Positions 1 through 64,000 of a DNA stretch of 64,000 nt are shown piece by piece. The notes beneath the pieces are model-generated. The model was not told where the DNA came from, did not search any database, and saw only the letters and a list, made by a program, of their open reading frames with translations. A program made the translations under genes and the position numbers. Position 1 is the stretch's first letter; each line of letters starts with the position of its first letter. The DNA lies in the IMG/VR virus record IMGVR_UViG_3300040809_000996, positions 1 to 64,000 of that record; one strand, written 5' to 3'. Source of the stretch: a virus.

Positions 1-2553
1 CACGTTTACATCTTTATCTAATAAATGATAGATTGACAAATTTAATGGACAGGTATGTTTTAAAAATTTCCTGCCATAAATAGATAAATTACCTAAATCT
101 CGTAAATTACTTTTTCCAGGAAATTTTCCTCTAAATGATGTACTTTCTTCTACAATAGTAGAACCGTGATCTATAACTTCGCCAAGAGTAAAATCTGTAA
201 CGTTTTCATTTAAAGGATTTCTTTCTAAACTATAAGGTAATTCATAATATCCGTTATCATTTTTTATACTTTTATATTTTGTTTTTATAATAATATTATC
301 TTTTAATTTTATAGGTATAACAAAATTAATAAACAGATCATCATTTACATTTCTTTCTAAAAAATAATCTTTATCAAGCTCTTTTATATTTCCATTAACA
401 TAAACTCGTAACCATAATTCTTTATCATCAATATAATTATCATACACATCTATTTCAAATAAATTTGTTACATCTTCTACTACATATTGTCTAATTACAA
501 CTTGTTGTGTTTTAGTACTAGCAGTTGACCACCCATTCACAGACACATAATCAGTTAAACTACTGTATTTTCTTAAAAATCCAATATCAGTTTTTACTTC
601 AGTAACTAGATTATTATTATTTGTAAATGGAAAACTATCTTGTAATAAATTGAATTCAAATATTATATCGCCACTATTAACAATATTTCTATAGGATAAC
701 CCAAACCCTAATTCAACGTCAATTGTATTAGAGCTTTCTTTATAACTAAAAATTTTATTTCCACTAAATTGTGAAAACGGATACACATTTGAATCAGTAA
801 ATGCCACTCCATTGTAATCATACATATCAAATAGTGGAGCTTGATTAACATTATTTTTTTGTTGACAAATCTTCCACTCATTTCCGTCATAATACAATGA
901 TTTACTTTTATATGTTTTTCCTTCTCTTACTAATACATTCTCATTTTCAATTGGATTAGTATCAGGTTCTTCAATAAGTGTAATTTGAGTATTATTGTTA
1001 ACTGTAATAAATTTTACTTTAAAAATTTTGCCTTTAACTAAAATATCATTGTCAGCTAAAAAAAGAATCCTAATACCTTCAGTTAAATCAACTCCGTCAA
1101 TATTATAACCAATACTTCCTTCTATTGTAGAAAAAACATCTGTTGTTACGTCATCTACTAACCAAACATCATTTTTTGCAACTGTTCCAAACTCAAACAA
1201 TTTTAAGTTTTTTTCAAATTCAATTATTGGTCTTTTTGCCCTTAAATTTTGATTTATTTCAATTGCTTGATTATTAATTTTTAATGATTGTTCTATAACG
1301 TCAATATGAAACCATCGGTTGTACTTGCTCCACAAATTTCCATCTATTGAACTTCTATTAATTGTTATATAATCTTTACTTACAGCATATCCTAAAGCTT
1401 CACTGTATGGATATTGATCAAACCCGTTATCATCAAACGGTATTTCTAAATCATCTACAAATAAACTAGACAATTTTAATCTATTTGTGTCTATAAGCTC
1501 AATTTTCTCTCCGACACCTTCTACATAATATTCTCCAGTACTAAATTCTTCTGGAAAAACATTTCCTGCAAATTCTATCTTCATTCCATTTGATAAATGA
1601 AAGCCACCGCTTGTTAAATATGACTTTTTTCCTAAAATTTCTTTATCTACATTTATTTCAGTATTTTCTACAACATCAAATATTTTTATAATACCAGACA
1701 AATTTGGATCATCTTTAGAAATATAAAAAAGATTATCAGGTGCTACTTCAGGAACAACAAACTCTATTATGCCATCGTCAACAAAATCAGCTGTAATTTC
1801 TAAGCCATCTCTGTCTATTTTTTTAATACCATTAGTATAAATTAAAGATGAATTATATTCAGCATCAATTTCTTCTCCTGGTGTAAATGTTATTCTTGAA
1901 ACAAATGCGATAGGATAATTTGGCGTATTTACATCAAACCTATAAGTTTGTCCTCTATATAAAGTAAGACTAGGATTATTTGTCAATCCATCTGGAGTAA
2001 AAATATATGTAAAATTATCATCATTATCGCGCAAACTTACAGTATATTCACTTACTACTTCTTTTGATTGACCAGAAATAGTAATTGTTTCTGGTCCGTT
2101 TGGTAACCAATAATATTCTCTAAAATTTATGAATTTATCCCAATTGATATGGGGATTCCATGAATAATATTCTTGACTGTTAAGAACACTATGATCTAAA
2201 TTTCCATGTCTAATTTTAATGAAATTAATATAATCATTATAATCTGCAAAAAAATTAATATTGTTTAAATTATCTTTAGATATAGTAATTGGTTCTAACT
2301 GATAATTTTGTCTATCTGGTGTTATATCATTTATATAATTGTCATTTGCATCAAAAGCTTTTGCATTTTTTTTACCATAAAAACCGTTTATTTTTTCAAC
2401 AACACCAGGTTGAACCATTTGATCTAATGTAGCATTTAAAAATTTTTTATTAAAATCTGTCCTAAAATATTTAGGTAAATGATTTACTGTTTCTCGTCTA
2501 GGTAAATTATCTGCCGGTAATGCTGGATCTGTTTGATTATCTTTATACGCCAT
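1..2553 (-). CDS. Large virion structural protein, probable baseplate wedge component (C-terminus beyond window)
   Basis: A frame open on the minus strand starts at ATG 2553 and runs off the left edge: 851 codons with no stop, checked codon by codon. It begins MAYKDNQTDPALPADNL and contains a Trp/Tyr-rich stretch, WNPHINWDKFINFREYYW, near residues 125-150. A purine-rich ribosome site (GGATAG) precedes the start. It lies 12 bases after gp6 in the same operon, where T4 carries gene 7, a large baseplate wedge protein. I see no enzyme motif; the visible part looks beta-rich and repetitive, as expected of a wedge or fibre-anchoring protein. The baseplate role is inferred from position and size; I do not recognise clear similarity to T4 gp7. 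The complete length cannot be known from this window. Confidence 0.75.
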   Translation of the reverse strand, partial: MAYKDNQTDPALPADNLPRRETVNHLPKYFRTDFNKKFLNATLDQMVQPGVVEKINGFYGKKNAKAFDANDNYINDITPDRQNYQLEPITISKDNLNNINFFADYNDYINFIKIRHGNLDHSVLNSQEYYSWNPHINWDKFINFREYYWLPNGPETITISGQSKEVVSEYTVSLRDNDDNFTYIFTPDGLTNNPSLTLYRGQTYRFDVNTPNYPIAFVSRITFTPGEEIDAEYNSSLIYTNGIKKIDRDGLEITADFVDDGIIEFVVPEVAPDNLFYISKDDPNLSGIIKIFDVVENTEINVDKEILGKKSYLTSGGFHLSNGMKIEFAGNVFPEEFSTGEYYVEGVGEKIELIDTNRLKLSSLFVDDLEIPFDDNGFDQYPYSEALGYAVSKDYITINRSSIDGNLWSKYNRWFHIDVIEQSLKINNQAIEINQNLRAKRPIIEFEKNLKLFEFGTVAKNDVWLVDDVTTDVFSTIEGSIGYNIDGVDLTEGIRILFLADNDILVKGKIFKVKFITVNNNTQITLIEEPDTNPIENENVLVREGKTYKSKSLYYDGNEWKICQQKNNVNQAPLFDMYDYNGVAFTDSNVYPFSQFSGNKIFSYKESSNTIDVELGFGLSYRNIVNSGDIIFEFNLLQDSFPFTNNNNLVTEVKTDIGFLRKYSSLTDYVSVNGWSTASTKTQQVVIRQYVVEDVTNLFEIDVYDNYIDDKELWLRVYVNGNIKELDKDYFLERNVNDDLFINFVIPIKLKDNIIIKTKYKSIKNDNGYYELPYSLERNPLNENVTDFTLGEVIDHGSTIVEESTSFRGKFPGKSNLRDLGNLSIYGRKFLKHTCPLNLSIYHLLDKDVNV

Positions 2554-2565
2554 TAACTATCCTTA

Positions 2566-5500
2566 TTATGAAGACTGTATTCCTGTGTTTGCTGAATAAG
2601 AACTAACAACAACTGCTCCAGTTGCTTTAATTTTATCTGCACTAATTTCATCAATAATTTCTATATCGCTTACTGTTGCTCCACTAATTAACAATTCGTC
2701 ATCTTCGCATTTTATTTGATAAAGACTTCCATATACTTGTTCAATTTGAACTGGAACTATTAATAATGTTGTAATATCCGGAGCCATTTCTTTAATTATG
2801 TAAGCTGATAATTCGGAAAAATAAAATGTTTCTCCAAAATCCCAATTTGTTAAAGAAAAGAATTGATTTATATAAGTTACTATTCTAGACTTTACTTCAT
2901 TATCATTTAACACTAATTCAGTATTTTTTATTACTTTAAATATTACCTGCAATGTCTCGTCTGCTTTACTTCCAAAAATTATTCTATATTTGGCAGGATG
3001 ATATATTAGTTCATCTGTAATTGATTTAATAGAATTTAATTGGGTACCATAACTTACATAAAGTTGGTCACTTGATAATGGTAACGGTTTTGTTGTAATA
3101 GTATTATTCAAATATTTTCTAAATTGAGTATCATAATCTGAAGTTAACACGTAAACATCAACAATGTTTGTTTGACTTGGATCGATACGTGCAGATTGAT
3201 CAGCTGCGTGTTCATATTGAAACTTTAAATTATTTCTACCTAAAAATGCTTTATAATCAACTATTGTATCAAGTAAATTTAGATTTTTATTAAATTTTTG
3301 AAAAATATTTGTATCAATGTAATAAAATATTTGATTATTATCATATTGACTTAGCGGTCCTACATTATTTTTTGTTTGTAAAACTATGATTTCATTATTA
3401 TTATTAGGAAAATGCTTATATCTCTCTACTCCATTTACCGAAAGATATTTTTCTTGAAATACAAAAGAATTTAATCCATTGTTATAACTAGGATTTACAA
3501 TCTCCTCAAACATACTTTCATCATCTGATATTCCGTCATCGTCACTGTCAAAAAACTCAACTGCAACTTTATCACTCGTTACATATCCTAATTCATCTCT
3601 ATAGGATTCCATAATTTGCCAATTGAAATCTTGTGTAAAATTTTCTGTTCCCTGTTGATCATTATAAAAAGGCAAAGTATTAATTGACAGAACTGAGATT
3701 TTATCTTTGATAATTTTTCCAGTTCTGTTATCATAAATTTTATCCGACTCGTCAAAATAAAAATTTACTTCGTTTTCGCTTTCAAATATGTACCTAGCAG
3801 CTCTGTGCTCAACATCATATATCTCTCTCGATGTTGTAAATTTTATTATCCATGTTGAATCTAATTTCTGGCCAGTTATGTCGCCTGCTTTTCCTTCATT
3901 ATAGTTATCTACAACATTTAAATTTTCTTCTTTAATAATTTGCCATTTAGCAGTGCCTCTATCAAATCGTAAACCAAATGTTTGATAAGCTAAGATTAAT
4001 GACACTACTTCTTTTTTTACATCATCAGTAAGTATTTGAGATACAAAAGGTCTAATTTCTGCTAATATTGCACCAGTAGGAATAAAATCATTTAATAAAA
4101 CTGGACCATCGCCATTATCTAGCTCGTTAGTACCGTCATTTTCAAATTTTATACATTTAACCCATTTATAGTTTGTTGAATTTTTATAATCTGCTTGACC
4201 AATCTTTAAATTTCCATCTGGATCAAAATGCATACCGTTAGGCGGTACAAATTTTAACAAACTATTAGGCCTAATAAATTTTAAAATAGACTGGGTAAAA
4301 GTTCCTAAAACTTGTCTAATATTGTTGCTATTTTGTAAATACCCTGTAAAGTAATTTACATCATTATAAACATCTACCCAAGTCAACCCTTGATCTACAT
4401 ATGGAATAGCAGCAACTACATGAAAATAATAATTTTTCGTTTGTGTTGCATTTAACAAAGGATTGACTTGATTTAGTAAAACTTTTTCAATATCTAAATC
4501 TGTTTCAAAAGTAAAATTAAATTTTTTTGTAAAAATTTCTTTATATAAAATTCCGTCTGTAGCAAATAAATTTGTTTTACTATATTTTCCTGTTGCATCT
4601 TTCAAATCAATATATCGTGAAATGCCAGATGATAACCTGTTAATACTTTTAGTTTTTACAATTTTTGTACTTGCTAATAATGGTCCAATCTGATAATCTT
4701 CTGCTGTAATTAACCGATTTTGTGTATAATAACTCATAGGCGCTCTTTGCTTTATTGAATCATTAGACTCTGCTATAGACGCATTATCAACTGTATACTG
4801 TAATTCTAAAACTAAATTTAAAGTTTCAATTTTTTGGCTCGCACTTGTATAATCAATTGAAATACCAATGCCTAACATATCTCTCGGATTTATTACTAAA
4901 TTTGAATTTCTACTTGTGCGATAATAAACTCTAAAATTACCTTGAGGAAGCGCACCAAAAGTTCCATCTGAAAAAATTAAACTAATCCTGTCATTAACCC
5001 TGGTTAATACAGAATAAATATTCCTTATATCTTTTCCGACATCATTATAAATTATATTGTTTCCTTCAATTGCATCAACTTTTGTCCATAATTCATTTAT
5101 TGAAGTATCTGCATTTAGTGAATATAACCATACATCGTCATTGTTTATATTAATGGAATCTATAGTTACAATTTGATTAGCATTTGGACTTTCTACTGTA
5201 AAATTTCCTTGATCTAAAGTACCTTGTTTAAACATAACGAAAAATCCAGTATTAATACTAGCAGGTCCTATACCATCTTCTCTGTATAAAAGGCTAAATT
5301 TATCTCCTGGTAAAGGTGCTTTTTCAATAATATCGTTTGAAAAATCAACAGGAACTATTTCAAATCTGACTGTCTGACCATCGATAGATTTTGCAAAATT
5401 AAAAATAGGTAATCCTGTTTGCGATGAATTTACTCTATATCTTTCTGTTAATAAATTATTAATTGTATCACTTTTATACGGTTGTCCAAATTTATTATTG

Positions 5501-5997
5501 ACATCAAATGCAGCATTTAACACTCTAATGTACTGCTCATACCAGTTATTATTACTAGGGTCATTCCATATAATATTTTGCCCTTCTAAATTTAGATTGT
5601 TAGAATCAATAATGCTTTCTGTTGTTCTTACACTAGTTATTTTCAATAATCCATTTGCACAAATATTTCTTTTAGGACTATAACTTAGTAATCTTGCTAA
5701 TCGTAATACACTTTCTCTACGCTCGGCTAACTCTAAAAAGTTTTCTCTAGCATTTAAATCAATCCTAAAAGATAAATTTTGTCCTAAGAATGCAATTAAG
5801 TCAATTAACGCTATATATTCTGAACTTTCAATATAATCATTAAAATCTTCAGGATACTTTTCTCTTAGATAATTTATCATTACCCTGCGAAGACTGTCAA
5901 AATCATAACTTTGAAATTCTGCACTTGTATAACTTTGGTATATTCTTTTCCAGTCTTCGGCTACTAATAATCTATTTTGTCTATCAGTTGATGCCAT
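2566..5997 (-). CDS. gp6: Baseplate wedge protein gp6, long form
   Basis: gp6 forms the dimeric ring that ties the six baseplate wedges together in T4-like tails. The N-terminal third carries the conserved gp6 block: REKYPEDFNDYIESSEY near residue 45, then IALIDLIAFLGQNLSFRIDL and NARENFLELAERRESVLRLA up to about residue 105. T4 gp6 is about 660 residues; this protein has 1,143, so it carries several hundred extra residues after the conserved block, mostly beta-rich with aspartate-rich stretches (for example DSDDDGISDDE near residue 820). It starts 17 bases after a late-type promoter on the minus strand and is followed by the large wedge-position protein. The family call is firm; the role of the extra region is unknown. 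Confidence 0.9.
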   Translation of the reverse strand: MASTDRQNRLLVAEDWKRIYQSYTSAEFQSYDFDSLRRVMINYLREKYPEDFNDYIESSEYIALIDLIAFLGQNLSFRIDLNARENFLELAERRESVLRLARLLSYSPKRNICANGLLKITSVRTTESIIDSNNLNLEGQNIIWNDPSNNNWYEQYIRVLNAAFDVNNKFGQPYKSDTINNLLTERYRVNSSQTGLPIFNFAKSIDGQTVRFEIVPVDFSNDIIEKAPLPGDKFSLLYREDGIGPASINTGFFVMFKQGTLDQGNFTVESPNANQIVTIDSININNDDVWLYSLNADTSINELWTKVDAIEGNNIIYNDVGKDIRNIYSVLTRVNDRISLIFSDGTFGALPQGNFRVYYRTSRNSNLVINPRDMLGIGISIDYTSASQKIETLNLVLELQYTVDNASIAESNDSIKQRAPMSYYTQNRLITAEDYQIGPLLASTKIVKTKSINRLSSGISRYIDLKDATGKYSKTNLFATDGILYKEIFTKKFNFTFETDLDIEKVLLNQVNPLLNATQTKNYYFHVVAAIPYVDQGLTWVDVYNDVNYFTGYLQNSNNIRQVLGTFTQSILKFIRPNSLLKFVPPNGMHFDPDGNLKIGQADYKNSTNYKWVKCIKFENDGTNELDNGDGPVLLNDFIPTGAILAEIRPFVSQILTDDVKKEVVSLILAYQTFGLRFDRGTAKWQIIKEENLNVVDNYNEGKAGDITGQKLDSTWIIKFTTSREIYDVEHRAARYIFESENEVNFYFDESDKIYDNRTGKIIKDKISVLSINTLPFYNDQQGTENFTQDFNWQIMESYRDELGYVTSDKVAVEFFDSDDDGISDDESMFEEIVNPSYNNGLNSFVFQEKYLSVNGVERYKHFPNNNNEIIVLQTKNNVGPLSQYDNNQIFYYIDTNIFQKFNKNLNLLDTIVDYKAFLGRNNLKFQYEHAADQSARIDPSQTNIVDVYVLTSDYDTQFRKYLNNTITTKPLPLSSDQLYVSYGTQLNSIKSITDELIYHPAKYRIIFGSKADETLQVIFKVIKNTELVLNDNEVKSRIVTYINQFFSLTNWDFGETFYFSELSAYIIKEMAPDITTLLIVPVQIEQVYGSLYQIKCEDDELLISGATVSDIEIIDEISADKIKATGAVVVSSYSANTGIQSS

Positions 5998-6013
5998 ATT
6001 AAATCCTTTTATG

Positions 6014-6021
6014 TATTTATT
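6014..6021 (-). promoter_or_regulatory. T4-type late promoter for gp6
   Basis: The plus-strand octamer TATTTATT reads AATAAATA, followed by C, on the minus strand. This matches the gp55-dependent late box (TATAAATA in T4, NATAAATA in marine relatives). It lies 17 bases upstream of the gp6 start in the only gap of this operon long enough to hold a promoter. Confidence 0.65.
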
Positions 6022-6040
6022 TGCAAATTAAATACGCATT

Positions 6041-6487
6041 TTACGATGATAAAAATCCAGCTCTGCGATCAAATGCTAATCTCATTTTGTCCTGTATATT
6101 ATAAGGAAGGTAAATCAAATCACACTCAACTTGTATTCCACTTTCATATTCATCTACAATTACACTTGCCATTTTAACCCTTGGGTCACTTCTAATTATT
6201 CTGTTTACATTATCAATTATTAAATTTCTTAATTGTGGAGTTAAAGGTTCAAACAAAATATCCCATAAAATTGTACCAAATGTAGGATCAGATAACTTTT
6301 CTCCTTGTCTAATATGAAAATGATTTATAATATCTTGCTTAATTAATGCAAGATCGTATAATTGTGAATTTGTAGCACTATTGATGGTGCTTATACCACG
6401 ATAAGTTTTTGATCCTGGTTTAAATCTTTGCGTTTTGTTAGCATTTTTTATTGTAATATCTTTATAAAGATTTGTAAGATTCATCAT
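6041..6487 (-). CDS. gp25: Baseplate wedge protein gp25
   Basis: gp25 (gpW/gp25 family) is a small wedge protein that contacts the start of the tail sheath and is conserved in contractile injection machines. This 148-residue protein has the family pattern: IKQDIINHFHIRQGEKLSDP around residues 50-70, then FGTILWDILFEP, and the region around RNLIIDNVNRIIRSDPRV. T4 gp25 is 132 residues, so the length is normal. It overlaps the upstream spike gene by four bases (ATGA type), which suggests translational coupling, and is separated from gp6 by a short gap with a late promoter. The assignment is secure from both motif and position. Confidence 0.92.
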   Translation of the reverse strand: MMNLTNLYKDITIKNANKTQRFKPGSKTYRGISTINSATNSQLYDLALIKQDIINHFHIRQGEKLSDPTFGTILWDILFEPLTPQLRNLIIDNVNRIIRSDPRVKMASVIVDEYESGIQVECDLIYLPYNIQDKMRLAFDRRAGFLSS

Positions 6488-8490
6488 TTACCTTTCTTAA
6501 ATGTATCGTCTTGAGCTCCTCCGTTAAATATTAGAGGAGTCTTTATTTCTTCTTGTTCGTATTTTATTGCAAATTCACACGCATCGTCAATTGATATTGT
6601 ACTATCTGTTTTATCTGGATAAAATGTTTTAGGTTCTAAATTTTCATGGCTGTAATACGGTTCGTGCATAGGAATACGTATTGGTATAAAAGTATGATGA
6701 GCACATTCAGGTAACAATGCATCAATTGCAGGTTCTGCAGTATCCGCTGTAATACCATTTGATCCTTTAGCTGATCCGCTTCCAAAATATTGCAGCTTAC
6801 TCATATTATTAATAGGTGCATTATATTCATTACTTGCACCAGCCGTTACATAATTAATATTACCTGCTTTTATATGATTAGTATTCATTGCTGTTATGTA
6901 ACAAACTTTTGATTTTAAAACTGCTGTTGTATCTGCATAAATTCGCATATTTAAACCTGCTTTTATATGCATATTTTTAGATGTAAACTGTTTAAAATCA
7001 TCTCCAGACTTTTGATCAAAAGTTGTATCAGCTAGATGGAACGTTGCCTTATTTGAATGCTGATGGATATTATTTTTTGCTAACAAGAAAAAATCTCTAT
7101 CAACAGTTGTATGACTATCTTGAGAAATTTCTAATTTAAAATCCCCTAATTTAGGATGAGTTCCTACCTTCCAATATACATCTCTACTTACATCTATATA
7201 CAAATTATCACCTGGTTGTTCTACCGTTGGTAAATCTTCAAAACTATTCCATTTCCATGTTCCGTCTTCGTTCTTAATACCTAACTCAGGTCTCAGTGCA
7301 GGATCTTTTTTAACTTCTGCTGTACCAACTTTCCAATGGGTAGCATTGCCAGATTCTAAACGCATTTGCTCTCTAGCTTTAATATTGACATTACCAGAGG
7401 CTTCTAAGTTGATATCTCTATTTGCTTTCAAATTAAAATCAGTTTCAGAATGTATACTAACACTATCATCTGTGTAAATGTCAATTTTTCCATTACTTGT
7501 TAATTCAATCCATGCATTGCCTTGGGCGTTAATTATGTAGATTAAATCTTCTGTATTATGCATTACTATTTGATGACCAGTTCGTGTGCGCCATCTCGTA
7601 AGTTCATTATGCGGTAAAGCAACATCTCCGTCAGTTTCTCTTTTTTCTACGTAAGCATATTCAGGAGGATCAGTGTTTGCAGGTTTTTTCCTTAGAATTT
7701 TTTCATCGCCGTCATCCATTACAAAACTTGTGCCACCTAATCTACTAAAAGGAATATTTGTTTCGCCAAACTTTTCTCCATATCTAGCCTTAGGTTTACC
7801 ACTACGTCTATCAGGGTGTCCTGGACTACTGATTCCTAAAACCATACTAGGAACCTCTCTTCTAGCACTAGAAGTAGTCGTTCCTCGAGTTTGGTCTACA
7901 ATATTATCATCCCATTTGGTTAAACCCTGATGCTCTAATATATCGGCTCTATCTTTATCTACAGATTTTATGTATTGAGTAGGATCATTACCTGTTCCTG
8001 TTTCTAGTACTTTATTGTATTCGCCAACAGGAACAATCTTACCAGTATATTTTCCATCTGGGTCGTTACTATAAGTTGTTGATGCATTACCTGGCATCAT
8101 AAAATTCATATATTTGTCTTGCAAACAACCTATCCAAAAACCATATCCAAAGTTATTTTCTGCCATTAATACTAGAACTTTTACATTCAAATCAGGAGGA
8201 ACTCCCCAAAAACCATAACTTTTTTGCGTATAATCATAACCAGGATTGTTTCCAACTCCTTTTCGTGGAGTATTACCCATAAATGGACTTACGTATGAAC
8301 AAGGTATATAATATCCAGTACTTTCTCCTGGACTACCAGCTTCTGTTGTTTTTAAAATTTCAACTTCGATTGAACCCATGTATTCTGTATCTAAATGATT
8401 TGTAACCCTACCTACATAAGGGCCGACTCCTGTCATCCAGGTTGGTTTAGACCCCCTAGAATATTGGGTACGAGATCCTTGACTTGCCAT
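6484..8490 (-). CDS. gp5: gp5-like baseplate central spike protein without a visible lysozyme domain
   Basis: This is the probable central spike or hub needle. The N-terminal part (about residues 20-150) reads as an oligonucleotide-binding fold: YVGRVTNHLDTEYMGSIEVE followed later by NVKVLVLMAENNFGYGFWIG. From about residue 330 to 560 there are short alternating repeats typical of an intertwined triple-stranded beta-helix (for example SIHSETDFNLKANRDINLEA and SGNVNIKAREQMRLESGN). T4 gp5 is 575 residues and carries a lysozyme domain between these parts; I see no lysozyme-like motif here, although the protein is longer (668). The C-terminal 100 residues, containing HHTFIPIRIPMHEPYYSHEN, are not explained by the family. 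The gene overlaps gp25 by four bases and abuts the hub gene upstream. Confidence 0.82.
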   Translation of the reverse strand: MASQGSRTQYSRGSKPTWMTGVGPYVGRVTNHLDTEYMGSIEVEILKTTEAGSPGESTGYYIPCSYVSPFMGNTPRKGVGNNPGYDYTQKSYGFWGVPPDLNVKVLVLMAENNFGYGFWIGCLQDKYMNFMMPGNASTTYSNDPDGKYTGKIVPVGEYNKVLETGTGNDPTQYIKSVDKDRADILEHQGLTKWDDNIVDQTRGTTTSSARREVPSMVLGISSPGHPDRRSGKPKARYGEKFGETNIPFSRLGGTSFVMDDGDEKILRKKPANTDPPEYAYVEKRETDGDVALPHNELTRWRTRTGHQIVMHNTEDLIYIINAQGNAWIELTSNGKIDIYTDDSVSIHSETDFNLKANRDINLEASGNVNIKAREQMRLESGNATHWKVGTAEVKKDPALRPELGIKNEDGTWKWNSFEDLPTVEQPGDNLYIDVSRDVYWKVGTHPKLGDFKLEISQDSHTTVDRDFFLLAKNNIHQHSNKATFHLADTTFDQKSGDDFKQFTSKNMHIKAGLNMRIYADTTAVLKSKVCYITAMNTNHIKAGNINYVTAGASNEYNAPINNMSKLQYFGSGSAKGSNGITADTAEPAIDALLPECAHHTFIPIRIPMHEPYYSHENLEPKTFYPDKTDSTISIDDACEFAIKYEQEEIKTPLIFNGGAQDDTFKKGK

Positions 8491-10778
8491 TACAAATAAC
8501 CTCCAGAATTAATTATAGATTGTTCAAATTCATCTAATCCTCTCATTATGCCTTTTTCAGGATCTGCTTTTTGTTTTGTATCAACTCCTTCTTGATTTCT
8601 TATCCTAATCATTTTTAACTTTTGTGTAAATTTTCCTTCGGCAAAACTATGTACAACTGATATAACCTGATATATACCACTATATGCAGCAGTATCTTCT
8701 AAGCCAACACCATTGAAATCCATAAATCCATTATCAGCGTTTGTATCAAACGGTGTTCTAAAATTTACAATAATATGCACTTCACTATCTTGATAATTCA
8801 TTGTTCCGTCCTCATTTACATTTATAAACTCTTGACTAGGTATTGCATGGAAATTACCATACCCACTATCAGTTATAAAATAAGGATCACCCCAAATAGT
8901 CATAGTTGTGTTTACTAAATCAACTGGACTATTAAGAAGAGCATCGTTAAAATCTCTTGCAACTCCTGTGCTAAGTTTGTCTGGTTGCCCTCCGCCTACT
9001 GATCCTGTTTGTGTTTTTGGACTTTCTTCTGTCGATTTACTTCCTGACGAAGAATCTGTAGCAATATTACCCGGCACAGGTGGTCTGTGTTTTTGTGTCG
9101 AGACACCTGCCCTTGCATCTTCCTCGTCACTTTTTATACTACCTTTATCTATTCCGCCAAACGGTTGGGCTGCAAGATAGAATGCTTTATTAAAATTAAT
9201 ATCAAATTCAAGTACATTATCATTTACACCTGTAAAAATATAATTATATTCTTTTGCACATTGCTTTCGTAATGCAGCCGTAATACTAGGTTCTGAACTA
9301 GACTGGTATCTACTTATATGGGCTTTATACGGTACAACCCTGTAAACATACAACCTTGGAGGTTTTCCTGTGTTAATTTCTTGCGGTGTATCTTTTAAAT
9401 TATAAACTTCTACATCGACCCTGAACCAAGGTATCATTCCATATCCGTCCGGCTTTGCATCTGCAATTGTGCGACCATAATCGCTTAAAATAACTACTTC
9501 TTCTATAATTTCTTGTATCGTTGTTCCGGTTTTAAAAGTTAAAGTAGATAAATTGTCACTTACCTGTATTTTTCCTCTTTCAAAAATTCCATCTTTGTCA
9601 TCTAATTCGGTAAATCTTGGTCTGCCAAAAGGTTTTTTTGTTCCATCTAAAAATGAATCAACAAGTTTTCCCTTACCAATTGCATTATTTGTTTCAGCTG
9701 ATTCTGCAAATGTTCTTGCTATTTCTCCTAGATTACTCCTATTAACTGTTACACCCAAAATTGTCTGATCTGGATTATCTAAATCATCAACAAATTCTCC
9801 TAAACTTGCAGTATCTTTTTCATATACAGAAGACTGATACAAATTAGTTGTTTTTAAAGCACCTGGACTTTTATAATATAATGATGTTGTTTTTGTTCCA
9901 TCATTATCAGCAACTTCTCCTACTTTAAATGTAGAATCTGTCGCTTCTTTAGGAAAAATTATTACATATTCATTTGCTGTTGTTATTTCGCCTTTGCGTC
10001 TACGCTCTTGCTCTCGAGAATTAATAATAGAATGCAAACTATCTGCTCCTGTTTGCAAAATTTCTTTTACTGTTCTACCAGTTAATTTTACATCAGCTTT
10101 TAATGCCTGTACTTCGTCTAATTGTCCTTGTTCAGTCCACGGTATTGCTTTTATATTGTAAACACTACCACCTTCGGTTACATTAAAATTAATATCAACA
10201 AATTTAAAGGGCAGCAACCTGCGTAGATGTTTTTTTTCTAAATAATTTCCATCACTGTCCCATCCTTTAAATTCAACAGTTAATAAAAAAGGAGCTTCGA
10301 GATAATTTGACATTTCTCCTCTCGCCTTTTGAGCTGCTACTTTTAATTCTTGTAAAAAAAGTCCCATACTATAAGGTTCAGTAACATTGAAAGAAATACT
10401 TGTTGCATTTGATTGTTTAGTTTTCCTATTATGAGTTATCAAACTATTAATTTCTACATTATCTATAAAATACTCAACTTTACCAAGTGCCGCTTCTGGA
10501 GGTGTATCAACACCGTCTGCACCTCCTCCAGATCTTAAAATAACTATCTTAGGATCCGATTTCCTATAAGTTTCATTTGGTGCAGATGTTTCCTCATCTG
10601 TTAAAGCACTTAAGGTAAAAATATAATTATAACTGACAAAATCATCTAATTCATTTGGAAAAGGTAATGTAGGCTGAGCAGTTAACCTATCGTCATTACT
10701 GTCAATATTAATTGTTGCGGCTGATTCACCATTTCCTCCTGTGTTATTTGAGACTACTTGTATATCTGTATCAGCCAT
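8490..10778 (-). CDS. Baseplate hub protein (gp27-like position)
   Basis: A 762-residue protein directly upstream of the spike gene; the two genes share a single base. Its C-terminal part contains IYQVISVVHSFAEGKFTQKL and KMIRIRNQE (about residues 700-735), a pattern seen at the end of hub proteins that hold the spike (T4 gp27, gpD-type hubs). Earlier blocks YNYIFTLSALTDEE and FLLTVEFKGWDSDGNYL also look like phage hub and tail proteins. A low-complexity Ser/Gly/Thr/Lys linker sits near residues 565-600. T4 gp27 is only about 390 residues, so this would be an expanded version. The hub assignment is inferred from gene order and the C-terminal pattern; other structural roles remain possible. 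Confidence 0.6.
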   Translation of the reverse strand: MADTDIQVVSNNTGGNGESAATINIDSNDDRLTAQPTLPFPNELDDFVSYNYIFTLSALTDEETSAPNETYRKSDPKIVILRSGGGADGVDTPPEAALGKVEYFIDNVEINSLITHNRKTKQSNATSISFNVTEPYSMGLFLQELKVAAQKARGEMSNYLEAPFLLTVEFKGWDSDGNYLEKKHLRRLLPFKFVDINFNVTEGGSVYNIKAIPWTEQGQLDEVQALKADVKLTGRTVKEILQTGADSLHSIINSREQERRRKGEITTANEYVIIFPKEATDSTFKVGEVADNDGTKTTSLYYKSPGALKTTNLYQSSVYEKDTASLGEFVDDLDNPDQTILGVTVNRSNLGEIARTFAESAETNNAIGKGKLVDSFLDGTKKPFGRPRFTELDDKDGIFERGKIQVSDNLSTLTFKTGTTIQEIIEEVVILSDYGRTIADAKPDGYGMIPWFRVDVEVYNLKDTPQEINTGKPPRLYVYRVVPYKAHISRYQSSSEPSITAALRKQCAKEYNYIFTGVNDNVLEFDINFNKAFYLAAQPFGGIDKGSIKSDEEDARAGVSTQKHRPPVPGNIATDSSSGSKSTEESPKTQTGSVGGGQPDKLSTGVARDFNDALLNSPVDLVNTTMTIWGDPYFITDSGYGNFHAIPSQEFINVNEDGTMNYQDSEVHIIVNFRTPFDTNADNGFMDFNGVGLEDTAAYSGIYQVISVVHSFAEGKFTQKLKMIRIRNQEGVDTKQKADPEKGIMRGLDEFEQSIINSGGYL

Positions 10779-10779
10779 G

Positions 10780-11079
10780 TTAACCTAAATATTTTACTAA
10801 ATTTGACAATTTTGGTAATATAATTTCTACACCAGCTTCGATATCATAAACAGGATCCTGTATTATATCCATATTGCGTTGAGCAAAAACCCACCATAAA
10901 CCGTAATCTCCATATAAATCATATGCAAGTAAATCTGGTCGATGTGTATACTGAGGTTGTATCATATATCTAACATCATCTGATTCAGCTGGCACAGATC
11001 TAATTTCTAAAATATCTAGATATGTTCTATTGACAATTTCAGTTTTAATCCAAGGACTGTTGTTTTTATATTTTGACAT
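10780..11079 (-). CDS. gp53: Baseplate wedge protein gp53-like
   Basis: A 99-residue protein with the pattern of T4 gp53: RYMIQPQYTHRPDLLAYDLY, then GDYGLWWVFAQRNMDIIQDP, then a LysM-like end, YDIEAGVEIILPKLSNL. gp53 joins wedges together in the T4 baseplate. T4 gp53 is about 196 residues, so this is a compact form holding only the conserved core. It shares one base with the upstream gp48-like gene and is one base away from the hub gene, so it belongs to the same tightly packed operon. The WW pair and LysM-like tail are visible; the wedge role comes from the family. Confidence 0.75.
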   Translation of the reverse strand: MSKYKNNSPWIKTEIVNRTYLDILEIRSVPAESDDVRYMIQPQYTHRPDLLAYDLYGDYGLWWVFAQRNMDIIQDPVYDIEAGVEIILPKLSNLVKYLG

Positions 11080-11993
11080 TAAATAAATCCATACTTGCTT
11101 CGTGTTAAACTTCCACTTATAAAACTTTTTAAGCTGAATCGTTTTATATTCCTTCTACTATACATTGGAATTAGCGTTACTGATAAAGTACTTTTTGTAG
11201 GAACATGAGTTCCTCTCGTTCCTACCCTTTTAACAAAAATATAATCAACATCAGTTGGTAATTCAACTGTAAAATTACTAACTACAACAGGCACATCATT
11301 AAAAACATATTCTCCGAAACCATTTAATTTTATTACAGGAGGTGGAGCACCTACATTAGGTGTAGCTCCATAGGCCATTTTTGTGACACTTCGTAAATAA
11401 TGCACCATTGCTATCCAATATTTTCCATCTTCCATAGTTTCTACAGTAAAATCTCCTGTGATTGTGATATTATCTACCTGCGAATTTTGATATGCATAAA
11501 AAGGATAATTACTATGTATGGGTTTTATAGGAGTATAAGATGCAGAATTAGATAATATGATAGACGGAGTATATGGAAAAACTAAAGTATTATCAGTTAA
11601 AGTAAATGGTTTCATAATCGCTGCATCGCCAAATCCTGGAGCAATACTAAGTCGAACTCTCCAATCTGCATTTGCTGCTTCGGATACACCCCATGATGCT
11701 GAATCGTCACCACCGCCGTCCTCGGGCTCTCCGCCAATTGGCAATCCTACTGATCTTAAAAATTTTCCAAATGAAGATTCTGATACAGAATCAATTATAC
11801 CATTTCCTACATTTGATGCGGTTTCACTTACTGAATCCCATGCAGATCCAGCTAATTCTTTGCCCGAATCCAAAGCACCAGAAATAGCTTCCCCTGCTTT
11901 ATCTGCATATGGATCTAAATCTATTTCTAAAGGATTTCCACCTGTATTTGTAGGAGACGCACTATTTAACAAATTTTCTCTAATTTCACCCAT
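11079..11993 (-). CDS. gp48: Baseplate tail-tube cap protein (gp48-like)
   Basis: First gene of the leftward baseplate operon, 304 residues. The N-terminal 100 residues are low complexity (Gly, Ser, Asp). The rest is a compact beta domain with SASYTPIKPIHSNYPFYAYQ, NSQVDNITITGDFTVETMED and GEYVFNDVPVVVSNFTVELP, followed by STLSVTLIPMYSRRNIKRFS. This resembles the gp48/gp54 class that caps the baseplate and nucleates the tail tube. T4 gp48 is 364 residues. The start is supported by AAGGAG seven bases upstream on the minus strand, behind a late promoter. gp48 rather than gp54 is a judgement from memory of related marine phages; the general tube-cap class is likelier than the exact number. Confidence 0.65.
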   Translation of the reverse strand: MGEIRENLLNSASPTNTGGNPLEIDLDPYADKAGEAISGALDSGKELAGSAWDSVSETASNVGNGIIDSVSESSFGKFLRSVGLPIGGEPEDGGGDDSASWGVSEAANADWRVRLSIAPGFGDAAIMKPFTLTDNTLVFPYTPSIILSNSASYTPIKPIHSNYPFYAYQNSQVDNITITGDFTVETMEDGKYWIAMVHYLRSVTKMAYGATPNVGAPPPVIKLNGFGEYVFNDVPVVVSNFTVELPTDVDYIFVKRVGTRGTHVPTKSTLSVTLIPMYSRRNIKRFSLKSFISGSLTRSKYGFI

Positions 11994-12012
11994 TGGATAT
12001 ACTCCTTTAAAG

Positions 12013-12020
12013 TATTTATT
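12013..12020 (-). promoter_or_regulatory. T4-type late promoter for the baseplate operon
   Basis: Plus-strand TATTTATT reads AATAAATA followed by C on the minus strand. It is 20 bases upstream of the gp48-like start with an AAGGAG ribosome site in between. It shares two bases (12019-12020) with the -35 box of the rightward gp55 promoter. Confidence 0.7.
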
Positions 12021-12047
12021 GACTTTTTAAACTACATATATTATAAT
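12019..12047 (+). promoter_or_regulatory. Host sigma70-type early promoter for the gp55 operon
   Basis: TTGACT at 12019-12024 and a perfect TATAAT at 12042-12047 are separated by exactly 17 bases. Transcription would start near 12054, giving a leader of about 15 bases with GGAG before the gp55 ATG at 12069. This is the clearest sigma70 promoter in the window and fits early expression by unmodified host polymerase. Confidence 0.8.
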
Positions 12048-12068
12048 AAAAATTAATTTGGAGACTAA

Positions 12069-12863
12069 ATGAAAAAAACAAATTATCTTAACAATAAAGA
12101 TATATTATTAGAAATACATAAAAGTAAAAACACATTTTGTAGCTTTAGTTTACCAGAATATCATCAATATGATGCTATTTTGTCAAATATTAGTCAAATA
12201 GACGCTGAACTAATTAATATTGCAAAATCTAATAGAGCAAAAAGAATTAATCAAGATACAAAATTAAGCATTGATATTGAAAATATTCCCAACACTGATT
12301 TAGTTTTTAGAATTATGACGTTTGATCATATTCCCGACCAGCCCGGTCGAAAGAAAAATCCAAAAACTATTGCTGATCGAAAAATTAAATTAAATTTTCC
12401 TCCATTCCAACATTGGAAATTTAATGATAATAATGAATTAATTTGTATTGGAAAAAGTCATTGGAAAGGAGATTTATTTAGCGGATCTTTTTCACTTGAT
12501 CACGGTATTGCTACCGATAAACTTGCATTAATGTGGATGAAATTATGTGAAAGATATGCTACACGTGGTAATGTAAGAGGATATACTTATAATGATGAAA
12601 TGAGAGGTCAAGCAATCTTACAGTTAGCTCAGATTGGGTTACAATTTGACGAATCTAAAAGTCAAAATCCATTTGCATACTATACAGCAGCAGTTACAAA
12701 CAGTTTTGTTAGGGTAATTAATCTAGAAAAACGTAATCAAAACATACGAGATGATATTTTGGAAATGAATGATATGAATCCTAGCTACACTAGACAAGCA
12801 AATGATGAATGGGAAGTAGCTTTAAAAAGAGAAAAAGAATTCCAAGAAAACAATACATTCTAA
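12069..12863 (+). CDS. gp55: RNA polymerase sigma factor for late transcription, gp55
   Basis: gp55 replaces the host sigma factor and directs polymerase to late promoters of the TATAAATA type. The conserved sigma-like part occupies roughly residues 155-250: LMWMKLCERYATRGNVRGYT, NDEMRGQAILQLAQIGLQFD and AYYTAAVTNSFVRVINLEKR. T4 gp55 is 185 residues; this one is 264. The N-terminal half, with FDHIPDQPGRKKNPKTIADR and FPPFQHWKFND, is extra relative to T4. The start at 12069 has GGAG eight bases upstream and a sigma70 promoter just before it. The gene leads an operon with gp47 and gp46. Octamers fitting its expected target occur before many structural genes in this window. Confidence 0.88.
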   Translation: MKKTNYLNNKDILLEIHKSKNTFCSFSLPEYHQYDAILSNISQIDAELINIAKSNRAKRINQDTKLSIDIENIPNTDLVFRIMTFDHIPDQPGRKKNPKTIADRKIKLNFPPFQHWKFNDNNELICIGKSHWKGDLFSGSFSLDHGIATDKLALMWMKLCERYATRGNVRGYTYNDEMRGQAILQLAQIGLQFDESKSQNPFAYYTAAVTNSFVRVINLEKRNQNIRDDILEMNDMNPSYTRQANDEWEVALKREKEFQENNTF

Positions 12864-12869
12864 ATTTTT

Positions 12870-13880
12870 ATGTTTAAAAAAGCAGCAGTATTTACTGATA
12901 TACATTTTGGATTAAAAGGTAATAGTAAAATACATAACGATGATTGTGAAAATTTTGTTGACTGGTTTATCGAAACTGCAAAAGAAAATAACTGCGAAAC
13001 TGGAATATTTTGCGGAGATTGGCATCACAATCGCAACAGTTTAAATCTAACAACTATGCAGGCTACCCTCCGTAGTTTAGAAAAATTAGGTGCAGCATTT
13101 AATACTTTTTTTATTTTTACAGGTAATCACGATTTATATTACAAAGACAAGCGTGATGTAAGCTCTACTGACTTTGCTAGACATATAGAAGGTGTAGAAT
13201 TTGTAAACTCGTTTACGGAAATTGACGATGTTGCACTTGTACCCTGGTTAGTAGGAGATGAATGGAAGCTTATTGAGCAATGTAAATCCAAATACATGTT
13301 TGGACACTTTGAATTACCGCATTTTTATATGAATGCTATGGTAAAAATGCCCGAACATGGCGATTTACGACCTGAACACTTCAAAAATCAAGACCTTGTG
13401 TTCAGTGGTCATTTCCATAAACGTCAAAAACAAGGTAAGATACAGTATATTGGTAATGCATTTCCTCACAACTATGCAGATGCAGGTGACGATGAACGTG
13501 GTATGATGATATTTGATCGTGAAAATAACCTTGCACCTCAATATATTAATTGGTCAAATGCACCTAAGTATCGTACCACAACACTAAGTAAGCTACTAGA
13601 TCCACAAGCAAACATAATTAAACCAAATATGTATCTTAGGGTTACACTAGACTTACCAATATCATATGAAGAAGCACAATTTATTAAAGAAACTTATATA
13701 TCGCAATACAATTGTAGAGAAATTGTGCTAATTCCACAGAAACAGATTGAAGAAATATCAACAGAGCTAGATATTAGCCAGTTTGAAACAGTAGATGAGA
13801 TTGTTTCTAAAGAAATCAATGCTATCGACAGCGAAAACTTCAACAAAAACACACTGTTAGACATTTACAACGAATTATAA
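12870..13880 (+). CDS. gp47: Recombination endonuclease subunit gp47 (Mre11/SbcD-like)
   Basis: gp47 is the nuclease half of the gp46/gp47 complex, which resects DNA ends for recombination-dependent replication and helps degrade host DNA. All calcineurin-type metallophosphoesterase motifs are visible in order: D-x-H in FTDIHFG (residues 10-12), GDWHHN near 50, GNHD near 86 and GHFHKR near 179. The 336 residues match T4 gp47 (339). It follows gp55 by six bases and its stop overlaps the gp46 start (TAATG). The ribosome site upstream is weak, so translation may be coupled to gp55. The assignment is secure. Confidence 0.95.
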   Translation: MFKKAAVFTDIHFGLKGNSKIHNDDCENFVDWFIETAKENNCETGIFCGDWHHNRNSLNLTTMQATLRSLEKLGAAFNTFFIFTGNHDLYYKDKRDVSSTDFARHIEGVEFVNSFTEIDDVALVPWLVGDEWKLIEQCKSKYMFGHFELPHFYMNAMVKMPEHGDLRPEHFKNQDLVFSGHFHKRQKQGKIQYIGNAFPHNYADAGDDERGMMIFDRENNLAPQYINWSNAPKYRTTTLSKLLDPQANIIKPNMYLRVTLDLPISYEEAQFIKETYISQYNCREIVLIPQKQIEEISTELDISQFETVDEIVSKEINAIDSENFNKNTLLDIYNEL

Positions 13881-15655
13881 TGCCAATTAAAATAAAAGAC
13901 CTTACAGTTAAGAACTTTATGAGCGTTGGAAATCAAACGCAAGCAATAGATTTTAGCAAAGAACAATTAACACTAGTTTTAGGTGAAAACTTAGATCAAG
14001 GCGGTGACGATACTGGATCTCGTAACGGTACTGGAAAAACTACCATTATAAATGCACTATCATACGCATTATACGGACAGGCACTTACTAATATTAAGAG
14101 AAACAACTTAATTAACAAGACAAACAGTAAAGGAATGTTGGTTACATTACATTTTGAGAAGAATAATACCGACTACAGGATAGAAAGAGGTAGATCTCCA
14201 AATGTAATGAAGTTTTATATTAATAATCAAGAACAGGAAATAGTAGACGAGAGCCAAGGAGACAGTAGGAAGACACAAGAGGCTATAAATGAGCTACTTG
14301 GTATGAGTCATGACATGTTTAAACATGTTGTTGCACTTAATACCTATACGGAACCGTTCCTTAACATGCGACAGAATGATCAAAGAATGATTATTGAACA
14401 ACTGCTAGGTATTACACTGTTATCTGAAAAGGCAGAACGACTTAAAGAACAGGTACGAAGTACCAAAGAAGCTATATCCGAGGAAGAAGCACGGATTAGA
14501 GCAGTGCAAACCAGTAACGAACACATACAAGAAAGTATTGATAGCTTAAAACTAAAACAATCTGCCTGGAAAGCTCAAAAAGAAAAAGGAATCGGTAAAT
14601 TACAACGTAGCATTACCGAATTAGAAGAGTTAGACATTGAAAACGAGCTAAACTTACACACAAAACTCGCAGATTGGAATGAACACAACAACGCAATTAC
14701 AGCACTAAACAAGGAACGTGCTACATTGGAAAGCGCTCTATCTCGTGCAGATAAAACAGTTGATAAAGTCAAAAAGGATATTGAAGAATTAGAAACTGCT
14801 ATATGTTATGCGTGTAACCAACCTCTACATGCTGACAAAAAACAGGAAATGGTAGATAAAAAGTCCAAAGAATTAGAAGATGCTGTTACATATCAAACAG
14901 AAATCACAAGAAAATTAACAGATGTTGAACAAGGATTAACAGAAATTGGTGATATTAATGGCAGGCCTAACACTTTTTATGACACAGTTAAGGAAGCATA
15001 CGAGCATAAAGAAAATGTAGGTCAATTACGTAGTACACTAGAACGTACCTTAGCAGAAACAGATCCATACCAAGAACAGATTGAAGAATTGTCACAAACT
15101 GCACTACAGGACATTGTTTGGGATACTGTAAACACACTTACAGACTATAAAGAGCATCAAGAATTCCTATTAAAGTTGTTAACCAACAAGGATTCGTTCA
15201 TTAGGAAGAAGATTATTGATCAAAATCTTGCATATCTCAACAATAGGCTTACTTATTACCTAGATAGGCTAGGTTTACCACATCAAGTTACGTTCCAAAA
15301 CGATCTAGCAGTAGAAATTACCCAGCTTGGACAGGATTTAGACTTTGATAACCTTAGCAGAGGCGAAAGGAATCGATTAATACTTGGTATGAGCTTTGCA
15401 TTCCGTGATGTTTGGGAGAGTTTGTACCAAAACATTAATTTATTATTCATTGACGAACTTATCGACAGCGGGATGGACACTGCAGGAGTAGAAGGTTCAC
15501 TTGCAGTAATTAAAAAAATGGGTAGAGAACGAGAAAAAAATGTTTTCCTTATTAGTCACAAGGATGAACTAATCGGAAGAGTTAACCATGTGTTAAAAGT
15601 TATTAAGGAAAATGGATTTACATCTTACAGTAATGATTTAGAGGTGACAGTATGA
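13880..15655 (+). CDS. gp46: Recombination endonuclease subunit gp46 (Rad50/SbcC-like ATPase)
   Basis: gp46 is the ATPase partner of gp47 in DNA end processing. Motifs in order: Walker A GSRNGTGKTT near residues 46-55; a long coiled-coil region broken by a zinc hook, CYACNQ, near 308-313; the ABC signature LSRGERNRLILGMSFAF near 491; Walker B LLFIDELID near 521; and a late VFLISHKDEL block corresponding to the H-loop. The length (591) is close to T4 gp46 (560). The gene starts on the last base of gp47 and overlaps the next small gene by four bases, so the four genes look translationally coupled. The assignment is secure. Confidence 0.95.
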   Translation: MPIKIKDLTVKNFMSVGNQTQAIDFSKEQLTLVLGENLDQGGDDTGSRNGTGKTTIINALSYALYGQALTNIKRNNLINKTNSKGMLVTLHFEKNNTDYRIERGRSPNVMKFYINNQEQEIVDESQGDSRKTQEAINELLGMSHDMFKHVVALNTYTEPFLNMRQNDQRMIIEQLLGITLLSEKAERLKEQVRSTKEAISEEEARIRAVQTSNEHIQESIDSLKLKQSAWKAQKEKGIGKLQRSITELEELDIENELNLHTKLADWNEHNNAITALNKERATLESALSRADKTVDKVKKDIEELETAICYACNQPLHADKKQEMVDKKSKELEDAVTYQTEITRKLTDVEQGLTEIGDINGRPNTFYDTVKEAYEHKENVGQLRSTLERTLAETDPYQEQIEELSQTALQDIVWDTVNTLTDYKEHQEFLLKLLTNKDSFIRKKIIDQNLAYLNNRLTYYLDRLGLPHQVTFQNDLAVEITQLGQDLDFDNLSRGERNRLILGMSFAFRDVWESLYQNINLLFIDELIDSGMDTAGVEGSLAVIKKMGREREKNVFLISHKDELIGRVNHVLKVIKENGFTSYSNDLEVTV

Positions 15656-15888
15656 TAATTGACGATACGCATGACTTGCTTACAAAAGCATATATGGAAT
15701 ATTTTGTCGAAAATGAGAAGTTTGAGCGTAAATTATCACATAGGACTCACGCTTCAAGCCGGAGATCTTTAAGAAAGATAATTACTTTAGCAAAACAAAG
15801 ACAAAAAGAAATCCACGAGAAGTATGCCATCGAAAAGCAAATCAAAAGGCAAAGGGTTCGAGAGAGAAATAGCAAAGCATCTCTCTGA
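15652..15888 (+). CDS. Small basic protein of unknown function
   Basis: A 78-residue protein that starts in an ATGA overlap with the end of gp46. It begins MIIDDTHDLLTKAYMEYFVE and continues into a strongly basic, probably helical region rich in Lys, Arg and Gln. Its last 65 bases overlap the next gene in another frame. I do not recognise the family. The tight coupling to gp46 and the basic, alpha-helical composition would suit a nucleic-acid-binding accessory of the recombination operon, but that is only a guess from context. The four-base overlap is the main evidence that it is a real gene. Confidence 0.6.
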   Translation: MIIDDTHDLLTKAYMEYFVENEKFERKLSHRTHASSRRSLRKIITLAKQRQKEIHEKYAIEKQIKRQRVRERNSKASL

Positions 15889-16339
15889 AATGTATAATAA
15901 TTCATTTACAAGAGTTCCAGACAGTGGTGCTTTCACTGGCGGTAAAAACAATTATCGTCGAGAAACACTTACGGAAGGACAAGTACGAGCCCATAAAGGA
16001 GATATTATTCCTCCTGACCATTGGAAATACTTTAATGCAGAGTGTAAAAACTATGCAGGATTTCCCTTCCATCAATTACTCACTAAAGGCCCCATACCAC
16101 AACTTGAAAACTGGCTACAACAAACACTTGAGGCAGCAGACCAAGGCGATGTGAACATCCTCTTTATGAAATTTGACCGAATAGGCAAATATATCGCATA
16201 CCAATTACCACAAAACTTCAAAACTAACAGGCACTTAGACTACACAGACAAGGCTAACAACACTTGGAGACTTACAGGTTACAATGACTTCTTTGAATTG
16301 AACAAAGAAGCATTTGAATCCTGTTGTACAGGCGCTTAA
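15824..16339 (+). CDS. PD-(D/E)XK-type nuclease, possible Holliday-junction resolvase-like
   Basis: A 171-residue protein with the layout of a restriction-like nuclease core: KGKGFEREIAKHL near residues 8-20, a Gly-rich loop GAFTGG near 37, the acidic residue in KGDIIPP near 58, and the E-x-K element in FNAECKNYAGF near 71-80. In this superfamily the D and E-x-K residues bind metal and cut DNA; the N-terminal FERE helix resembles archaeal resolvases and VRR-type nucleases. It is the last gene of the gp55-gp47-gp46 operon, which fits a recombination or DNA-degradation role. The exact substrate is unknown. Its last 50 bases also form two strong hairpins that continue into the non-coding region downstream. 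Confidence 0.7.
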   Translation: MPSKSKSKGKGFEREIAKHLSEMYNNSFTRVPDSGAFTGGKNNYRRETLTEGQVRAHKGDIIPPDHWKYFNAECKNYAGFPFHQLLTKGPIPQLENWLQQTLEAADQGDVNILFMKFDRIGKYIAYQLPQNFKTNRHLDYTDKANNTWRLTGYNDFFELNKEAFESCCTGA

Positions 16340-16735
16340 GGCTATATACGAGACATTGTTTGATTAGGGTTGCCTAATCCATCTTGAGGTGTTGTTTGTA
16401 CACAACACCGGATACTGGTGCGTCTCACTCACGATAACCCCTAAAAACCTCTAGCACTAGGAACGAAGCAGAGGATAGTGTAAGTTTAACTTACATGATG
16501 TCGGTGTAGGTAAGGGAAAGGCAGGAGCCCTTGGGGTCGTACAAAACACCTACTTCATAGTCACGGCAAATGCAACTCACATGAAACATTTTCTAAAAGA
16601 CTTGGAACCTTTGTACAGGTTCCGTCTGACCAAAACAATCTACATGAACCATCAATTGATTCTAATTTATTAATGCTAGAAGAAATGTGTTAGAGCGTAA
16701 GCGAAAACACTAATGAGCGTAGCTCATTACATAAA
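16288..16735 (+). ncRNA. Candidate structured RNA (hairpin-dense, GC-rich intergenic region)
   Basis: The 415 bases between the nuclease and the next gene hold no reading frame of note but many stems. Two 60-base lines reach 48% and 52% GC, against about 30-33% in neighbouring genes. Helices: 16288-16295/16303-16310 and 16320-16324/16328-16332 (inside the nuclease 3' end); 16350-16354/16122+ paired as GAGAC at 16350-16354 with GTCTC at 16422-16426, closing two hairpins at 16362-16379 and 16388-16409; 16480-16485/16489-16494; 16506-16511/16548-16553 enclosing 16512-16516/16528-16532; an 11-pair stem at 16598-16627 with a two-base bulge; a GTAA-tetraloop hairpin at 16687-16710; and an 8-pair stem at 16711-16729. 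CCTCT/AGAGG and CACTA/TAGTG (16448-16480) interleave, so they are alternatives or a pseudoknot. No tRNA, tmRNA or group I intron core was recognised. Confidence 0.6.
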
Positions 16736-16737
16736 TA
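16730..16737 (+). promoter_or_regulatory. T4-type late promoter (CATAAATA)
   Basis: CATAAATA matches the NATAAATA late box. It lies directly after the last hairpin of the structured region and 17 bases before the TTG start at 16755, with GGATAGGAG between them. Confidence 0.55.
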
Positions 16738-16754
16738 TAGGATAGGAGAATGTT

Positions 16755-17735
16755 TTGTTAGCAAGTGAAATATTTTTAGAAGCACCGACTATAGACCCTG
16801 AATCATTTTATAGATTTGTAGAAACACCGCCTGATGCAAATGGTCATGTTGGCTATAAAGTTTACGACAAAGAAACTGGTATGGCTATTACATTTCGAGG
16901 AGAAAATGCATCAACAGAAGCAGAAGAATGGATTGATAAAAATGATCAGCGTCGGAAAGCTAAATTATTAAAGCAAAAACAAAAACAACAGCGTTTTAAG
17001 AATAAAGAACAGTATAAAAAAGTTGCTACTGACGGATACAAAAAATTCTTAGGTGGTCGTACTACTTATAGACTGATGAAATTTATTACACTTGCTGAAA
17101 GAGGAAATAATGTCCTCCTTTATATTCGTCGATACTATGCTGCATATGCAGAAAACGGTTGCAGTGAAAAAAGAATAGAAACAAATAAGAGTCCTTATGG
17201 CAATCGTTTAGTATACGATGATATGATTTATTTAAAAAAGAAAACAGCAGATACTATAGCCGAAGCTGTAGTTCAAGTATTAACTGGCTGGGCAACAGGC
17301 ACAATTTCAACCATAGCTGCAATAAAACTCTGCTCAGTTATTGCTGCAATATTTGCAATTACTGCTCCTGCAGCAATAATTTGGATAATAGGAATAATAA
17401 TTGGTGTTACGTTAGGATATGCTGCAGTGCCTTGGGTTGAAAAATTTATAGCTACCGAGTGGAAACCATTAGGTAAAACTTTAGGAGATTATGTTTTCTA
17501 TCTATTATGGTTAGAAGTAGCTGGAGGGTTAGTTGCTTGCAACGAAAGTGCAGGCAAGTCTAATAAGAATATTTTAATTGAACAAAAAAGAATAAATGAA
17601 GATCTTGAGCAAGCTAAAAATGCCTTCTTAAAAATAGCAGAAAAATTATACAATCAAATATATAATCGTTTTCCAAATAACATAAAATCAAGCATAGAGG
17701 CAATAACGAAATACATCAAAAACCTATTAAAGTAA
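16755..17735 (+). CDS. Hypothetical membrane protein
   Basis: A 326-residue protein I do not recognise. The start is TTG at 16755, six bases after AGGAG; an ATG at 16750 is out of frame and meets a stop after three codons. The protein has a charged, Lys/Gln-rich N-terminal half and a strongly hydrophobic segment at about residues 178-235 (for example CSVIAAIFAITAPAAIIWII followed by a second helix), which looks like two membrane-spanning helices. The C-terminal 80 residues are basic and helical. It has its own late promoter and faces the gp26/gp51 genes, with a nine-base convergent overlap. Late expression plus membrane segments would fit a holin-like, spanin-like or internal virion protein, but nothing in the sequence decides among them. 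Confidence 0.7.
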   Translation: MLASEIFLEAPTIDPESFYRFVETPPDANGHVGYKVYDKETGMAITFRGENASTEAEEWIDKNDQRRKAKLLKQKQKQQRFKNKEQYKKVATDGYKKFLGGRTTYRLMKFITLAERGNNVLLYIRRYYAAYAENGCSEKRIETNKSPYGNRLVYDDMIYLKKKTADTIAEAVVQVLTGWATGTISTIAAIKLCSVIAAIFAITAPAAIIWIIGIIIGVTLGYAAVPWVEKFIATEWKPLGKTLGDYVFYLLWLEVAGGLVACNESAGKSNKNILIEQKRINEDLEQAKNAFLKIAEKLYNQIYNRFPNNIKSSIEAITKYIKNLLK

Positions 17736-17987
17736 AGGCATCCTTGTTTTTGTTGTTGTTTCAATATTTTCTTTTATAATATCTGATATTATTTCTTTAT
17801 CTTCCGCATTTAAATTCCAAAATACATCTTCGTAAGTCATACTACCTCTCATATACCATGCTATCTTGAAAACATTGTGTTTTAAATGTTTTTGTTGTTG
17901 CTCGTATTTGTTTGCTAGTTCTAACAGGCCAGATTCGTCGAGCGTTAGGATCTGGCGGCGAAAAAAGTACTGTAGTCTATGGTAATT
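17727..17987 (-). CDS. gp51: gp51-like baseplate hub assembly protein, without a canonical start codon
   Basis: A minus-strand frame open from 17987 to the TAA at 17727-17729. From the ATC codon at 17951 it reads ILTLDESGLLELANKYEQQQ, then KHLKHNVFKIAWYMRGSMTY and ends ENIETTTKTRMPLL. This resembles the short proteins that follow gp26 in T4-like genomes, where T4 carries gene 51, a hub assembly factor. No ATG, GTG or TTG occurs before the conserved part. The frame is -1 relative to gp26, and a slippery T TTT TTC lies in the overlap (17966-17960), so it may be made as a gp26 extension. A non-AUG start or a one-base deletion in the T6 run are alternatives. Its 3' end overlaps the convergent gene by nine bases. 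The gp51 name is a tentative assignment by position. Confidence 0.6.
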   Translation of the reverse strand, partial: NYHRLQYFFRRQILTLDESGLLELANKYEQQQKHLKHNVFKIAWYMRGSMTYEDVFWNLNAEDKEIISDIIKENIETTTKTRMPLL

Positions 17988-18787
17988 TTACTCTTATAGC
18001 TTTTTTTACAATCTTCATTAGAACAAATCACTGACATGTCAGGCATTTCCCATTCTTTATTTAATTTTTTAATAGTAGATGCCAATAATTCAAATAAATC
18101 TCTGTCCGCATCAGCAAAGAAATTATTAATTTCAATTGGATCTTTTTCTATATTTTCTCCGTCGGAAATATTGTCTATATGCTGTAATATACTTTTAAAA
18201 TTCACCCGTGTCATATGATCGTAAATCGTCTGCTTTTGTTTATCTTTTTGTTCATCACTAAGTGCATTTGATGTTGTAATGTTCAACAAACTTTTTTCAT
18301 TCACATAGTTTTCTTTGCTAATTTCAGTTGCACTTTGGTAGGTAATTGATCTAACAGTAATTATAAGACCGTTATAATTTACAGTGGTATAACCATTTAT
18401 ATCGTCATAATGAGAAAGCAATCTTGATAAATTTAAATCACTATCTGTTGATGTTTCACACGATGGACACACTGTTGTTACTGGTAATTTTTCTCCATAA
18501 CTTGCTACCCTTATAGCAATTAAGAAGAAATCAACATCCGTGTTGATCAGTTTCCACGGATCTAACACACTAGGAATGCAACTTTTTAAAATCCTTGCAG
18601 TTGCTTCTCCTGAAAATAATGCATCTGGTGTCTTCAGCACCAGTTCGTCCATAGTATTCATTCCATATACTGGTATATCAGTAATCTTATTATTTTCAAT
18701 TATATCATTATTATAAAAAGCACCTTGACTGGGTAAATTAACAAATATTTTTGGTTGTCTTTTAAACTGTTCTAAAAAACTTGGCAT
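17945..18787 (-). CDS. gp26: Baseplate hub subunit gp26-like, zinc-binding
   Basis: The start is taken at 18787 (MPSFLEQFKRQPKIFV), with AGGAAAA five bases upstream; an upstream ATG at 18859 would add 24 unrelated residues and run into the divergent gene. The 280-residue protein has the marine T4-like gp26 block MDELVLKTPDALFSGEATAR, then ILKSCIPSVLDPWKL. It carries two Cys pairs, CPSCE and CSNEDC, that together could hold one zinc ion. T4 gp26 is 208 residues and takes part in hub assembly. The C-terminal end overlaps the gp51-like frame, and the last codons ACT TTT TTC form a slippery heptamer. It is divergent from the tape-measure candidate across a 56-base gap with late-promoter boxes on both strands. 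Confidence 0.8.
   Translation of the reverse strand: MPSFLEQFKRQPKIFVNLPSQGAFYNNDIIENNKITDIPVYGMNTMDELVLKTPDALFSGEATARILKSCIPSVLDPWKLINTDVDFFLIAIRVASYGEKLPVTTVCPSCETSTDSDLNLSRLLSHYDDINGYTTVNYNGLIITVRSITYQSATEISKENYVNEKSLLNITTSNALSDEQKDKQKQTIYDHMTRVNFKSILQHIDNISDGENIEKDPIEINNFFADADRDLFELLASTIKKLNKEWEMPDMSVICSNEDCKKSYKSKITIDYSTFFAARS
17960..17966 (-). other. Candidate -1 frameshift site between gp26 and the gp51-like frame
   Basis: On the minus strand the last gp26 codons read ACT TTT TTC GCC. T TTT TTC fits the X XXY YYZ slippery pattern in the gp26 frame. A -1 slip enters the gp51-like frame directly as CGC CGC CAG ATC, avoiding the gp26 stop at 17945-17947. A single missing base in the T6 run would look the same. 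Confidence 0.45.
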
Positions 18788-18796
18788 AGATTTTCC

Positions 18797-18804
18797 TATA
18801 AATA
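18797..18804 (+). promoter_or_regulatory. T4-type late promoter (perfect TATAAATA)
   Basis: An exact TATAAATA octamer lies 39 bases before the ATG at 18844, in the gap between divergent gp26 and the tape-measure candidate. TTAGGAG supplies the ribosome site downstream. Confidence 0.75.
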
Positions 18805-18809
18805 TAATA

Positions 18810-18817
18810 TATTTACA
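18810..18817 (-). promoter_or_regulatory. Possible weak late promoter for gp26
   Basis: On the minus strand the octamer reads TGTAAATA, one mismatch from TATAAATA, 22 bases before the gp26 start at 18787. Transcripts from here would run across the rightward late box at 18797-18804. Confidence 0.35.
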
Positions 18818-18843
18818 CATCCAATTTTTTAGGAGTTTGATTA

Positions 18844-21375
18844 ATGGCAGATGAAGCAAAGCAACTTTCAGATGAGGCTTTAAAAGCCCTTAAAGATAGT
18901 ATAAACGGTGTTTCAAATAGTTTAGGAACCTTGAACGGAGCCCTTAGGGCAGGTACAGTGTCAGCTGATGATATGGCTAAGACATTTAGAGATACAGCCG
19001 GCAGTATTCCTGTGCTTGGCTCGGCGTTAGGTATGCTTGGCTCGGCATTAAATGTAGCAACTGAGTACATAGGTGAAACAAATAATATGTACAACACACT
19101 TGCTAAATCAGGAGCAGGACTTTCTGGAAGCATATTTGAATTGCGTTCCTCGTTTAACGAATCAAGGATGAGTATTGACCAATTTACAAGATTTGCTCAA
19201 GAAAATAGCCAGCAGCTCGCTGCATTTGCTGGAGGTGTAAGTCAAGGAACAAAGCGTATAGGCGAATACGGCAAAGCGTTAAACGATTCAAACCAAGGAC
19301 AGAGTGCAATCATAAATCAGTTTATGAATCTAGGTTATTCTATCGACGAAGCAACTGAATTTACAACACGATATCTTGCTACTCAACAGAGAAGTAACAG
19401 GATGGCACAAATGACAGCCCAACAAGAAGTTGCCCAAGCTGCTGAATATGCAAAACAATTAAAAGTCATATCAGCGTTGACTGGTAAGAGTGCAAAACAA
19501 ATGCAGGACGAGCAAAGCGCTCGTTTACGTGACGGAGCAACAAGGGCTGCTTTAATGAAAGCAGAAAAACAAGCAGGTGCTGCTGGTGCAAATGTAGCAT
19601 CAGCTTACACTGAAGCTCAAACTGCTTTACAAAAATCTCCAAAAGTAATGCAGGACTTGTTAGATGACTTAATTCAAACAGGTGTTCCTATGTCCGAAGC
19701 AACACAAAATTTTGCGGCTGTAAACGGAGAAGCTTATAATCTATTGGTAAAAGCGGCACAGGCTACAAAAGCAGGAGATGTTGAAGAAGCACAGAGATTG
19801 ACAGAAGAAGCGGCTGCAAAAGGAGCAGAATTTGCACAAAGCGAAATGGGATTAACTATTGCAACATTATCTCAGGTTAGTGATGTGGCTAAAGGGCAGG
19901 CTGATGCTTTATCCGAAATGGGTCCAATAATTGACGCAGTACGTGGCAACATGGATGACTTAAAAGCAACCACCGGCGAAAGTGTAACTTTCCTTGATGC
20001 ATGGAACAAAGCAGTTGCTAATTCTATTCAAAGGGTCACCGACGAAGCATCTGGTTTAGTAGCCGGTACTAATATGAAGCAAATATATGATCAAGCTGGA
20101 AAACAAGCAACAGATGCAGCTACACGATTCCAAGAAAATGTAGGAGACACCCTTGCGAATCAAGATGTCAATTTAGGTCGTACAGCTAATACCATGTCAA
20201 GAAATACTAACACTGCAGGAGATTTAGTAGATAATGTGTATAACAAAATAGGCGATTTGCCTTTCTTTAAAGATGACATTGGTGCTGCGCTAAATTCATT
20301 AAGCGAAGAGCAAAAAAAATTATATGATATAACAGAAAAGGATATAGAAAAATATAATGAATATATGAAGCTTGGAGCAGGTGATACTCAAAAGAAAGCA
20401 GACATAAGAGAGCAGCTAGGAGCTAAATTTTTTGATGATCTAAACTTAGAAGCCACTGACACAGATCTTAAAATTTATGAGGAACTTAAAAATTTAGGCG
20501 ATGCTAGAATAAAGGAAAGAGAACAACAGCTTCAGCAAAAGAAAGAAGAAACTGTTCAACAAATAGAAACACAGGTACAAGAAAATCCTGCCACAGAACC
20601 TACATACGGTATTGAAAATAACGATGATTTTTGGCAACCTTTGCTAGAATGGTTAGATAATAATCTATCAATAGACCAACTTGGAAAAATTATAGAGCTA
20701 TCAAAAGCTGAAACCAAAGGACTAAATCAACCTCCAACGGTAGCCGAAGCAAATGTTAAGGTAAAAGATCAACCATCGGAAGTAACAGAAATAGCAAATC
20801 TAATGTCAAGTTTTGAAAAAGAAGATCAAGCAAAGACAGCAGAACAGAATAGTATAAAGGAACAAGTAGCAAGTCTTGGACCTGAAATGAAAACTGTTTT
20901 TAACGATTTAGTAGCAGGAACTCCTAATTTTGAAGACTTCCAAAAAATTATTGAAGAAAATGGATCTGAATCATTTGATAAGATACAAGATCTAGCCTTA
21001 CAAATGCGAGCAACTTATACAAAAGATTATTCACAAGTTGGAACAGAACCACCTCAACTAGAAGTTGCAAGCATGCCTAAAGATCCTGTTGCAGATGCAA
21101 ATTTAAATGTTAAAAATTTAGCAGATAATATACAAGGACAATCAAATACTTTACAAAAAAGCATAGATACTCTAAGCATGCAGATAGGACAATTAATTGG
21201 ACAACTGGAAGGACCTACAACATTAGCCGGTGACCAACCAACAGAAAATAATATGGAAAAACAGTTAGTAAGTCTCAATAATAATGTTATAGCACTAATT
21301 GGCATAAATACACAAACAATGAACTTATACAAGAGAAATTTAGAAGAAATCAGATCAAATTCGACCTTTGCTTAA
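18844..21375 (+). CDS. Predicted tail tape-measure or hub-core protein
   Basis: An 843-residue, almost entirely helical protein rich in Ala, Gln, Glu and Lys. A Gly/Ala hydrophobic segment, GSIPVLGSALGMLGSALNVA, near residues 52-75 is typical of tape-measure proteins, which must cross the host membrane. Long heptad-like stretches follow (about 110-370), then a Glu/Gln-rich linker (about 560-590) and a helical C-terminus. The gene is preceded by a perfect late box and followed after 17 bases by the portal gene. In T4 the tape measure is gp29 (590 residues). I see no clear gp29 motif, so the call rests on composition, size and position between tail-hub and head genes. Another internal virion protein is possible. 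Confidence 0.5.
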   Translation: MADEAKQLSDEALKALKDSINGVSNSLGTLNGALRAGTVSADDMAKTFRDTAGSIPVLGSALGMLGSALNVATEYIGETNNMYNTLAKSGAGLSGSIFELRSSFNESRMSIDQFTRFAQENSQQLAAFAGGVSQGTKRIGEYGKALNDSNQGQSAIINQFMNLGYSIDEATEFTTRYLATQQRSNRMAQMTAQQEVAQAAEYAKQLKVISALTGKSAKQMQDEQSARLRDGATRAALMKAEKQAGAAGANVASAYTEAQTALQKSPKVMQDLLDDLIQTGVPMSEATQNFAAVNGEAYNLLVKAAQATKAGDVEEAQRLTEEAAAKGAEFAQSEMGLTIATLSQVSDVAKGQADALSEMGPIIDAVRGNMDDLKATTGESVTFLDAWNKAVANSIQRVTDEASGLVAGTNMKQIYDQAGKQATDAATRFQENVGDTLANQDVNLGRTANTMSRNTNTAGDLVDNVYNKIGDLPFFKDDIGAALNSLSEEQKKLYDITEKDIEKYNEYMKLGAGDTQKKADIREQLGAKFFDDLNLEATDTDLKIYEELKNLGDARIKEREQQLQQKKEETVQQIETQVQENPATEPTYGIENNDDFWQPLLEWLDNNLSIDQLGKIIELSKAETKGLNQPPTVAEANVKVKDQPSEVTEIANLMSSFEKEDQAKTAEQNSIKEQVASLGPEMKTVFNDLVAGTPNFEDFQKIIEENGSESFDKIQDLALQMRATYTKDYSQVGTEPPQLEVASMPKDPVADANLNVKNLADNIQGQSNTLQKSIDTLSMQIGQLIGQLEGPTTLAGDQPTENNMEKQLVSLNNNVIALIGINTQTMNLYKRNLEEIRSNSTFA

Positions 21376-21392
21376 TAGGAATTTAATAAAAA

Positions 21393-23147
21393 ATGAGTTG
21401 GAAAAAATATTTTACACCAGTAAATAAAGCTGGGTCACGAACTGAATCGCAAAGTCCTATTAGCGGGAGAGAATTTTCAAATAAACCTGGACCAGCAAGA
21501 TCAAATTATAATTCGTTCTTACCAGATATCTATACTGGAGCTCCTAATCGTGTAGAAAGATATGGACAGTACAATACTATGGATATGGATTCAGAAGTAA
21601 ATGCTGCACTTGATATCCTTGCGGAATTTTGTACGCAAAAAAATAAAAAGAATGATACCCATTTTGAATTTAAATTTTATAAGAATGCTACAAACACCGA
21701 AGTACAAATCCTAAGCGAATACCTAAAACAATGGTATAAACTCCAAGAATTTGAAACGAGAATGTTTAGAATTGTAAGGAATACATTCAAATATGGCGAT
21801 ACTTTTTTCTTAAGAGATCCGGAAACAAAAAAATTATTTTATGTTGATCCTGCAAAAGTAAATCGTATAATAGTTAACGAAAGTGAAGGCAAAGAACCTG
21901 AGCAATACATCGTACAAGATGTAGCTTTAAATTTTAAAGATCTTGTTGCAACACAACCTTTGCAAACAAATGGTAGTGTAACTGGAGGCGGAACAGGTTA
22001 CTTAACAGGCGGTGCTAGGGGAATGGTTGGACCAACGAATCCAACCCAAGGTGGCTCGAGATTTATGCTTGAACAAGAAGAGATTGCAGTAAATGCAGAT
22101 CATATTCTACACATTAGTTTAAGCGAAGGATTAGATGAGAATTTTCCTTTCGGTAACAGTTTATTAGAAAGTATTTTCAAAGTTTACAAACAAAAAGAAT
22201 TACTAGAAGATGCAATTATAATTTACAGAGTGCAAAGAGCACCTGAGAGAAGAGTTTTTTATGTTGATGTGGGTAACATGCCTAGCCATCTTGCAATGCA
22301 GTTTGTTGAGCGTGTCAAAACGGAAATCCATCAGCGGAGAATACCATCCAAGACAGGAGGAGGAACAAACGTCATAGACAGTAGCTATAATCCTCTGTCA
22401 ATCAACGAAGATTACTTTTTTCCTCAAACTGCAGAAGGTAGAGGCAGTAAAGTTGAAACATTGCCAGGCGGAACTAATCTAGGCGAGATAGATGACCTAC
22501 GTTACTTTACAAATAAATTAGTAAGAGGCTTACGTATACCTAGCAGTTACCTACCCACCGGTGCTGACGATAGCAATGCTCAATACAACGACGGTAGAGT
22601 AGGCACAGCTTACATACAAGAATTGAGATTTAATACCTATTGCGAACGTTTACAAAACTTGTTGATAGAAGAATTTGATCAAGAATTTAAAAGATATTTA
22701 CTAGAAAAAGGTGTTAATATAGATACTGCAATGTTTGATATTAAGTTTTGTCCTCCACAAAATTTTGCAGCATATAGACAATCTGAACTTGATACACAAA
22801 GGATTGGTACGTTTGGACAAATACAAGCTATACCATTTATTGCTAATCGTTTTGCATTAAAAAGATATCTAGGATTAAGTGAAGAAGAAATTGCAGAAAA
22901 TGAACGGCTTTGGCGAGAAGAGAATGATGAAACACTACAACCCGGCGGAGGAGATGCGTCAGCTGAAATGCGTGGTGTAGGAATTAGCGGAGCAGGAATA
23001 TCTGCGGATATTGGCGGTGCTGAAGACATAGCAGATATCGAAGGAATGGAAGACGGAGGCGAAGGTGAACCTCCAACAAGTGCAACTGTGCCAGAACCAG
23101 GAGCAGAAACCGCACCAGCAGATACAGGAGCCGCACCAACGGTATAA
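21393..23147 (+). CDS. gp20: Portal vertex protein gp20
   Basis: gp20 forms the dodecameric portal through which DNA enters and leaves the capsid. This 584-residue protein has the gp20 blocks YNSFLPDIYTGAPNRVERYG and DMDSEVNAALDILAEFCTQ near residues 40-85, the central DAIIIYRVQRAPERRVFYVD near 275-295 and KLVRGLRIPSSYLPTGADDS near 370. T4 gp20 is 524 residues. The C-terminus is extended by a Gly/Ala/Glu-rich tail of about 60 residues. Order (portal, core proteins, protease, scaffold, capsid) is the T4 order. The stop codon lies within a perfect late-promoter octamer. Confidence 0.95.
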   Translation: MSWKKYFTPVNKAGSRTESQSPISGREFSNKPGPARSNYNSFLPDIYTGAPNRVERYGQYNTMDMDSEVNAALDILAEFCTQKNKKNDTHFEFKFYKNATNTEVQILSEYLKQWYKLQEFETRMFRIVRNTFKYGDTFFLRDPETKKLFYVDPAKVNRIIVNESEGKEPEQYIVQDVALNFKDLVATQPLQTNGSVTGGGTGYLTGGARGMVGPTNPTQGGSRFMLEQEEIAVNADHILHISLSEGLDENFPFGNSLLESIFKVYKQKELLEDAIIIYRVQRAPERRVFYVDVGNMPSHLAMQFVERVKTEIHQRRIPSKTGGGTNVIDSSYNPLSINEDYFFPQTAEGRGSKVETLPGGTNLGEIDDLRYFTNKLVRGLRIPSSYLPTGADDSNAQYNDGRVGTAYIQELRFNTYCERLQNLLIEEFDQEFKRYLLEKGVNIDTAMFDIKFCPPQNFAAYRQSELDTQRIGTFGQIQAIPFIANRFALKRYLGLSEEEIAENERLWREENDETLQPGGGDASAEMRGVGISGAGISADIGGAEDIADIEGMEDGGEGEPPTSATVPEPGAETAPADTGAAPTV

Positions 23148-23150
23148 ATA
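23143..23150 (+). promoter_or_regulatory. Late-promoter box overlapping the gp20 stop codon
   Basis: An exact TATAAATA followed by C spans the gp20 stop (23145-23147). The next ATG is at 23155, so initiation the usual distance downstream would begin at or just past that start; the transcript would serve later genes of the head block. It may also be chance. Confidence 0.4.
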
Positions 23151-23154
23151 CAGT

Positions 23155-23412
23155 ATGATACTACGTGAATTATTTTATTATGACAAAGAAACCATGGAGC
23201 CTAACGAAGACGATAGGTACGAACCGCAGTATGACAAATCTGTTGTTGATCTAGATGACACTAGAAAAACAAGATTAACACTTAAACAGATAAATCGTGC
23301 TAGGAAAGCAGCAGAACTCCATGATAAAGAAAAGGCTAATGAGATTGAATTTGTAAGACAAATGTACGGAATGGCTGCCCAAGCGGCTGCAGCAGGCGAA
23401 GGGTTAGTGTGA
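23155..23412 (+). CDS. Small prohead-core-position protein (between gp20 and gp21)
   Basis: An 85-residue protein beginning MILRELFYYDKETMEPNEDD, then RKTRLTLKQINRARKAAELH, and ending in an Ala/Gly-rich tail. The start at 23155 is chosen because the in-frame region further upstream lies inside gp20 and encodes an unlikely Gln/Pro-rich stretch. In T4 the genes 67 and 68, small prohead core proteins, occupy this place between portal and protease. I recall similar short proteins here in marine T4-like phages, but I do not recognise similarity to T4 gp67 or gp68, so the core role is inferred from position. Its stop overlaps the GTG start of the next gene. Confidence 0.7.
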   Translation: MILRELFYYDKETMEPNEDDRYEPQYDKSVVDLDDTRKTRLTLKQINRARKAAELHDKEKANEIEFVRQMYGMAAQAAAAGEGLV

Positions 23413-24118
23413 AAATTGATAAATCATTATACACTAAAGAAGAATTTAAACTCATAAGAGAACAACGTAGAATAGCAAAAAATCAAAAAAAAAAAGAAAT
23501 TTTTTTATAAAACCATCTCAAAATAAGACCCATCAAGTTGCTTTTGTATTAGGTAACGGAAACTCTAGGCGAAATATTGTATTAGAAGAACTTTCAAATG
23601 TAGGCGTTATCTATGGTTGTAATGCGTTGTATAGAGAATTTTCGCCTGAGTATCTAGTAGCTGTTGATGCAAAAATGATTCTAGAAATTAACAAATCAGG
23701 TTATCAAAATAAACATGAAGTTTGGACTAATCCTAATAGGGCATACGAAAGAATGAATAATTTTAATTTTTTTCAACCAAGCAAAGGATGGAGTAGTGGT
23801 CCTACCGCATTATGGTTAGCAGTTCAACATAAATGGAAAGAAATATTTATATTAGGGTTTGACTATAAAGGATTAGACAACGGTAAAAAATTTAATAATA
23901 TTTACGCTAATACTCCTAACTACAAAAAAAGTTCAGATAGTGCTACATTTTTTGGTAACTGGGCAAGACAAACAAAAACTGTAATAAAAGAAAACCCTGA
24001 TGTCATCTTTAAAAGGGTTATTGATAAAGGTAACTATACTCCCGAAGACTTAGAAAAATTAGATAATTTTCAAAACGTAGATAAAGAATTTTTTAAAAAA
24101 ACATATAGCTTAACATAA
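23409..24118 (+). CDS. Rossmann-like protein of unknown function, read through an apparent -1 frameshift
   Basis: A GTG at 23409 overlaps the previous stop (GTGA) and opens a 33-codon frame, MKIDKSLYTKEEFKLIREQR and on to a TAA at 23508. The rest of the protein continues in the -1 frame without any ATG for 150 bases: AFVLGNGNSRRNIVLEELSN, VGVIYGCNALYREFSPEYLV, then GPTALWLAVQHKWKEIFILG. The G-N-G-x-S-R loop and the later ILGFDYKG strand suggest a nucleotide-binding fold like that of DUF115/MAF-type glycosyltransferases (tentative). Read as one product it has about 236 residues. A TTG at 23627 would drop the conserved glycine loop and is unlikely to be the true start. The junction lies at T TTT TTA before TAA. 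It may be programmed, a homopolymer error or a real mutation. Confidence 0.55.
23501..23507 (+). other. Candidate -1 ribosomal frameshift site
   Basis: In the frame begun at 23409 the codons are GAA ATT TTT TTA TAA. T TTT TTA is the classic U UUU UUA slippery heptamer, placed immediately before an in-frame stop, and a -1 slip enters exactly the frame that encodes the downstream domain. An A11 run (23485-23495) lies just upstream, so a lost base there is an equally direct explanation. Confidence 0.5.
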
Positions 24119-24162
24119 AAACAACATTTTGACATCTTTTAAGCACCTTTTTAAACATTTTA

Positions 24163-24170
24163 AGTAAATA
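24163..24170 (+). promoter_or_regulatory. Possible late promoter (AGTAAATA-C), with a TTGACA box upstream
   Basis: AGTAAATAC differs from NATAAATAC at one position and lies 45 bases before the core-protein ATG at 24216. A perfect TTGACA at 24129-24134 has only a poor -10 match at the proper distance, so a sigma70 promoter here is doubtful. Confidence 0.35.
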
Positions 24171-24215
24171 CTATTATGACAGCCTTACCATCTGGTAAAT
24201 TTATAGGAGTAATCA

Positions 24216-25400
24216 ATGGCACAAAAAAGAACAAGAAAACAAGTAAAAGAAAGCGTTAACAAAAAAGTTGCGCCTAAAAAGAAAATAAATGAAAGCCGAG
24301 ATAAATTCCAGCAAATGCTAGAATATCTTGTAAACGAAGATACTGCAAAAGCAGAAGATCTATTCCATGAGATTGTAGTAGAAAAATCAAGACAAATTTA
24401 TGAAAATTTGTTACAAGAAGAGCAAGACGAAGAAGTTGACGAATCAGACGACGAAGAAGTTGATGAATCAGACGACGAAGAAGTTGACGAATCAGACGAC
24501 GAAGAAGTTGATGAATCAGACGACGACGAATTAGACGAATCAAAAGAAGAAGACGACGAAGAAGTCGATGAATCAGACGACGAAGAAGTTGACGAATCAG
24601 ACGACGAAGAAGTTGATGAAAACTTTAATTTAGACGAATTTGAAGTTGAAGGCGAACCAGAAATGGACATGGACATGGGAATGATGGGCGGAGACGCAGG
24701 CGATGACATGGAAATGGACATGGATGACGAAGAAGGCGATATGGATATGGATGCTGACATGGACGGTGACGAACCTGTAACACAAGATGATATTAAAGAT
24801 CTTGAAGCAGAATTAGCCGATCTTAAAGCAGAGTTTGAGCAAATGCTAGCCGGCGAAGAAGGTGAAATGGGCATGGATGACGAAGAAGGCGACATGGATA
24901 TGGGCGACGAAGAAGGCGACATGGATATGGGCGACGAAGAAGGCGACATGGATATGGGCGACGAAGAAGAGGAAATGCCTGAAGAAAATTTTAACTATGA
25001 GTCAAGAAAAAACTTGAGTCAAGCAGAACTTATGCGAGAATATGTTAATAAAGTAGGCGGCGAGCAATATCATCAATATGGCAAAATGGGCGACAATGGT
25101 ACAAATACAAAGTCACCAGTAGCTGGAAAAAATGATATGGGTGGTACTACAGCAAACATATTAAAAGGCGGAACAGAGTCAGGTGTTGAAGCGAATAAAG
25201 GTAATTTACATGGTAACCCAGTAAGTGATCAAAATCCAAAAGACATGAATACAGGTAATGTTAATGTACCAGGAAATAAAAAAGCTCCGGCAATGAAAGC
25301 AAACTCTACAGGACATGGTGCTGAAAGAAAAGGTAAACCAGAGTCATCAGACAAAGGTGCCGGAAGCCCATTAAACGGTGCTCCAAAGAGAGCAAAATAA
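24216..25400 (+). CDS. Acidic, repeat-rich prohead core protein candidate
   Basis: A 394-residue protein between portal and protease genes. The N-terminus is basic; residues 30-70 form a helical block, FQQMLEYLVNEDTAKAEDLF followed by HEIVVEKSRQIYENLL, which looks like a core-protein domain. Residues about 70-135 are seven imperfect copies of the octapeptide DDEEVDES; residues 140-260 are Met/Asp/Glu-rich, with three copies of a nine-residue GDEEGDMDM unit. The C-terminal 120 residues are Gly/Asn/Lys-rich, with YVNKVGGEQYHQYGKMGDNG. Strong acidity, Met-rich helices and location fit an internal prohead core protein that is removed by gp21. The function is inferred; copy number of the repeats may vary between strains. 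Confidence 0.65.
   Translation: MAQKRTRKQVKESVNKKVAPKKKINESRDKFQQMLEYLVNEDTAKAEDLFHEIVVEKSRQIYENLLQEEQDEEVDESDDEEVDESDDEEVDESDDEEVDESDDDELDESKEEDDEEVDESDDEEVDESDDEEVDENFNLDEFEVEGEPEMDMDMGMMGGDAGDDMEMDMDDEEGDMDMDADMDGDEPVTQDDIKDLEAELADLKAEFEQMLAGEEGEMGMDDEEGDMDMGDEEGDMDMGDEEGDMDMGDEEEEMPEENFNYESRKNLSQAELMREYVNKVGGEQYHQYGKMGDNGTNTKSPVAGKNDMGGTTANILKGGTESGVEANKGNLHGNPVSDQNPKDMNTGNVNVPGNKKAPAMKANSTGHGAERKGKPESSDKGAGSPLNGAPKRAK
24426..24620 (+). repeat. In-frame 24-base tandem repeat encoding DDEEVDES
   Basis: About seven copies of a 24-base unit (GACGACGAAGAAGTTGAYGA plus ATCA), with a degenerate spacer near 24520-24560 where the unit becomes DDDELDES and KEEDDEEVDES. Copies differ mainly by GAC/GAT in one codon. 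It lies wholly inside the core protein gene. Confidence 0.9.
24876..24970 (+). repeat. In-frame 27-base tandem repeat encoding GDEEGDMDM
   Basis: Three nearly identical 27-base units followed by a partial unit, with unit core GGCGACGAAGAAGGCGACAT. The repeats are preceded by a diverged copy (MDDEEGDMDM). Near-identity suggests recent expansion by slippage. Confidence 0.85.
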
Positions 25401-25413
25401 TAAGGACTTATAG

Positions 25414-26037
25414 ATGAATTTACTACGAGAGCATTTGACCTTTGACCAAGCAGGAGTTATCGTTGAGAATGCCAACGAAGGGAAAGACTTGTTTATGAAA
25501 GGAATTTGTATACAAGGCGGAGTACGCAACGCAAACCAGCGTGTTTATCCTGTAAATGAAATTGGCAGGGCTGTCAAAACTCTCAGCGAGCAGATACAAG
25601 GTGGATATAGTGTTCTCGGTGAAGTAGATCATCCAGAAGGCCTCACAGTCAATTTGGATCGTGTTAGTCACATGATAACTGAAATGTGGATGGACGGTCC
25701 AAATGGCTACGGAAAAATGAAAATCCTTCCAACGCCTATGGGACAATTAGTAAGAACAATGCTAGAAAGCGGAGTTAAGCTAGGAGTTTCAAGTAGAGGG
25801 TCAGGAAATGTATCAGAAGACGGAAGCGGAAATGTAAGTGATTTTGAAATTATTACAGTAGATGTTGTAGCACAACCTAGCGCACCTGGTGCGTATCCGA
25901 CTCCTATATACGAACATTTAATGAATACAAGAGGTGGATATAAGGCATATGAATTAGCACAGGCAACTAAAGAAGATAAAAAGGCACAAAAGTACTTAAA
26001 AGAATCATTGATCAATATGATCAATCGACTCCAATAA
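25414..26037 (+). CDS. gp21: Prohead core protease gp21
   Basis: gp21 is the serine protease that matures the prohead by cutting the core and capsid proteins. The catalytic His is in GEVDHPEG (near residue 73) and the Ser in the GVSSRGSGNVS block (near 126). The domain begins FMKGICIQGGVRNANQRVYP, the typical N-terminal strand of the prohead protease fold. At 207 residues it matches T4 gp21 (212). AAGGAC lies before the ATG. The gene sits between the acidic core protein and the gp22 scaffold, the canonical position. The assignment is secure. Confidence 0.95.
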   Translation: MNLLREHLTFDQAGVIVENANEGKDLFMKGICIQGGVRNANQRVYPVNEIGRAVKTLSEQIQGGYSVLGEVDHPEGLTVNLDRVSHMITEMWMDGPNGYGKMKILPTPMGQLVRTMLESGVKLGVSSRGSGNVSEDGSGNVSDFEIITVDVVAQPSAPGAYPTPIYEHLMNTRGGYKAYELAQATKEDKKAQKYLKESLINMINRLQ

Positions 26038-26050
26038 TAGGAGAATAATA

Positions 26051-27145
26051 ATGTTGGATGCACTAAAAACACTTTTTGAGAACAACGTAGTTTCAGAAGA
26101 TGTGCGCCAGGAAATTGAAGAAGCATGGAACGCAAAGGTGAAAGAAAATCGCCTAAGTGTTACTGCTGAACTTCGTGAGGAATTTGCTCAAAAATACGAG
26201 CACGATAAAGGCTTAATGGTAGAAGCTGTAGATAGAATGGTAAGCGAAAAACTAGAAGCTGAAATGGCTGAACTAGTTGAAGATCGCAAGCAACTTATTG
26301 AAGCAAAAACCAAATATACTAGAGCTATGAAAGAAAATGCCTCTGTAATGAAGCATTTTGTAACACAAAGTTTAGTAAAAGAAGTTAGAGAATTACACGA
26401 AGATCAAAAAACAATGGCGGACAAATTTAGAATGTTAGAAGATTTTATTATCGAAAGTCTAGCATCAGAAATTAAAGAGTTCCAAATTGATAAGAAAGAT
26501 TTAGCTGAAACTAAAGTAAGACTTGTTAGAGAAGCTAAAGGACATTTCAAGAAGATTAAAACAAAGTTTGTAGAAACAAGTGCAAACAAAGTATCTACAT
26601 TAGTTGATAAAGTTCTTAATAAAGAAATTCATCAATTAAAAGAAGATATTCACACTGCACGAAAAAATGACTTTGGTAGACGATTGTTTGAAGCATTTGC
26701 AGCTGAGTATGGCAATAGCTATCTCAATGAAAAATCTGAAACATCTAAACTATTAAAAGTTGTTGATATTAAAAACAAGCAATTAATAGAAGCCAAGAAA
26801 ATTCTTGAGCAAGCTAAAATTGCTACACAGAAAAAGCAAAAAGAAGTAAAAAGTCTAAATGAATCTATTAACAGGAATAAAATTATTTCTGGATTAGTAG
26901 AACCTTTAAATAAAGCACAAAAAGAGCTTATGCTTGATTTATTAGAAAGTGTACAAACAGATAGACTACAAAATTCTTTTGAAAGATATTTACCAACCGT
27001 AATTGACGGTAAAAAACCAGAGCAAAAAAAGGCAATTATAACAGAAGGCAAAGAAGTAACAGGCAATAAAATACAAAAACAAGATATGACAACTGGTGCA
27101 AGGGATAATGTCATTGACATTCGTAGACTTGCAGGACTTAATTAA
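26051..27145 (+). CDS. gp22: Prohead scaffold core protein gp22
   Basis: gp22 is the main internal scaffold on which gp23 assembles; gp21 later degrades it. This 364-residue protein is almost wholly alpha-helical and charged, with the conserved start LKTLFENNVVSEDVRQEIEE and a long coiled coil from about residue 30 to 280. It ends in MTTGARDNVIDIRRLAGLN, a tail typical of this family. T4 gp22 is 269 residues, so this is an enlarged form. TAGGAG precedes the start. It lies 13 bases before gp23, consistent with co-transcription. The assignment is secure. Confidence 0.92.
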   Translation: MLDALKTLFENNVVSEDVRQEIEEAWNAKVKENRLSVTAELREEFAQKYEHDKGLMVEAVDRMVSEKLEAEMAELVEDRKQLIEAKTKYTRAMKENASVMKHFVTQSLVKEVRELHEDQKTMADKFRMLEDFIIESLASEIKEFQIDKKDLAETKVRLVREAKGHFKKIKTKFVETSANKVSTLVDKVLNKEIHQLKEDIHTARKNDFGRRLFEAFAAEYGNSYLNEKSETSKLLKVVDIKNKQLIEAKKILEQAKIATQKKQKEVKSLNESINRNKIISGLVEPLNKAQKELMLDLLESVQTDRLQNSFERYLPTVIDGKKPEQKKAIITEGKEVTGNKIQKQDMTTGARDNVIDIRRLAGLN

Positions 27146-27158
27146 GGAGAAATAAGAG

Positions 27159-28340
27159 ATGTCAGAATTATTAGAGAGTCGCTGGCAGGATACTAGAGCT
27201 GCACTTCTAGAAGGCCTACAAGGCACGAAAAAAAGCGTCATGGCAACGACTTTGGAAAATACAAGAAAGTATTTGGTTGAAAGTGCAACCGCTGGAAGTA
27301 CAGCAGCAGGTAATATTGCTACCCTAAACAGAGTAATTTTACCAGTTATTAGAAGAGTAATGCCAACCGTTATAGCTAACGAAATTGTTGGTGTTCAACC
27401 AATGACAGGTCCAGTAGGACAAATCCATACATTGCGTGTACGCTACAGTGAGTCAATGTCCACAAGCGGCGGAACTGATGTAACTGCCGGAGAAGAAGCA
27501 TTGTCACCATTTAAGATTGCTGAAGCTTATTCAGGTAACGGTAGCAATCCTGGAAAGCCAGATGCAACAGCTAACCTAGAAGGTCAAGCTGGCAGAAAAA
27601 TGTCAATTCAAATCTTGAAGCAAACTGTTGAAGCTAAAACACGAAAGCTCAGCGCTCGCTGGACTTTTGAAGCTGCACAAGATGCTCAAGCTATGCACGG
27701 AATTGATGTAGAAGCTGAAATTATGGCTGCATTAGCTCAAGAAATTACTGCTGAAATTGATCAAGAAGTATTAGCTAGTTTAAGAACTTTAGCCGGTACA
27801 TCAGGTTTATCATATGATCAAACAAACATTTCAGGTACTGCAACTTTTGTAGGCGATGAGCATGCTGCATTGGCAGTATTGATTAACAGAGCAGCAAATA
27901 TTATTGCTCAAAGAACAAGAAGAGGCGCTGCTAACTGGGCAGTTGTTTCTCCTTTTGCTTTGACTGTACTACAAAGTGCTACAACAAGCGCATTTGCTAG
28001 AACAACAGAAGGCACATTTGAAGCTCCAACAAATACAAAATTTGTTGGTACATTAAATAATGCTATGAAAGTATATGTAGACACATATGCTGGAGATTCA
28101 ACAGACGTTCTTATTGGATACAAAGGTTCAAGCGAGAGCGATGCTGCTGCATTCTACTGCCCATACATTCCATTGATGAGCAGCGGAACAGTACTTGATC
28201 CGGCTACATTCGAGCCAGTAGTTAGCTTTATGACAAGATATGGATATGTAGAATTAACAAATACAGCTTCATCTCTTGGTAATGCTGCTGATTACTTGAA
28301 TAAAGTAGCAATGGATTCAACCAAGGTATTCTTTAGCTAA
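27159..28340 (+). CDS. gp23: Major capsid protein gp23
   Basis: gp23 builds the hexamers of the head shell. The protein begins MSELLESRWQDTRAALLEGL and has the conserved NRVILPVIRRVMPTVIANEI and VGVQPMTGPVGQIHTLRVRY blocks near residues 65-105, with RKLSARWTFEAAQDAQAMHG near 165. It is 393 residues, clearly shorter than T4 gp23 (521), so surface insertions of the HK97-type fold are missing. A likely gp21 cut (consensus L/I-x-E) is YLVE before SATAG, after residue 41, leaving a mature protein of about 352 residues. A strong terminator follows, fitting the need for heavy, discrete expression. Confidence 0.95.
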   Translation: MSELLESRWQDTRAALLEGLQGTKKSVMATTLENTRKYLVESATAGSTAAGNIATLNRVILPVIRRVMPTVIANEIVGVQPMTGPVGQIHTLRVRYSESMSTSGGTDVTAGEEALSPFKIAEAYSGNGSNPGKPDATANLEGQAGRKMSIQILKQTVEAKTRKLSARWTFEAAQDAQAMHGIDVEAEIMAALAQEITAEIDQEVLASLRTLAGTSGLSYDQTNISGTATFVGDEHAALAVLINRAANIIAQRTRRGAANWAVVSPFALTVLQSATTSAFARTTEGTFEAPTNTKFVGTLNNAMKVYVDTYAGDSTDVLIGYKGSSESDAAAFYCPYIPLMSSGTVLDPATFEPVVSFMTRYGYVELTNTASSLGNAADYLNKVAMDSTKVFFS

Positions 28341-28370
28341 GATTATTATCTAACTCAGATACTAAAACTA

Positions 28371-28408
28371 AAAAGCTCTATAAATATTTTTATAGAGCTT
28401 TTTTTTTG
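28371..28408 (+). terminator. Rho-independent terminator after gp23
   Basis: GCTCTATAAA (28375-28384) pairs with TTTATAGAGC (28389-28398) around a TATT loop. Flanking A4 and T tracts extend the stem to 14 pairs, and a T run continues to about 28408. It directly follows the highly expressed capsid gene. The stem also contains a perfect late-promoter octamer. Confidence 0.88.
28379..28386 (+). promoter_or_regulatory. Late promoter embedded in the gp23 terminator
   Basis: TATAAATA is formed by the 5' arm and loop of the terminator hairpin, 33 bases before the iscU ATG. It would restart transcription for iscU just where gp23 transcription ends. Confidence 0.55.
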
Positions 28409-28419
28409 GAGAAAAAACC

Positions 28420-28806
28420 ATGGCATATAATGATGCAGTATTAGAACATTACAACAATCCTAAAAACGTAGGCAGTTTAGACAAATCAGCAGCAGATGTT
28501 GGTACAGGGTTAGTTGGTGCACCGGAATGCGGTGACGTTATGAAATTACAAATTCGTGTAGAAGATGAACGTATTGTTGATGCAAAATTTAAGACATTTG
28601 GTTGTGGATCAGCTATTGCAAGCAGTAGTTTAGCAACAGAATGGGTAAAGGGCAAGACAATAAACGAAGCTTTTGAAATAAAAAATACAGAAATAGTAGA
28701 AGAACTAGCACTTCCTCCAGTAAAAATCCATTGTTCAGTTTTAGCAGAAGATGCAATTAAAGCAGCAATAAAAGATTACAGGAGTAAACAATGCACAAAA
28801 AATTAG
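28420..28806 (+). CDS. iscU: Iron-sulfur cluster assembly scaffold protein IscU
   Basis: IscU receives sulfur from IscS and iron, builds a [2Fe-2S] cluster and passes it on with help from HscA/HscB. The 128 residues equal the usual IscU length. All functional residues are present: Cys37 in APECGDVMK with Asp39 beside it, Cys62 in FGCGSAIASSS, and His104-Cys105 in the ALPPVKIHCSVLAEDAI block, which includes the LPPVK motif that the chaperone HscA recognises. It lies between the capsid gene and virion genes, behind its own late promoter and a GGAG ribosome site. Nothing suggests decay. It is a host-derived auxiliary gene, probably supporting Fe-S enzymes late in infection. Confidence 0.95.
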   Translation: MAYNDAVLEHYNNPKNVGSLDKSAADVGTGLVGAPECGDVMKLQIRVEDERIVDAKFKTFGCGSAIASSSLATEWVKGKTINEAFEIKNTEIVEELALPPVKIHCSVLAEDAIKAAIKDYRSKQCTKN

Positions 28807-28919
28807 AAACCCAAGACGAAAATGAACAAATAGGTTTAACTAGCTATCGCTTTAAAGATCTCCCAAATTGGGCTAAGAAAGCATGGTTAGAACAAAAACA
28901 AAACAAGCATAAAACTTGA
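28791..28919 (+). CDS. Small 42-residue protein after iscU
   Basis: A short frame whose ATG lies 16 bases inside the end of iscU, with GGAG seven bases upstream. It encodes MHKKLETQDENEQIGLTSYR, then FKDLPNWAKKAWLEQKQNKH and two more residues. It is charged, probably helical, and has a Trp-rich centre. The overlap and good ribosome site suggest translation coupled to iscU. I do not recognise it. It could be an IscU partner or simply a small late phage protein; the stop codon overlaps the next late promoter. Confidence 0.6.
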   Translation: MHKKLETQDENEQIGLTSYRFKDLPNWAKKAWLEQKQNKHKT

Positions 28920-28925
28920 TAAATA
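28918..28925 (+). promoter_or_regulatory. T4-type late promoter (GATAAATA-C)
   Basis: GATAAATA followed by C overlaps the stop of the 42-residue gene. It would start a transcript with an approximately 85-base GC-rich leader before the ATG at 29018. Confidence 0.65.
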
Positions 28926-29000
28926 CTTTGTGCGATAGTGTGCCACAATGGTGGACTTATGCTGACCCACAGCGTACCGGATAGAACCCGGATCGGACTT
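28926..29000 (+). other. GC-rich structured leader of the 29018 gene
   Basis: The 5' untranslated part of this gene is about 50% GC by hand count. It holds three small hairpins: CCAC/GTGG (28943-28954), ATGCTG/CAGCGT with one wobble pair (28959-28975), and CCGG/CCGG (28977-28991). They end just before the TAAGGAG ribosome site. Possibly an mRNA-stabilising leader. Confidence 0.4.
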
Positions 29001-29017
29001 CTAATAAGGAGAAAAAA

Positions 29018-29467
29018 ATGGGAAGACCAGTAAACAAAAAGTATTTTGGAACACCTACTGCAGCAGGTAAAGAAATCAAAGTTGATTTCTGGGGAACAGC
29101 AAGTGTTGTACAAGGATACATTGTAAAGCAATTAGGCAGCAAAAAATTTAGAGTAGCAGCTCTTGGAACAGGTGGAACACCAACTTACGATAGATTTCTT
29201 ACTTGGGGTAAATTACCTGCAGCTCTAACTGGTACTGAAATGTCAATATCAGTAAAAGCAGACGACGGCGAAACATATAATTGTAAAAAAATTGCTGGAC
29301 GTAAAATGACAGTAGTTGCTCCAACAGCTACAGGGGCAAATGCTTATGACGGAAAATCAATTCCATGGAACTTCTCAACAGCTCTAGATGATGGTGCTGT
29401 AGAAGTAGAAGAAGCAGGCGATGATGATGCTGGAACAAATGCTACTGATTTCGTTGAAGATGTATAA
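29018..29467 (+). CDS. Virion structural protein, MGRPxNKKYFG type
   Basis: A 149-residue protein beginning MGRPVNKKYFGTPTAAGKEI. I recall proteins with this start in the structural regions of marine T4-like phages, without a defined role. The body is beta-rich, with repeated Gly and Thr (VAALGTGGTPTYDRFLTWGK), and the C-terminus is strongly acidic (EVEEAGDDDAGTNATDF). A strong AAGGAG ribosome site, its own late promoter, a structured leader and a terminator-like hairpin right after the gene suggest a highly expressed, monocistronic virion protein, such as a head-decoration or tail component. That role is inferred. Confidence 0.6.
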   Translation: MGRPVNKKYFGTPTAAGKEIKVDFWGTASVVQGYIVKQLGSKKFRVAALGTGGTPTYDRFLTWGKLPAALTGTEMSISVKADDGETYNCKKIAGRKMTVVAPTATGANAYDGKSIPWNFSTALDDGAVEVEEAGDDDAGTNATDFVEDV

Positions 29468-29475
29468 TAGGTAAA

Positions 29476-29504
29476 ATGTAGGCACCTTGTGCCTACATAT
29501 TTTG
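29476..29504 (+). terminator. Hairpin, probable terminator or attenuator after the 29018 gene
   Basis: ATGTAGGCAC (29476-29485) pairs perfectly with GTGCCTACAT (29489-29498) across a CTT loop, followed by a short T-rich stretch. The T run is weak, so it may only partly stop transcription into the next gene, whose ATG is at 29514. Confidence 0.65.
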
Positions 29505-29513
29505 GAATAAAAT

Positions 29514-30560
29514 ATGTCAAAAGTTTTAAGTGTAGAAAACGGAAATTATATTGTTAAAGTTGAATCTGGTAAAAATATCATCCTTGATACAAGTCGAGGA
29601 GAAATTGATTCAAATGGCGATTTAGTTGGTGAAGTAATCGTCAACGGTGGTTTATTGGTCAAAGGAACAACTACAACCGTAAATTCACAAAATCTAAATG
29701 TCTATGATAATATAGTTGTTATTAACAAATATGAAAACCCTTCTGGTATTGACGGTATAATAGATAATTCAAATAGAGCCGGTATTGAAATAGATAGAGG
29801 TGATTGGTCTAGGGTTAGGATGGTGTTCGACGAATCAATTGCTTGGACCAATGGCGAAGGCACTAGCACACGAGGAACATTTACATTTGAAGATGACGAT
29901 TTTATTGGTCCTATACCTATATATATCGGCGGAGTTAAAACACCTGGTAAATTTTTTATAGATGCAAGTGATGCTATAACAACAGAATTAATCCCGGATT
30001 ATAAAAAGAAAGTATTAAATTATAGTGGAAATAATCTAGTAGAGATAAACAATAATGTTATAAAAGATTATCTCCATATTCCAAATATGGAGGCTGTAGC
30101 AGATTATGTTGAATACGCCTTTACAAACATAGGAACTGGTGCAGTAATAGAAGCATATGATACAAAAGTACAAGCTCATGATTTTGACATTGATAGCACT
30201 CCTAGTAGAGTTGATCATTTTATAGACGGAAATATTGTTTTTACAGTATACAGTTCAACAATTGATACTCAAGGTTTGACATTAGATGGACCTTCTATTA
30301 GGCCAAAAACGAATGGTAATAATTTAACTTTAAGAGCTCCAGGACAATCCCAAGTTCAGATTGACGATGTATTAGAACTTACAACCACTCCGCATGCAGA
30401 TGATCCAAAGATTGATCCTGAAGCTCCGTCAGATGGCATAAGAATTTACAGTAAATCCAGTAATAATGGTGGAACTGGTTTGTATTTTATAAACGATAAT
30501 GAAATACAAGACGAATTTATAAGTAGGAACAGATCAATAGTTTATAGTTTGATCTTTTAA
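29514..30560 (+). CDS. Virion or fibre-associated structural protein
   Basis: A 348-residue beta-rich protein. Its N-terminal half contains GEVIVNGGLLVKGTTTTVNS followed by QNLNVYDNIVVINKYENPSG, a pattern common at the base of marine phage fibre proteins, where stacked strands form a trimeric stem. The C-terminus, GIRIYSKSSNNGGTGLYFIN, resembles fibre tip or linker segments. It lies directly downstream of a hairpin and is followed nine bases later by another small structural gene. No enzymatic motif is visible. A tail-fibre or neck-fibre component is inferred from style and context only. Confidence 0.6.
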   Translation: MSKVLSVENGNYIVKVESGKNIILDTSRGEIDSNGDLVGEVIVNGGLLVKGTTTTVNSQNLNVYDNIVVINKYENPSGIDGIIDNSNRAGIEIDRGDWSRVRMVFDESIAWTNGEGTSTRGTFTFEDDDFIGPIPIYIGGVKTPGKFFIDASDAITTELIPDYKKKVLNYSGNNLVEINNNVIKDYLHIPNMEAVADYVEYAFTNIGTGAVIEAYDTKVQAHDFDIDSTPSRVDHFIDGNIVFTVYSSTIDTQGLTLDGPSIRPKTNGNNLTLRAPGQSQVQIDDVLELTTTPHADDPKIDPEAPSDGIRIYSKSSNNGGTGLYFINDNEIQDEFISRNRSIVYSLIF

Positions 30561-30569
30561 GGAAAAAAT

Positions 30570-31013
30570 ATGGCAATAAAAAGTGTAAGATTACAAAATA
30601 CTAATTTAACATTACTACAACCACCGTCAACTGAACTAACGGATCCGGTTACTGGAACAAATTATACTCAAAATAAAACATATGCTGTAACAAATATAAT
30701 TGTCTGTAATAATAATGAATTTAATTCAGCTACTTTTGATATGCATTTAGTTCCGTTTGGCGATCCAGTTTCAAATGGACAATTAGGTAACACTGGTACG
30801 AGAGTAATCAATCAACTAACTCTTGTTGCAGAAGAAACTTTTACATTTGATACTGAAAAAATTATTTTAGGACCAGGCGATAGTATTGTTTTCTTTGCCG
30901 GACCATCAGTAGAAACTTTTACAGAAGTAAGCGGTACACCAGAAAATCCAATTTACGGTGATACACTAAATTTAACAGATTTGACTGCATTTATAAGTTA
31001 TTTGGAAATATAA
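30570..31013 (+). CDS. Small beta-sandwich virion protein
   Basis: A 147-residue protein starting MAIKSVRLQNTNLTLLQPPS, with AAGGA ahead of the ATG. The centre, YAVTNIIVCNNNEFNSATFD, and the late GDSIVFFAGPSVETF resemble the pattern of two other small proteins at 47581 and 61889: a T/N-rich strand pair, then an I-L-x-P-G-D/S-like turn. These may be small fibre-anchoring or fibre-capping beta domains used beside the giant fibre genes. The stop overlaps the next start (TAATG). The function is unknown. Confidence 0.55.
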   Translation: MAIKSVRLQNTNLTLLQPPSTELTDPVTGTNYTQNKTYAVTNIIVCNNNEFNSATFDMHLVPFGDPVSNGQLGNTGTRVINQLTLVAEETFTFDTEKIILGPGDSIVFFAGPSVETFTEVSGTPENPIYGDTLNLTDLTAFISYLEI

Positions 31014-32965
31014 TGAGATTAATAAAACAACAAACAACAAATGCTAGATCAATAACAGGAAAAGGTTACAAATACAATTTAGCAAGTAACATTGCGTCAG
31101 TTGATGCAAATGCTTTATTAGTTCCAAAAGGTACTACAGAGACAAAACCATTTACACCTGTTAACGGATACGTAAGATATAATACCGATATTGACGCATT
31201 TGAATTTTTTGTTGAAAATACTTGGAAAGTAGTAAGATACAAAGAACCTGGGCAAATAACACAACAAACATTAGGACCAGGAAATGGAACTTATACAGTA
31301 TTTGGACCTTTAGAAAGTGGTGACGATGACTTTCCTGAACCTGCAAATCCACAAAGCATACTTGTTTTTGTTGAAAATGTATATCAAATTCCAACAACAA
31401 ATTATCTTTTAGCAAGAGATCCGGCAAGTATAGCTACTGGAGCGGTGATTGATGCATTTTATTTAGTTAATGGTGTTGAATATGTTATAGTTGATCCAGC
31501 AGATACTGATTTTACAAAAGTTGGAGCGTCTGTTAATGTATCAGGAGAAACATTTATAGCTGACTTAACAGTAGAAACAAACTTTGTAAATTATAAGTTA
31601 GGACCTACGTTAGGCGGCAGGTTTGGATATAGTGTAGATATACAAAATAACGGTGTTAATAGTTTATTGATAACTGGAGCTTATAAAAACTCAGACACTG
31701 CAACAGAAGCAGGAAAAGTTTATGTTTACAACCTTGCAGGAGCTCTTGCATACGAAATTCCAAATCCGCAAGCATTTGGAACAGAAACCGAAGATTGGTT
31801 TGGATTTGCTGTCGCAATAAATCAAACTCACATAGCGGTAGGTGCATTCCAAGAAGACAGTGCTGCTCCAGCTGGAGTAGGTGATAACAACGGTAAAGTA
31901 TTTCTATACGAACTTAATACTATTAATGTAAACGTTCCAACAACACAATTAGAAATAACTACTGGTATTGGTGATGCTACAGACTGGTTTGGTTATGCTA
32001 TAGCGATGTCAGAAACTCATTTAGTTGTTGGCGCACCTAAAGAAGAACCTGTTAATCTAAAACCGTCAGGAAGAGCATATATCTATGATTTAGCCGATAC
32101 TGCAACTCCTGTTATTCTTGATAATCCGTTAGACTATGATTCGGGCGGATTATGGTTTGGATCTGCTGTAGATATTTCATCAAATTATGTAATTGTTGGC
32201 ACAAATAATATCGAAGGACAAACTTATCAAAATAAAGCATACATATTTAATCTAGCAGGAGATCATCTTTATACACTGAATAATCCTAATACTGCCGAGA
32301 CAGATGACGATGGATTTGGTCATAGTGTAGCTATCAGTGATAGATTTGCTATAGTAGGTGCTTTTAATGAATCTTTTGATGGTGTTTCGGGTACTGGTAG
32401 AGTTTATTTTTATGAAATACCGCAAGTAGATCCGTTGCAGCCAACTGATCTAGCTCCAAAATTATATCCAGATCCAAACAGCGATATAAGCGGAAATACT
32501 TATCTAAATGATGATTTTGGCGGAATAAAAAATCCAAATATCTACGGAACTCCGTTAAATGATTTTTTTGGTTATAGTGTTTCAATAAGCGATGTATATG
32601 CTTTGATCAGTGGACATACCGAAGATATTCCTAACTATGAAGACCCAAACACTCTAGAACAAGATGCAGGTGTTGTTTATGTTTTTGATTTGTTAACTGG
32701 AGAACAATTAGTAAATTTAGCAGATGTTGACTGGGACGAGGCACCCGCAGGAGATTTATTTGGTAGTGCTTTAGCAATAACAAATACCCATTTGATAGTA
32801 GGAGCTTACGAAGAAGGAGCCGAAAAGGGCGCAGTTTATGTTTGGGAAATTGACGGAAAAGCCTTAGGAAGTGGAACTGTAAGACGAGCTGGGCTATATT
32901 TAGAATTTTCATCTGCAGTTGATATCGGAAAACCAATTACTGTGATACACAACTTAGACAAGTAA
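31013..32965 (+). CDS. Virion protein with a seven-bladed FG-GAP beta-propeller
   Basis: A 650-residue protein. The N-terminal 190 residues are a fibre-type base (LVPKGTTETKPFTPVNGYVR, then a Tyr/Gly-rich linker). From about residue 200 to the end there are seven repeats with the FG-GAP pattern, each starting with W/F-FG-x-S/A-V and then I-x-V-G-A: GGRFGYSVDI, DWFGFAVAI, DWFGYAIAM, LWFGSAVDI, DGFGHSVAI, DFFGYSVSI, DLFGSALAI. Each is followed by a strand such as GKVYVYNL or GAVYVWEI. Seven such blades would close a propeller like those of integrin alpha chains and bacterial adhesins. In a virion this suggests a receptor- or glycan-binding head. Binding target unknown. Confidence 0.78.
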   Translation: MRLIKQQTTNARSITGKGYKYNLASNIASVDANALLVPKGTTETKPFTPVNGYVRYNTDIDAFEFFVENTWKVVRYKEPGQITQQTLGPGNGTYTVFGPLESGDDDFPEPANPQSILVFVENVYQIPTTNYLLARDPASIATGAVIDAFYLVNGVEYVIVDPADTDFTKVGASVNVSGETFIADLTVETNFVNYKLGPTLGGRFGYSVDIQNNGVNSLLITGAYKNSDTATEAGKVYVYNLAGALAYEIPNPQAFGTETEDWFGFAVAINQTHIAVGAFQEDSAAPAGVGDNNGKVFLYELNTINVNVPTTQLEITTGIGDATDWFGYAIAMSETHLVVGAPKEEPVNLKPSGRAYIYDLADTATPVILDNPLDYDSGGLWFGSAVDISSNYVIVGTNNIEGQTYQNKAYIFNLAGDHLYTLNNPNTAETDDDGFGHSVAISDRFAIVGAFNESFDGVSGTGRVYFYEIPQVDPLQPTDLAPKLYPDPNSDISGNTYLNDDFGGIKNPNIYGTPLNDFFGYSVSISDVYALISGHTEDIPNYEDPNTLEQDAGVVYVFDLLTGEQLVNLADVDWDEAPAGDLFGSALAITNTHLIVGAYEEGAEKGAVYVWEIDGKALGSGTVRRAGLYLEFSSAVDIGKPITVIHNLDK

Positions 32966-32975
32966 GGAACAATGA

Positions 32976-35114
32976 GTGGCATTAGGACGCATATCTGGCG
33001 AAATGCTAGAGCAAAATTTAAATCTCACAGGAAACTTAACATTTAATAATGATGCACTTACTATCACAACAGATGGTAAAATTGGCATAAAAAATACCAG
33101 TCCGGGTGTAGAATTAGATGTAACAGGCACTGCACGGGCGAACACCCTTACAGTACTAGGAGATTTATCCATGGAGTGGACAATATTCATGGATGCTCAA
33201 GATACCCTAAATTTTGCTTATAATAACAATTTAACAATGTCTTTAGCAACAGACGGTGCATTGTTATTAAATGGTATAGGTTTAGATACTGATACTATAG
33301 GAAGCGGTCAAAAATTAATTACAGCGAGTGACAATTTTGCTGCAGGAGATATTGTAGTATATGATAATGGTAGTTATGTAAAAGCCACCTTTTTGGGTAC
33401 ATCAGGCCTAAGTGCTTTGGCTACTGATTCTAATTCATTAGCAACTGATCCATACTTCGCAGCAAATGTAATTTATGACCAAGTCACGGATAGATATGTT
33501 GTGTTTAGAAGTAACGGAGGCGCATTATATGCTGTAGTTGCTCAAGCAACATCTACAGGTTTTACACTTGGAATTGAATTACAATTTTATAATTATACTA
33601 CTAATGAGTTATCGGTAACAATTGATAAAAACGCAAATAAAATTATATGTGCTTGGGTAGGTAGTGGATCTAACTATGCTGATGGTGGTTTACGGGTAGC
33701 TGCTTTTGAAATTGACCCTGCAACAAACACTATTACAATGGGAAATATTGCTGCTGATACAGATAACCCCAATATAAACAACGTTAGCATAGGCTATGAT
33801 ACAGATAGTGGTAAGTTTTTAGTTATTTACGGTGCTTATCAAGATGTGAGGTGTAACGCAGGTTATGTAGATGGTCAAAATATTGTTTTAGGAACAAGAC
33901 AATCATTAACTGCTTCAGGAGGTCCAACATGGACAGGTGTTGCTTATGATCAAACAGCACAAAGATTTTTTGTAGGACATGATGCTAATGGTAGAGTAGC
34001 CGCAGTTGCACAAATTAATAGTGATAATTCAATTACTTTTGGTGCGTATACTACAATTCCTAATAATAATGCTCCTGGAAATCCTTATTATAAAACAAGT
34101 GAAGGTAAAATATATTTACCTTATATTTCCACTAATTTTAAAGCCTCGTTAGGAGAAGTAACTATAGATAATGTTACTAACACCTTAACTTTTAATACTG
34201 TAGAATTCACAGGTACTAGTGATGTACTTGGGTTAGGAATGGTATATTTAGAATTAATTGATCAATTTTATTTTTATTATAAGAAATTCCCTTATGCTGG
34301 CGGTGAAGAATACACTGCAGATGTCGTATTTAATAACGGAACTCCTTCATTAGCAAATAGTATTGAAACACCTAATATGTTTAAATATGATACTGGAGAA
34401 CAATATAAAGCCACAGTTGGTATTGATAGAGTTGTTGGTGTTTACGGCACAGGACCTGCTTATCTAACTTATTCTACATTTGCTTCTATCAATTCTAATG
34501 CATCATCGTGGATAGGTATTGCTGCAGAAGATATTGCAGACACTGCTACAGGTTTAATTGATTTATCAGGTGCAATAAATAGAAGTCAAACAGGTTTAGT
34601 AAAAGATACTGTATACTATGTAAACCCGCTAGGATCACTAACTACAACTCCTACTACATTAGGTATGATTGGTAAGGCCATTAGTACTACTGACTTACAA
34701 ATTTTTGGGAATGCTGTGATTGAGTTATCAAAGGCAATTGATGTAGATTTTACTACTAATACACCAACTACTACAAGTGGTTTAGTATTAACATCAGATG
34801 GTGACAGCTCATATAGTTTCCAATCACCTGTAGTAACAGTTGCTGATAATAGCATAAGCACAGCTAAATTACAAGACACCAGTGTCACAAATGAAAAACT
34901 AAACTTAACATACAGTAGTAACCAGTATACAGGTGACAATGCAACTGTAGATTTTACAATAGAATCAGGTCACACTGTACATGATATTTTTGTTATTCTA
35001 GACGGTTATATTTTACCTCCAGAAGATTATAGTATAATTAATAGTACTACTTTACGTTTTGGAGTTGCGCCACTTCAAGACCAAAGTATTGATATAAGGT
35101 ATTTGCCAGTATGA
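32976..35114 (+). CDS. Tail-fibre-like protein with MAxGRISG N-terminal module
   Basis: The start is GTG at 32976 (MALGRISGEMLEQNLNLTGN), seven bases after AAGGA; a nearby ATG is out of frame. The first 65 residues resemble the 140-residue protein at 39203, suggesting a shared virion-attachment module. A large middle region (about 100-520) has repeated Y/V-rich strands such as TDRYVVFRSNGGALYAVVAQ and SGKFLVIYGAY, which look like a beta-propeller of the BNR/Kelch kind. The C-terminal end, DIFVILDGYILPPEDYSI, matches a common phage fibre ending. It overlaps the next gene by four bases. Probably a host-recognition fibre; the domain guesses are from pattern only. Confidence 0.6.
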   Translation: MALGRISGEMLEQNLNLTGNLTFNNDALTITTDGKIGIKNTSPGVELDVTGTARANTLTVLGDLSMEWTIFMDAQDTLNFAYNNNLTMSLATDGALLLNGIGLDTDTIGSGQKLITASDNFAAGDIVVYDNGSYVKATFLGTSGLSALATDSNSLATDPYFAANVIYDQVTDRYVVFRSNGGALYAVVAQATSTGFTLGIELQFYNYTTNELSVTIDKNANKIICAWVGSGSNYADGGLRVAAFEIDPATNTITMGNIAADTDNPNINNVSIGYDTDSGKFLVIYGAYQDVRCNAGYVDGQNIVLGTRQSLTASGGPTWTGVAYDQTAQRFFVGHDANGRVAAVAQINSDNSITFGAYTTIPNNNAPGNPYYKTSEGKIYLPYISTNFKASLGEVTIDNVTNTLTFNTVEFTGTSDVLGLGMVYLELIDQFYFYYKKFPYAGGEEYTADVVFNNGTPSLANSIETPNMFKYDTGEQYKATVGIDRVVGVYGTGPAYLTYSTFASINSNASSWIGIAAEDIADTATGLIDLSGAINRSQTGLVKDTVYYVNPLGSLTTTPTTLGMIGKAISTTDLQIFGNAVIELSKAIDVDFTTNTPTTTSGLVLTSDGDSSYSFQSPVVTVADNSISTAKLQDTSVTNEKLNLTYSSNQYTGDNATVDFTIESGHTVHDIFVILDGYILPPEDYSIINSTTLRFGVAPLQDQSIDIRYLPV

Positions 35115-37255
35115 GTAGAGTAAGAGATTTAGTAGATTTAAATTATAGTACCACTAATGTAACAAATGGTAATTTTAATACTGAGGGTAATATAGGATTT
35201 GATGGTAATACACCTGCAGTAAGCTTGGATATAGGTGGTCGTACTGATGCAATTCTTGTACCAAAAGGAACAACTGCACAACGACCATCCAGTCCCGTCA
35301 CTGGAATGATAAGGTACAACATACAACTTGAACACTATGAACTTTATGATAGTGTGGCCGGTTGGATTAAGATTAACGATGCCCCACCAGCAATTGCTAG
35401 TATTTCACCAACACACATCAGCACAACTGAAGTTGCCAGCACACAATCAATCACCATTACAGGAAATGGCTTTGATTCTGGAACATATGTAAGACTTGTG
35501 CCGGCAAATGGAAACACAGACATTGTGCCGGTTAGTACAACTCTTGTAAGTGGAACAGAACTCTCGATCACAGTGAACACCAGTGATTTGGATTCTGCAG
35601 AAGAACCATACGATGTGCGTGTAGTGAAGGCAAGTGGACTAGGTGTAATAGCACAAAATGTGTTATATGTTGACAACAAGCCGGTTTGGTCTATCACTCC
35701 AAATGAGACAATCAAAACAGTTCATGCAATCTTTAGAAGTGCTGTAGACATTCAGTTGCCTACAGCAATAGACCCCGACGGAGATGTTGTCACCTATGCA
35801 GCAACAAATCTTCCAAGTGGACTCGCATTAAATTCAACTACTGGATTGATAAGTGGTAGTTTGGCTAATGTCAGCAGTGATACAACATACAGTCCAACAG
35901 TGAAAGCATTTAGCACAGGTTCAGACCCTGGAGCAACTCAGATTGAAACAACTAGAACAGTCAACATTGTGCAGAAAGCTGGAATTGAAAATAGCTTACG
36001 GTTTGATGGGACTAGTTATTTGAGTAGGACTCCTACAACAACAACAGGCAGTAGTAGCACTACATTTACATATTCTTGTTGGGTCAAAAAATCAGTTAAT
36101 TCTTCAAGTGGTAATCAAAATATATTTGAAGCAAAGTTAGATGGAAATGATTATCTAGTAATGTTATTTCAAACGTCAGATGAAATCAATATCCACTCAT
36201 ACCATACCAGTAAAACTGGAGAAATTATTTCCACTGCAAAATATAGGGACAATTCATCTTGGTATCATTTGATTTTTGTTTGTGACACAACAAACTCAAC
36301 TGGCGATGATAGATATAAATTATTTGTAAATGGGGAACGTGTATCAGATTTATCAAGTAATATTCCCCCAGCACCTAATTACTCAACATATGTAAATACA
36401 TTAAATCAGCACAGGATTGGTAATGGGCAAGCACCGGGGCAGGTATTTTACGGCTACCTAGCCAACATTCAATTCATAGACGGACAAGCATTGTCTGCCA
36501 GCGATTTTGGAGAACCTGTAAATGGTATCTGGACGCCGAAAACATATTCGGGTACTTATGGAACAAACGGATTTTGGTTACGATTTGACTCTAAGAACGC
36601 AATAGAATCAGATGTGGTTGGAGGTAATAATGGAACCAATTACGGTGTCACTTTGGTGTACGATGCTGATTATGGTGACAATGTAGCAAAATTTGATGGC
36701 AGTCAATACATCGCCATACCAAGCACTGCTACTACATATTATATATCTGCTTGGATTTATTATGATGGCACAGATACTACTGGAGTGATTAACAGAACGG
36801 TATATCACAATACTTGGTGGAAGGGGTTTGATTTATTTCTGTCAAATGGCAAGGCAAAAATACAGCTTTACAACGAAAGCCCACCCGGTAATAGCGAATT
36901 GGCGAGCACGGGTTCACTTGTTATAGGTTGGAATCATGTTTACTTTGAAGTAACTATTTCAGCCCACAAACTAGTTCTGAATAATGGAGCAGTAGACACT
37001 AATAGTCATACAATATCATGGGCTGGATCATCTACCTTACATTTTGGTAAAAGACTTTTACATTCAGTATATACAAGTTATTACACTGGAAAACTTGCCA
37101 ATATTAAATTGTTTAGCTCTCCATTGTCAGCTAGTGAAATCACATCTCTTTACAATAAAGAGGAAATTACCAATGGATTGATTGCACATTATCCATTAAA
37201 TGATGATTTAGGTAAAGACTCTAGTGGTAACGGCAACCACTGGCAAGCAAACTAA
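35111..37255 (+). CDS. Mosaic fibre/adhesin with Ig-like and two LamG-like domains
   Basis: A 714-residue protein whose ATGA start overlaps the previous gene. Domain order: fibre base with LVPKGTTAQRPSSPVTGMIR (about 50-85); an IPT/TIG-like domain (95-190, SITITGNGFDSGTYVRLVPA); a cadherin-like putative Ig domain (200-285, LPSGLALNSTTGLISGSL); then two concanavalin A/LamG-like sandwiches (about 295-500 and 540-700, with LRFDGTSYLSRTP and AKFDGSQYIAIPS starts and HYPLNDDLGKDSSGNGN at the end). From about 35,370 the DNA becomes GC-richer (45% in the line at 35,521) and uses GTG and CCG codons rare nearby, suggesting acquisition by recombination. Glycan binding is likely from the fold; the target is unknown. 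Confidence 0.72.
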   Translation: MSRVRDLVDLNYSTTNVTNGNFNTEGNIGFDGNTPAVSLDIGGRTDAILVPKGTTAQRPSSPVTGMIRYNIQLEHYELYDSVAGWIKINDAPPAIASISPTHISTTEVASTQSITITGNGFDSGTYVRLVPANGNTDIVPVSTTLVSGTELSITVNTSDLDSAEEPYDVRVVKASGLGVIAQNVLYVDNKPVWSITPNETIKTVHAIFRSAVDIQLPTAIDPDGDVVTYAATNLPSGLALNSTTGLISGSLANVSSDTTYSPTVKAFSTGSDPGATQIETTRTVNIVQKAGIENSLRFDGTSYLSRTPTTTTGSSSTTFTYSCWVKKSVNSSSGNQNIFEAKLDGNDYLVMLFQTSDEINIHSYHTSKTGEIISTAKYRDNSSWYHLIFVCDTTNSTGDDRYKLFVNGERVSDLSSNIPPAPNYSTYVNTLNQHRIGNGQAPGQVFYGYLANIQFIDGQALSASDFGEPVNGIWTPKTYSGTYGTNGFWLRFDSKNAIESDVVGGNNGTNYGVTLVYDADYGDNVAKFDGSQYIAIPSTATTYYISAWIYYDGTDTTGVINRTVYHNTWWKGFDLFLSNGKAKIQLYNESPPGNSELASTGSLVIGWNHVYFEVTISAHKLVLNNGAVDTNSHTISWAGSSTLHFGKRLLHSVYTSYYTGKLANIKLFSSPLSASEITSLYNKEEITNGLIAHYPLNDDLGKDSSGNGNHWQAN

Positions 37256-37264
37256 GGAGTAACT

Positions 37265-39085
37265 ATGGCTTTTTCAACACACGATATTGTACCGGACAGT
37301 CCAACGAATAATTTCTGTACGTTGAATCCGTTAAACAATCCCAGCGGAACATTTGCTGATGGCAATTTAAAGTGGGCAAGTCCAACAACTGACCAAAGAA
37401 TTGCTCTATCATCGATGACGATTGATGCATTGGGTAATGAAGACAGTTACTGTGAAATTTATATAGGTAGTAAATCAGGTACTTTCTGGAGTATCGGTGT
37501 ATTTGCAAATCCAACAAGTTGGGACTCTAGGATTCATTATCGTAGTGATGGAGCGATATTTAGCACTACAACTCAAACTGGTTTAACAACTTTTACTGAA
37601 AATGATGTCATGGGTATTTTATATGACACATCTGTGAACACGGTTTATTTTTACAAAAATGGGAGCCAAGTTGCTAGTAGTGCCGTACCTAACACTGATT
37701 ATCCTTTATATATTGGTTGTGCGTCAGATAGTAGTGGAGGAAGTATGAACTATCAGTGCAACTTTGGACAAGACCCTTCTTTCGGTGGAAATAAAACTAG
37801 CGGATCAGCGGATGCTCCTGACGCTAACGGCATTGGCGCATTTTATTATCAACCACCAACTGACGCACTAGCACTTTGTACTGCCAACCTGCCTGACTTT
37901 ACCCCAACCGTTACTGATGATGTGCCGCAGGATTATTTTAAGGCGTTGATTTATACTGGGAATGGTGGGACAGATAAAACAATAAACTGCGGATTTTCCC
38001 CTGATTTATTATGGTTTAAGCAAAGAACAGATTCTAGCACTCCACATCGGGTGATGGATACTGTTCGTGGGGTAGATAATTATTTAGCAACTCAGGGAAC
38101 TGATGAAGAATTCAGCTATAATTATTTGGACATCAACAATTCAACGAATGATATTACTCTTAAAGCTAGCTCAGGAGTTGCTGTCAACGCTTCTAACAAA
38201 AATTATGTCGCATGGTGTTGGAAAGCAGGAGGTGCGCCTAGTGGATCAACATCAACAACTGGATCTGCTAAACGAATAAATACAAGTGGCACACAAGACG
38301 ATACCAGTTGTAGTGCATTAGCCACTGCAGCTACAAATGCTGGTGCTAGCAATGTAATTACACCTACTTTAATGAGTATCAATCAAGCTGCAGGGTTTAG
38401 TATTATTAAGTATGTTGGAAACTTATCCAGTAATGGGACTGCTAGTCTACCTCATGGGTTAAGCACTGCTCCTGATTTAATTATTACTAAAAGAACAAAT
38501 TCTACAAGTGATTGGAATGTTTTTAGCAGGGAATTAAATTCTTGGTCACATACCTTATTTTTAAATCTGACCAATGCAGCGGTTGACACTTCATCGTCTG
38601 GAACCAGAAATGTTAATAGTTCTTACTTTATTACAAACTTTAGTACTGGTGTAAACACTAATAATGATGACCATATAGCCTACTGCTGGCATTCGGTAGA
38701 AGGCTACAGTAAGATCGGCAGTTACACAGGCAACGGGTCAACCGATGGGCCGTTTGTGTACTGTGGATTCCGTCCTGCTTTTGTGATGTATAAAAATATT
38801 AATGCAAGTCATGAGTATTCCAGTTGGGGAATGATTGATTCTTCAAGAAGTTCTTACAATCCAACAGGAGGGCCAGAAACATTATGGGCAAATCAAAGTA
38901 CTCAAGAAGGATATAGAGGGAATGGAACAACTCTTATTGGGGCAAATGATTTTTTAGATTTTGATTTTGTTTCAAATGGATTCAAACTCAGAGGTTCAGG
39001 AGGCAACACAGAAACAAATGACGCTCAGGTGTACATCTTTATGGCCTTCAGTGAGCAACCTTTTAAATATAGTAATGCAAGATAG
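37265..39085 (+). CDS. SPRY-like fibre protein with repeated phage receptor-type domain
   Basis: A 606-residue protein. Residues 1-170 read as a SPRY/B30.2-like sandwich (DSYCEIYIGSKSGTFWSIGV, then YFYKNGSQVASS). After a hinge (QDYFKALIYTGNGGTDKTIN) there are related blocks: GFSPDLLWFKQRTDSSTPHR, GLSTAPDLIITKRTNSTSDW and YCGFRPAFVMYKNINASHEY, each followed by W or D-S-x-R-type strands. This repeated domain is widespread in phage tail proteins (I think it corresponds to DUF7483). Local GC reaches about 52% (line at 37,801), higher than in the phage core genes, and the genes flanking it are different fibre modules, so this region looks exchanged. Likely a host-range protein. Confidence 0.68.
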   Translation: MAFSTHDIVPDSPTNNFCTLNPLNNPSGTFADGNLKWASPTTDQRIALSSMTIDALGNEDSYCEIYIGSKSGTFWSIGVFANPTSWDSRIHYRSDGAIFSTTTQTGLTTFTENDVMGILYDTSVNTVYFYKNGSQVASSAVPNTDYPLYIGCASDSSGGSMNYQCNFGQDPSFGGNKTSGSADAPDANGIGAFYYQPPTDALALCTANLPDFTPTVTDDVPQDYFKALIYTGNGGTDKTINCGFSPDLLWFKQRTDSSTPHRVMDTVRGVDNYLATQGTDEEFSYNYLDINNSTNDITLKASSGVAVNASNKNYVAWCWKAGGAPSGSTSTTGSAKRINTSGTQDDTSCSALATAATNAGASNVITPTLMSINQAAGFSIIKYVGNLSSNGTASLPHGLSTAPDLIITKRTNSTSDWNVFSRELNSWSHTLFLNLTNAAVDTSSSGTRNVNSSYFITNFSTGVNTNNDDHIAYCWHSVEGYSKIGSYTGNGSTDGPFVYCGFRPAFVMYKNINASHEYSSWGMIDSSRSSYNPTGGPETLWANQSTQEGYRGNGTTLIGANDFLDFDFVSNGFKLRGSGGNTETNDAQVYIFMAFSEQPFKYSNAR

Positions 39086-39097
39086 GAAAAATAAAAA

Positions 39098-39154
39098 ATG
39101 ACAATTGCTAAAATTACAGCTAAAAGTTTAGCAGACAATAAAGGGTTGCATTAA
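39098..39154 (+). pseudogene. Vestigial 5' end of a fibre gene
   Basis: An 18-codon frame, MTIAKITAKSLADNKGLH then stop, with AGGAAAA before the ATG. Many marine phage fibre genes begin in this style (MTIxKITxxSLADxAV). The abrupt stop shortly after the recognisable start, beside GC-rich exchanged genes, looks like the stump left when a fibre gene was replaced. It could alternatively be a short leader peptide. Confidence 0.45.
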
Positions 39155-39167
39155 CAAGGTTTTGCCT

Positions 39168-39175
39168 ACTAAATA
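39168..39175 (+). promoter_or_regulatory. Possible late promoter (ACTAAATA-C)
   Basis: ACTAAATAC differs from NATAAATAC at one position and lies 27 bases before the GTG start at 39203, in the first gap after the exchanged fibre genes. Confidence 0.4.
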
Positions 39176-39202
39176 CTGTAGTAATTCTTAAGGAGAACAC
39201 AA

Positions 39203-39625
39203 GTGGCAGTAGGAAGGATTAGTGGACAGCTTTTACAATCTAATCTAGTTAGGAATGGATTAGATCTAGTTTTTGATACAAATTTATTATATTTAGATAC
39301 AAACAATCGACGTATAGGAGTCAATAATACTACTCCAACTTCTGATTTTGATATAACAGGCGATTTAACAGTTGGTGAAATATCCGCAGACGGTGCAATC
39401 ATTCATGATGTAGTAATAGATGATAATAAAATTTCTACTGTACAAAGCAATTTAAGATTAGAAACAGCAGCAGCCGACGGCAAGATAGAAGTAAATAGAA
39501 ATTTCCTTGTACCAGACAACTTTACAATTAACTTTGCAACCGCAAATGGAGCTCTAAACATAAATGGAGGTTTTCAAATTAATGGCGTTGCAGGACTTGC
39601 AGAAATAGATTGTGGCGAATATTAA
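39203..39625 (+). CDS. Short MAxGRISG-module virion protein
   Basis: A 140-residue protein with GTG start, AAGGAG seven to eight bases upstream. It begins MAVGRISGQLLQSNLVRNGL and then RIGVNNTTPTSDFDITGDLT, closely matching the first 65 residues of the 712-residue protein at 32976. The rest is a repetitive beta-stem (SNLRLETAAADGKIEVNRNF). It appears to be the attachment module on its own, perhaps a short fibre base, an adaptor for the giant fibre that follows, or the remnant of a longer fibre. Both copies use GTG starts. The function is inferred. Confidence 0.6.
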   Translation: MAVGRISGQLLQSNLVRNGLDLVFDTNLLYLDTNNRRIGVNNTTPTSDFDITGDLTVGEISADGAIIHDVVIDDNKISTVQSNLRLETAAADGKIEVNRNFLVPDNFTINFATANGALNINGGFQINGVAGLAEIDCGEY

Positions 39626-39643
39626 ACAAAAGGAGATTGCCTA

Positions 39644-42600
39644 ATGGCAACAGTTTTAAAACTAAAAAGAAGTGGTGTAAATAATAAAATTCCTACTATT
39701 AACGACCTTGAATATGGCGAAATTGCAATTAATTATGCAGATGGTAAGATTTTTTTAAAAAATTTAAACAATGACATTGTTGATACTACCAAACAAATTT
39801 TTGATGACACCACCAGTGTTATTACAAATACTAACAGTGATCCTGATCTAAGTTCAATTCAATTAAATGTTAACGGTACTGAAAAAATTTCAATTACTGC
39901 AGGAGGTATAACTTTTTCAGGACCGTTAACTCTAAACGGTGCAGAAACATTCACTCTTTTTGATAATGCAAATAACAAATATATTGCTATTCAAGCTCCT
40001 GATACCATAGAACAAAATTATATACTAAAATTACCTGCTGAACAACCTATTGATTTTAGTTTACTTGGAAACGATGGCAAAGGAAATACAACATGGAGTA
40101 AGACTGACTTTTTTGGCGGCAACAGGGTTTTTGCGTCTGACAGATACGGCGATGACCTAAATGACGGTGTAAATGCACCTGTAAAAACAATTAAAAGAGC
40201 TTGTCAGATTGCAGCAAGTTTAGGACAAATTCCAAATGTTGATCCCGGAACCGAAGCTTACAATGCAAAAAGATTATTAGAAGACAATAGAAGATACATT
40301 CAAAAAGAAACAATAGAATTTATTGAATATAATTTTGTTTATTTCAACAATTATTTTGATACAGTTAAGTGTGAAAGAGACACAGGTCTAATTATTGATG
40401 CAGTTACATATGATTTTGTTTTAGGAACAAATTATAATTCTGTAACTGCAGGTTTATCTTATAAAAGGGCAAATGCCAGCTCAAATCAAACATATCAAAG
40501 TATACAAACACTTGGTTCTATTAATTTTGCAAAAGGTGAAGTAAACGGTTATCTAACAGCTAATCCAACTGCACAGGCAGCTAGTGATGCAAATTTTGAT
40601 ATCATAACAAATATTATTGAAAACGATATTGTAGCAACATTAAATTTTCCTGCTGCATCAGGAACAACTACAAATCAATATAATGCCATGCTTCAGCTTG
40701 TTGCAAATAGGACTTTTGCTCAAGAAGAAATAATCGCTTATATTAATCAAGAATATCCTACACTTAATTACGATAGTTCAAAATGTTATAGAGATGTTGG
40801 ATATTTAATTGATGCTTTGTGCTACGACATCATGTATGGAAATAATAGCAGTATTATATCCGGAGGTAACAGTGCATCAGTAACTGCAGCTCAATCTTAT
40901 TATGTCAACGGAGTGAGCCAATTAGGCCAAAATGAAGCAACTGCTACAGCAGATGCATATGATTATCTTTCAGTTGTTTTAGGAAATATTATCCAAGCAG
41001 ATATTAATTGGAGTCCTATTTCAACTGCAAGTAGTCAAGATATATCTAATCCTGCTTCTACTGCTACAGAAGTTAGTCTGGCTGCGGCTTTATTGCAAAT
41101 TGTAGAAGATGCAATCACAGCAGGCAATCCGAATAGTATTCCTACATTAGTACAAGCTCCTGTATCTAATGAACCTTTATATTCTAGTTTTACAAATGTT
41201 CAAAACTTAAGAGGAACAACTATTTCGGCCACAATAAATTTTATAACTACAACTTACAATAACCTAACTTACAATTCAGCAACATGCGAAAGAGACGTAG
41301 GATTAATTGTTGATGCTGTTGTTTTTGATTTAATCCTAGGCGGAAATGAAAAATCCGTTGAAGCAGGAGAAAGCTATTTAACAGTTACTGAAGTAATAAA
41401 CAATCAAAAAACAGCAACTGTTGAATCTATAAAATTCATAAGAGATTTAAGTATTAGCATTATTAACAGTGCAGATCATCCAGCAAAATATCAGAATATA
41501 GTACAGCAAGTAAAATATCCTGCTCTTACTGCTTCAACTACAGAAACTGATATTTTAGCATTATACAATATCATTGTAGATATATTAGACACAGAAACTG
41601 CATATAGTGGAACAGTTACAGCAGCATCTTTTAGGACTATTCCAGTTACAGTAAATGTTGCTAGTGGAGATTTTTATGTAGACAATCCTATTATTATTCC
41701 AGATCTAGTTTCTGTTGTAGGAGATAGTTTGCGAGCAGTTGTTATTCGACCATTGAATGCAAATAAAGATATGTTTAGGGTAAGGAATGGAGCATATCTC
41801 ACTGGCATCACTTTCCGAGATGGCCTTGATAATGATTTGCGTCCAGATTACACATTTGATTTTGCGGTAGCATTTGATGATCCTACTGATAGTTCAGTTG
41901 ATAGGACAGGATATTTTGGTCTGTCTAAAGATAAACCAACTATAACTTTATCTCCATATATTCAAAATTCATCAATAATATCATTCTTAGGCGGCAATGG
42001 AGTCAAAGTTGACGGATCAAAAGTTCTTACTCCTAACATTCCTCAATTTCCAGACGAAGCAGAATTTCCAGTTAATTTAACAGATGGTGTGCCTGAACAA
42101 GGTAAATCTATGGTTGCTAACGCTTTCACAATGGTATCATTTGGCGGTACAGGATGGCTTGTAACTAATGACGGATATGCCCAAATTGTATCTTGTTTTC
42201 AAATATTTTGCCTAAATGGTTCATACTGCCAGTCTGGTGGATACTTATCTATTACAAACTCAGCCACAAACTTTGGTTATTTTGCTTTACGAGCAACAGG
42301 TTATAGCCAAAATAGTTTTACATTTGATAGAGGTTTGATTGCAAACATAGGAACATCAAATGGTGTTTTTACAATAACTTCTATTGGAACAGGAAGAAGA
42401 GTTATTGAACAATTTGTAATTAGAATTAAAGATGCTACTACAAATTTAGATATAACAAGTAGTTTCAAGGCCGTACAGCCAATTAAGACATTTGATGCAG
42501 CAGTTGACATTGATGCAACTTTAAACCAAATAACAATTGTAGGACATGGTATATTAGATAGTACACCTGCACAGTACAGCAATGACGGTAATATTGATAT

Positions 42601-45600
42601 TCCTGGTTTAGTTGATCAGGCTATCTATTACATAAAAACTATTGATGAAGATACTATTGAATTATACAATGACGAAGGATTATTAGCTCAAATAGATATT
42701 ACAGCAGTTGGTGTAGGTAATCACAAACTGTTGCTTTTTCCAGAAGAATTTTTTGTCGATAGGATGATAGATTATCACAATAATTATCAAACATTAAATT
42801 TAGATCCTGGAACATACAGTTTTTCTCCTGGTGATTCAATAGTTGGAGAAACAGATGGATTTGAAAATAATGCTTATGTTTATTCATACAATAGCGCAAC
42901 AAATGTTTTAGTTGTATCAGTAGAGTACAGCGTTATAAATGAATTACAACAACGAGTGTTTTGGTCTGCAACTAGCTCTATAACTAGCATTAATGGAAGT
43001 TCAAGCAATATTGGTGTTGCAGGTACCGCATCACGTACAGATTTATGGACTTCACAGTTTCAAATTCAATCTACAGTTGAAGGAAATACTTTTCTGCAAT
43101 ATGCCCAGGCATTATTACAAAAAATAAATTTCCATCGTCCAAGTATTGTAAACTCGTCGGCTCATACATGGGAATATGCCGGATCAGGAATTGACTACAA
43201 TGCATTACCACAAAACGGTGGTTTAGGAAGAGGTGCATCTTTTGAGCAGATATCAGAATTACCAGGTAGAGTTTACAGTTCAGGTACAAATGAATTAGGT
43301 GATTTTAAAGTTGGCGATTTTATTGTTGCTGAAAATAAATCTGGTAATATCATTTTTAGGACAGAAGTCCAAATTACAACATTAGCAGTTTTGAAGTTGT
43401 CGTTATCAGATGTTGAAGTTGATGCTATATCTACTGATGTTGATCTAGGCGACAATGAGCCAGGCGGAGCTCTTAATAGTAGATTATCAACGCAACTTGC
43501 AGTGCGGAGTTTTTTTGCTAATAGATTAGGTGATGTGTTAGATAAACAAGCTAGTTCTAATGCTGTTCCTGGTGCTTTAGTATTACTAAATAGTCAAGGA
43601 CAAATAAACGCAGATTTATTACCTCCTAGTCGAGGTGTAACCACTTACAATGTAGATTCATACGAAGGTAGGTTTACATTATGGAATACAGTACCTGTAA
43701 CAGAAATTCTATCAGGTGATAATGCAAGTGAAACATATGATCAAATAGAATTAACTCTTACATCAGCAACATACATTGTTAAAGGCGTGTTCTTAATTCA
43801 AGATAGCAGTGGAGCATCTGGTACTGTTAAAGAAGCTGTTATCAACGGTACAACTTTAATACTTGTAAATCCAACAGGCACATTTAATACATCTAATCAA
43901 TTGATAGATAATGGTACATTTCTTGGTGCAGCTTCAGTTCCAACAGTTGTAGGACCAGTAACAACAATTGTTGAAAATTATTTTCTAAACAATGATAACA
44001 CAAATCAATTTCTAGTATTAGACCCTTCACAAAGTTATAATTTTAGCACAACGGTGAGTGTTATAGGAGCAGTTTCAGGTGCAGAAGGTAATTTGGTTAA
44101 TGGTCCAACAGGAACTGGTTCTGTTAGTCCTTTAAGACTTGGTATCTTGTACACACTTAATATAACTAATGGAGGATCAGGATATAGCAATGGAGGAAAC
44201 ACTATTGTCTACAATGCAGTGTTATACGGAAACGGAGCCAGTAATACTCTTGGTAATGTTACAGTATCAAATGGTGTAATTACAAATATTGATATAGTTG
44301 ATGCGAGTGAATATTGGACAGTAGGCGATACTATAACAGTTTCAAATGCAGATTTCAGCGGAACTGGCAGCGGTTTTGCCGGAGTTGTAACTTCTATCCA
44401 AAATAGATTGTTCTTAGAGTTAACAGGTAGTTATATTAAATTTTCTCCTAGTGCTGCTATTCCAGACTATATAACTGATGCAAATGCTCCAATCTTTGGA
44501 GTCAATCAAACAGGATCGATTGTAAAATCATTTAATGCCGCTGATATTGCTCAAAGCGGTGATGTTGATTACGCTAATAATTACATTAATATAACAGCGC
44601 ACGGATTTGCTGACGGCGATCCGGTTAGGTATAGTAATGGAGGTAATTTAACAATTACAGGACTCACTAATAATACGACATATTTTGTAAAAGTTATAAC
44701 AACAGATTCAATTGAACTATATACAAATTATGCTTTTACTAGTGGAACTGCAGTAAGTTTAAGTGGATCAAGCACCGGATCACACAATCTAACAAGATAT
44801 GAAATAAATGTTGACGAAAATAGGATAATATACCCTAGCCATGGACTAACTGTTGGAACTCCAGTTAGACTATCGAGCTCTTCATTAATGCCCGGAGGTT
44901 TAAATGATTTTAGTTCTTACTGGATAGGTAGTGTTACAACAAATTCTTTTAGTTTACACAATAACGTAGCAGATGCAACAAGCAGTGTCAACGGAGCTAC
45001 AACATCAGCAGTTGATATTACAGATGTAGGTGCTGGTACTTTATCAGTAAGAGAGCAAAACGTTAAAGTAATTGGGGCTTACAATTATTCAAGTTCTGTT
45101 GCAACCAACTGGAGCGGAATAGCTCAATCTACTATAGATGCATCAAACATTGTTAGTGGCGTTATAACAACCTCTAGATTAGCAGCAGCAGGCTCTGCAT
45201 CTAATAAAACGTTCCTTAGGGGAGACAGTTCTTGGCAATATGCACTCCAGAATATTAGACCAAATACTAATAGTCCAATAACATTTACAGGAGATTATTT
45301 TACAACAAGTAATATCAATTATTATTATAATTCATTAGTAATTGATATTACACGAGCTTCTGATCAAGCATCAAATCCCAATGATAATACCTATAGTTCA
45401 GAAGGATTATCTAGCTTTCTTAAAAGTCAATTTACAGTGACTAACGGAAAAGTAAGTGTCAAATCAGGAGTAATTGATGCAGGATTGTTAGGAGGATTTA
45501 GTGCAGCATATTTCTTAGATCCTACAAACCAATCAGCAGCAATAGGAATTGCTCAAGGTGGTACAGGACTTACAACGTATTCTCAAGGAGATTTGATTTA

Positions 45601-47101
45601 CAGTGGTTCTAACAACAGCTTGACACAATTGAATATAGGACTGAGCGATACTGTACTTGTTAGCAACGGAACAATACCTAGTTGGTCAAATACTATCAGT
45701 TTAGGAGGTACAGGTGCCGGAATGACAATCCTAGGCAACACTGTTTGGCATGCAGGTAATGATGGAACAGGCAGTGGTTTAGATGCTGATACTGTAGACG
45801 GACTTGATAGTGGATCATTTATAAGGAGTGACGCAGATGATACATCAACTGGATTATTAACTCTACGTAGAAATGGTGATGAACAGATAAAAATTCAAAC
45901 TCAAAGCACTACAGGCAATCCTTATATATCTTTTTGGCAAGATACTACTAGAAGAGCATATATTCAATATGTAAATAACAGTTCATTGCGGCTATATAAT
46001 GACAGAACTGATGAATATTTAGATATAAATGATGGAATAAATGGATTGCAATACACTGCAGAAAGCAATGCCTATACGGTATGGCATGCAGGTAATGATG
46101 GTCCTAGTTCAGGACTAGATGCTGACACACTTGACGGAAAACATTTTCCAGCACTTGGTACCTCAGTAAGTGGAGCTGATAATTATGATGTTAGCGTAGG
46201 AACACTTTGGTTTTACAAAACTGGTCAAGACAGTGGAAAACCAGCATCAGCTAGTGCTCATGCCTATGCTTTATATCAAGAAGGAGGTGCATGGTCTACA
46301 CCGTATCCTGATTTACGTATTAATTATCATACGGGAATAAAAATAGGAGCAAATAGCAGCTACAATGGCGTTCGATTTACAAGCGATTATGATTCAGATA
46401 CAGTAGTATTTCAAGTTAACGGAAGTAGTGGTTATAATTATTCCGGTAATTGGATGAATTTTGGCACCCAAGGCATCTATTCTAATGCAAACGACGCACA
46501 TTGGTATCCAAATACTCTAACATCGTATACACCGTGGAGAATGAATGGGAGTAGGGGAGGGTATGGCGGTTTTCTAGATTCATACAGTTACATGCATTAC
46601 ATGGGTGACTCGGGAGGCAACGGTGGAATTTATTTTAATAATAATTCTACATCACGGTGGTATCTTTATCATAACAGGAATAATAATTGTACAGGAATTA
46701 ATACAAGCACAACAAGTAGTAGTTATGGGTTATATGTAGACAAAGCAGTTTATAGCACCGGTGATATTGTAGCGTATTCTGATGCAAGATTAAAAGAAAA
46801 TGTTGTAGCAGTTGACGATGCTTTAAACATTGTATTAAAATTACAAGGGGTGTATTATAATCGCAAAGATGACGAAGCAAAAACCCGCAAGGTAGGAGTG
46901 ATTGCACAAGATGTTGAAAAAATACTTCCTGAAGTTGTAACCTACGCAGCTGATATTGACCAATATGGTGTTGATTATGGAAAAATGGCAGGTGTTTTTA
47001 TTGAAGCAATTAAAACCCAGCAGAAAAAAATTGATAAATTAGAAAATGAAATTATAGAATTAAAAGATTTAGTAAATAAATTATTAGACAGGATTAAATA
47101 A
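39644..47101 (+). CDS. Giant tail fibre with C-terminal S74 intramolecular chaperone
   Basis: A 2,485-residue fibre. It starts with a common phage fibre base, MATVLKLKRSGVNNKIPTIN then LEYGEIAINYADGKIFLKN. RVFASDRYGDDLNDGVNAPV near 161 opens a pectate-lyase-like beta-helix, interrupted by three helical modules C-x-RD-x-G-x-x-x-DA (near residues 244, 380 and 547). From about 815 the helix continues (GKSMVANAFTMVSFGG). Repeats of VWHAGNDG with LDADTVDGLDSGSF (about 2040 and 2150) precede the C-terminal S74 domain: YSDARLKENV near 2379, GVIAQDVEKILPEVV near 2420, then a coiled coil. S74 domains help the fibre trimer fold and then cut themselves off before the catalytic serine. The stop overlaps the next start (TAATG). 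Confidence 0.85.
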   Translation: MATVLKLKRSGVNNKIPTINDLEYGEIAINYADGKIFLKNLNNDIVDTTKQIFDDTTSVITNTNSDPDLSSIQLNVNGTEKISITAGGITFSGPLTLNGAETFTLFDNANNKYIAIQAPDTIEQNYILKLPAEQPIDFSLLGNDGKGNTTWSKTDFFGGNRVFASDRYGDDLNDGVNAPVKTIKRACQIAASLGQIPNVDPGTEAYNAKRLLEDNRRYIQKETIEFIEYNFVYFNNYFDTVKCERDTGLIIDAVTYDFVLGTNYNSVTAGLSYKRANASSNQTYQSIQTLGSINFAKGEVNGYLTANPTAQAASDANFDIITNIIENDIVATLNFPAASGTTTNQYNAMLQLVANRTFAQEEIIAYINQEYPTLNYDSSKCYRDVGYLIDALCYDIMYGNNSSIISGGNSASVTAAQSYYVNGVSQLGQNEATATADAYDYLSVVLGNIIQADINWSPISTASSQDISNPASTATEVSLAAALLQIVEDAITAGNPNSIPTLVQAPVSNEPLYSSFTNVQNLRGTTISATINFITTTYNNLTYNSATCERDVGLIVDAVVFDLILGGNEKSVEAGESYLTVTEVINNQKTATVESIKFIRDLSISIINSADHPAKYQNIVQQVKYPALTASTTETDILALYNIIVDILDTETAYSGTVTAASFRTIPVTVNVASGDFYVDNPIIIPDLVSVVGDSLRAVVIRPLNANKDMFRVRNGAYLTGITFRDGLDNDLRPDYTFDFAVAFDDPTDSSVDRTGYFGLSKDKPTITLSPYIQNSSIISFLGGNGVKVDGSKVLTPNIPQFPDEAEFPVNLTDGVPEQGKSMVANAFTMVSFGGTGWLVTNDGYAQIVSCFQIFCLNGSYCQSGGYLSITNSATNFGYFALRATGYSQNSFTFDRGLIANIGTSNGVFTITSIGTGRRVIEQFVIRIKDATTNLDITSSFKAVQPIKTFDAAVDIDATLNQITIVGHGILDSTPAQYSNDGNIDIPGLVDQAIYYIKTIDEDTIELYNDEGLLAQIDITAVGVGNHKLLLFPEEFFVDRMIDYHNNYQTLNLDPGTYSFSPGDSIVGETDGFENNAYVYSYNSATNVLVVSVEYSVINELQQRVFWSATSSITSINGSSSNIGVAGTASRTDLWTSQFQIQSTVEGNTFLQYAQALLQKINFHRPSIVNSSAHTWEYAGSGIDYNALPQNGGLGRGASFEQISELPGRVYSSGTNELGDFKVGDFIVAENKSGNIIFRTEVQITTLAVLKLSLSDVEVDAISTDVDLGDNEPGGALNSRLSTQLAVRSFFANRLGDVLDKQASSNAVPGALVLLNSQGQINADLLPPSRGVTTYNVDSYEGRFTLWNTVPVTEILSGDNASETYDQIELTLTSATYIVKGVFLIQDSSGASGTVKEAVINGTTLILVNPTGTFNTSNQLIDNGTFLGAASVPTVVGPVTTIVENYFLNNDNTNQFLVLDPSQSYNFSTTVSVIGAVSGAEGNLVNGPTGTGSVSPLRLGILYTLNITNGGSGYSNGGNTIVYNAVLYGNGASNTLGNVTVSNGVITNIDIVDASEYWTVGDTITVSNADFSGTGSGFAGVVTSIQNRLFLELTGSYIKFSPSAAIPDYITDANAPIFGVNQTGSIVKSFNAADIAQSGDVDYANNYINITAHGFADGDPVRYSNGGNLTITGLTNNTTYFVKVITTDSIELYTNYAFTSGTAVSLSGSSTGSHNLTRYEINVDENRIIYPSHGLTVGTPVRLSSSSLMPGGLNDFSSYWIGSVTTNSFSLHNNVADATSSVNGATTSAVDITDVGAGTLSVREQNVKVIGAYNYSSSVATNWSGIAQSTIDASNIVSGVITTSRLAAAGSASNKTFLRGDSSWQYALQNIRPNTNSPITFTGDYFTTSNINYYYNSLVIDITRASDQASNPNDNTYSSEGLSSFLKSQFTVTNGKVSVKSGVIDAGLLGGFSAAYFLDPTNQSAAIGIAQGGTGLTTYSQGDLIYSGSNNSLTQLNIGLSDTVLVSNGTIPSWSNTISLGGTGAGMTILGNTVWHAGNDGTGSGLDADTVDGLDSGSFIRSDADDTSTGLLTLRRNGDEQIKIQTQSTTGNPYISFWQDTTRRAYIQYVNNSSLRLYNDRTDEYLDINDGINGLQYTAESNAYTVWHAGNDGPSSGLDADTLDGKHFPALGTSVSGADNYDVSVGTLWFYKTGQDSGKPASASAHAYALYQEGGAWSTPYPDLRINYHTGIKIGANSSYNGVRFTSDYDSDTVVFQVNGSSGYNYSGNWMNFGTQGIYSNANDAHWYPNTLTSYTPWRMNGSRGGYGGFLDSYSYMHYMGDSGGNGGIYFNNNSTSRWYLYHNRNNNCTGINTSTTSSSYGLYVDKAVYSTGDIVAYSDARLKENVVAVDDALNIVLKLQGVYYNRKDDEAKTRKVGVIAQDVEKILPEVVTYAADIDQYGVDYGKMAGVFIEAIKTQQKKIDKLENEIIELKDLVNKLLDRIK

Positions 47102-47532
47102 TGGCTTTAATAAAAGATTATACTCTAGCAGGTACATCATATACAATACCAAATGCATATCATGTAATTACACAAATATCAACCCAAAAAAGAGTAAGTG
47201 ACATTTTACCCCCACCAGACGATTCAACTGAATCTGGCTTTACAGAAGTAGGAGACAAAGGCCCTGAAGTTCTTTGGAAAGCTGGCTATGTTTGCACTAT
47301 TGCAATAACTGTTTGGGCATCAAAAAAAGATAAAGAAAAAGGTATGCGTCCTGTAGGTTTTATAGGCATGTATCCTACAGATAATGAATACGGCCAACAT
47401 GTAGGACATGCAGCATACGATTCAAGATGCATGTTTTTATTAGATATTAATAATCTAAATAATGAACTTACACAGGCTTATCAGTATCTAATGACCCTTG
47501 ATTTTTATCGTGGTGCAGTAGTCGACGATTAA
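47101..47532 (+). CDS. Hypothetical protein coupled to the giant fibre
   Basis: A 143-residue protein starting on the last base of the giant fibre stop. It reads MALIKDYTLAGTSYTIPNAY, then VLWKAGYVCTIAITVWASKK and KGMRPVGFIGMYPTDNEYGQ. It is compact, with mixed beta strands and a final helix (ELTQAYQYLMTLDFY). I do not recognise the family; similar-looking short proteins follow fibre genes in marine T4-like phages. Coupled translation with the fibre suggests an adaptor or folding partner, but nothing in the sequence proves that. Confidence 0.55.
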   Translation: MALIKDYTLAGTSYTIPNAYHVITQISTQKRVSDILPPPDDSTESGFTEVGDKGPEVLWKAGYVCTIAITVWASKKDKEKGMRPVGFIGMYPTDNEYGQHVGHAAYDSRCMFLLDINNLNNELTQAYQYLMTLDFYRGAVVDD

Positions 47533-47548
47533 TTAACATAATTATTAC

Positions 47549-47556
47549 TATAAATA
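47549..47556 (+). promoter_or_regulatory. T4-type late promoter (perfect TATAAATA-C)
   Basis: An exact TATAAATA followed by C lies 24 bases before the ATG at 47581, in the only gap between the giant fibre cassette and the next structural cassette. Confidence 0.75.
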
Positions 47557-47580
47557 CAATATAGTTTAATTGGGTTAATT

Positions 47581-47907
47581 ATGCCAACACAAATACAAAA
47601 TAACATAATTGGTAATATTGGTCAAACGCCAGTCTCTGTATTATCTACCGGTACTAAAGTAAATGCTACTGTTATTGGATTAAGTTTAACAAATATTTCT
47701 CCTACATTAATTAATGCAAGTGTTATTTTAGAAGATTCTACTAATACATCTGTATTCTATTTAAAAAATACTGTAATAGCATCAGGCACAAGTTTAAGAT
47801 TAATTTCTACAGGAGAAAAATTAATTCTGACAGAAAATAGTTCAGTCTACGTTCAATCTAGTACAGAAAATTCTATAGATGTTATTGTAAGTTATGTGAC
47901 AATTTAA
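47581..47907 (+). CDS. Small beta-sandwich virion protein
   Basis: A 108-residue protein, MPTQIQNNIIGNIGQTPVSV, with alternating strands (TVIGLSLTNISPTLINASVI, then IASGTSLRLISTGEKLILTE). It resembles the proteins at 30570 and 61889 in size, position and strand pattern, suggesting a small family of fibre-cassette beta proteins. It has its own perfect late promoter and begins a run of three genes ending in the 1,811-residue giant. The ribosome site is weak. No catalytic residues are apparent. Probable small virion structural component. Confidence 0.55.
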   Translation: MPTQIQNNIIGNIGQTPVSVLSTGTKVNATVIGLSLTNISPTLINASVILEDSTNTSVFYLKNTVIASGTSLRLISTGEKLILTENSSVYVQSSTENSIDVIVSYVTI

Positions 47908-47916
47908 GGAAAAGTT

Positions 47917-48291
47917 ATGAGCTATTTTATTGGAATTACACCGTCTGATATCAACCAAAGTTTTATAAAAAGATATCTATATGGACTACGAAGGAACGAA
48001 GACGGTGAATTATTTTTTATTTCAATAGATCAGTTAGGAACAGATGATGATGAAATTGTAATTAATGAAATTGGTACTGGAGATGACAATTATCCTTTTT
48101 TTGAAGAAGGTATTGATTTCTTAGAAGGCATTACAATCGATCATGAAATTGAATATCCTAATTTAAGATACCCGCAATTAAAATGGGATAATAGATTTTT
48201 AAGTTATTACATTGATATTAATGGCAGGTTGTCTATAAAAATTAATAGAAATCATGTTTATGAAGAAGGAATATCTACAGAAGGTTATTAA
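47917..48291 (+). CDS. Small acidic structural protein
   Basis: A 124-residue protein, MSYFIGITPSDINQSFIKRY, with an acidic middle (GTDDDEIVINEIGTGDDNYP) and a C-terminal YYIDINGRLSIKIN strand pair. AAGGAAAA precedes the ATG, and the gene is three bases from the 1,811-residue giant. I cannot assign a family. Its position within the cassette, between a small beta protein and a giant fibre-like protein, implies a virion role such as linking or capping. Confidence 0.5.
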   Translation: MSYFIGITPSDINQSFIKRYLYGLRRNEDGELFFISIDQLGTDDDEIVINEIGTGDDNYPFFEEGIDFLEGITIDHEIEYPNLRYPQLKWDNRFLSYYIDINGRLSIKINRNHVYEEGISTEGY

Positions 48292-48294
48292 AAT

Positions 48295-51200
48295 ATGTCA
48301 GAATTTAAACTAGAAAGATTCAAATATAATTGGTTAGGTGAATGGCAGCCAAATTATAGCTACAATAAAGACGATGTAGTAAGAGTAGGAGCAAAAACTT
48401 ATGTTTGTTTTAAGCAACATGTTTCAAATGCTGATTTTAACGTAGATTTAGAAGCAATCGTTCCGAATAGCAATCCTCCTTTACCAGACATACATTGGAA
48501 AGTAATGACCGGCAGTCAAGCTTTTATAGGAAGATGGCAGAATTCTTATCAATATCAACAAGGAGATATTGTTCTATTTGACGGATCGTTATGGTTGTGC
48601 AATGATGGACATTTTTCAGGAGCATTTTCAAATGACATAAGCAAATGGAATGTTTTTATTACTGGCAGTGAATATGTTAAGGACTGGGAACCAAATAAAG
48701 TTTTTGGAGCAGGTGCAATTGTAAAATATAGCGGTTTGAATTATAGATGTATTACGTCTCATACTTCTGGAACACTGTTAGAAGATGACGAAACAAAATG
48801 GAATTTATTTACAGATGGTCATCAATTTATAGGAGATTACACAGAAGGAATTTTTTATAAAAAAAATGATTATGTAAATTTTGGTGGATCAATATATGTT
48901 GTTATTGTATCACATGTGTCAGGACCTAACTTTTATCGACACAATTTTGAAGTAGCTATACCTGGATATGTATATGCAGACGAATGGACTGCAAGCACAT
49001 ATTACGGTGCAGGTGATACAGTGCAATTTGGTGGTTCGTGGTATGTATGTCTTGCTAGTAACGTAAATGTTGCTCCGACAAATACAGATGATAGTGTAGC
49101 CTATTGGAACAAATTGGTTTCCTCTAATTCTATAACCGGTAACTACATTATAGGAAATCAGTATAAACCCGGTGATCTTGCTCTGTTTGGCGGCGAGTTA
49201 TATGAATGTCAAGCTATTTTAGAAGGACAAAATTACGAAGAAGTCTTAGACGAAACAAAATGGAAAGTATTTATACCTGGACAAAAATGGGCAAATTTTT
49301 GGAGGATAAATGTACAATATTTTATAAATGATATAATTTATTACCTAGGCCAATCATGGAAATGTAACAGTCCTCATTTATCAAATGGAGATAATTTTCC
49401 AGGCGACAATGGCAAAGGTTTTTTTTACTGGGATTTAATTGTACAATCTGGTAGTGAAGCAGGAATGAACTTTTTTGGTGACTTACTTACCTACGATTTC
49501 CAAAGAGAAGCAGTAGGTGATAATAGCACAATTGGGCCAACAGGCTTGAGAATTGGAGAGTTAGATCAGTTATTATCTGTTAGTGACGATTTTAGATTGT
49601 TCTGGAGAACGTTGCATCAAACAGAAACAACTGTTGTATATGTATCACCAACTGGTATTGATGCTCGAGGAAGAGGTTTAGATCCATATCACGCATTTAG
49701 AACTATACAATATGCTTGCAGATTTGTTGAAGAAAATAACATAATGCCTTGCAAAATTTCTGTAAGTACAGGAAGATACGAAGAAGTATTGCCAATTGTA
49801 ATTCCTAAAATGACAGTAGTAATGGGCGACGAGCTTAGATCTGTTTCTATATTACCAAATAATACAGGGTTTGACGATAGTGAAGTTACAATAGCATATT
49901 TAAATCATTTAGCTACAATTTTTCCTTCTCTGATTAACGGAGAAAATATATCGCCGCAATTAGGCAATACAGCAGTACAAGTTTTTCCTGAACTAGAAAT
50001 TGAGGATCCAACAGTTGTAATAAATTTAATGAATAATTTATTTGCAAATATAGAAGAAAATATTACATCAATTGTACAAGGTAGTCCGTCAAATATAGAA
50101 CTTACTGGCACAAATAATATAAGTTCAGAAAGCTTTCAACGAGCACGTTCTCTAATAATTAATAATTATGAATTCCTTACACAAGAGTGTTTGATTACTG
50201 CAACAACTTTGTCCGATGAAATTGATCCAGATAAAATAAAATTAGACATTGAAATGTTTTTAAATGGATTTATTTACGATTTTAACTATGTTGGAAATTA
50301 TAAAGCTATTAGATATTCTACTCTATTAGCTAATCAAATAATTGGATCTAAACATACAAATATGTTTTATGTACGAGACATCACTGGATTACGAAATTGT
50401 ACTACTGAAGGATTAGTAGGGCAATTGACCGGAGCAGCACCTCTTATTAATACAACAAGAGTTACTGGCGGAGCATTTGTTAGCTTAGATCCAGGTTGGG
50501 GACCTGCCCACGAAGAAGCATGGATTAATAATAGATCTCCGTATGTTCAAGGAGTAACAACAATAGGTACTGGATGTATAGGCGCACACATTGACGGAAT
50601 ATTACACAATGGCGGTAATAGATCAATGGTAGCAAATGATTTTACCCAAGTATTAAGTGACGGAATTGGAGCATATATTTTAAATAGAGGCCGGGTAGAA
50701 TTAGTAAGTGTTTTTACCTATTATTGCTATGTAGGATATCTTGCAGAAAATGGCGGAACAATAAGAGCAACTAACGGTAATAATAGTTACGGAGAGTATG
50801 GATCAGTTGCGCTCGGAATCGACGATGCTGAAACTCCTAGATATGCAACCGTTAACACAAGGACGACCGAAGCCTCAGTTTATCAGGCTTTTGCTGGAGA
50901 AATTTCAGATGATAGTGGAGAATTAGACAGATTACTAATATTTGAATATGCACATTGCGGAGAAAATTATACAAATGCTTCTGCAACAGTAGTAGGATCA
51001 GGAAATTTTGTGCAGAGCGAATATAACAGTTTTCGGCAAGGCGGAATTTTTGAGTTTAGATTACAAGAACCGCAAGATAGTACAAGGATAGGAGGATTAG
51101 GATATACTATTCGAAAAAACAATGCTCAGTTAGGAACAGATTTAGATATAAAGTTATCAGCAACTGATTTATTTACAGCAGATGATTATGTAGGACAACG

Positions 51201-53730
51201 TCTAGTCATTACATCAGGACCTGGTACAGGACAATATGGGTACATACAAGCTTACGAGGATGATGATTTATCTCAAAATTACAGGACGGCAACAATTTAT
51301 AGAGAATCTGACGATCAACCAGGATGGGATCATATTGTTCCAGGAACAACAATTGCACCGTTACTTACAGCAAGTACGTCATATTCAATTGAACCTAGGA
51401 TAATTGTACCACATCCAGGATTTTCAGTAACTGCCGAACTTTTAAGTAATTCTAAATTATGGACTGACGTAATCTGGGGGCCTACAACCGAAATTTACAA
51501 CATATCTTTAGACTTTGGCAATGGTGAAGTAGTTGGAATTATTCCGTTAAGGGCTAATTTTCGAGTAACAAAACAAGGCAAAGAGTATTCAGTTGATATT
51601 TTAAACGGTGGAGCCGGATATGCAGTAGATGATATTTTTGTAATAAAAGGAGATCAGTTAGGTGGAGAAGTAGACATAAATGATCTAACAATAAAAGTTT
51701 TAGAAGTTACAGATGACAGCACATCTACTATTACAAATATCCAGATTACAGGAGAAGGATTAGAAGGAAAATGGATGGTTGTTTCAGATGGTAACTTCTC
51801 TGGGTACTCTATAGATGGAAAAACTTGGACAGAAATATTTTTACCTTTAATTCAAGCATGGAGTAAAATTATAAATGGAAATGGAATTTTTATATGCATT
51901 CCTTATGGAACAAGTTCAACTATTGCCTACTCAAGAACAGGAACAAACTGGGGTCAAGCAAGCCTACCTTCTACACGAAATATAAAAGATATTGCGTACG
52001 GAGACGGAATATTTGTTATTTTGACAAATTCAAGCACTGCATTTTACTCAACTAATGGTACATCATGGGCTAGTTCTGAAATTCCTAATTCAGTTACAAC
52101 AGATTGGACAGTACTTACGTATGAATACAATAAATTTATTGCTTTATCAGATGCAAGGGCAATAGCTTTAGGAGTCTGGGACGAAGATACAGAAGACATT
52201 ATATGGACGGTTGAAGCGGATTCAACTCCGTTGAATCAACCAGATCCTGAACAACCAGGGTTACCACACGAATTCATAAGTATTACATCTAACGCTGGAC
52301 ACATCATAGCTTTAACAACTGAAGGAAGACTACTTGTATCTATTTCAGAATCTATAAATGGATGGGTGGAATACAGTACGCCTGCTGGCTCTTATAATAA
52401 AATACAAAATTCAAATGGTTTATATTTTATAACAGGGACTGCAAATTCAAATATTTTAGCAGTTTCTGAAAACGGTATAGATTGGACTGAACAAACACTA
52501 CCTTCGTTTAACGTATGGTCTGCTATAAGCTTTGGATACAAGGGCAATTCAGGGTTTCATTATGGATTAATTTCAAATAATGATAGTGATATTTTGCTTA
52601 TACAAACAGGTAAAAGAGCACTTGCAAGAGCAAAAGTTGATAGTTCTACTATAGATGCAATCGTTATATGGGATCCAGGTAGTGGGTATATAAATGGTAA
52701 CGATTATGAGCTAGAAATTGTTGACAATTCATGGGTGTCTCAAGCTTTTGTTACTACACGGATAGGTAACTATGTTTTACCACAACCTACATTTATAAAT
52801 AGAGGAATTGGTTACAGATCTAGTACAACTCGAGTTACTATATCAGGTAACGGGTATGCAGATAGGATACCATCTAATGATGTAGATATTTTTGTCGATG
52901 GTTTAACCGTCTATCCAGGTCCAGGTGCGCAACTTCGCATAGATGGAATTTATGACGAAGAAAATCCTGATGATTTACGAATTTTTACACTTGTAACTAT
53001 AGATCCTTTAGGATCAGATGGTAGTATAGCAGGAACATTGAGAGCAGACTTTAGGATCAGTCCAAAAATTCAAAATAAAGATTTATTGACACATAATAGA
53101 TCAATTGAAATAAGAGAAAGATATTCGCAGTGTAGAATTACAGGTCACGACTTTTTAGATATTGGAACTGGTAATTTTGTTGATACAAACTATCCTGCTC
53201 TTTATGCCGAAGGAGCCTTTTTTATTGCTAAACCAGAACAAGAAGTAATAGAAAATGGAGGAGGAAGAGTATTTTATGTTTCAACAGATCAAGACGGTAA
53301 CTTTAGGACAGGAGAATTATTTGCTGTAGAACAAGCTACTGGTATTGTAACTATTAGTGCAGATTTCTTTTCATTAGATGGGTTGTCTGAACTAGCATTA
53401 GGTGGAGTAAGGTTAGGTGGATCAGGTACAGTAATTAGAGAATTTTCTACAGATGTAAATTTTTATGCAGATTCTGATAATATCATACCTACTCAAAGAG
53501 CTGTAGTAACCTTTATTGAATCAAGAATTAGTGCAGGCGGTGGCGAAGTTTTAACTAACGAGTTAATAGCTGGTCAAGTCCGTGCTGGTACAAATGAAAA
53601 TATTTTTAGTACAACGACAGGATTTAAATTAAATGTTAATACAAGAGCAGATTTTATAGGAGCACAAAATAAAGGTGTTAAAGGTAGTCCGTTAGCTTTA
53701 TCATATTATTTTAGAGATGCACTGAGATGA
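48295..53730 (+). CDS. Giant virion protein with aromatic repeat modules, beta-helix and BNR-like propeller
   Basis: A 1,811-residue protein. Residues about 13-390 hold seven modules of the form W-x5-Y-x2-GD-x-V-x-Y-x-G-x2-Y-x-C-x3-H-x-S (for example GRWQNSYQYQQGDIVLFDGS), like small carbohydrate-binding domains. VVYVSPTGIDARGRGLDPYH near 446 starts a pectate-lyase-like beta-helix whose centre, SLDPGWGPAHEEAWINNRSP and LHNGGNRSMVANDFTQVLSD (near 725-780), is shared with the next gene. One degenerate C-x-RD-like module lies near 630-670. About 1158-1440 has BNR/sialidase-type repeats (SIDGKTWTEI, SRTGTNWGQA, STNGTSWASS). The C-terminal block FYVSTDQDGNFRTGELFAVE is also shared. Probably a trimeric spike or fibre with glycan-binding parts; no catalytic site identified. 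Confidence 0.75.
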   Translation: MSEFKLERFKYNWLGEWQPNYSYNKDDVVRVGAKTYVCFKQHVSNADFNVDLEAIVPNSNPPLPDIHWKVMTGSQAFIGRWQNSYQYQQGDIVLFDGSLWLCNDGHFSGAFSNDISKWNVFITGSEYVKDWEPNKVFGAGAIVKYSGLNYRCITSHTSGTLLEDDETKWNLFTDGHQFIGDYTEGIFYKKNDYVNFGGSIYVVIVSHVSGPNFYRHNFEVAIPGYVYADEWTASTYYGAGDTVQFGGSWYVCLASNVNVAPTNTDDSVAYWNKLVSSNSITGNYIIGNQYKPGDLALFGGELYECQAILEGQNYEEVLDETKWKVFIPGQKWANFWRINVQYFINDIIYYLGQSWKCNSPHLSNGDNFPGDNGKGFFYWDLIVQSGSEAGMNFFGDLLTYDFQREAVGDNSTIGPTGLRIGELDQLLSVSDDFRLFWRTLHQTETTVVYVSPTGIDARGRGLDPYHAFRTIQYACRFVEENNIMPCKISVSTGRYEEVLPIVIPKMTVVMGDELRSVSILPNNTGFDDSEVTIAYLNHLATIFPSLINGENISPQLGNTAVQVFPELEIEDPTVVINLMNNLFANIEENITSIVQGSPSNIELTGTNNISSESFQRARSLIINNYEFLTQECLITATTLSDEIDPDKIKLDIEMFLNGFIYDFNYVGNYKAIRYSTLLANQIIGSKHTNMFYVRDITGLRNCTTEGLVGQLTGAAPLINTTRVTGGAFVSLDPGWGPAHEEAWINNRSPYVQGVTTIGTGCIGAHIDGILHNGGNRSMVANDFTQVLSDGIGAYILNRGRVELVSVFTYYCYVGYLAENGGTIRATNGNNSYGEYGSVALGIDDAETPRYATVNTRTTEASVYQAFAGEISDDSGELDRLLIFEYAHCGENYTNASATVVGSGNFVQSEYNSFRQGGIFEFRLQEPQDSTRIGGLGYTIRKNNAQLGTDLDIKLSATDLFTADDYVGQRLVITSGPGTGQYGYIQAYEDDDLSQNYRTATIYRESDDQPGWDHIVPGTTIAPLLTASTSYSIEPRIIVPHPGFSVTAELLSNSKLWTDVIWGPTTEIYNISLDFGNGEVVGIIPLRANFRVTKQGKEYSVDILNGGAGYAVDDIFVIKGDQLGGEVDINDLTIKVLEVTDDSTSTITNIQITGEGLEGKWMVVSDGNFSGYSIDGKTWTEIFLPLIQAWSKIINGNGIFICIPYGTSSTIAYSRTGTNWGQASLPSTRNIKDIAYGDGIFVILTNSSTAFYSTNGTSWASSEIPNSVTTDWTVLTYEYNKFIALSDARAIALGVWDEDTEDIIWTVEADSTPLNQPDPEQPGLPHEFISITSNAGHIIALTTEGRLLVSISESINGWVEYSTPAGSYNKIQNSNGLYFITGTANSNILAVSENGIDWTEQTLPSFNVWSAISFGYKGNSGFHYGLISNNDSDILLIQTGKRALARAKVDSSTIDAIVIWDPGSGYINGNDYELEIVDNSWVSQAFVTTRIGNYVLPQPTFINRGIGYRSSTTRVTISGNGYADRIPSNDVDIFVDGLTVYPGPGAQLRIDGIYDEENPDDLRIFTLVTIDPLGSDGSIAGTLRADFRISPKIQNKDLLTHNRSIEIRERYSQCRITGHDFLDIGTGNFVDTNYPALYAEGAFFIAKPEQEVIENGGGRVFYVSTDQDGNFRTGELFAVEQATGIVTISADFFSLDGLSELALGGVRLGGSGTVIREFSTDVNFYADSDNIIPTQRAVVTFIESRISAGGGEVLTNELIAGQVRAGTNENIFSTTTGFKLNVNTRADFIGAQNKGVKGSPLALSYYFRDALR

Positions 53731-53738
53731 AAAAATAT

Positions 53739-53746
53739 AATAAATA
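53739..53746 (+). promoter_or_regulatory. T4-type late promoter (AATAAATA)
   Basis: AATAAATA lies 21 bases before the ATG at 53768, with TGGAG as the ribosome site. It gives the 2,697-residue gene its own late start. Confidence 0.6.
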
Positions 53747-53767
53747 TAGAAGCACTGGAGATAATTA

Positions 53768-56700
53768 ATGGCAGAATTTAAATTAGGTAGGATTAGGTTT
53801 GTTTGGAAAAATGAATGGGCAGATAATACAGTTTATTACAAGGATGATGTAGTATTTTATAGGGGTAGGGTATATATTTGCATCGAAGGACATACAAGTT
53901 CTACTTTATTCTTTACTGACTTTGAGGTAATTCCGCCTAAATGGAATTTAATGTCAGATGGCCAAACATGGAAAGGAAATTGGACTAACAATACCTACTA
54001 TGTACTAAACGATATTGTTAAATATGGAGCAAATCTATATATTTGTAGCACAGTTCATACTTCCTCTAGTGACACAAATATAACTTTAGCAGACGAAATA
54101 GCAAATTGGGACACATTCGCAACAGGTTTAGATTGGAAAGGAAATTGGCAACCATCGACTTATTATCTTGCAAGTGATATTGTAAAGTACGGAAGCGGAA
54201 CATTTGTTTGTAATACCGCTCATACTTCCATTAATAATTTTGCTGCAGGTTTAGAAAATGATGCTGTAAATTGGGACAGATTTACCTCAGGTGTAGAATG
54301 GAAAGGAGTATGGACCCAAAATACACGTTATAAAGTTTATGATGTTGTAAAATATGGTGCTGGATTAATGATTTGTAATGAATTTCATACATCGGGTGCT
54401 GAGTTTGCTAGTGATAATTATCGTTGGGATGTTTTTGTAGAAGGACTAAGTTTTGAAAACGATTGGACCTACACAACGACATACCAACAAGGAGATATTG
54501 TAACATGGGGCGGGTATCAATACATTTCTCTAAGACAAAATATTAACATTGCTCCTACGTCTTCAATTGAGGATTGGGCTGTATTTTCAAAAGGATTTTC
54601 TTTCCAAGGAGAATGGGGAGCAGATTCTAGTGCTCAAGATTATAGAACTGGAGATGTAGTTACAGTTGGTGGGTATGTATATGTTGCAAATACTGATAAT
54701 TCAAACATAGAACCAGGCGAGAATCAGTCATGGAATCAATATTGGGATAGGCTCAATACAGGATTAAAATGGAGAGGCGTATGGGCAGACGATGCATATT
54801 ATGTCATTGGTGACGTGGTAAGATATGATACAGCTACTTACATTTGCATAGAGTCCCATGTAAGCGAAGATGACGATTATTCAACAGAAACTAAAATTGC
54901 ACCAGGAGGCGGGGCAGAAAATAGTAGACCAGATCGTGATATCACAGGAACATATTGGAATATCTTAGCAATTGGAGCAGAAACTGATGCCTTAACTACA
55001 CAAGGAGATATAGTTTATTTTAGTGGATCAGGTCCTACAAGACTACCTATCGGTAAAGAAGGACAAGTATTACGTGTTTCACCTAATAATGAACCGCAAT
55101 GGACATTTTTTGGGCAAAACCCAGATGTTTATTATGTATCCACTACAGGTGTAGATCAACCTGCGCCTATTAGAGGAACAACTGTAGAATCACCCTGGAA
55201 AAGTATAAGATTTGCTTGTCAAGAAATTGACAAAGGAACAAAATATCCTAATGCAAAAAGATTATTAGAATTAAACAGAATTTATATTCAACGAGAAACA
55301 ACTGAATGGACTGATTATCAAATAACAGAAGGTATAGATCCCTTTACAACTAATTTTACATATTTTGCAGAAAAATGTGAAAGAGATATAGGATTTATTG
55401 TAGATGCTGTAATTTGGGATTTAACACATGGCGGAAATGTAAAATCAAGAGAAGCTGCTTTATCATACATTAATGATACTGTAGGATCTCCTTATTTAGG
55501 CCAAAAAACTGAAACTGTTGCAAGCTTAGTGTATGCATGGCAGTTAATGGAACATGTTTTAAATCAAACTGATCCTCCGGAAATTGGTTTAACTGGTTAC
55601 AATAGTTATCAGGTAGTAAACGGAGATAATTCTTCTGCTGTTGTTTCTCAATGGAAAAATATAAATTTAGAAAACGAAAATGCGTACGGAAGAGTTACAG
55701 AGTTAATTACCTTAATCACTGATGCTATAACAGCTGGCAATGCAAATAACCTTCCTGCAAAGATCGAAACAAATACTTTAATTAGGGTAGCAACTGGAAA
55801 ATACTATGAAGTTTTACCAATCCAAGTACCGGCATTATGTTGTATAATGGGCGATGAACTTAGATCTGTAACAGTATATCCTAGACAAAATCAAGAAGAT
55901 TTAACACCTGCAACTGATCCACTTTATACCTATACCGCATTAAATCACATTGAAACACAAATAGCTGGAATAGTTGAAGGAATATCAATAACACCTACTG
56001 ATAATAATAATGAAGCTCAAATAACAGAATGGCCTACTGCGAATACAACTACAGGTTATTCTGCTGAAAGATTAACTAGATTAATTAAAAGATTAATAGA
56101 TCATGGTACAGGTACAAAATTAGAGGTACAGTGGATAGATACATTTAATTTCACAGATGGAGGGTATGCAAGAGATAACATACTACGAAACAGAGAATTT
56201 TTAAAAGCTGAGGTTAAAGGATTTCTTGATACTAACTATCCTAATCTATATTATAGTAGAACAAAATGCTTACAAGATGTAGGTTATTTACTAGATGGTT
56301 TATGTTATGATATACAACTAGGTTGTCAATGGCAATCTTTAGTTGCAGCTCTTGCATACTATAGAGGAACAGAAGGAGTATTTGTAATTGATAGCACAGA
56401 AAAAGTTGCAACTCTTGATGCGTATGGATATTTACAAGCAATGCTCCAGAGTGTAGTTCAAAATAATCAAATTTCTCCTCCATATCAAACAAATGTCCAG
56501 CAAGTAATTACAAATACCAATGCATCGTTATCCGCTAGTAATTACATATTTGATTTAATGAACGATGTAATCACAACAATTACAGATGTAAATAATTTAC
56601 CGTCTTATGTATATCCTGATATTACTACATCTCCACAATATCTATTAGATGATAAAGCATTACTTGAAGCACAATATGATACAATACAAAAAAATACTAT

Positions 56701-59700
56701 TGATTTTATCATTACCCATTTTGGAGATTTTACTTACAAAGGTGCCTATTGTAGAAGAGATTGCGGATATATATTAGATGCTGCATTTTATGATAGTATG
56801 CTTCAATCTAATTATTGGGGGGTGTATTCTGGATATGCTTACAATCGTTTACAATCAGCTAAAGTAAAAAATGAACAACAGCAACAAGAATTGTATGCTA
56901 TCGATCTTTTAAAGAATCAGTCTGTTGCTGGAATGGAAGCATTAGAAACAACAGACGGAGATGCAGCAGCAACAATTGTAACCTCATCATTAAATTTGAT
57001 TAAAAGCATTTTTATAGACGGAGACGATTCTGCTCCTAGTGTTACATATCATGATTTATCAGGATCGTCTTATCCTAATAGAACCTATACTCAAATTTTA
57101 TTAATTCAAAATAGAGACTTCATTGTTGATTTTACAGCTAATGCTAATGCTTATTGGCAAGGATTAGGCACTGATCTTAGAGCAAAATGTAAACAAGATT
57201 TAGCAAGAATGATCGAAGCATGGGCATATGATATAAATTATGATCAAACTCCAGACGCAAGTGGATGCAATATAGCAACATTAAATCATGTTAGATCGAT
57301 CTATAATAATATTACAGGCGAACCAGTTTATGGTACTTCTGCAGAAAGAGCAGCAAGTATACAATTATATTCAGCCTTAGCAACTAATTGTAAGGAAGCA
57401 GCAAATAATAATATCAGTGGACAGCCTTATACAGACATTGTTAATTTTACAACTCCTACTGAAACTGGTAAGATTGATACGCTGAGAGATATAGTTACCG
57501 GTAATATTTCTCAAAACCAATACGATTTTCTAGCTACAGCCATTGCTCCTTCATTAGATTGGCAAACCGCAGATGCCCTTGCAGCAGGAGCAACAATAAC
57601 AAATAACGCAGATACCTATATAAAAGCTACGTTGCAAGGTATCACAACAACTTATAGTGGATTTGATTTTAATCATAGTAAATGTACAAGAGATTTAGCA
57701 TTAATTTTTGATGCTGCAATATACGATTGGACTATAAATCAAAACTTTGCAAGTATAGTTGCTGCTTACAGTTATGCTAGACAACCTAGTGCAAAAGTAT
57801 ATGGATATCAAAAAGATGCGACTTTGGCTGCAAACTTTTATGCTTTGCAGCAAGCCGATGCTATCGTATTATCGACTCCGGCAAAACAAGCATTACGATA
57901 CGCTATTGAATTTGTTAATGACATAATTTTTGGTGTAGCAGCAGAAGCTAATAATAAGCAAACAGCTTTTACAGATTTGTGGGCAACAAACAGAATTCTT
58001 CAATTAAATGAAGATTTCATTGTAGAAGAAGCAGTAAATTATGTTGATAATTGGTTTGCAGGAACTGTAACTTCCATATCATCTACAAATAGCGGATTAA
58101 CCATGACCAATGGTACCGAATGGCTTGATGCCGGTATGTCAATAAAATTTATTGATTTAGACAATGCCTATCCTGAAAATGATATTGGTCAAACGTTTCC
58201 TATTGCATTTGGAAATGAATATGTAGTTTCCGAAATATTATCAGAAAATGAATTTACTGTAGAAGATGCAAGTGGTGTATTTCTTATCATAACGCAAGAT
58301 TATCCTACAATTAATTTAGGTGTTGAAAAATGGTATGAATACAATACTGCATTATGTCGCAGAGACATGCGTTATATTGTTGACGCAATGCGCTGGGATT
58401 TAGTACATCCTAAAGAATATCAACGAACATTTACATTAGATACAAAATTAAGATCATATCAAGTAAACTTCCAGTTTCCGGCAAATTACAAATCAAAATA
58501 TGCTGCTAGGTATTATGTAAATGCTGTTCTTGGTTCTCGTGAAGAGGATATGTATTACTTACGGAACGGTACTGGTTTACGATTACAAACAGTTGATGGA
58601 TTAAACGGCGATTTATCACCTAACAATGAGTTTGGAACTAGAAGACCAACTGCAGGAGCATATGCCTCACTGGATCCAGGATGGGGACCAGATGACGAAA
58701 GTGTATGGATTATGACAAGATCTCCATATGTTCAAAATCTTACAACATTTGGTCATGCTGCAATAGGTCAAAAAATAGACGGCGCACTACATAACGGAGG
58801 AAACGATTCAATCGTTTCAAATGACTTTACACAGGTTATTAGTGATGGTATAGGAGCATGGATAACTAATAATGGTAGAGCAGAACTTGTTTCCGTATTT
58901 ACTTATTATTCCCACATAGGTTACCTAGCAGAAGCAGGCGGAAGAATACGAGCAACAAACGGTAATAACAGTTACGGTACTTTTGGTTCGGTTGCCGAAG
59001 GAGTAGATGCTGACGAAATACCAATTACCTGTATAGTTGACAATCGTTTGCAATATAATGCAGAAATAGGTCAAGTAAACGCAGATGGTGATAAAATTTT
59101 AAATGTGGAATTTAATCATGCTGGAAATGATTACACCGAAGCAGGAATTAATGTATTTGGCAACGGTATTAATGCAGAGACATATGCAGACGAATTTAGA
59201 GATAATGCTGTAAACCGGATTAGGATTACGGATCTTACAGGAGACGAAGAACAATTTGGCGGATCGGGATATTTACTTGTTTCAAATACAGCTCAAACTG
59301 GATTGCTTACAACAGATGTCGATGGCGTAGTGACGGCTGCAAATATTACCCTTGCTGCTACAGATGGAAATACAGATACTGCATACTCAGGCAAAACTAT
59401 GAGGATATTCATTACAGGTGGCATAGGAGTTGGGCAGTACGGAACTATCGATACATACAGTTCTGGTAGTAAACTTGCAACAGTAGTCAAAGACGACGAT
59501 TCACCAGGGTGGGAACATTTATTTCCTGGAACACCTATTGTTGCTCCAAATGCAAGTTCAATTTATCAAATTGAACCAAAAGTTTCGTTTACTGATCCGC
59601 CATACAGCTCAACAAGCGCAACTTTAAGTGCAAGTCATCCAACTTCAGATATTGCATGGTGTTATACCACTGTAGAATACAGTAATTTAACACCTGATTT

Positions 59701-61861
59701 AGAAGTATCTGTTGTAGGGTTTGGTGCAACATTTACAGTAATTAGAAAAGGAAGCAAATATTTAGTTTCAATTGTTAATGCAGGTCAAGACTATGCAAGA
59801 GGTGATACAATAACAATTATAGGAACACAATTAGGAGGAATGACCCCTATAAACGATCTTGTGCTAACAGTTACATCAATTGATAGTACAACTGGAGCAA
59901 TTATTTATTTTGATCAGGAAGGTTTAGGTTGCAGTGGATCATTTATTGCAGTAGGTAATTCAAGTCAAAATATTGAAAAAAGCACCGATGGTATGATGTG
60001 GACGCAACAAATTGTAGGAGGAACCGGGCAGTCAGGGCCAGCTAAAATAGCAAATGCTATATTCAATGATGGCTCAAGTGAATATGCTGTTAGTGCTACA
60101 ATAATTGTAACTCAAAGTACAAGTCCAAATCAAATTTTTGTAAGTAATGATAACGACAATTGGGCTGCAGTATCGCTTCCTGCAGCCCAAGATAGTGAAC
60201 CATTTATCACATACGGAAGGAATAAATTTTATTTAGGATTTGAAAATTCTAGACATATATTTGTATCTGATGATGCAGGCTTATCGTGGCTACAATATAC
60301 AGATGCATTGCCAAGTGTGGGATTTGTAGGCTTAACATTTGGATCTGACCGGTTAGTTGCAGTAAAATACAATAGTGATGAAATTATTTGGGCTAATCAT
60401 CAAAATCCAGGACTTTGGACTCAAATTGTTGCTCCGGCAATAAGAAATTATGCTAACATAGCGTATGGCAACAACCGATTTATAATTATATCAGAAGATC
60501 AAAATGACGCATTATTCTCAATAGACAGAGGAGAAACTTGGACACTTGTTGATTTACCATCTGATGGATCAAGTAAAGGATCGGGCAACAAAATTAAATA
60601 TGGTCAAGGTCAATTTGTTGTTATTGATGATGTACAAGGTGAAAATTTAAGAACATCAACTGATGGTATTAATTGGGTGTTAAGAACTGTAACAGCAGCT
60701 CCGACTGCTAATAATGGATTTGATGCACTGGCATTTGGCAATCCAAATCATCAAGGATGTTGGGTAGTCAAAGGAGCAGACGTAGACGATCATATTTCTA
60801 TGATAAAGTTAGGTGTAAGAGCAATAGGACGACCGAGCATAGCAAATGAAAAAATATTTGCTGTGCGTTTAGTTGAACCAGGCAGCGGATACTATGAAGG
60901 AGCACCTACAATGACAATAACTGATCCTAATAACATCTATGATGTTACATATACAGTAAGAATGGGTAACGGCGTGCTGGCTAACCCAACTTTTATAGAT
61001 AGAGGGCAAGGTTACGAAGCAGCATCAGGATCTATTGCAGCAGAATCGTCAAATGGGTATGCTGATTTTTATCAAAGTGGTTTGTATATTGCTGTTAGAA
61101 GATTATCAGAAAGACCTATTGCTGGATCAAATGTAGTTTTTGATCATTTACCAGACACTGTATTTAAACTTGTAAACACTGTTTCTTTCCTAGGAGATAC
61201 CGATGGATCTTACACAGGATTTTTAAATCTTTCTCCTTCCGTTGAAGCTATACAATCCCCTGAAGACGGTACGCCTATAACAATGCGTATTAGATATTCT
61301 CAAGTAAGACTTACTGGTCATGACTTCCTTGACATTGGTACTGGAAATTTTATAACTACAAACTATCCAAATTTGCCTTTACAAGATCCTGTCCAAGCTC
61401 AAGAAACTGTTGAGTCAAATGGCGGTAGGGTTTTCTTTACAGCAACAGATCAGGACGGAAACTTTAGGGTAGGAAATTTATTTAATGTTGAACAATCAAC
61501 AGGTATTGCTACTTTAAATGCAGATGCATTTAATATTGCAGGATTACAAGAGTTGACATTAGGAGAAGTAACACTTGGTGGTAGTTCTGCAACAGTCAGT
61601 GAATTCTCAACAGATCCATTTATGACTGCTAATAGTGATACAGTTATACCAACTCAAAGAGCTATAAAAGCTTACATTGAAGCCCAGATTGGTGGTGGTG
61701 GTGCTGCATTAAATGTTAACTCGTTGACAGCTGGAGATATTTACATTGCTACAAATGAGATCAATACAGTAACAGGAACATCAATTACATTTAATGTTAC
61801 AACTAATTTTACTAGAGGCATAACAGGAGTCCCATTAGCATTAAATTACTTTTTGAGATGA
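53768..61861 (+). CDS. Giant virion protein, enlarged paralogue of the 48295 gene
   Basis: A 2,697-residue protein with the same order of parts as its neighbour: seven aromatic repeat modules (about 10-400, such as GNWTNNTYYVLNDIVKYGAN); a beta-helix start, VYYVSTTGVDQPAPIRGTTV, near 451; the shared SLDPGWGPDDESVWIMTRSP and LHNGGNDSIVSNDFTQVISD blocks near 1630-1690; BNR-like repeats (about 2056-2344, such as STDGMMWTQQ and SDDAGLSWLQ); and the C-terminal block FFTATDQDGNFRVGNLFNVE near 2551. The extra length comes from six degenerate C-x-RD/QD-x-G-x-x-x-DA modules between 536 and 1530. It has its own late promoter. It is the largest gene in the window and probably a long fibre or tail spike. 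No catalytic site was identified. Confidence 0.75.
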   Translation: MAEFKLGRIRFVWKNEWADNTVYYKDDVVFYRGRVYICIEGHTSSTLFFTDFEVIPPKWNLMSDGQTWKGNWTNNTYYVLNDIVKYGANLYICSTVHTSSSDTNITLADEIANWDTFATGLDWKGNWQPSTYYLASDIVKYGSGTFVCNTAHTSINNFAAGLENDAVNWDRFTSGVEWKGVWTQNTRYKVYDVVKYGAGLMICNEFHTSGAEFASDNYRWDVFVEGLSFENDWTYTTTYQQGDIVTWGGYQYISLRQNINIAPTSSIEDWAVFSKGFSFQGEWGADSSAQDYRTGDVVTVGGYVYVANTDNSNIEPGENQSWNQYWDRLNTGLKWRGVWADDAYYVIGDVVRYDTATYICIESHVSEDDDYSTETKIAPGGGAENSRPDRDITGTYWNILAIGAETDALTTQGDIVYFSGSGPTRLPIGKEGQVLRVSPNNEPQWTFFGQNPDVYYVSTTGVDQPAPIRGTTVESPWKSIRFACQEIDKGTKYPNAKRLLELNRIYIQRETTEWTDYQITEGIDPFTTNFTYFAEKCERDIGFIVDAVIWDLTHGGNVKSREAALSYINDTVGSPYLGQKTETVASLVYAWQLMEHVLNQTDPPEIGLTGYNSYQVVNGDNSSAVVSQWKNINLENENAYGRVTELITLITDAITAGNANNLPAKIETNTLIRVATGKYYEVLPIQVPALCCIMGDELRSVTVYPRQNQEDLTPATDPLYTYTALNHIETQIAGIVEGISITPTDNNNEAQITEWPTANTTTGYSAERLTRLIKRLIDHGTGTKLEVQWIDTFNFTDGGYARDNILRNREFLKAEVKGFLDTNYPNLYYSRTKCLQDVGYLLDGLCYDIQLGCQWQSLVAALAYYRGTEGVFVIDSTEKVATLDAYGYLQAMLQSVVQNNQISPPYQTNVQQVITNTNASLSASNYIFDLMNDVITTITDVNNLPSYVYPDITTSPQYLLDDKALLEAQYDTIQKNTIDFIITHFGDFTYKGAYCRRDCGYILDAAFYDSMLQSNYWGVYSGYAYNRLQSAKVKNEQQQQELYAIDLLKNQSVAGMEALETTDGDAAATIVTSSLNLIKSIFIDGDDSAPSVTYHDLSGSSYPNRTYTQILLIQNRDFIVDFTANANAYWQGLGTDLRAKCKQDLARMIEAWAYDINYDQTPDASGCNIATLNHVRSIYNNITGEPVYGTSAERAASIQLYSALATNCKEAANNNISGQPYTDIVNFTTPTETGKIDTLRDIVTGNISQNQYDFLATAIAPSLDWQTADALAAGATITNNADTYIKATLQGITTTYSGFDFNHSKCTRDLALIFDAAIYDWTINQNFASIVAAYSYARQPSAKVYGYQKDATLAANFYALQQADAIVLSTPAKQALRYAIEFVNDIIFGVAAEANNKQTAFTDLWATNRILQLNEDFIVEEAVNYVDNWFAGTVTSISSTNSGLTMTNGTEWLDAGMSIKFIDLDNAYPENDIGQTFPIAFGNEYVVSEILSENEFTVEDASGVFLIITQDYPTINLGVEKWYEYNTALCRRDMRYIVDAMRWDLVHPKEYQRTFTLDTKLRSYQVNFQFPANYKSKYAARYYVNAVLGSREEDMYYLRNGTGLRLQTVDGLNGDLSPNNEFGTRRPTAGAYASLDPGWGPDDESVWIMTRSPYVQNLTTFGHAAIGQKIDGALHNGGNDSIVSNDFTQVISDGIGAWITNNGRAELVSVFTYYSHIGYLAEAGGRIRATNGNNSYGTFGSVAEGVDADEIPITCIVDNRLQYNAEIGQVNADGDKILNVEFNHAGNDYTEAGINVFGNGINAETYADEFRDNAVNRIRITDLTGDEEQFGGSGYLLVSNTAQTGLLTTDVDGVVTAANITLAATDGNTDTAYSGKTMRIFITGGIGVGQYGTIDTYSSGSKLATVVKDDDSPGWEHLFPGTPIVAPNASSIYQIEPKVSFTDPPYSSTSATLSASHPTSDIAWCYTTVEYSNLTPDLEVSVVGFGATFTVIRKGSKYLVSIVNAGQDYARGDTITIIGTQLGGMTPINDLVLTVTSIDSTTGAIIYFDQEGLGCSGSFIAVGNSSQNIEKSTDGMMWTQQIVGGTGQSGPAKIANAIFNDGSSEYAVSATIIVTQSTSPNQIFVSNDNDNWAAVSLPAAQDSEPFITYGRNKFYLGFENSRHIFVSDDAGLSWLQYTDALPSVGFVGLTFGSDRLVAVKYNSDEIIWANHQNPGLWTQIVAPAIRNYANIAYGNNRFIIISEDQNDALFSIDRGETWTLVDLPSDGSSKGSGNKIKYGQGQFVVIDDVQGENLRTSTDGINWVLRTVTAAPTANNGFDALAFGNPNHQGCWVVKGADVDDHISMIKLGVRAIGRPSIANEKIFAVRLVEPGSGYYEGAPTMTITDPNNIYDVTYTVRMGNGVLANPTFIDRGQGYEAASGSIAAESSNGYADFYQSGLYIAVRRLSERPIAGSNVVFDHLPDTVFKLVNTVSFLGDTDGSYTGFLNLSPSVEAIQSPEDGTPITMRIRYSQVRLTGHDFLDIGTGNFITTNYPNLPLQDPVQAQETVESNGGRVFFTATDQDGNFRVGNLFNVEQSTGIATLNADAFNIAGLQELTLGEVTLGGSSATVSEFSTDPFMTANSDTVIPTQRAIKAYIEAQIGGGGAALNVNSLTAGDIYIATNEINTVTGTSITFNVTTNFTRGITGVPLALNYFLR

Positions 61862-61867
61862 TAAATA
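61860..61867 (+). promoter_or_regulatory. T4-type late promoter (GATAAATA)
   Basis: GATAAATA begins within the stop codon of the 2,697-residue gene and lies 21 bases before the ATG at 61889, with AAGGAG between. Confidence 0.6.
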
Positions 61868-61888
61868 ATACAAAGATAAGGAGATTTA

Positions 61889-62209
61889 ATGGCTACTGGA
61901 GTTTTAGGCAAATTTGATGTTGTAGTTGATACTGATACTATAATCTATACCTGCCCTGATAACACATTTGCAATTGTTACTTTAAATATTTGTAATAGAT
62001 CTACAGCAACAGCTGGAATTAATGTTGCAATAAGTGAAACCGGAACAATTGGTGTTGCTGATTATATTGAATTCAATACACAAATTGTACCAAATGGAGT
62101 TTTAGAAAGAACAGGAATTGTTGTTCATGACGGTTATTCAGTAATGGTTCGGTCTGATGTAGCAAATATTACAGCCATAGCATACGGAATAGAAACATCA
62201 ACATTATAA
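61889..62209 (+). CDS. Small beta-sandwich virion protein
   Basis: A 106-residue protein, MATGVLGKFDVVVDTDTIIY, with strands IVTLNICNRSTATAGINVAI and QIVPNGVLERTGIVVHDGYS, ending in a short V-rich strand. It has the strand pattern of the small proteins at 30570 and 47581 (N-x-S/T-rich strand, then a turn, then V-x-S-x-V). AAGGAG lies seven bases before the ATG and a late promoter precedes it. It opens the cassette that ends in glycine-rich adhesins, so a fibre-linked structural role is likely but unproven. Confidence 0.55.
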   Translation: MATGVLGKFDVVVDTDTIIYTCPDNTFAIVTLNICNRSTATAGINVAISETGTIGVADYIEFNTQIVPNGVLERTGIVVHDGYSVMVRSDVANITAIAYGIETSTL

Positions 62210-62218
62210 GGATGATTA

Positions 62219-62680
62219 ATGGGTAGAAGAGTACAATATGGATCTAGTTTTGTATCATTACCAGTTGGATATGGAGTAGATAGCACCAGACCGGATCCTG
62301 CAGTTCAAGGAGCATTGTTTTTCAATACAGATAAACATACTCTAGAAATTTATGACGGAGACGGTTGGCATTCAATTCGAGATATGCACAGTGTTGATAT
62401 ACAAAGCGATACAAATGTTGTGGTCAATAAACATTATTGGGTAGACTGCTTACCAAACTCTGGATTTACAGTTACACTTCCAACATCACCATCAAAGTAC
62501 GACAAAATTACTTTTACTGATAAAAATAATTCAATTAACAACATCAGAATATTTAGAATTAATCCAGGATCTAATCCAATTATGGGCACAACTGATGTCA
62601 TGGAAGTTACCACAACTGGTGCATCTTTTACTCTTATATGGTTCGATAATACCGAAGGATGGAGAGTTGAAAATATTTAA
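62219..62680 (+). CDS. Structural protein preceding the adhesins
   Basis: A 153-residue protein, MGRRVQYGSSFVSLPVGYGV then DPAVQGALFFNTDKHTLEIY. The phrase GALFFNTDKHTLEIYDGDGW is a common phage fibre-base motif also seen, in other wording, at the start of several fibre proteins here (GYVRYNTD-x-x-x-FEFF, GMIRYN-x-x-LEHYELY). The C-terminal half is a regular beta domain (FTVTLPTSPSKYDKITFTDK, LIWFDNTEGWRVENI). AAGGATG precedes the start. It is six bases from the adhesin ribosome site and probably forms the base or adaptor for those proteins. Confidence 0.55.
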   Translation: MGRRVQYGSSFVSLPVGYGVDSTRPDPAVQGALFFNTDKHTLEIYDGDGWHSIRDMHSVDIQSDTNVVVNKHYWVDCLPNSGFTVTLPTSPSKYDKITFTDKNNSINNIRIFRINPGSNPIMGTTDVMEVTTTGASFTLIWFDNTEGWRVENI

Positions 62681-62688
62681 GGATGACT

Positions 62689-63540
62689 ATGGCGTTTGAT
62701 TATCAGACTTTAAAAAATTATACAAACGACAGCTTAATTGATAACACTTTACTACAATCAAATATAGGAACAGATCAAATAGTAAATGCAAATTTGATTG
62801 ATGATTCTATAACCGCAAACAAATTTGCCGACGATGCTGTTGTAAATTCAAATAGCAAAACAACTGGTACATTACCAACTTCAAAAGGCGGAACCGGATT
62901 AACATCTTTAGGAGGAGCCTTCAAAGCTATACGAAGTACAGGTAGCTCATTAGATTACCACGAACATGGTTTAAGATCAATGAGTGTTTTTACAGGGAAT
63001 GGTACATGGACTAGACCTGCAAATGTAAGATATATCAAAGTTCAAGTACAAGGCGGTGGCGGTGGTGGCAGTGGTCACGGAGAAGGCGGTGGTGCCGGTG
63101 GCTATGCTGAGAGATATCTTGATGTAACAGGAATCAGTTCTGTAGGAGTAACTATAGGTGGCGGTGGCAGTGGTACATATTATTCTGGTGCAGGAGGTAA
63201 TGGAGGCGGAAGTAGTTTTGGACCATATGTAAGTGCAAGTGCAGGTCATGGAGCTAATAGACAGAATCAACACTCAGGAGGAGTGAGCGGAAACGGATCG
63301 GGTGGCAATTTAAATTTACATTCAGGTGGCGGATTTAACCATCATGCATATAGTGCCCAAAGTTGTGCAAACACATTCTTTGGAGGTGGTGCTCCAGGAA
63401 ATCATCCCCAAGGTGGTCATTTTGCTCATAATCATCAAGGTTACTCTGCACCCGGCACAGGCGGAGCAGGCGCTCATTTTCATGGTCATAGAGGATCAGA
63501 CGGAAAACCAGGTATTATAATTATCACAGAATATTATTAA
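62689..63540 (+). CDS. Glycine-rich tail-fibre adhesin (gp38-like)
   Basis: The start is taken at the second ATG (MAFDYQTLKNYTNDSLIDNT), because AAGGA lies five bases before it and only abuts the first ATG at 62683; the downstream paralogue begins the same way. The 283-residue protein has a helical/linker N-terminus with the fibre motif KTTGTLPTSKGGTGLTSLGG, a strand block VFTGNGTWTRPANVRYIKVQ, and then about 170 residues of Gly/His/Asn/Ser-rich loops (for example GGGGGGSGHGEGGGAGGYAE). Polyglycine-loop tips of this type form the receptor-binding heads of gp38-class adhesins, where loop sequence sets host range. His is unusually frequent. It is followed directly by a tandem paralogue. Confidence 0.7.
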   Translation: MAFDYQTLKNYTNDSLIDNTLLQSNIGTDQIVNANLIDDSITANKFADDAVVNSNSKTTGTLPTSKGGTGLTSLGGAFKAIRSTGSSLDYHEHGLRSMSVFTGNGTWTRPANVRYIKVQVQGGGGGGSGHGEGGGAGGYAERYLDVTGISSVGVTIGGGGSGTYYSGAGGNGGGSSFGPYVSASAGHGANRQNQHSGGVSGNGSGGNLNLHSGGGFNHHAYSAQSCANTFFGGGAPGNHPQGGHFAHNHQGYSAPGTGGAGAHFHGHRGSDGKPGIIIITEYY

Positions 63541-63550
63541 GGCAATTTCA

Positions 63551-64000
63551 ATGGCATTTAATTATCAACTATTAAAAAAATTAACAAATGATTCATTTAT
63601 AAGTGGTTCAATAACAGGAACAGATATAGGAAATGAAGAAATTACAAATACAGAAATTGCCAGTAATACTATCGAAGCTGCAAAATTTGCAGACAATAGT
63701 GTTAATCTCACATCAACTAGTGTGTCAGGTACATTACCTGTAAACAAAGGCGGAACTAATACAACTGCCAGTGGAAATCCTTTTGAAATTTTAATGTCAA
63801 ATAGTGCTAACAATTCTTTATCATTTAGACCATATGGTATAAAAGGAATGGTAGTTTTTACAAGTAATGGTACATGGACTAGACCGTCAAATGTTCGTTT
63901 TATTTGGGTACAAGTGCAAGCAGGCGGTGGCGGTGCAAGTGGCCACGGAGAGTCAGGAGCTGCCGGGGGTTATAGTGAAAGAATTTTAGAAGTTGAAAAT
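63551..64000 (+). CDS. Second glycine-rich adhesin, tandem paralogue (3' end beyond window)
   Basis: Open to the right edge, 150 codons visible. It begins MAFNYQLLKKLTNDSFISGS and has the same order of parts as the gene before it: GTLPVNKGGTNTTASGN, then MVVFTSNGTWTRPSNVRFIW and the start of a glycine-rich region (GGGGASGHGESGAAGG). The two genes are clearly related but diverged, so the pair is likely to be an older duplication, with independent variation of the receptor-contacting loops. It starts ten bases after the previous stop; the ribosome site is weak. Confidence 0.7.
   Translation, partial: MAFNYQLLKKLTNDSFISGSITGTDIGNEEITNTEIASNTIEAAKFADNSVNLTSTSVSGTLPVNKGGTNTTASGNPFEILMSNSANNSLSFRPYGIKGMVVFTSNGTWTRPSNVRFIWVQVQAGGGGASGHGESGAAGGYSERILEVEN

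Follow-up and report, generated by a model that had tools for sequence, protein, structure and literature searches.

Positions 16340-16650 of the window, the 64,000-nt stretch of viral DNA analysed here, almost certainly encode a strongly conserved structured RNA on the + strand. Our preferred interpretation, to which we assign a probability of roughly 0.55, is that of a free-standing, trans-acting ornate RNA of a large uncultured, mostly T4-like phage group. The identification of an RNA rests on the comparison of homologous sequences and not on folding energy; folding of the single sequence gives a weak signal (z -1.93 for the + strand, -4.96 for the - strand).

The window is part of a 144,118-base virus record with T4-like genes, which include a Portal_T4 portal, the major capsid protein Gp23, a gp26-like baseplate protein (T4_baseplate), an SMC-like gp46, a calcineurin-like gp47 and a late sigma factor. 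A preliminary description of the region, made from the letters of the window alone, had suggested an undescribed structured RNA in a GC-rich island. This reading is supported by abundant compensatory changes in homologous regions and by the lack of an Rfam match at the gathering threshold. The start that it gave, 16288, falls within the nuclease gene. The 415 bases described as having no useful frame are confirmed: between the end of the nuclease ORF (16339) and the start of the following one (16755), no ORF of at least 60 aa is found on either strand. Two 60-base lines said to reach about 50% GC measure 48.3% and 50.0%, compared to 34.5% for the whole window and 43.7% for 16340-16650; a GC content of 49% is reached by 0.9% of 1065 windows of 120 bases.

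All stems listed in that description were found at their places (Table 1). The closing helix of the closed multibranch element and its two inner helices covary in relatives. In the nested stems at 16506-16553, GTAGGT/ACCTAC encloses AAGGG/CCCTT, and the interleaving pairs proposed as a pseudoknot correspond to ACCCC/GGGGT, which crosses this stem. The GTAA hairpin with tandem G-A pairs is likewise present. It belongs to a tail that a less conserved stretch parts from the core, and whether the tail is a member of the RNA is unsettled. A strict pattern of the tandem-GA hairpin is matched by 100 of 164 distinct tails and by 1 of 164 shuffled tails; it misses the hairpin of the window itself, which has an A-A in the outer stem. 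Of these 100 tails, 79 have a TAAATA-like motif no further than 120 nt away. The corresponding ATAAATA of the window resembles the T4 late promoter motif, and a promoter function is only inferred from this likeness. Across the window, TATAAATA shows no enrichment, with 7 occurrences compared to an expectation of 13.2.

Table 1 Predicted parts of the RNA and adjacent features in window coordinates. Both ends of the RNA are inferred from conservation and are unmapped.
Feature	Position	Strand	Remarks
Nuclease gene, PDDEXK_15 / RusA-like	15824-16339		upstream neighbour of the RNA region
Structured RNA	16340-16650	+	homologs and covariation; 0-1.6% divergence in the close group
Type B 5' domain	~16350-16426	+	followed by the core
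Three-way element of the 5' domain	16350-16426	+	closing helix GAGAC 16350-16354 / GTCTC 16422-16426
Inner hairpin of the 5' domain	16362-16368/16373-16379	+	
Inner helix of the 5' domain, CATC/GGTG	16380-16383/16417-16420	+	
Hairpin GGTGTTGT/ACAACACC within the 5' domain	16388-16409	+	sequence and length vary in relatives; covariation uncounted
Conserved core	~16436-16650	+	
Pseudoknot helix ACCCC/GGGGT	16437-16441/16533-16537	+	A1 helix 1
Hairpin CCTCT/AGAGG with inner GC/GC	16448-16474	+	strongly conserved loop with TAGGAACGAA; A1 helices 2 and 3
Hairpin TGTAAGT/ACTTACA	16479-16495	+	A1 helix 4, at the length-variable arm
Stem GTAGGT/ACCTAC	16506-16511/16548-16553	+	U-A to C-G in six rows
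Inner stem AAGGG/CCCTT	16512-16516/16528-16532	+	A1 helix 6
Motif ACTCACATGAA	16575-16585	+	strongly conserved, unpaired in the model
Hairpin GGAACC/GGTTCC	16604-16609/16618-16623	+	A1 helix 7
Motif ATCTACATGAA	16638-16648	+	strongly conserved, resembles the motif at 16575
Tail, tandem-GA hairpin	16687-16710	+	
Tail, hairpin AATGAGC/GCTCATT	16712-16728	+	
ATAAATA, T4-late-promoter-like	16731-16737	+	in front of the variable ORF
Variable ORF	16755-17735		downstream neighbour of the RNA region

Homologs of the RNA region

A search with the nuclease protein identified nine loci that are near-identical to the window where they overlap it. Positions 16340-16645 are near-invariant among the close loci containing that region. 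From ~16740 on, the sequence is unrelated in most close loci and a different ORF starts there, with the exception of L003, which keeps the ORF of the window. In a search with gp46, the best 80 loci were kept, most of them at ~75% protein identity, and in many of these blastn detected diverged sequences homologous to the intergenic region. The RNA is found in 46 of the 48 loci among these 80 that have at least 1300 nt downstream of gp46, the other 32 being too short to judge. The two loci without it end after 1321 and 1431 nt and may simply be cut, since the distance to the RNA can be as large as 2374 nt. It is frequent in uncultured phage contigs, as two pattern scans of the viral collection yielded at least 120 stretches each. 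All fetches together comprise 239 loci that match at E<1e-5. Their 207 full-length cores represent 154 distinct sequences, nearly all of the latter from uncultured phage contigs. Some of the 239 loci overlap on one contig and are thus not independent genomes.

Against 50,697 GenBank phage records, blastn returned four short chance hits for the window region and no match for a member with the type A 5' domain described below; the reach of blastn ends near 65-70% identity. With 0 of 50,697 records containing the RNA by this search, the usual model phages would not reveal it. No convincing match to the covariance model was obtained in PA5oct, Phosso, Atu_ph07 and SCTP-2, which carry a related gp46, portal or RusA gene. 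In a search of the records Atu_ph07 scored 19.8 bits at E 0.003, but the fit is limited to one hairpin. The gene order of Pseudomonas phage PA5oct is similar, with an unannotated gap of ~660 bases between gp46 and a hub gene (L210 7305-7969), and the covariance model finds no match in this gap. The single match of the type A member to a plasmid collection is short (E 0.009, covering 12% of the query), falls within a gene for an ABC transporter and is read as chance.

Bacterial genomes contain 26 pattern hits, and the whole core is matched in only two of them, L300 and L303. Both belong to one Neomarinimicrobiota MAG (RS350) and have equal core hit scores and equal-scoring portal genes; because a phage portal gene is present on both contigs, they are read as phage contigs binned with the bacterium. 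In three further candidates the similarity is confined to the surroundings of the search pattern and was put down to chance. These are L282 and L296, with E 6e-5 over 48 bases in nhmmer and 0.08 with the model, and L286, with E 0.001 in nhmmer and 0.009 with the model.

Covariation in the core and the 5' domain

The core alignment, A1, comprises 81 sequences with a median pairwise identity of 77%, to which the gp46 search contributed 30, a pattern in the GTAGGT..GCC segment 50 and the window one. Among the 190 first-hit loci, 17 had no core motif (mostly cut off) and 26 were too short; deduplication left 113, and from these 18 without an anchor motif and 14 that were too similar were omitted. 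The GTAGGT..GCC pattern was used to fetch L092-L209 and a pattern in TCTGAC..ATCTACATGA to fetch L225-L277, and the rows of A1 were additionally required to contain GGAACGA and TCTACATG. The invariance of these segments in A1 is therefore partly built in, because fetch patterns and anchors demanded them. The 45 full-length cores fetched by gp46 alone contain GGAACGA in 45, GTAGGT in 44, and ACTCACATGA and ATCTACATGA in 43 cases each.

The structure derived from A1 has 36 pairs in seven helices, with 97.1% of the cells paired and 17 of the 36 pairs changed on both sides. Its covariation score of 0.299, compared to a shuffled mean of 0.129, is reached by none of 500 shuffles, and in a control with slid partners 36-42% of the cells are paired at scores of at most 0.073. 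Compensatory changes in the compared sequences thus support six predicted core helices, one of them a pseudoknot. The pseudoknot helix is changed on both sides in all six aligned pairs, with 95.3% of the cells paired, and occurs in lineage-specific variants such as AGTACA/TGTACT, GCTAC/GTAGC and ACCCC/GGGGT. The row of the window is one base out of register in this helix in A1, and its own pairing was read directly. Helix 4 is doubly changed in 5/5 pairs (88.6% of cells paired) and forms an arm that is a short stem in some relatives and a long stem in others. The length of the core varies from 195 to 323 nt in the loci seen.

The stem GTAGGT/ACCTAC is nearly invariant in A1, partly because fetching favoured it. 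In A4, an alignment of divergent members for which 34 of 48 sequences were taken, its U-A pair is replaced by C-G in six of the 34 rows. In A4 the pair types do not exceed those of shuffled alignments (408 of 500 shuffles as high), nor do the pairs with double changes (37 of 500 as high). For the inner stem no double changes are counted in A1; its whole support consists of the lineages AAGGG/CCCTT, TGGG/CCCA and AAGGA/TCCTT, compared by eye. RNAalifold applied to A1 alone does not choose GTAGGT/ACCTAC and is unable to display the pseudoknot. The long-range pairing of GTAGGTTG with CAATCTAC that it proposes was rejected: its covariation with the divergent rows included is 0.066 both as observed and in shuffles, and it is broken in six rows that retain GTAGGT/ACCTAC. 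A pairing of the loop UUGUAC at 16396 with GUACAA, which has one double change in L007, was also dropped, as it is broken by L002 and L004 and the covarying pseudoknot uses different bases.

The same core is shown to be combined with a 5' domain that, by sequence comparison, has at least two unrelated forms. In a rough sort of the loci, 155 are of type A and 67 of type B. Type A was aligned in A3 with 52 of 96 references, hand-picked for spread. Its six helices have 97.6% of the cells paired and a covariation score of 0.459 versus 0.180 in shuffles; the pair types are not above shuffles (130 of 500 as high). The first type A helix is CCAACA/TGTTGG with variants such as ACAGCA/TGCTGT and CTAACA/TGTTAG. 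Its pairing involves the loop of a further hairpin, itself covarying, and creates a second pseudoknot, hence supported pseudoknots number one in the RNA of the window and two in type A members. Type B, to which the window belongs, was aligned in A2 with 33 of the 38 rows left by deduplication, the other five being misfiled type A. Its three helices are those of the closed multibranch element; 91.4% of the cells are paired, 11/15 pairs are doubly changed, and the covariation score is 0.375 versus 0.198 in shuffles. One of five measures, the pair types, is not above shuffles (20 versus 23.9). A2 includes six rows with a deviating inner part (L055, L160, L231, L244, L257 and L259).

Taken as a general test of a structured RNA, compensatory changes above controls are present with the exception of the measures given above. 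An absence of such changes from homologous regions would have refuted the preliminary description; these regions are rich in them. The alternative of a decayed coding sequence is ruled out, as double changes keep the pairing and length shifts are not multiples of three, in addition to the lack of an ORF of at least 60 aa in the window region.

In the pairs of A1 and A3, 319 G-U cells face 23 A-C cells. The + strand is taken as the functional RNA because a G-U cell can pair only on the + strand and an A-C cell could pair only on the - strand. In A2 alone this strand signal is absent (G-U 18, A-C 22). The divergence of the RNA between the window and eight close loci is 0-1.6%. Fourfold-degenerate sites diverge by 11-30% in gp46 (five close loci with gp46) and by 1.8-23.6% in the adjacent nuclease gene, where the value exceeds that of the RNA in every locus (1.8% in L003, 5.5% in L006 and 23.6% in L005). 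L013 and L277 have the same values and the same RNA and are probably one phage. As judged from these substitutions, the putative RNA is held more tightly than adjacent silent sites. Such conservation, beyond that of fourfold sites in the neighbouring genes, makes it probable that the RNA matters to the phage.

Genomic neighbourhood and possible functions

The position of the RNA is nearly fixed. gp46 is seen in 193 of the 239 hits and lies upstream on the same strand in all 193, gp26 is seen in 137 and lies downstream on the other strand in all 137, and the portal gene, seen in 58, is always downstream on the same strand. Such constancy of place and strand would suit an element acting in cis at the end of an early/middle operon that protects the 3' end of the gp47-gp46-nuclease mRNA, directs its processing or, as attenuator or antiterminator, affects RNA polymerase on its way from this operon to the late genes. 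The first helix of type A members fits as well, since it lies, for instance in L016, inside the last codons of the upstream gene. Location behind the same operon and on the same strand in all but three informative contigs, for which a cis element would account too, counts against a role in trans, as does the lack of any data on transcript, size, partner and phenotype.

The genes that border the RNA are exchanged, though, which speaks against cis control and for action in trans, as the RNA stays while the upstream nuclease and the downstream ORFs change. A GIY-YIG protein is encoded within 3 kb upstream in 199 of the 239 hits, an unrelated RusA-like protein in 16, and a small extra ORF is at times inserted between nuclease and RNA. 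In most of the remaining 24 hits the contig ends within 300 nt upstream. Three of these 24, with 7-11 kb upstream, have no gp46, nuclease or gp26 neighbours, and the RNA stands among other genes. In L257 (RNA at 2301-2524) it precedes an 80-aa ORF and a CLP_protease gene, in L259 (7504-7724) it is located between Aldolase_II and Cytochrom_C genes, and in L123 (6823-7026), an 8.6-kb contig, an HNH endonuclease ORF is found ~1.4 kb upstream, besides a terminase-small-subunit-like ORF (weak, E 2e-4). gp46 and portal were not found in the records of L257 and L259 (40 and 47 kb). The three contigs may come from different phage lineages or from different regions of related genomes. Moreover, the complexity of the RNA goes beyond the needs of a stability element, and both terminator-like sites found lie on the other strand. 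Control in cis therefore remains possible and is rather unlikely. A trans-acting RNA is favoured over a control element of a neighbour because the fold is kept amid gene exchange and the RNA can stand elsewhere.

Some genes in these surroundings were recorded as side observations. L257 and L259 both carry phrog_11543, plus Clp protease or metabolic genes. The ORF downstream of the RNA in the window occupies a hypervariable slot that directly follows the late-promoter-like sequence: phages near-identical up to ~16740 mostly differ in the ORF (274-343 aa) that they have at this place, and the slot may hold an exchangeable gene for host interaction. An ORF of 78 aa (15652-15888), which overlaps the nuclease start, has relatives in most gp46 loci and no Pfam or PHROG match.

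For the trans-acting RNA, we infer that it would be transcribed with the late-sigma/gp47/gp46/nuclease transcript and then cut from it, that it would accumulate during infection, and that it would act as a structural RNA. A sigma-70-like promoter was not found on the + strand. The product might either be a self-assembling particle like that of GOLLD and ROOL or the scaffold of an RNA-protein particle; in the latter case the conserved unpaired motifs, that is the loop AGGAACGAA, ACTCACATGAA and ATCTACATGA, may be the binding sites. Self-assembly is without direct support, as no self-complementary loop is common to all members; the palindrome GUCGAC, for example, is lost in L230, L249, L257 and L259. 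It is a tentative proposal, held at somewhat less than even odds, that the RNA constitutes a new ornate class with a pseudoknotted core and plug-in 5' domains, self-assembling or building a ribonucleoprotein and needed by the phages, or alternatively a new ribozyme.

A regulatory small RNA that pairs with mRNAs through its two ACATGAA motifs appears doubtful. In favour of it, these motifs are similar, strongly conserved and apparently unpaired, but the window has no excess of complements to the longer motifs (3 versus 5.45 and 3 versus 2.87 expected, own site included), and large pseudoknotted folds are unusual among antisense RNAs. A conserved small peptide starting after either ATGAA was also considered and rejected, as the frame is not kept (by eye). 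Some T4 origins form an R-loop with their transcript, and the neighbouring recombination genes gp46 and gp47 together with the strongly conserved DNA might point to a replication or recombination origin of this kind; compensatory changes and the G-U excess indicate selection on RNA base pairs instead and render it very improbable. A reading as a group I intron, or as a mobile RNA linked to the endonuclease next to it, is largely refuted, despite the frequent GIY-YIG gene (that of L016, the one tested, matches SegE_GIY-YIG) and the HNH ORF of L123, since Rfam intron families are absent among the matches at E<=10, no recognised gene is interrupted, and the RNA persists where RusA replaces the endonuclease (window) or where none is found nearby (L257, L259).

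Comparison with known RNAs

Rfam 15 gives no match for the region at the gathering threshold, neither in the window nor in ten loci. At E<=10, positions 16200-16900 yield mir-1497, HOTAIR_2, U6atac and SMAD5-AS1_1 (E 2.9-7.1), which are far below gathering and attributed to chance, and L060 6250-7000 yields no match. The covariance models of GOLLD (RF02032) and ROOL (RF03087) were included and remain unmatched, at gathering in the window and the ten loci and at E<=10 in both stretches. ARAGORN detects no tRNA or tmRNA in the window, and no tRNAs were found in the rest of the 144-kb record (L304-L308) or in eight further loci. A riboswitch or other cis leader would be expected to precede a constant type of downstream gene; the downstream ORFs differ even between close relatives. 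The features of group I or II introns are lacking, with no match to an intron covariance model and an intergenic position. In the accessible portions of open-licence papers on structured, ornate and marine-phage RNAs, this RNA was not recognised, which is weak evidence of absence.

One Rfam RNA is present elsewhere in the window. Freshwater-2 RNA (RF02980, 28939-29020, 68.5 bits) follows the genes for Gp23 and a NifU_N (IscU-like) protein and reaches into the beginning of an ORF at 29018-29467. The NifU_N gene (28420-28806) is a phage-borne iron-sulfur scaffold gene adjoining the major capsid gene. Freshwater-2 RNA shares the window with the RNA described here but is unrelated to it, with a separate locus, a model of 84 positions and the Rfam type Cis-reg.

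The RNA described here represents a new family of unknown function, at least 300 bases long, common to many related viruses and missing from Rfam 15. Among large RNAs outside such phages, OLE is comparable in being highly structured and well conserved, its biochemical function not being established according to the available part of the source (PMC12054373); unlike the present RNA, it comes from Bacillota, and it is absent among the Rfam matches obtained here.

The portion of the GOLLD and ROOL literature at hand describes GOLLD as having a conserved 3' region and a less conserved 5' region, with many members exceeding 800 nt and an unknown function, and ROOL as a large RNA that occurs in phages and prophages, contains several pseudoknots and has no known protein partner, very abundant in the cell in a report on one strain; both are often located near tRNA islands (PMC12286853). 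As far as this partial source allows a comparison, the present RNA shares with GOLLD the character of a large ornate phage RNA whose constant core and variable 5' domain match in arrangement (by analogy only), and with ROOL that of a large phage RNA with pseudoknots and without a known protein partner. In contrast to GOLLD, it is shorter, lacks a covariance-model match and has a fixed place behind gp46; in contrast to ROOL, it misses the ROOL model; and unlike the surroundings of both, its record has no tRNA. Judged by these models, the predicted RNA resembles GOLLD and ROOL in plan and belongs to neither. As the functions of both are unknown in the source available, the family could serve as a tractable second system for ornate phage RNAs, helped by a secondary structure already worked out, by domain swaps that occur naturally and by a constant place in the genome. 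If the proposal is true, a further class of phage RNA joins GOLLD and ROOL, or the RNA is a new ribozyme; GOLLD and ROOL, which form homo-oligomeric cages, again as far as the partial source goes, are its closest analogy.

Follow-up and report, generated by a model that had tools for sequence, protein, structure and literature searches.

A conserved TTTTTTC heptamer suggests that one gp26-like gene encodes a short and a long chaperone by programmed -1 ribosomal frameshifting

How can a conserved coding region be expressed if it has no start codon of its own? This question is raised by a window of 64,000 nucleotides from an uncultured T4-like phage (positions 1 to 64,000 of IMG/VR virus record IMGVR_UViG_3300040809_000996), in which a gp26-like gene on the minus strand (17945-18787, 280 aa) is followed in the -1 frame by a gp51-like coding region. 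The gp26-like protein matches the PF12322 (T4_baseplate) profile with 50.9 bits against a curated cut-off of 24.5 (2e-13) and also matches phrog_150 (baseplate hub). Its AlphaFold2 model is confident (pLDDT 91.6), and the viral structures matching this model are T4-like baseplate hub assembly proteins. A fold search found no relative of the gp51-like region, whose name fits by position and architecture. The 144-kb record to which the window belongs, which may be incomplete, contains this single PF12322 match, and a second PF12322 gene with an extension fused in frame, as in the two-gene layout of T4, was not found in it.

The gp26-like gene ends with TAC AGT ACT TTT TTC GCC GCC AGA TCC TAA, the stop codon occupying minus-strand positions 17947-17945. 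The -1 frame stays open over 86 codons (17987-17730), up to a TAA at 17727-17729. Its first ATG, GTG or TTG is the ATG at 17852, which lies within the conserved WYMRG motif. A slip on T TTT TTC (17960-17966, minus strand), a slippery heptamer in register with the gp26 frame, would give a joined product reading ...YSTFF|RRQILTL... and would add an extension of 79 codons plus stop (17727-17966, minus strand) as the C-terminal domain of a long form. The initial annotation had described this layout, and its main points hold: the gp51-like frame is in -1 relative to the gp26-like gene, no start codon precedes its conserved part, and slipping at the heptamer joins both frames. It had placed the heptamer in the last gp26 codons, however, and the heptamer in fact lies four codons ahead of the stop.

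To compare the junction across relatives, as had been proposed, 2.9 million viral contigs were scanned, yielding 68 loci that encode the extension. Together with two cultured relatives and the window, these gave 53 non-redundant loci in which the junction is present. TTTTTTC was found in all 53, read by the gp26 frame as T TTT TTC. One tally was selected on the heptamer and another was not; in the unselected tally the only exceptions were loci cut by contig ends and loci L025 and L063, where the wrong frame had been read and where the heptamer is present in the selected tally. The gp26 stop follows 1-12 codons past the heptamer in the 53 loci, with 1, 3 or 4 sense codons between them in 51. 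The same gp26 genes contain 30 further Phe-Phe pairs, not one of which is spelled T TTT TTC; the naive chance of this spelling is about 0.06 per sequence, for sequences that share ancestry. These comparisons indicate that the heptamer in register is not due to chance. When the extension was compared with that of L002, the nearest informative relative (84% identical), dN was 0.12 and dS 0.65, indicative of purifying selection on the -1 frame.

A tblastn search of cultured phages with the window's extension gave no match, and diverse relatives were needed as queries. The same layout was present in the annotated genomes of the jumbo phages Atu_ph07, 121Q, PA5oct, GAP32 and RaK2 and of Phosso, SCTP-2 and Munch, and also in those of S-PM2, P-SSM2, MED4-213, Astolliot, avDM12, Bhz51, ValKK3 and S13. 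Close variants of the heptamer occur in XacN1, RAS14 and phiN3 (TTTTTTT) and in RHph_N34 (TTTTTTG). In a second scan, with the S-PM2 extension as query, the best 80 matches comprised 75 non-redundant contigs, and all 75 of these cyanophage-type loci carry TTTTTTC; the gp26 stop lies one codon past the heptamer in 72, and an SD-like GGAGG is found 15 nt upstream of the heptamer in 25. No SD-like motif was found upstream of the window's own heptamer. The frameshift layout appears from genome comparison to be the common state of T4-like cyanophages and jumbo phages, and not a peculiarity of the window phage. The initial annotation had regarded such a layout for the gp26/gp51 pair of a T4-like phage as novel; it may have been published already. 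The heptamer is absent from a side branch consisting of Vibrio phage K475, Serratia phage phiMAM1 and Pseudomonas phage Cygsa01 (loci L097, L098 and L101). At the gp26 stop, K475 and Cygsa01 read TAATG; phiMAM1 has neither heptamer nor TAATG, and no annotated extension gene.

The RNA downstream of the heptamer was then considered. Across 64 loci, the 60-nt stretch beginning 3 nt past the heptamer had a mean folding z of -2.23, with 53% of loci below -2, while at seven control offsets from -300 to +160 the mean z ranged from -0.29 to 0.37; the folding energy is anomalous at the slip site only. The stem-loop starts about 3-9 nt downstream of the heptamer across loci. When the best uninterrupted helix was sought with its 5' arm at +2 to +9, its median length was 10 bp; the share of loci in which it lay above the 95th percentile of the control stretches was 79% for the window type and about 41% for cyanophage-type and cultured loci. 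Among 16 loci that align without gaps, 86.5% of helix positions pair, compared with at most 52% when the partner arm was slid, and 14 two-sided changes were counted in the helix against 6.4 in shuffles; since the shuffles ignore relatedness, this covariation is support rather than proof. In the window, the predicted stem is formed by GCCAGAT (17950-17956, minus strand), which begins 3 nt past the heptamer and is kept in L001 and L002, and ATCTGGC (17928-17934, minus strand), with the gp26 stop within the loop. Taken alone it is modest, with a z of -1.3 in one calculation and -2.2 in another. By eye, the loop may also pair with the bases that directly follow the stem on its 3' side, as CTAAC/GTTAG in the window (17959-17920) and CTTCC/GGAAG in L027, which hints at an H-type pseudoknot.

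Ribosomal -1 frameshifting is usually stimulated by a downstream stem-loop and an upstream SD-like motif. Their presence bears on the idea that RNA polymerase, rather than the ribosome, slips at this site: by stuttering on the T6 run it would make longer or shorter mRNAs, from which the extension frame would be read. Such stuttering could be permitted by T6, and by T7 in XacN1, RAS14 and phiN3. Yet in nearly all loci the run has exactly six T and then a C and keeps the X XXY YYZ register, although polymerase slippage would favour longer runs, and the stem-loop at ribosomal spacing and the GGAGG upstream in cyanophages are stimulators of the ribosomal kind. We consider transcriptional slippage improbable.

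It is also conceivable that the extension is a small protein in its own right, initiated at a non-standard codon such as the ATC at 17951 or by re-initiation past the gp26 stop. Databases annotate gp51 as separately started, T4 gene 26 has an annotated internal in-frame start (26'), and an ATG close to the gp26 stop occurs in some relatives, either at codon 5 (24 of the 75 cyanophage-type contigs, where it is the first ATG) or as TAATG in 121Q, K475 and Cygsa01. An ATG at the position of the ATC codon, which the initial annotation had named as an observation that would refute frameshifting, thus does occur in some distant cyanophages, S-PM2 and P-SSM2 among them. It is no refutation, because the heptamer is invariant in 75/75 of these contigs and at least 39 of them have no ATG before codon 21. 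The window and 12 of the 53 window-type loci have no start ahead of the conserved core, and the residues FFR, which are encoded upstream of any start, are invariant as well. Translational coupling, moreover, would need neither an in-register heptamer nor a stem. Separate initiation therefore seems very improbable. A start farther upstream was ruled out, since 4 of the 53 window-type loci and five cyanophage-type loci have a -1 stop codon immediately before the heptamer, so that there the extension cannot start upstream of it. The loss or gain of a base during sequencing or assembly might split one in-frame gene, homopolymer runs being error-prone and T4 gp51 being an in-frame fusion, but this indel artefact has a negligible chance of being correct and was excluded because over 100 contigs and isolate genomes, assembled independently, repeat the layout while the distance to the gp26 stop varies among them.

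Taken together, the invariant in-register heptamer, the nearby 0-frame stop, the lack of starts, the selection on the -1 frame and the stem-loop support the proposal of the initial annotation that the gp51-like frame extends gp26 by a -1 frameshift. Very probably, then, this one gene yields two proteins, a short and a long chaperone form, by programmed -1 ribosomal frameshifting at T TTT TTC. Most ribosomes would end translation at the TAA at 17945 and release the 280-residue short chaperone. A minority, paused by the downstream stem-loop, would slip back one base on the heptamer, with the Phe-tRNAs re-pairing from TTT TTC to TTT TTT, and would read the -1 frame to the TAA at 17727; the resulting long form would have about 353 residues and a helical C-terminal domain. 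Comparison shows the heptamer and its register, the absence of start codons, the downstream structure and the gp26/gp51 paralogy, and we infer the slip, its efficiency and the chaperone roles. For the roles, lambda G/GT and T4 gp26/gp51 serve as models: the tape measure protein would be coated by the short form and linked to assembly of the tail tube or hub by the long form, the rarer of the two. T4 and its close kin make both forms from two paralogous genes.

The gene next to the gp26-like gene is divergent from it and encodes 843 residues (18844-21375). This protein is Ala/Gln-rich and contains no Cys; it has no Pfam match and a weak match to phrog_14121, 'virion structural protein' (4.5e-05), and may be the tape measure protein. 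On the other side, the end of the extension overlaps by 9 bases (17727-17735) the end of a convergent plus-strand gene for 326 residues (16755-17735), whose product matches no Pfam family and includes a strongly hydrophobic segment. Between the latter gene and a PDDEXK-type endonuclease gene (15824-16339) lie about 400 bases (16340-16754) that hold no long reading frame. This interval gave no Rfam or tRNA match and no similar DNA among cultured phages, and it folds no better than its shuffles (z -1.0).

The locus resembles lambda G/GT in its overlapping -1 frame and in an in-register slippery heptamer near the end of the short frame, and in the window the extension has no start of its own. The lambda heptamer is GGGAAAG, which differs from TTTTTTC. 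The lambda pair lies upstream of the tape measure gene, whereas the window gene is divergent from its neighbour. No sequence relation between the two systems was seen and the gp26-like model had no significant PDB match; the lambda class may be unrelated by descent to the window type. In lambda, the short protein has a rarer companion with a -1 extension, which arises at a conserved slippery site shortly before the short frame ends (Levin 1993; Xu 2004; in PMC5009743). Closer likenesses are found in the gp26-gp51 regions of cyanophages S-PM2 and P-SSM2, which have adjacent -1 frames, TTTTTTC and a gp26 stop one codon later. They differ from the window in that the extension is annotated as a separate small gene, many have an SD-like motif, and their extension is less long than that of the window and shows no significant similarity to it. 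The tail-assembly chaperone frameshift of Adele/Vandenendeviridae uses the motif GTTTTT (PMC12846349), in contrast to TTTTTTC in the window.

T4 gp26 and gp51 have been listed as hub assembly chaperones (PMC3004832); according to the accounts given in PMC10885494 and PMC12846349, Vladimirov, Gautam and Davidson (2022) recognised the two as tail-assembly chaperones. The same study is cited for T4-like phages in which a short gene and a long, fused one take the place of frameshifting (in PMC10885494) and for poly-T slip signals in the TAC-N genes of T4-like phages (in PMC12846349, 2025). Frameshifting in T4-like phages may thus have been published already, in part or in full. Because these citations credit Vladimirov et al. 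(2022) with both the chaperone identity and the poly-T sites, we count the principle as known, while the lineage, the stem-loop and the duplication inference may be new. The other literature found on gp26/gp51, Vladimirov et al. (2022) aside, does not mention frameshifting in the pair.

How does the T4 arrangement relate to that of the window? Both share PF12322 and a short form accompanied by a long form with a C-terminal extension, but T4 has two separate, divergent genes where the window has one gene with a -1 frameshift. T4 gp26 (208 aa) and gp51 (249 aa) both match PF12322, and the C-terminus of gp51 matches the cyanophage-type extension profile (5.7e-11) and phrog_634. These matches indicate that the two are paralogues, gp51 consisting of a gp26 domain to which the extension is joined in frame. 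T4 gp26 corresponds to the short form, and the FF at its end is written TTC TTT, with no slippery heptamer. The window's extension is homologous to those of jumbo phages (hhalign 98.5%). Against the cyanophage and T4 gp51 extensions the hhalign probability was 2-4%, which is not significant, and phrog_634 was not matched, so its likeness to these rests on position and architecture.

In a maximum-likelihood tree, midpoint-rooted for display, all gp26 and gp51 rows formed one clade (99/96), and the frameshift lineages, including the frameshift Straboviridae ValKK3, avDM12 and S13, fell outside it. The order inside the clade is unsure because of long branches such as Aer31_gp26 and RB43_gp26. On this tree the separate gp26 and gp51 of T4 look derived, and the two genes probably arose from one frameshifting gene. 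RB43 (L182, 4001-5294) appears to have gp51 and a gp26-like gene one after the other on the same strand, where those of T4 are divergent, and this may be nearer to the state just after duplication.

A broader reading is possible, if somewhat doubtful: the TTTTTTC -1 frameshift would be ancestral in T4-like and many jumbo phages, the essential T4 genes 26 and 51 would have arisen within Straboviridae by duplication of one frameshifting gene, replacing recoding, and the 'truncated' gp51 of cyanophages would be the frameshift tail of gp26. Frameshifting would explain why cyanophage and marine vibriophage gp51 seems to lack about 200 N-terminal residues (PMC3037559). It would provide a testable expression mechanism for the relatives of two T4 core genes whose role in the hub has been unclear, and what many genome records annotate as a small gene would be a misread frameshift product. 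One virus family would also show, in nature, recoding that apparently gave way to gene duplication.

Follow-up and report, generated by a model that had tools for sequence, protein, structure and literature searches.

The phage lambda tail chaperone G-GT is made by -1 ribosomal frameshifting. Bacterial RNA polymerase itself also inserts nucleotides on A/T runs; 80% of such insertions are of a single nucleotide, and they rise exponentially with run length (PMC5574713). The T6SS gene tssM1 of Citrobacter rodentium carries an A11 tract at which transcriptional slippage, established by cDNA mass measurement, gives ~20-25% frame-restored product (PMC4256274). Frames broken at poly-A in the endosymbionts Buchnera and Blochmannia are corrected by RNA polymerase slippage in 12-50% of transcripts (PMC5009743), and Shigella mxiE and spa13 and Thermus dnaX give extended or truncated products at homopolymeric A (or T) tracts (PMC5009743, PMC4256274). 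Our non-exhaustive search of the literature found no phage example of poly-A transcriptional slippage, and nothing direct on pelagiphage frameshifting or on homopolymer phase variation in phages.

The gene described here lies on a virus contig of 144,118 bases (IMG/VR record IMGVR_UViG_3300040809_000996), the first 64,000 nucleotides of which make up the analyzed stretch, hereafter the window. It is flanked on one side by the portal gene and on the other by those for prohead core, protease, scaffold, and major head proteins, in a marine, T4-like phage. Like tssM1, it has A11 shortly before a stop, a frame that one extra A restores, two predicted length variants, and no ribosomal stimulators nearby. 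Experiments demonstrated slippage in tssM1 (cDNA mass measurement, Western blot, and reporters), whereas the phage gene is known from sequence alone, and its tract lies near the 5' end, leaving a short product of just 33 residues. With Buchnera and Blochmannia it shares an AT-rich genome and a frame broken at long poly-A, but those are reduced endosymbiont genomes and this is a recombining marine phage under strong purifying selection. In contrast to mxiE, spa13, and dnaX, the frame state of the phage gene varies between close relatives. The likeness to lambda G-GT, a phage gene with short and -1 fused products, ends with the absence of a conserved heptamer or structure and a product that is not a tail chaperone. 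The features are as follows, in window coordinates.

21393..23147, + strand: portal protein gene (gp20-like), context
23143..23150, + strand: T4 late-promoter-like octamer, TATAAATA, 5' of the pair formed by phrog_13986 and the split gene
23155..23412, + strand: small upstream gene (phrog_13986), overlapping the start of the split gene
23409..23510, + strand: 0-frame open reading frame of 33 codons with a GTG start, encoding a conserved basic N-terminus (KIDKSxYTKEE...REQRR...KKK)
23471..23510, + strand: overlap of the 0 and -1 frames, the obligatory shift region, bounded by TAG 23468-23470 and TAA 23508-23510
23485..23495, + strand: A11 tract, the proposed slippage site, from tract-length comparison across homologues
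23500..23506, + strand: T7 with the T TTT TTA heptamer, the slip site proposed earlier, not conserved
23540..24118, + strand: conserved domain in the -1 frame (AFVLGNGNSRRN...), distantly CST-I/GT42 sialyltransferase-like, dN/dS 0.055-0.165
24216..25400, + strand: acidic repeat protein at the position of the T4 gp67 prohead core protein, context

The preceding frame ends in a TGA that overlaps the GTG start at 23409 (GTGTGA), and the 0 frame translates as MKIDKSLYTKEEFKLIREQRRIAKNQKKKEIFL before its TAA at 23508-23510. The -1 frame opens at 23471, after the TAG at 23468-23470, and runs to TAA 24116-24118; because the one frame opens at 23471 and the other closes at 23510, any shift must fall within this interval, which contains both A11 and T7. 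The domain begins AFVLGNGNSRR at 23540, and the earliest ATG, GTG, or TTG of its frame is a TTG at 23627, which falls ~29 residues into the conserved core. No other homopolymer in the 144 kb of the record is as long as A11. A sequence-only reading of this locus had described a GTG-started 33-codon frame that overlaps the previous stop and a -1 domain frame lacking a start of its own, from which it proposed that the two frames are one gene yielding a short peptide and, after a -1 shift, a ~236-residue fusion. The frame geometry is as it described.

Homologues show that this is a single gene. Using the domain, the upstream gene, and a family alignment as queries against viral contigs, we recovered several hundred homologous loci (here labeled L and a number), and in ~193 distinct loci an N-terminus resembling KIDKSxYTKxEWxxIREQRR and the domain share one frame. 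Because these homologues encode both parts in a single frame, the 33-codon frame can be assigned as the N-terminus of the same gene as the domain, the full product of which needs a -1 shift here. The homologue comparison that the sequence-only reading had proposed thus favors it as to gene structure, most loci being single-frame fusions and a minority of phages carrying an allele of the domain alone that starts at an ATG or TTG of its own, but not as to its slip heptamer, which is not conserved. The cultured pelagiphages HTVC008M and Mosig have distant copies only, in a different gene context, and a search of cellular genomes matched just four metagenome-bin contigs.

Splitting of the frame follows the length of the A-run. 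Distinct loci were grouped according to the longest stretch of A's separating N-terminus from domain: stretches of 4 to 8 gave 187 loci in frame and none split at the junction, and runs of at least 9 gave 8 split loci against 6 in frame (L002, L004, L008, L178, L211, and L385). One apparent split locus with a short run, L168, was set aside as a false N-terminus call (score 14.6). The split loci are the window (A11, -1), L006, L007, and L009 (A10, -1), L003 (A10, +1), and L186, L187, and L189 (A9, -1); an A-run of 9-11 is common to all of them, seven of the eight require a -1 shift, and most need exactly one extra base, the insertion that RNA polymerase makes most often on A/T runs. Of the in-frame loci, L002 has A10, and L004, L008, and L178 have A9. 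L186, L187, and L189 represent one population from three samples (no more than 2 differences in 590 bases, at least 99.7% identity), an unrelated lineage that split independently. Counted once, they leave 6 split lineages among the 12 with runs of at least 9, compared with 0 of 187 at runs of 8 or fewer (Fisher p ~1e-8, kinship ignored). The 111-domain tree implies no fewer than four transitions into the split state and groups L006, L007, and L009, each with A10 in the -1 state, in a single supported clade (SH-aLRT 97). The -1 linkers differ by substitutions and by 3 nt in length and are stop-free. From these comparisons the frame looks loosely held at runs of at least 9 and strictly held at shorter runs.

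The out-of-frame domain is under strong purifying selection, unless the breaks are very recent or the tract switches frequently. For the domain, two split loci, the window and L003, give a dN/dS of 0.076, and L006 gives 0.081 against L007 and against L009 (dS ~0.66); the compared pairs span 0.055-0.165, a range that argues against a pseudogene. With dN/dS at ~0.08, the split domain is presumably translated.

We propose that RNA polymerase slippage on A11 restores the frame, giving a short peptide and a fused protein, and we consider this the probable explanation. Accepting it moves the putative slip site from T7 to A11. All split members share an A-run of 9-11, which is most simply explained by slippage on the poly-A tract during transcription. 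The run is uninterrupted, at least ~9 long, and placed at the frame junction in the window and its split relatives, and the frame downstream of it is conserved, under selection, and without its own start. The locus would thus be a single gene in which a linker with the poly-A tract connects a basic N-terminal segment to a glycosyltransferase-like domain. RNA polymerase would slip on A11 and add extra A's in a fraction of transcripts; unslipped mRNA would give the 33-residue peptide and mRNA with one extra A the ~236-residue fusion, each presumably in useful amounts. Because slipped transcripts would restore the frame whatever the DNA reads, the DNA frame would be only loosely constrained in long-tract phages. 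L003 must shift the other way, +1, and so gain two A's; this speaks for transcript heterogeneity, since a heterogeneous transcript pool allows +1 and a -1 heptamer does not. As a counterpoint, the transcripts that L003 depends on would be of a rarer class, and the constant A10 of three diverged phages suggests some remaining constraint on the frame.

The chief alternative, ribosomal slippage at these same A's, we regard as unlikely. Programmed -1 frameshifting on the A-run or on T TTT TTA would likewise give a short peptide and a fusion, seven of the eight split loci require -1, and the 0-frame stop lies less than ~20 bases after the tract. In-phase X XXY YYZ heptamers in the window are T TTT TTA and A AAA AAA, and the tract of L006, L007, and L009 also forms A AAA AAG in the right phase, which counts against a purely transcriptional account, A_AAA_AAG being a strong bacterial ribosomal slip site. 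Yet the splits track uninterrupted runs of at least 9, many unsplit relatives carry 7 or 8 A's, and the split loci share A heptamers just as part of those longer runs; L003, moreover, needs +1. T TTT TTA, the slip site of the sequence-only reading, fails the comparison: the other -1 relatives (L006, L007, L009, and L186) lack it, and L003 has it but would be led by it into a dead frame. The record contains 188 copies of TTTTTTA, both strands counted, so that a copy before a stop is unremarkable alone; TTTTTTATA[AG] has 10 copies on both strands. That reading had also suggested looking for a stimulatory structure downstream, and none was found in the window, where the 80 nt after the tract fold no better than shuffled sequences (z 0.60 and 0.88). 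L003 and L006 do no better, L002 is about average, L007 reaches z -0.9, and only L009 (z -1.7) hints at a weak stem-loop. No Shine-Dalgarno-like stimulator was seen upstream of the tract in the window. The geometry of a programmed -1 shift, an in-phase heptamer ahead of a -1 domain frame, is thus present, but the heptamer is unconserved and unaccompanied by a stimulatory structure.

Phase variation, the second rival, is in our estimate less probable again. The length of the DNA tract itself would change, turning the fused protein on and off, and the deposited genomes would be mostly OFF variants. Glycosyltransferase genes are often phase-variable in bacteria, and close relatives here do differ in tract or frame: L002 has A10 in frame, the window A11, L003 A10, and L084 A15. 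Two observations look instead like stability, namely that the three diverged phages hold their A10 at the same -1 state and that A9 is constant in three samples of the L186 population. A run of A11 would, in addition, slip in transcripts and so blunt the OFF state.

Sequencing or assembly error in the homopolymer, with a true gene in a single frame, is very improbable. Homopolymers are error-prone, and stray breaks do occur among these contigs: L002 carries an unrelated one-base deletion in its small upstream gene (AATGTAGG instead of AATGTACGG), which breaks the C-terminus, and the frame of L223 is broken at ~2080 inside the domain, away from any homopolymer of at least 9, so a low background of frame breaks or errors exists. 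The contig of L084, 95% identical upstream, terminates 14 bases after an A15 at the homologous tract (8988-9002), perhaps an assembly break from length heterogeneity. Against a general homopolymer error, all 6 other A9-A10 coding runs of the window's record are in frame, as are one such run in L082 and an A18 in L021 (a stricter version of this control left too few runs to be useful), and the identical split state recurs in independent samples (L006, L007, and L009; and L186, L187, and L189 at 99.7% identity or more). Least plausible is a pair of coupled genes with the domain re-initiated after the stop of the short frame, which would suit the L186, L187, and L189 population, where a GTG in the domain frame overlaps the TGA stop, and recalls the domain-only alleles of other phages, but in the window, L006, L007, and L009 the overlap offers ATA alone, a very poor start, L003 offers none, and an own start for the domain is rejected in the window by the lack of any ATG, GTG, or TTG ahead of the conserved core.

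The domain is distantly CST-I/GT42 sialyltransferase-like, and we do not call it a member. Profile comparison matched phrog_4603 (alpha-2,3-sialyltransferase) in 72 of 75 members (best E 6.4e-8; window domain 1.6e-4). Matches to PF06002 (CST-I) were weak, in 36 of 75 members (best E 4.7e-5), and among ten members tested the best score, 18.4 bits, was below the curated cut-off of 25; the window protein had no match in Pfam. Against PDB chains, the profile reached no better than E 0.22 to a sialyltransferase.

Alleles of this domain have evidently been exchanged between phages by recombination, with a junction close to the tract. The window shares 93-98% identity with L006, L007, and L009 in the small upstream gene and 88-97% in the N-terminus, against 72-74% in the domain; identity falls at or just after the A-tract and recovers to ~90% or above over much of the head genes that follow. 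L178 combines a matching upstream region with a further, different domain allele. We suggest tentatively, as a doubtful extension of the slippage proposal, that the poly-A tract may act as a frame-tolerant hinge for domain-allele swaps, transcript slippage supplying all frames and the 33-residue basic peptide being a product in its own right. That the tract promotes the exchange is speculation.

If transcriptional slippage on A11 is borne out, poly-A recoding would operate in marine T4-like phages and would have arisen several times in one gene family, with the in-frame relatives serving as natural controls. Our data suggest that a long A-tract loosens the constraint on frame at the junction where phages exchange domain alleles. 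They also carry a warning, as annotation pipelines split or discard such genes.

Several minor observations were made at and around the locus. Late-promoter-like octamers are no commoner than chance in the window, which leaves the element at 23143..23150 weak; a second TATAAATA occurs at 28379 with a NifU/IscU-like Fe-S scaffold gene (phrog_8429, 28420-28806) directly 3' of the major head gene. The product of the gene at 24216-25400, for which a PHROG match was not found, has long acidic repeats (EEVDESDD, GDMDMGDEE). The in-frame A18 of L021 (3314) lies inside the glycosyltransferase-like domain. At 17350 of L092 (record 81350), on the minus strand, an A10 stands in frame only a few codons into a 274-codon open reading frame, another possible slippage site.
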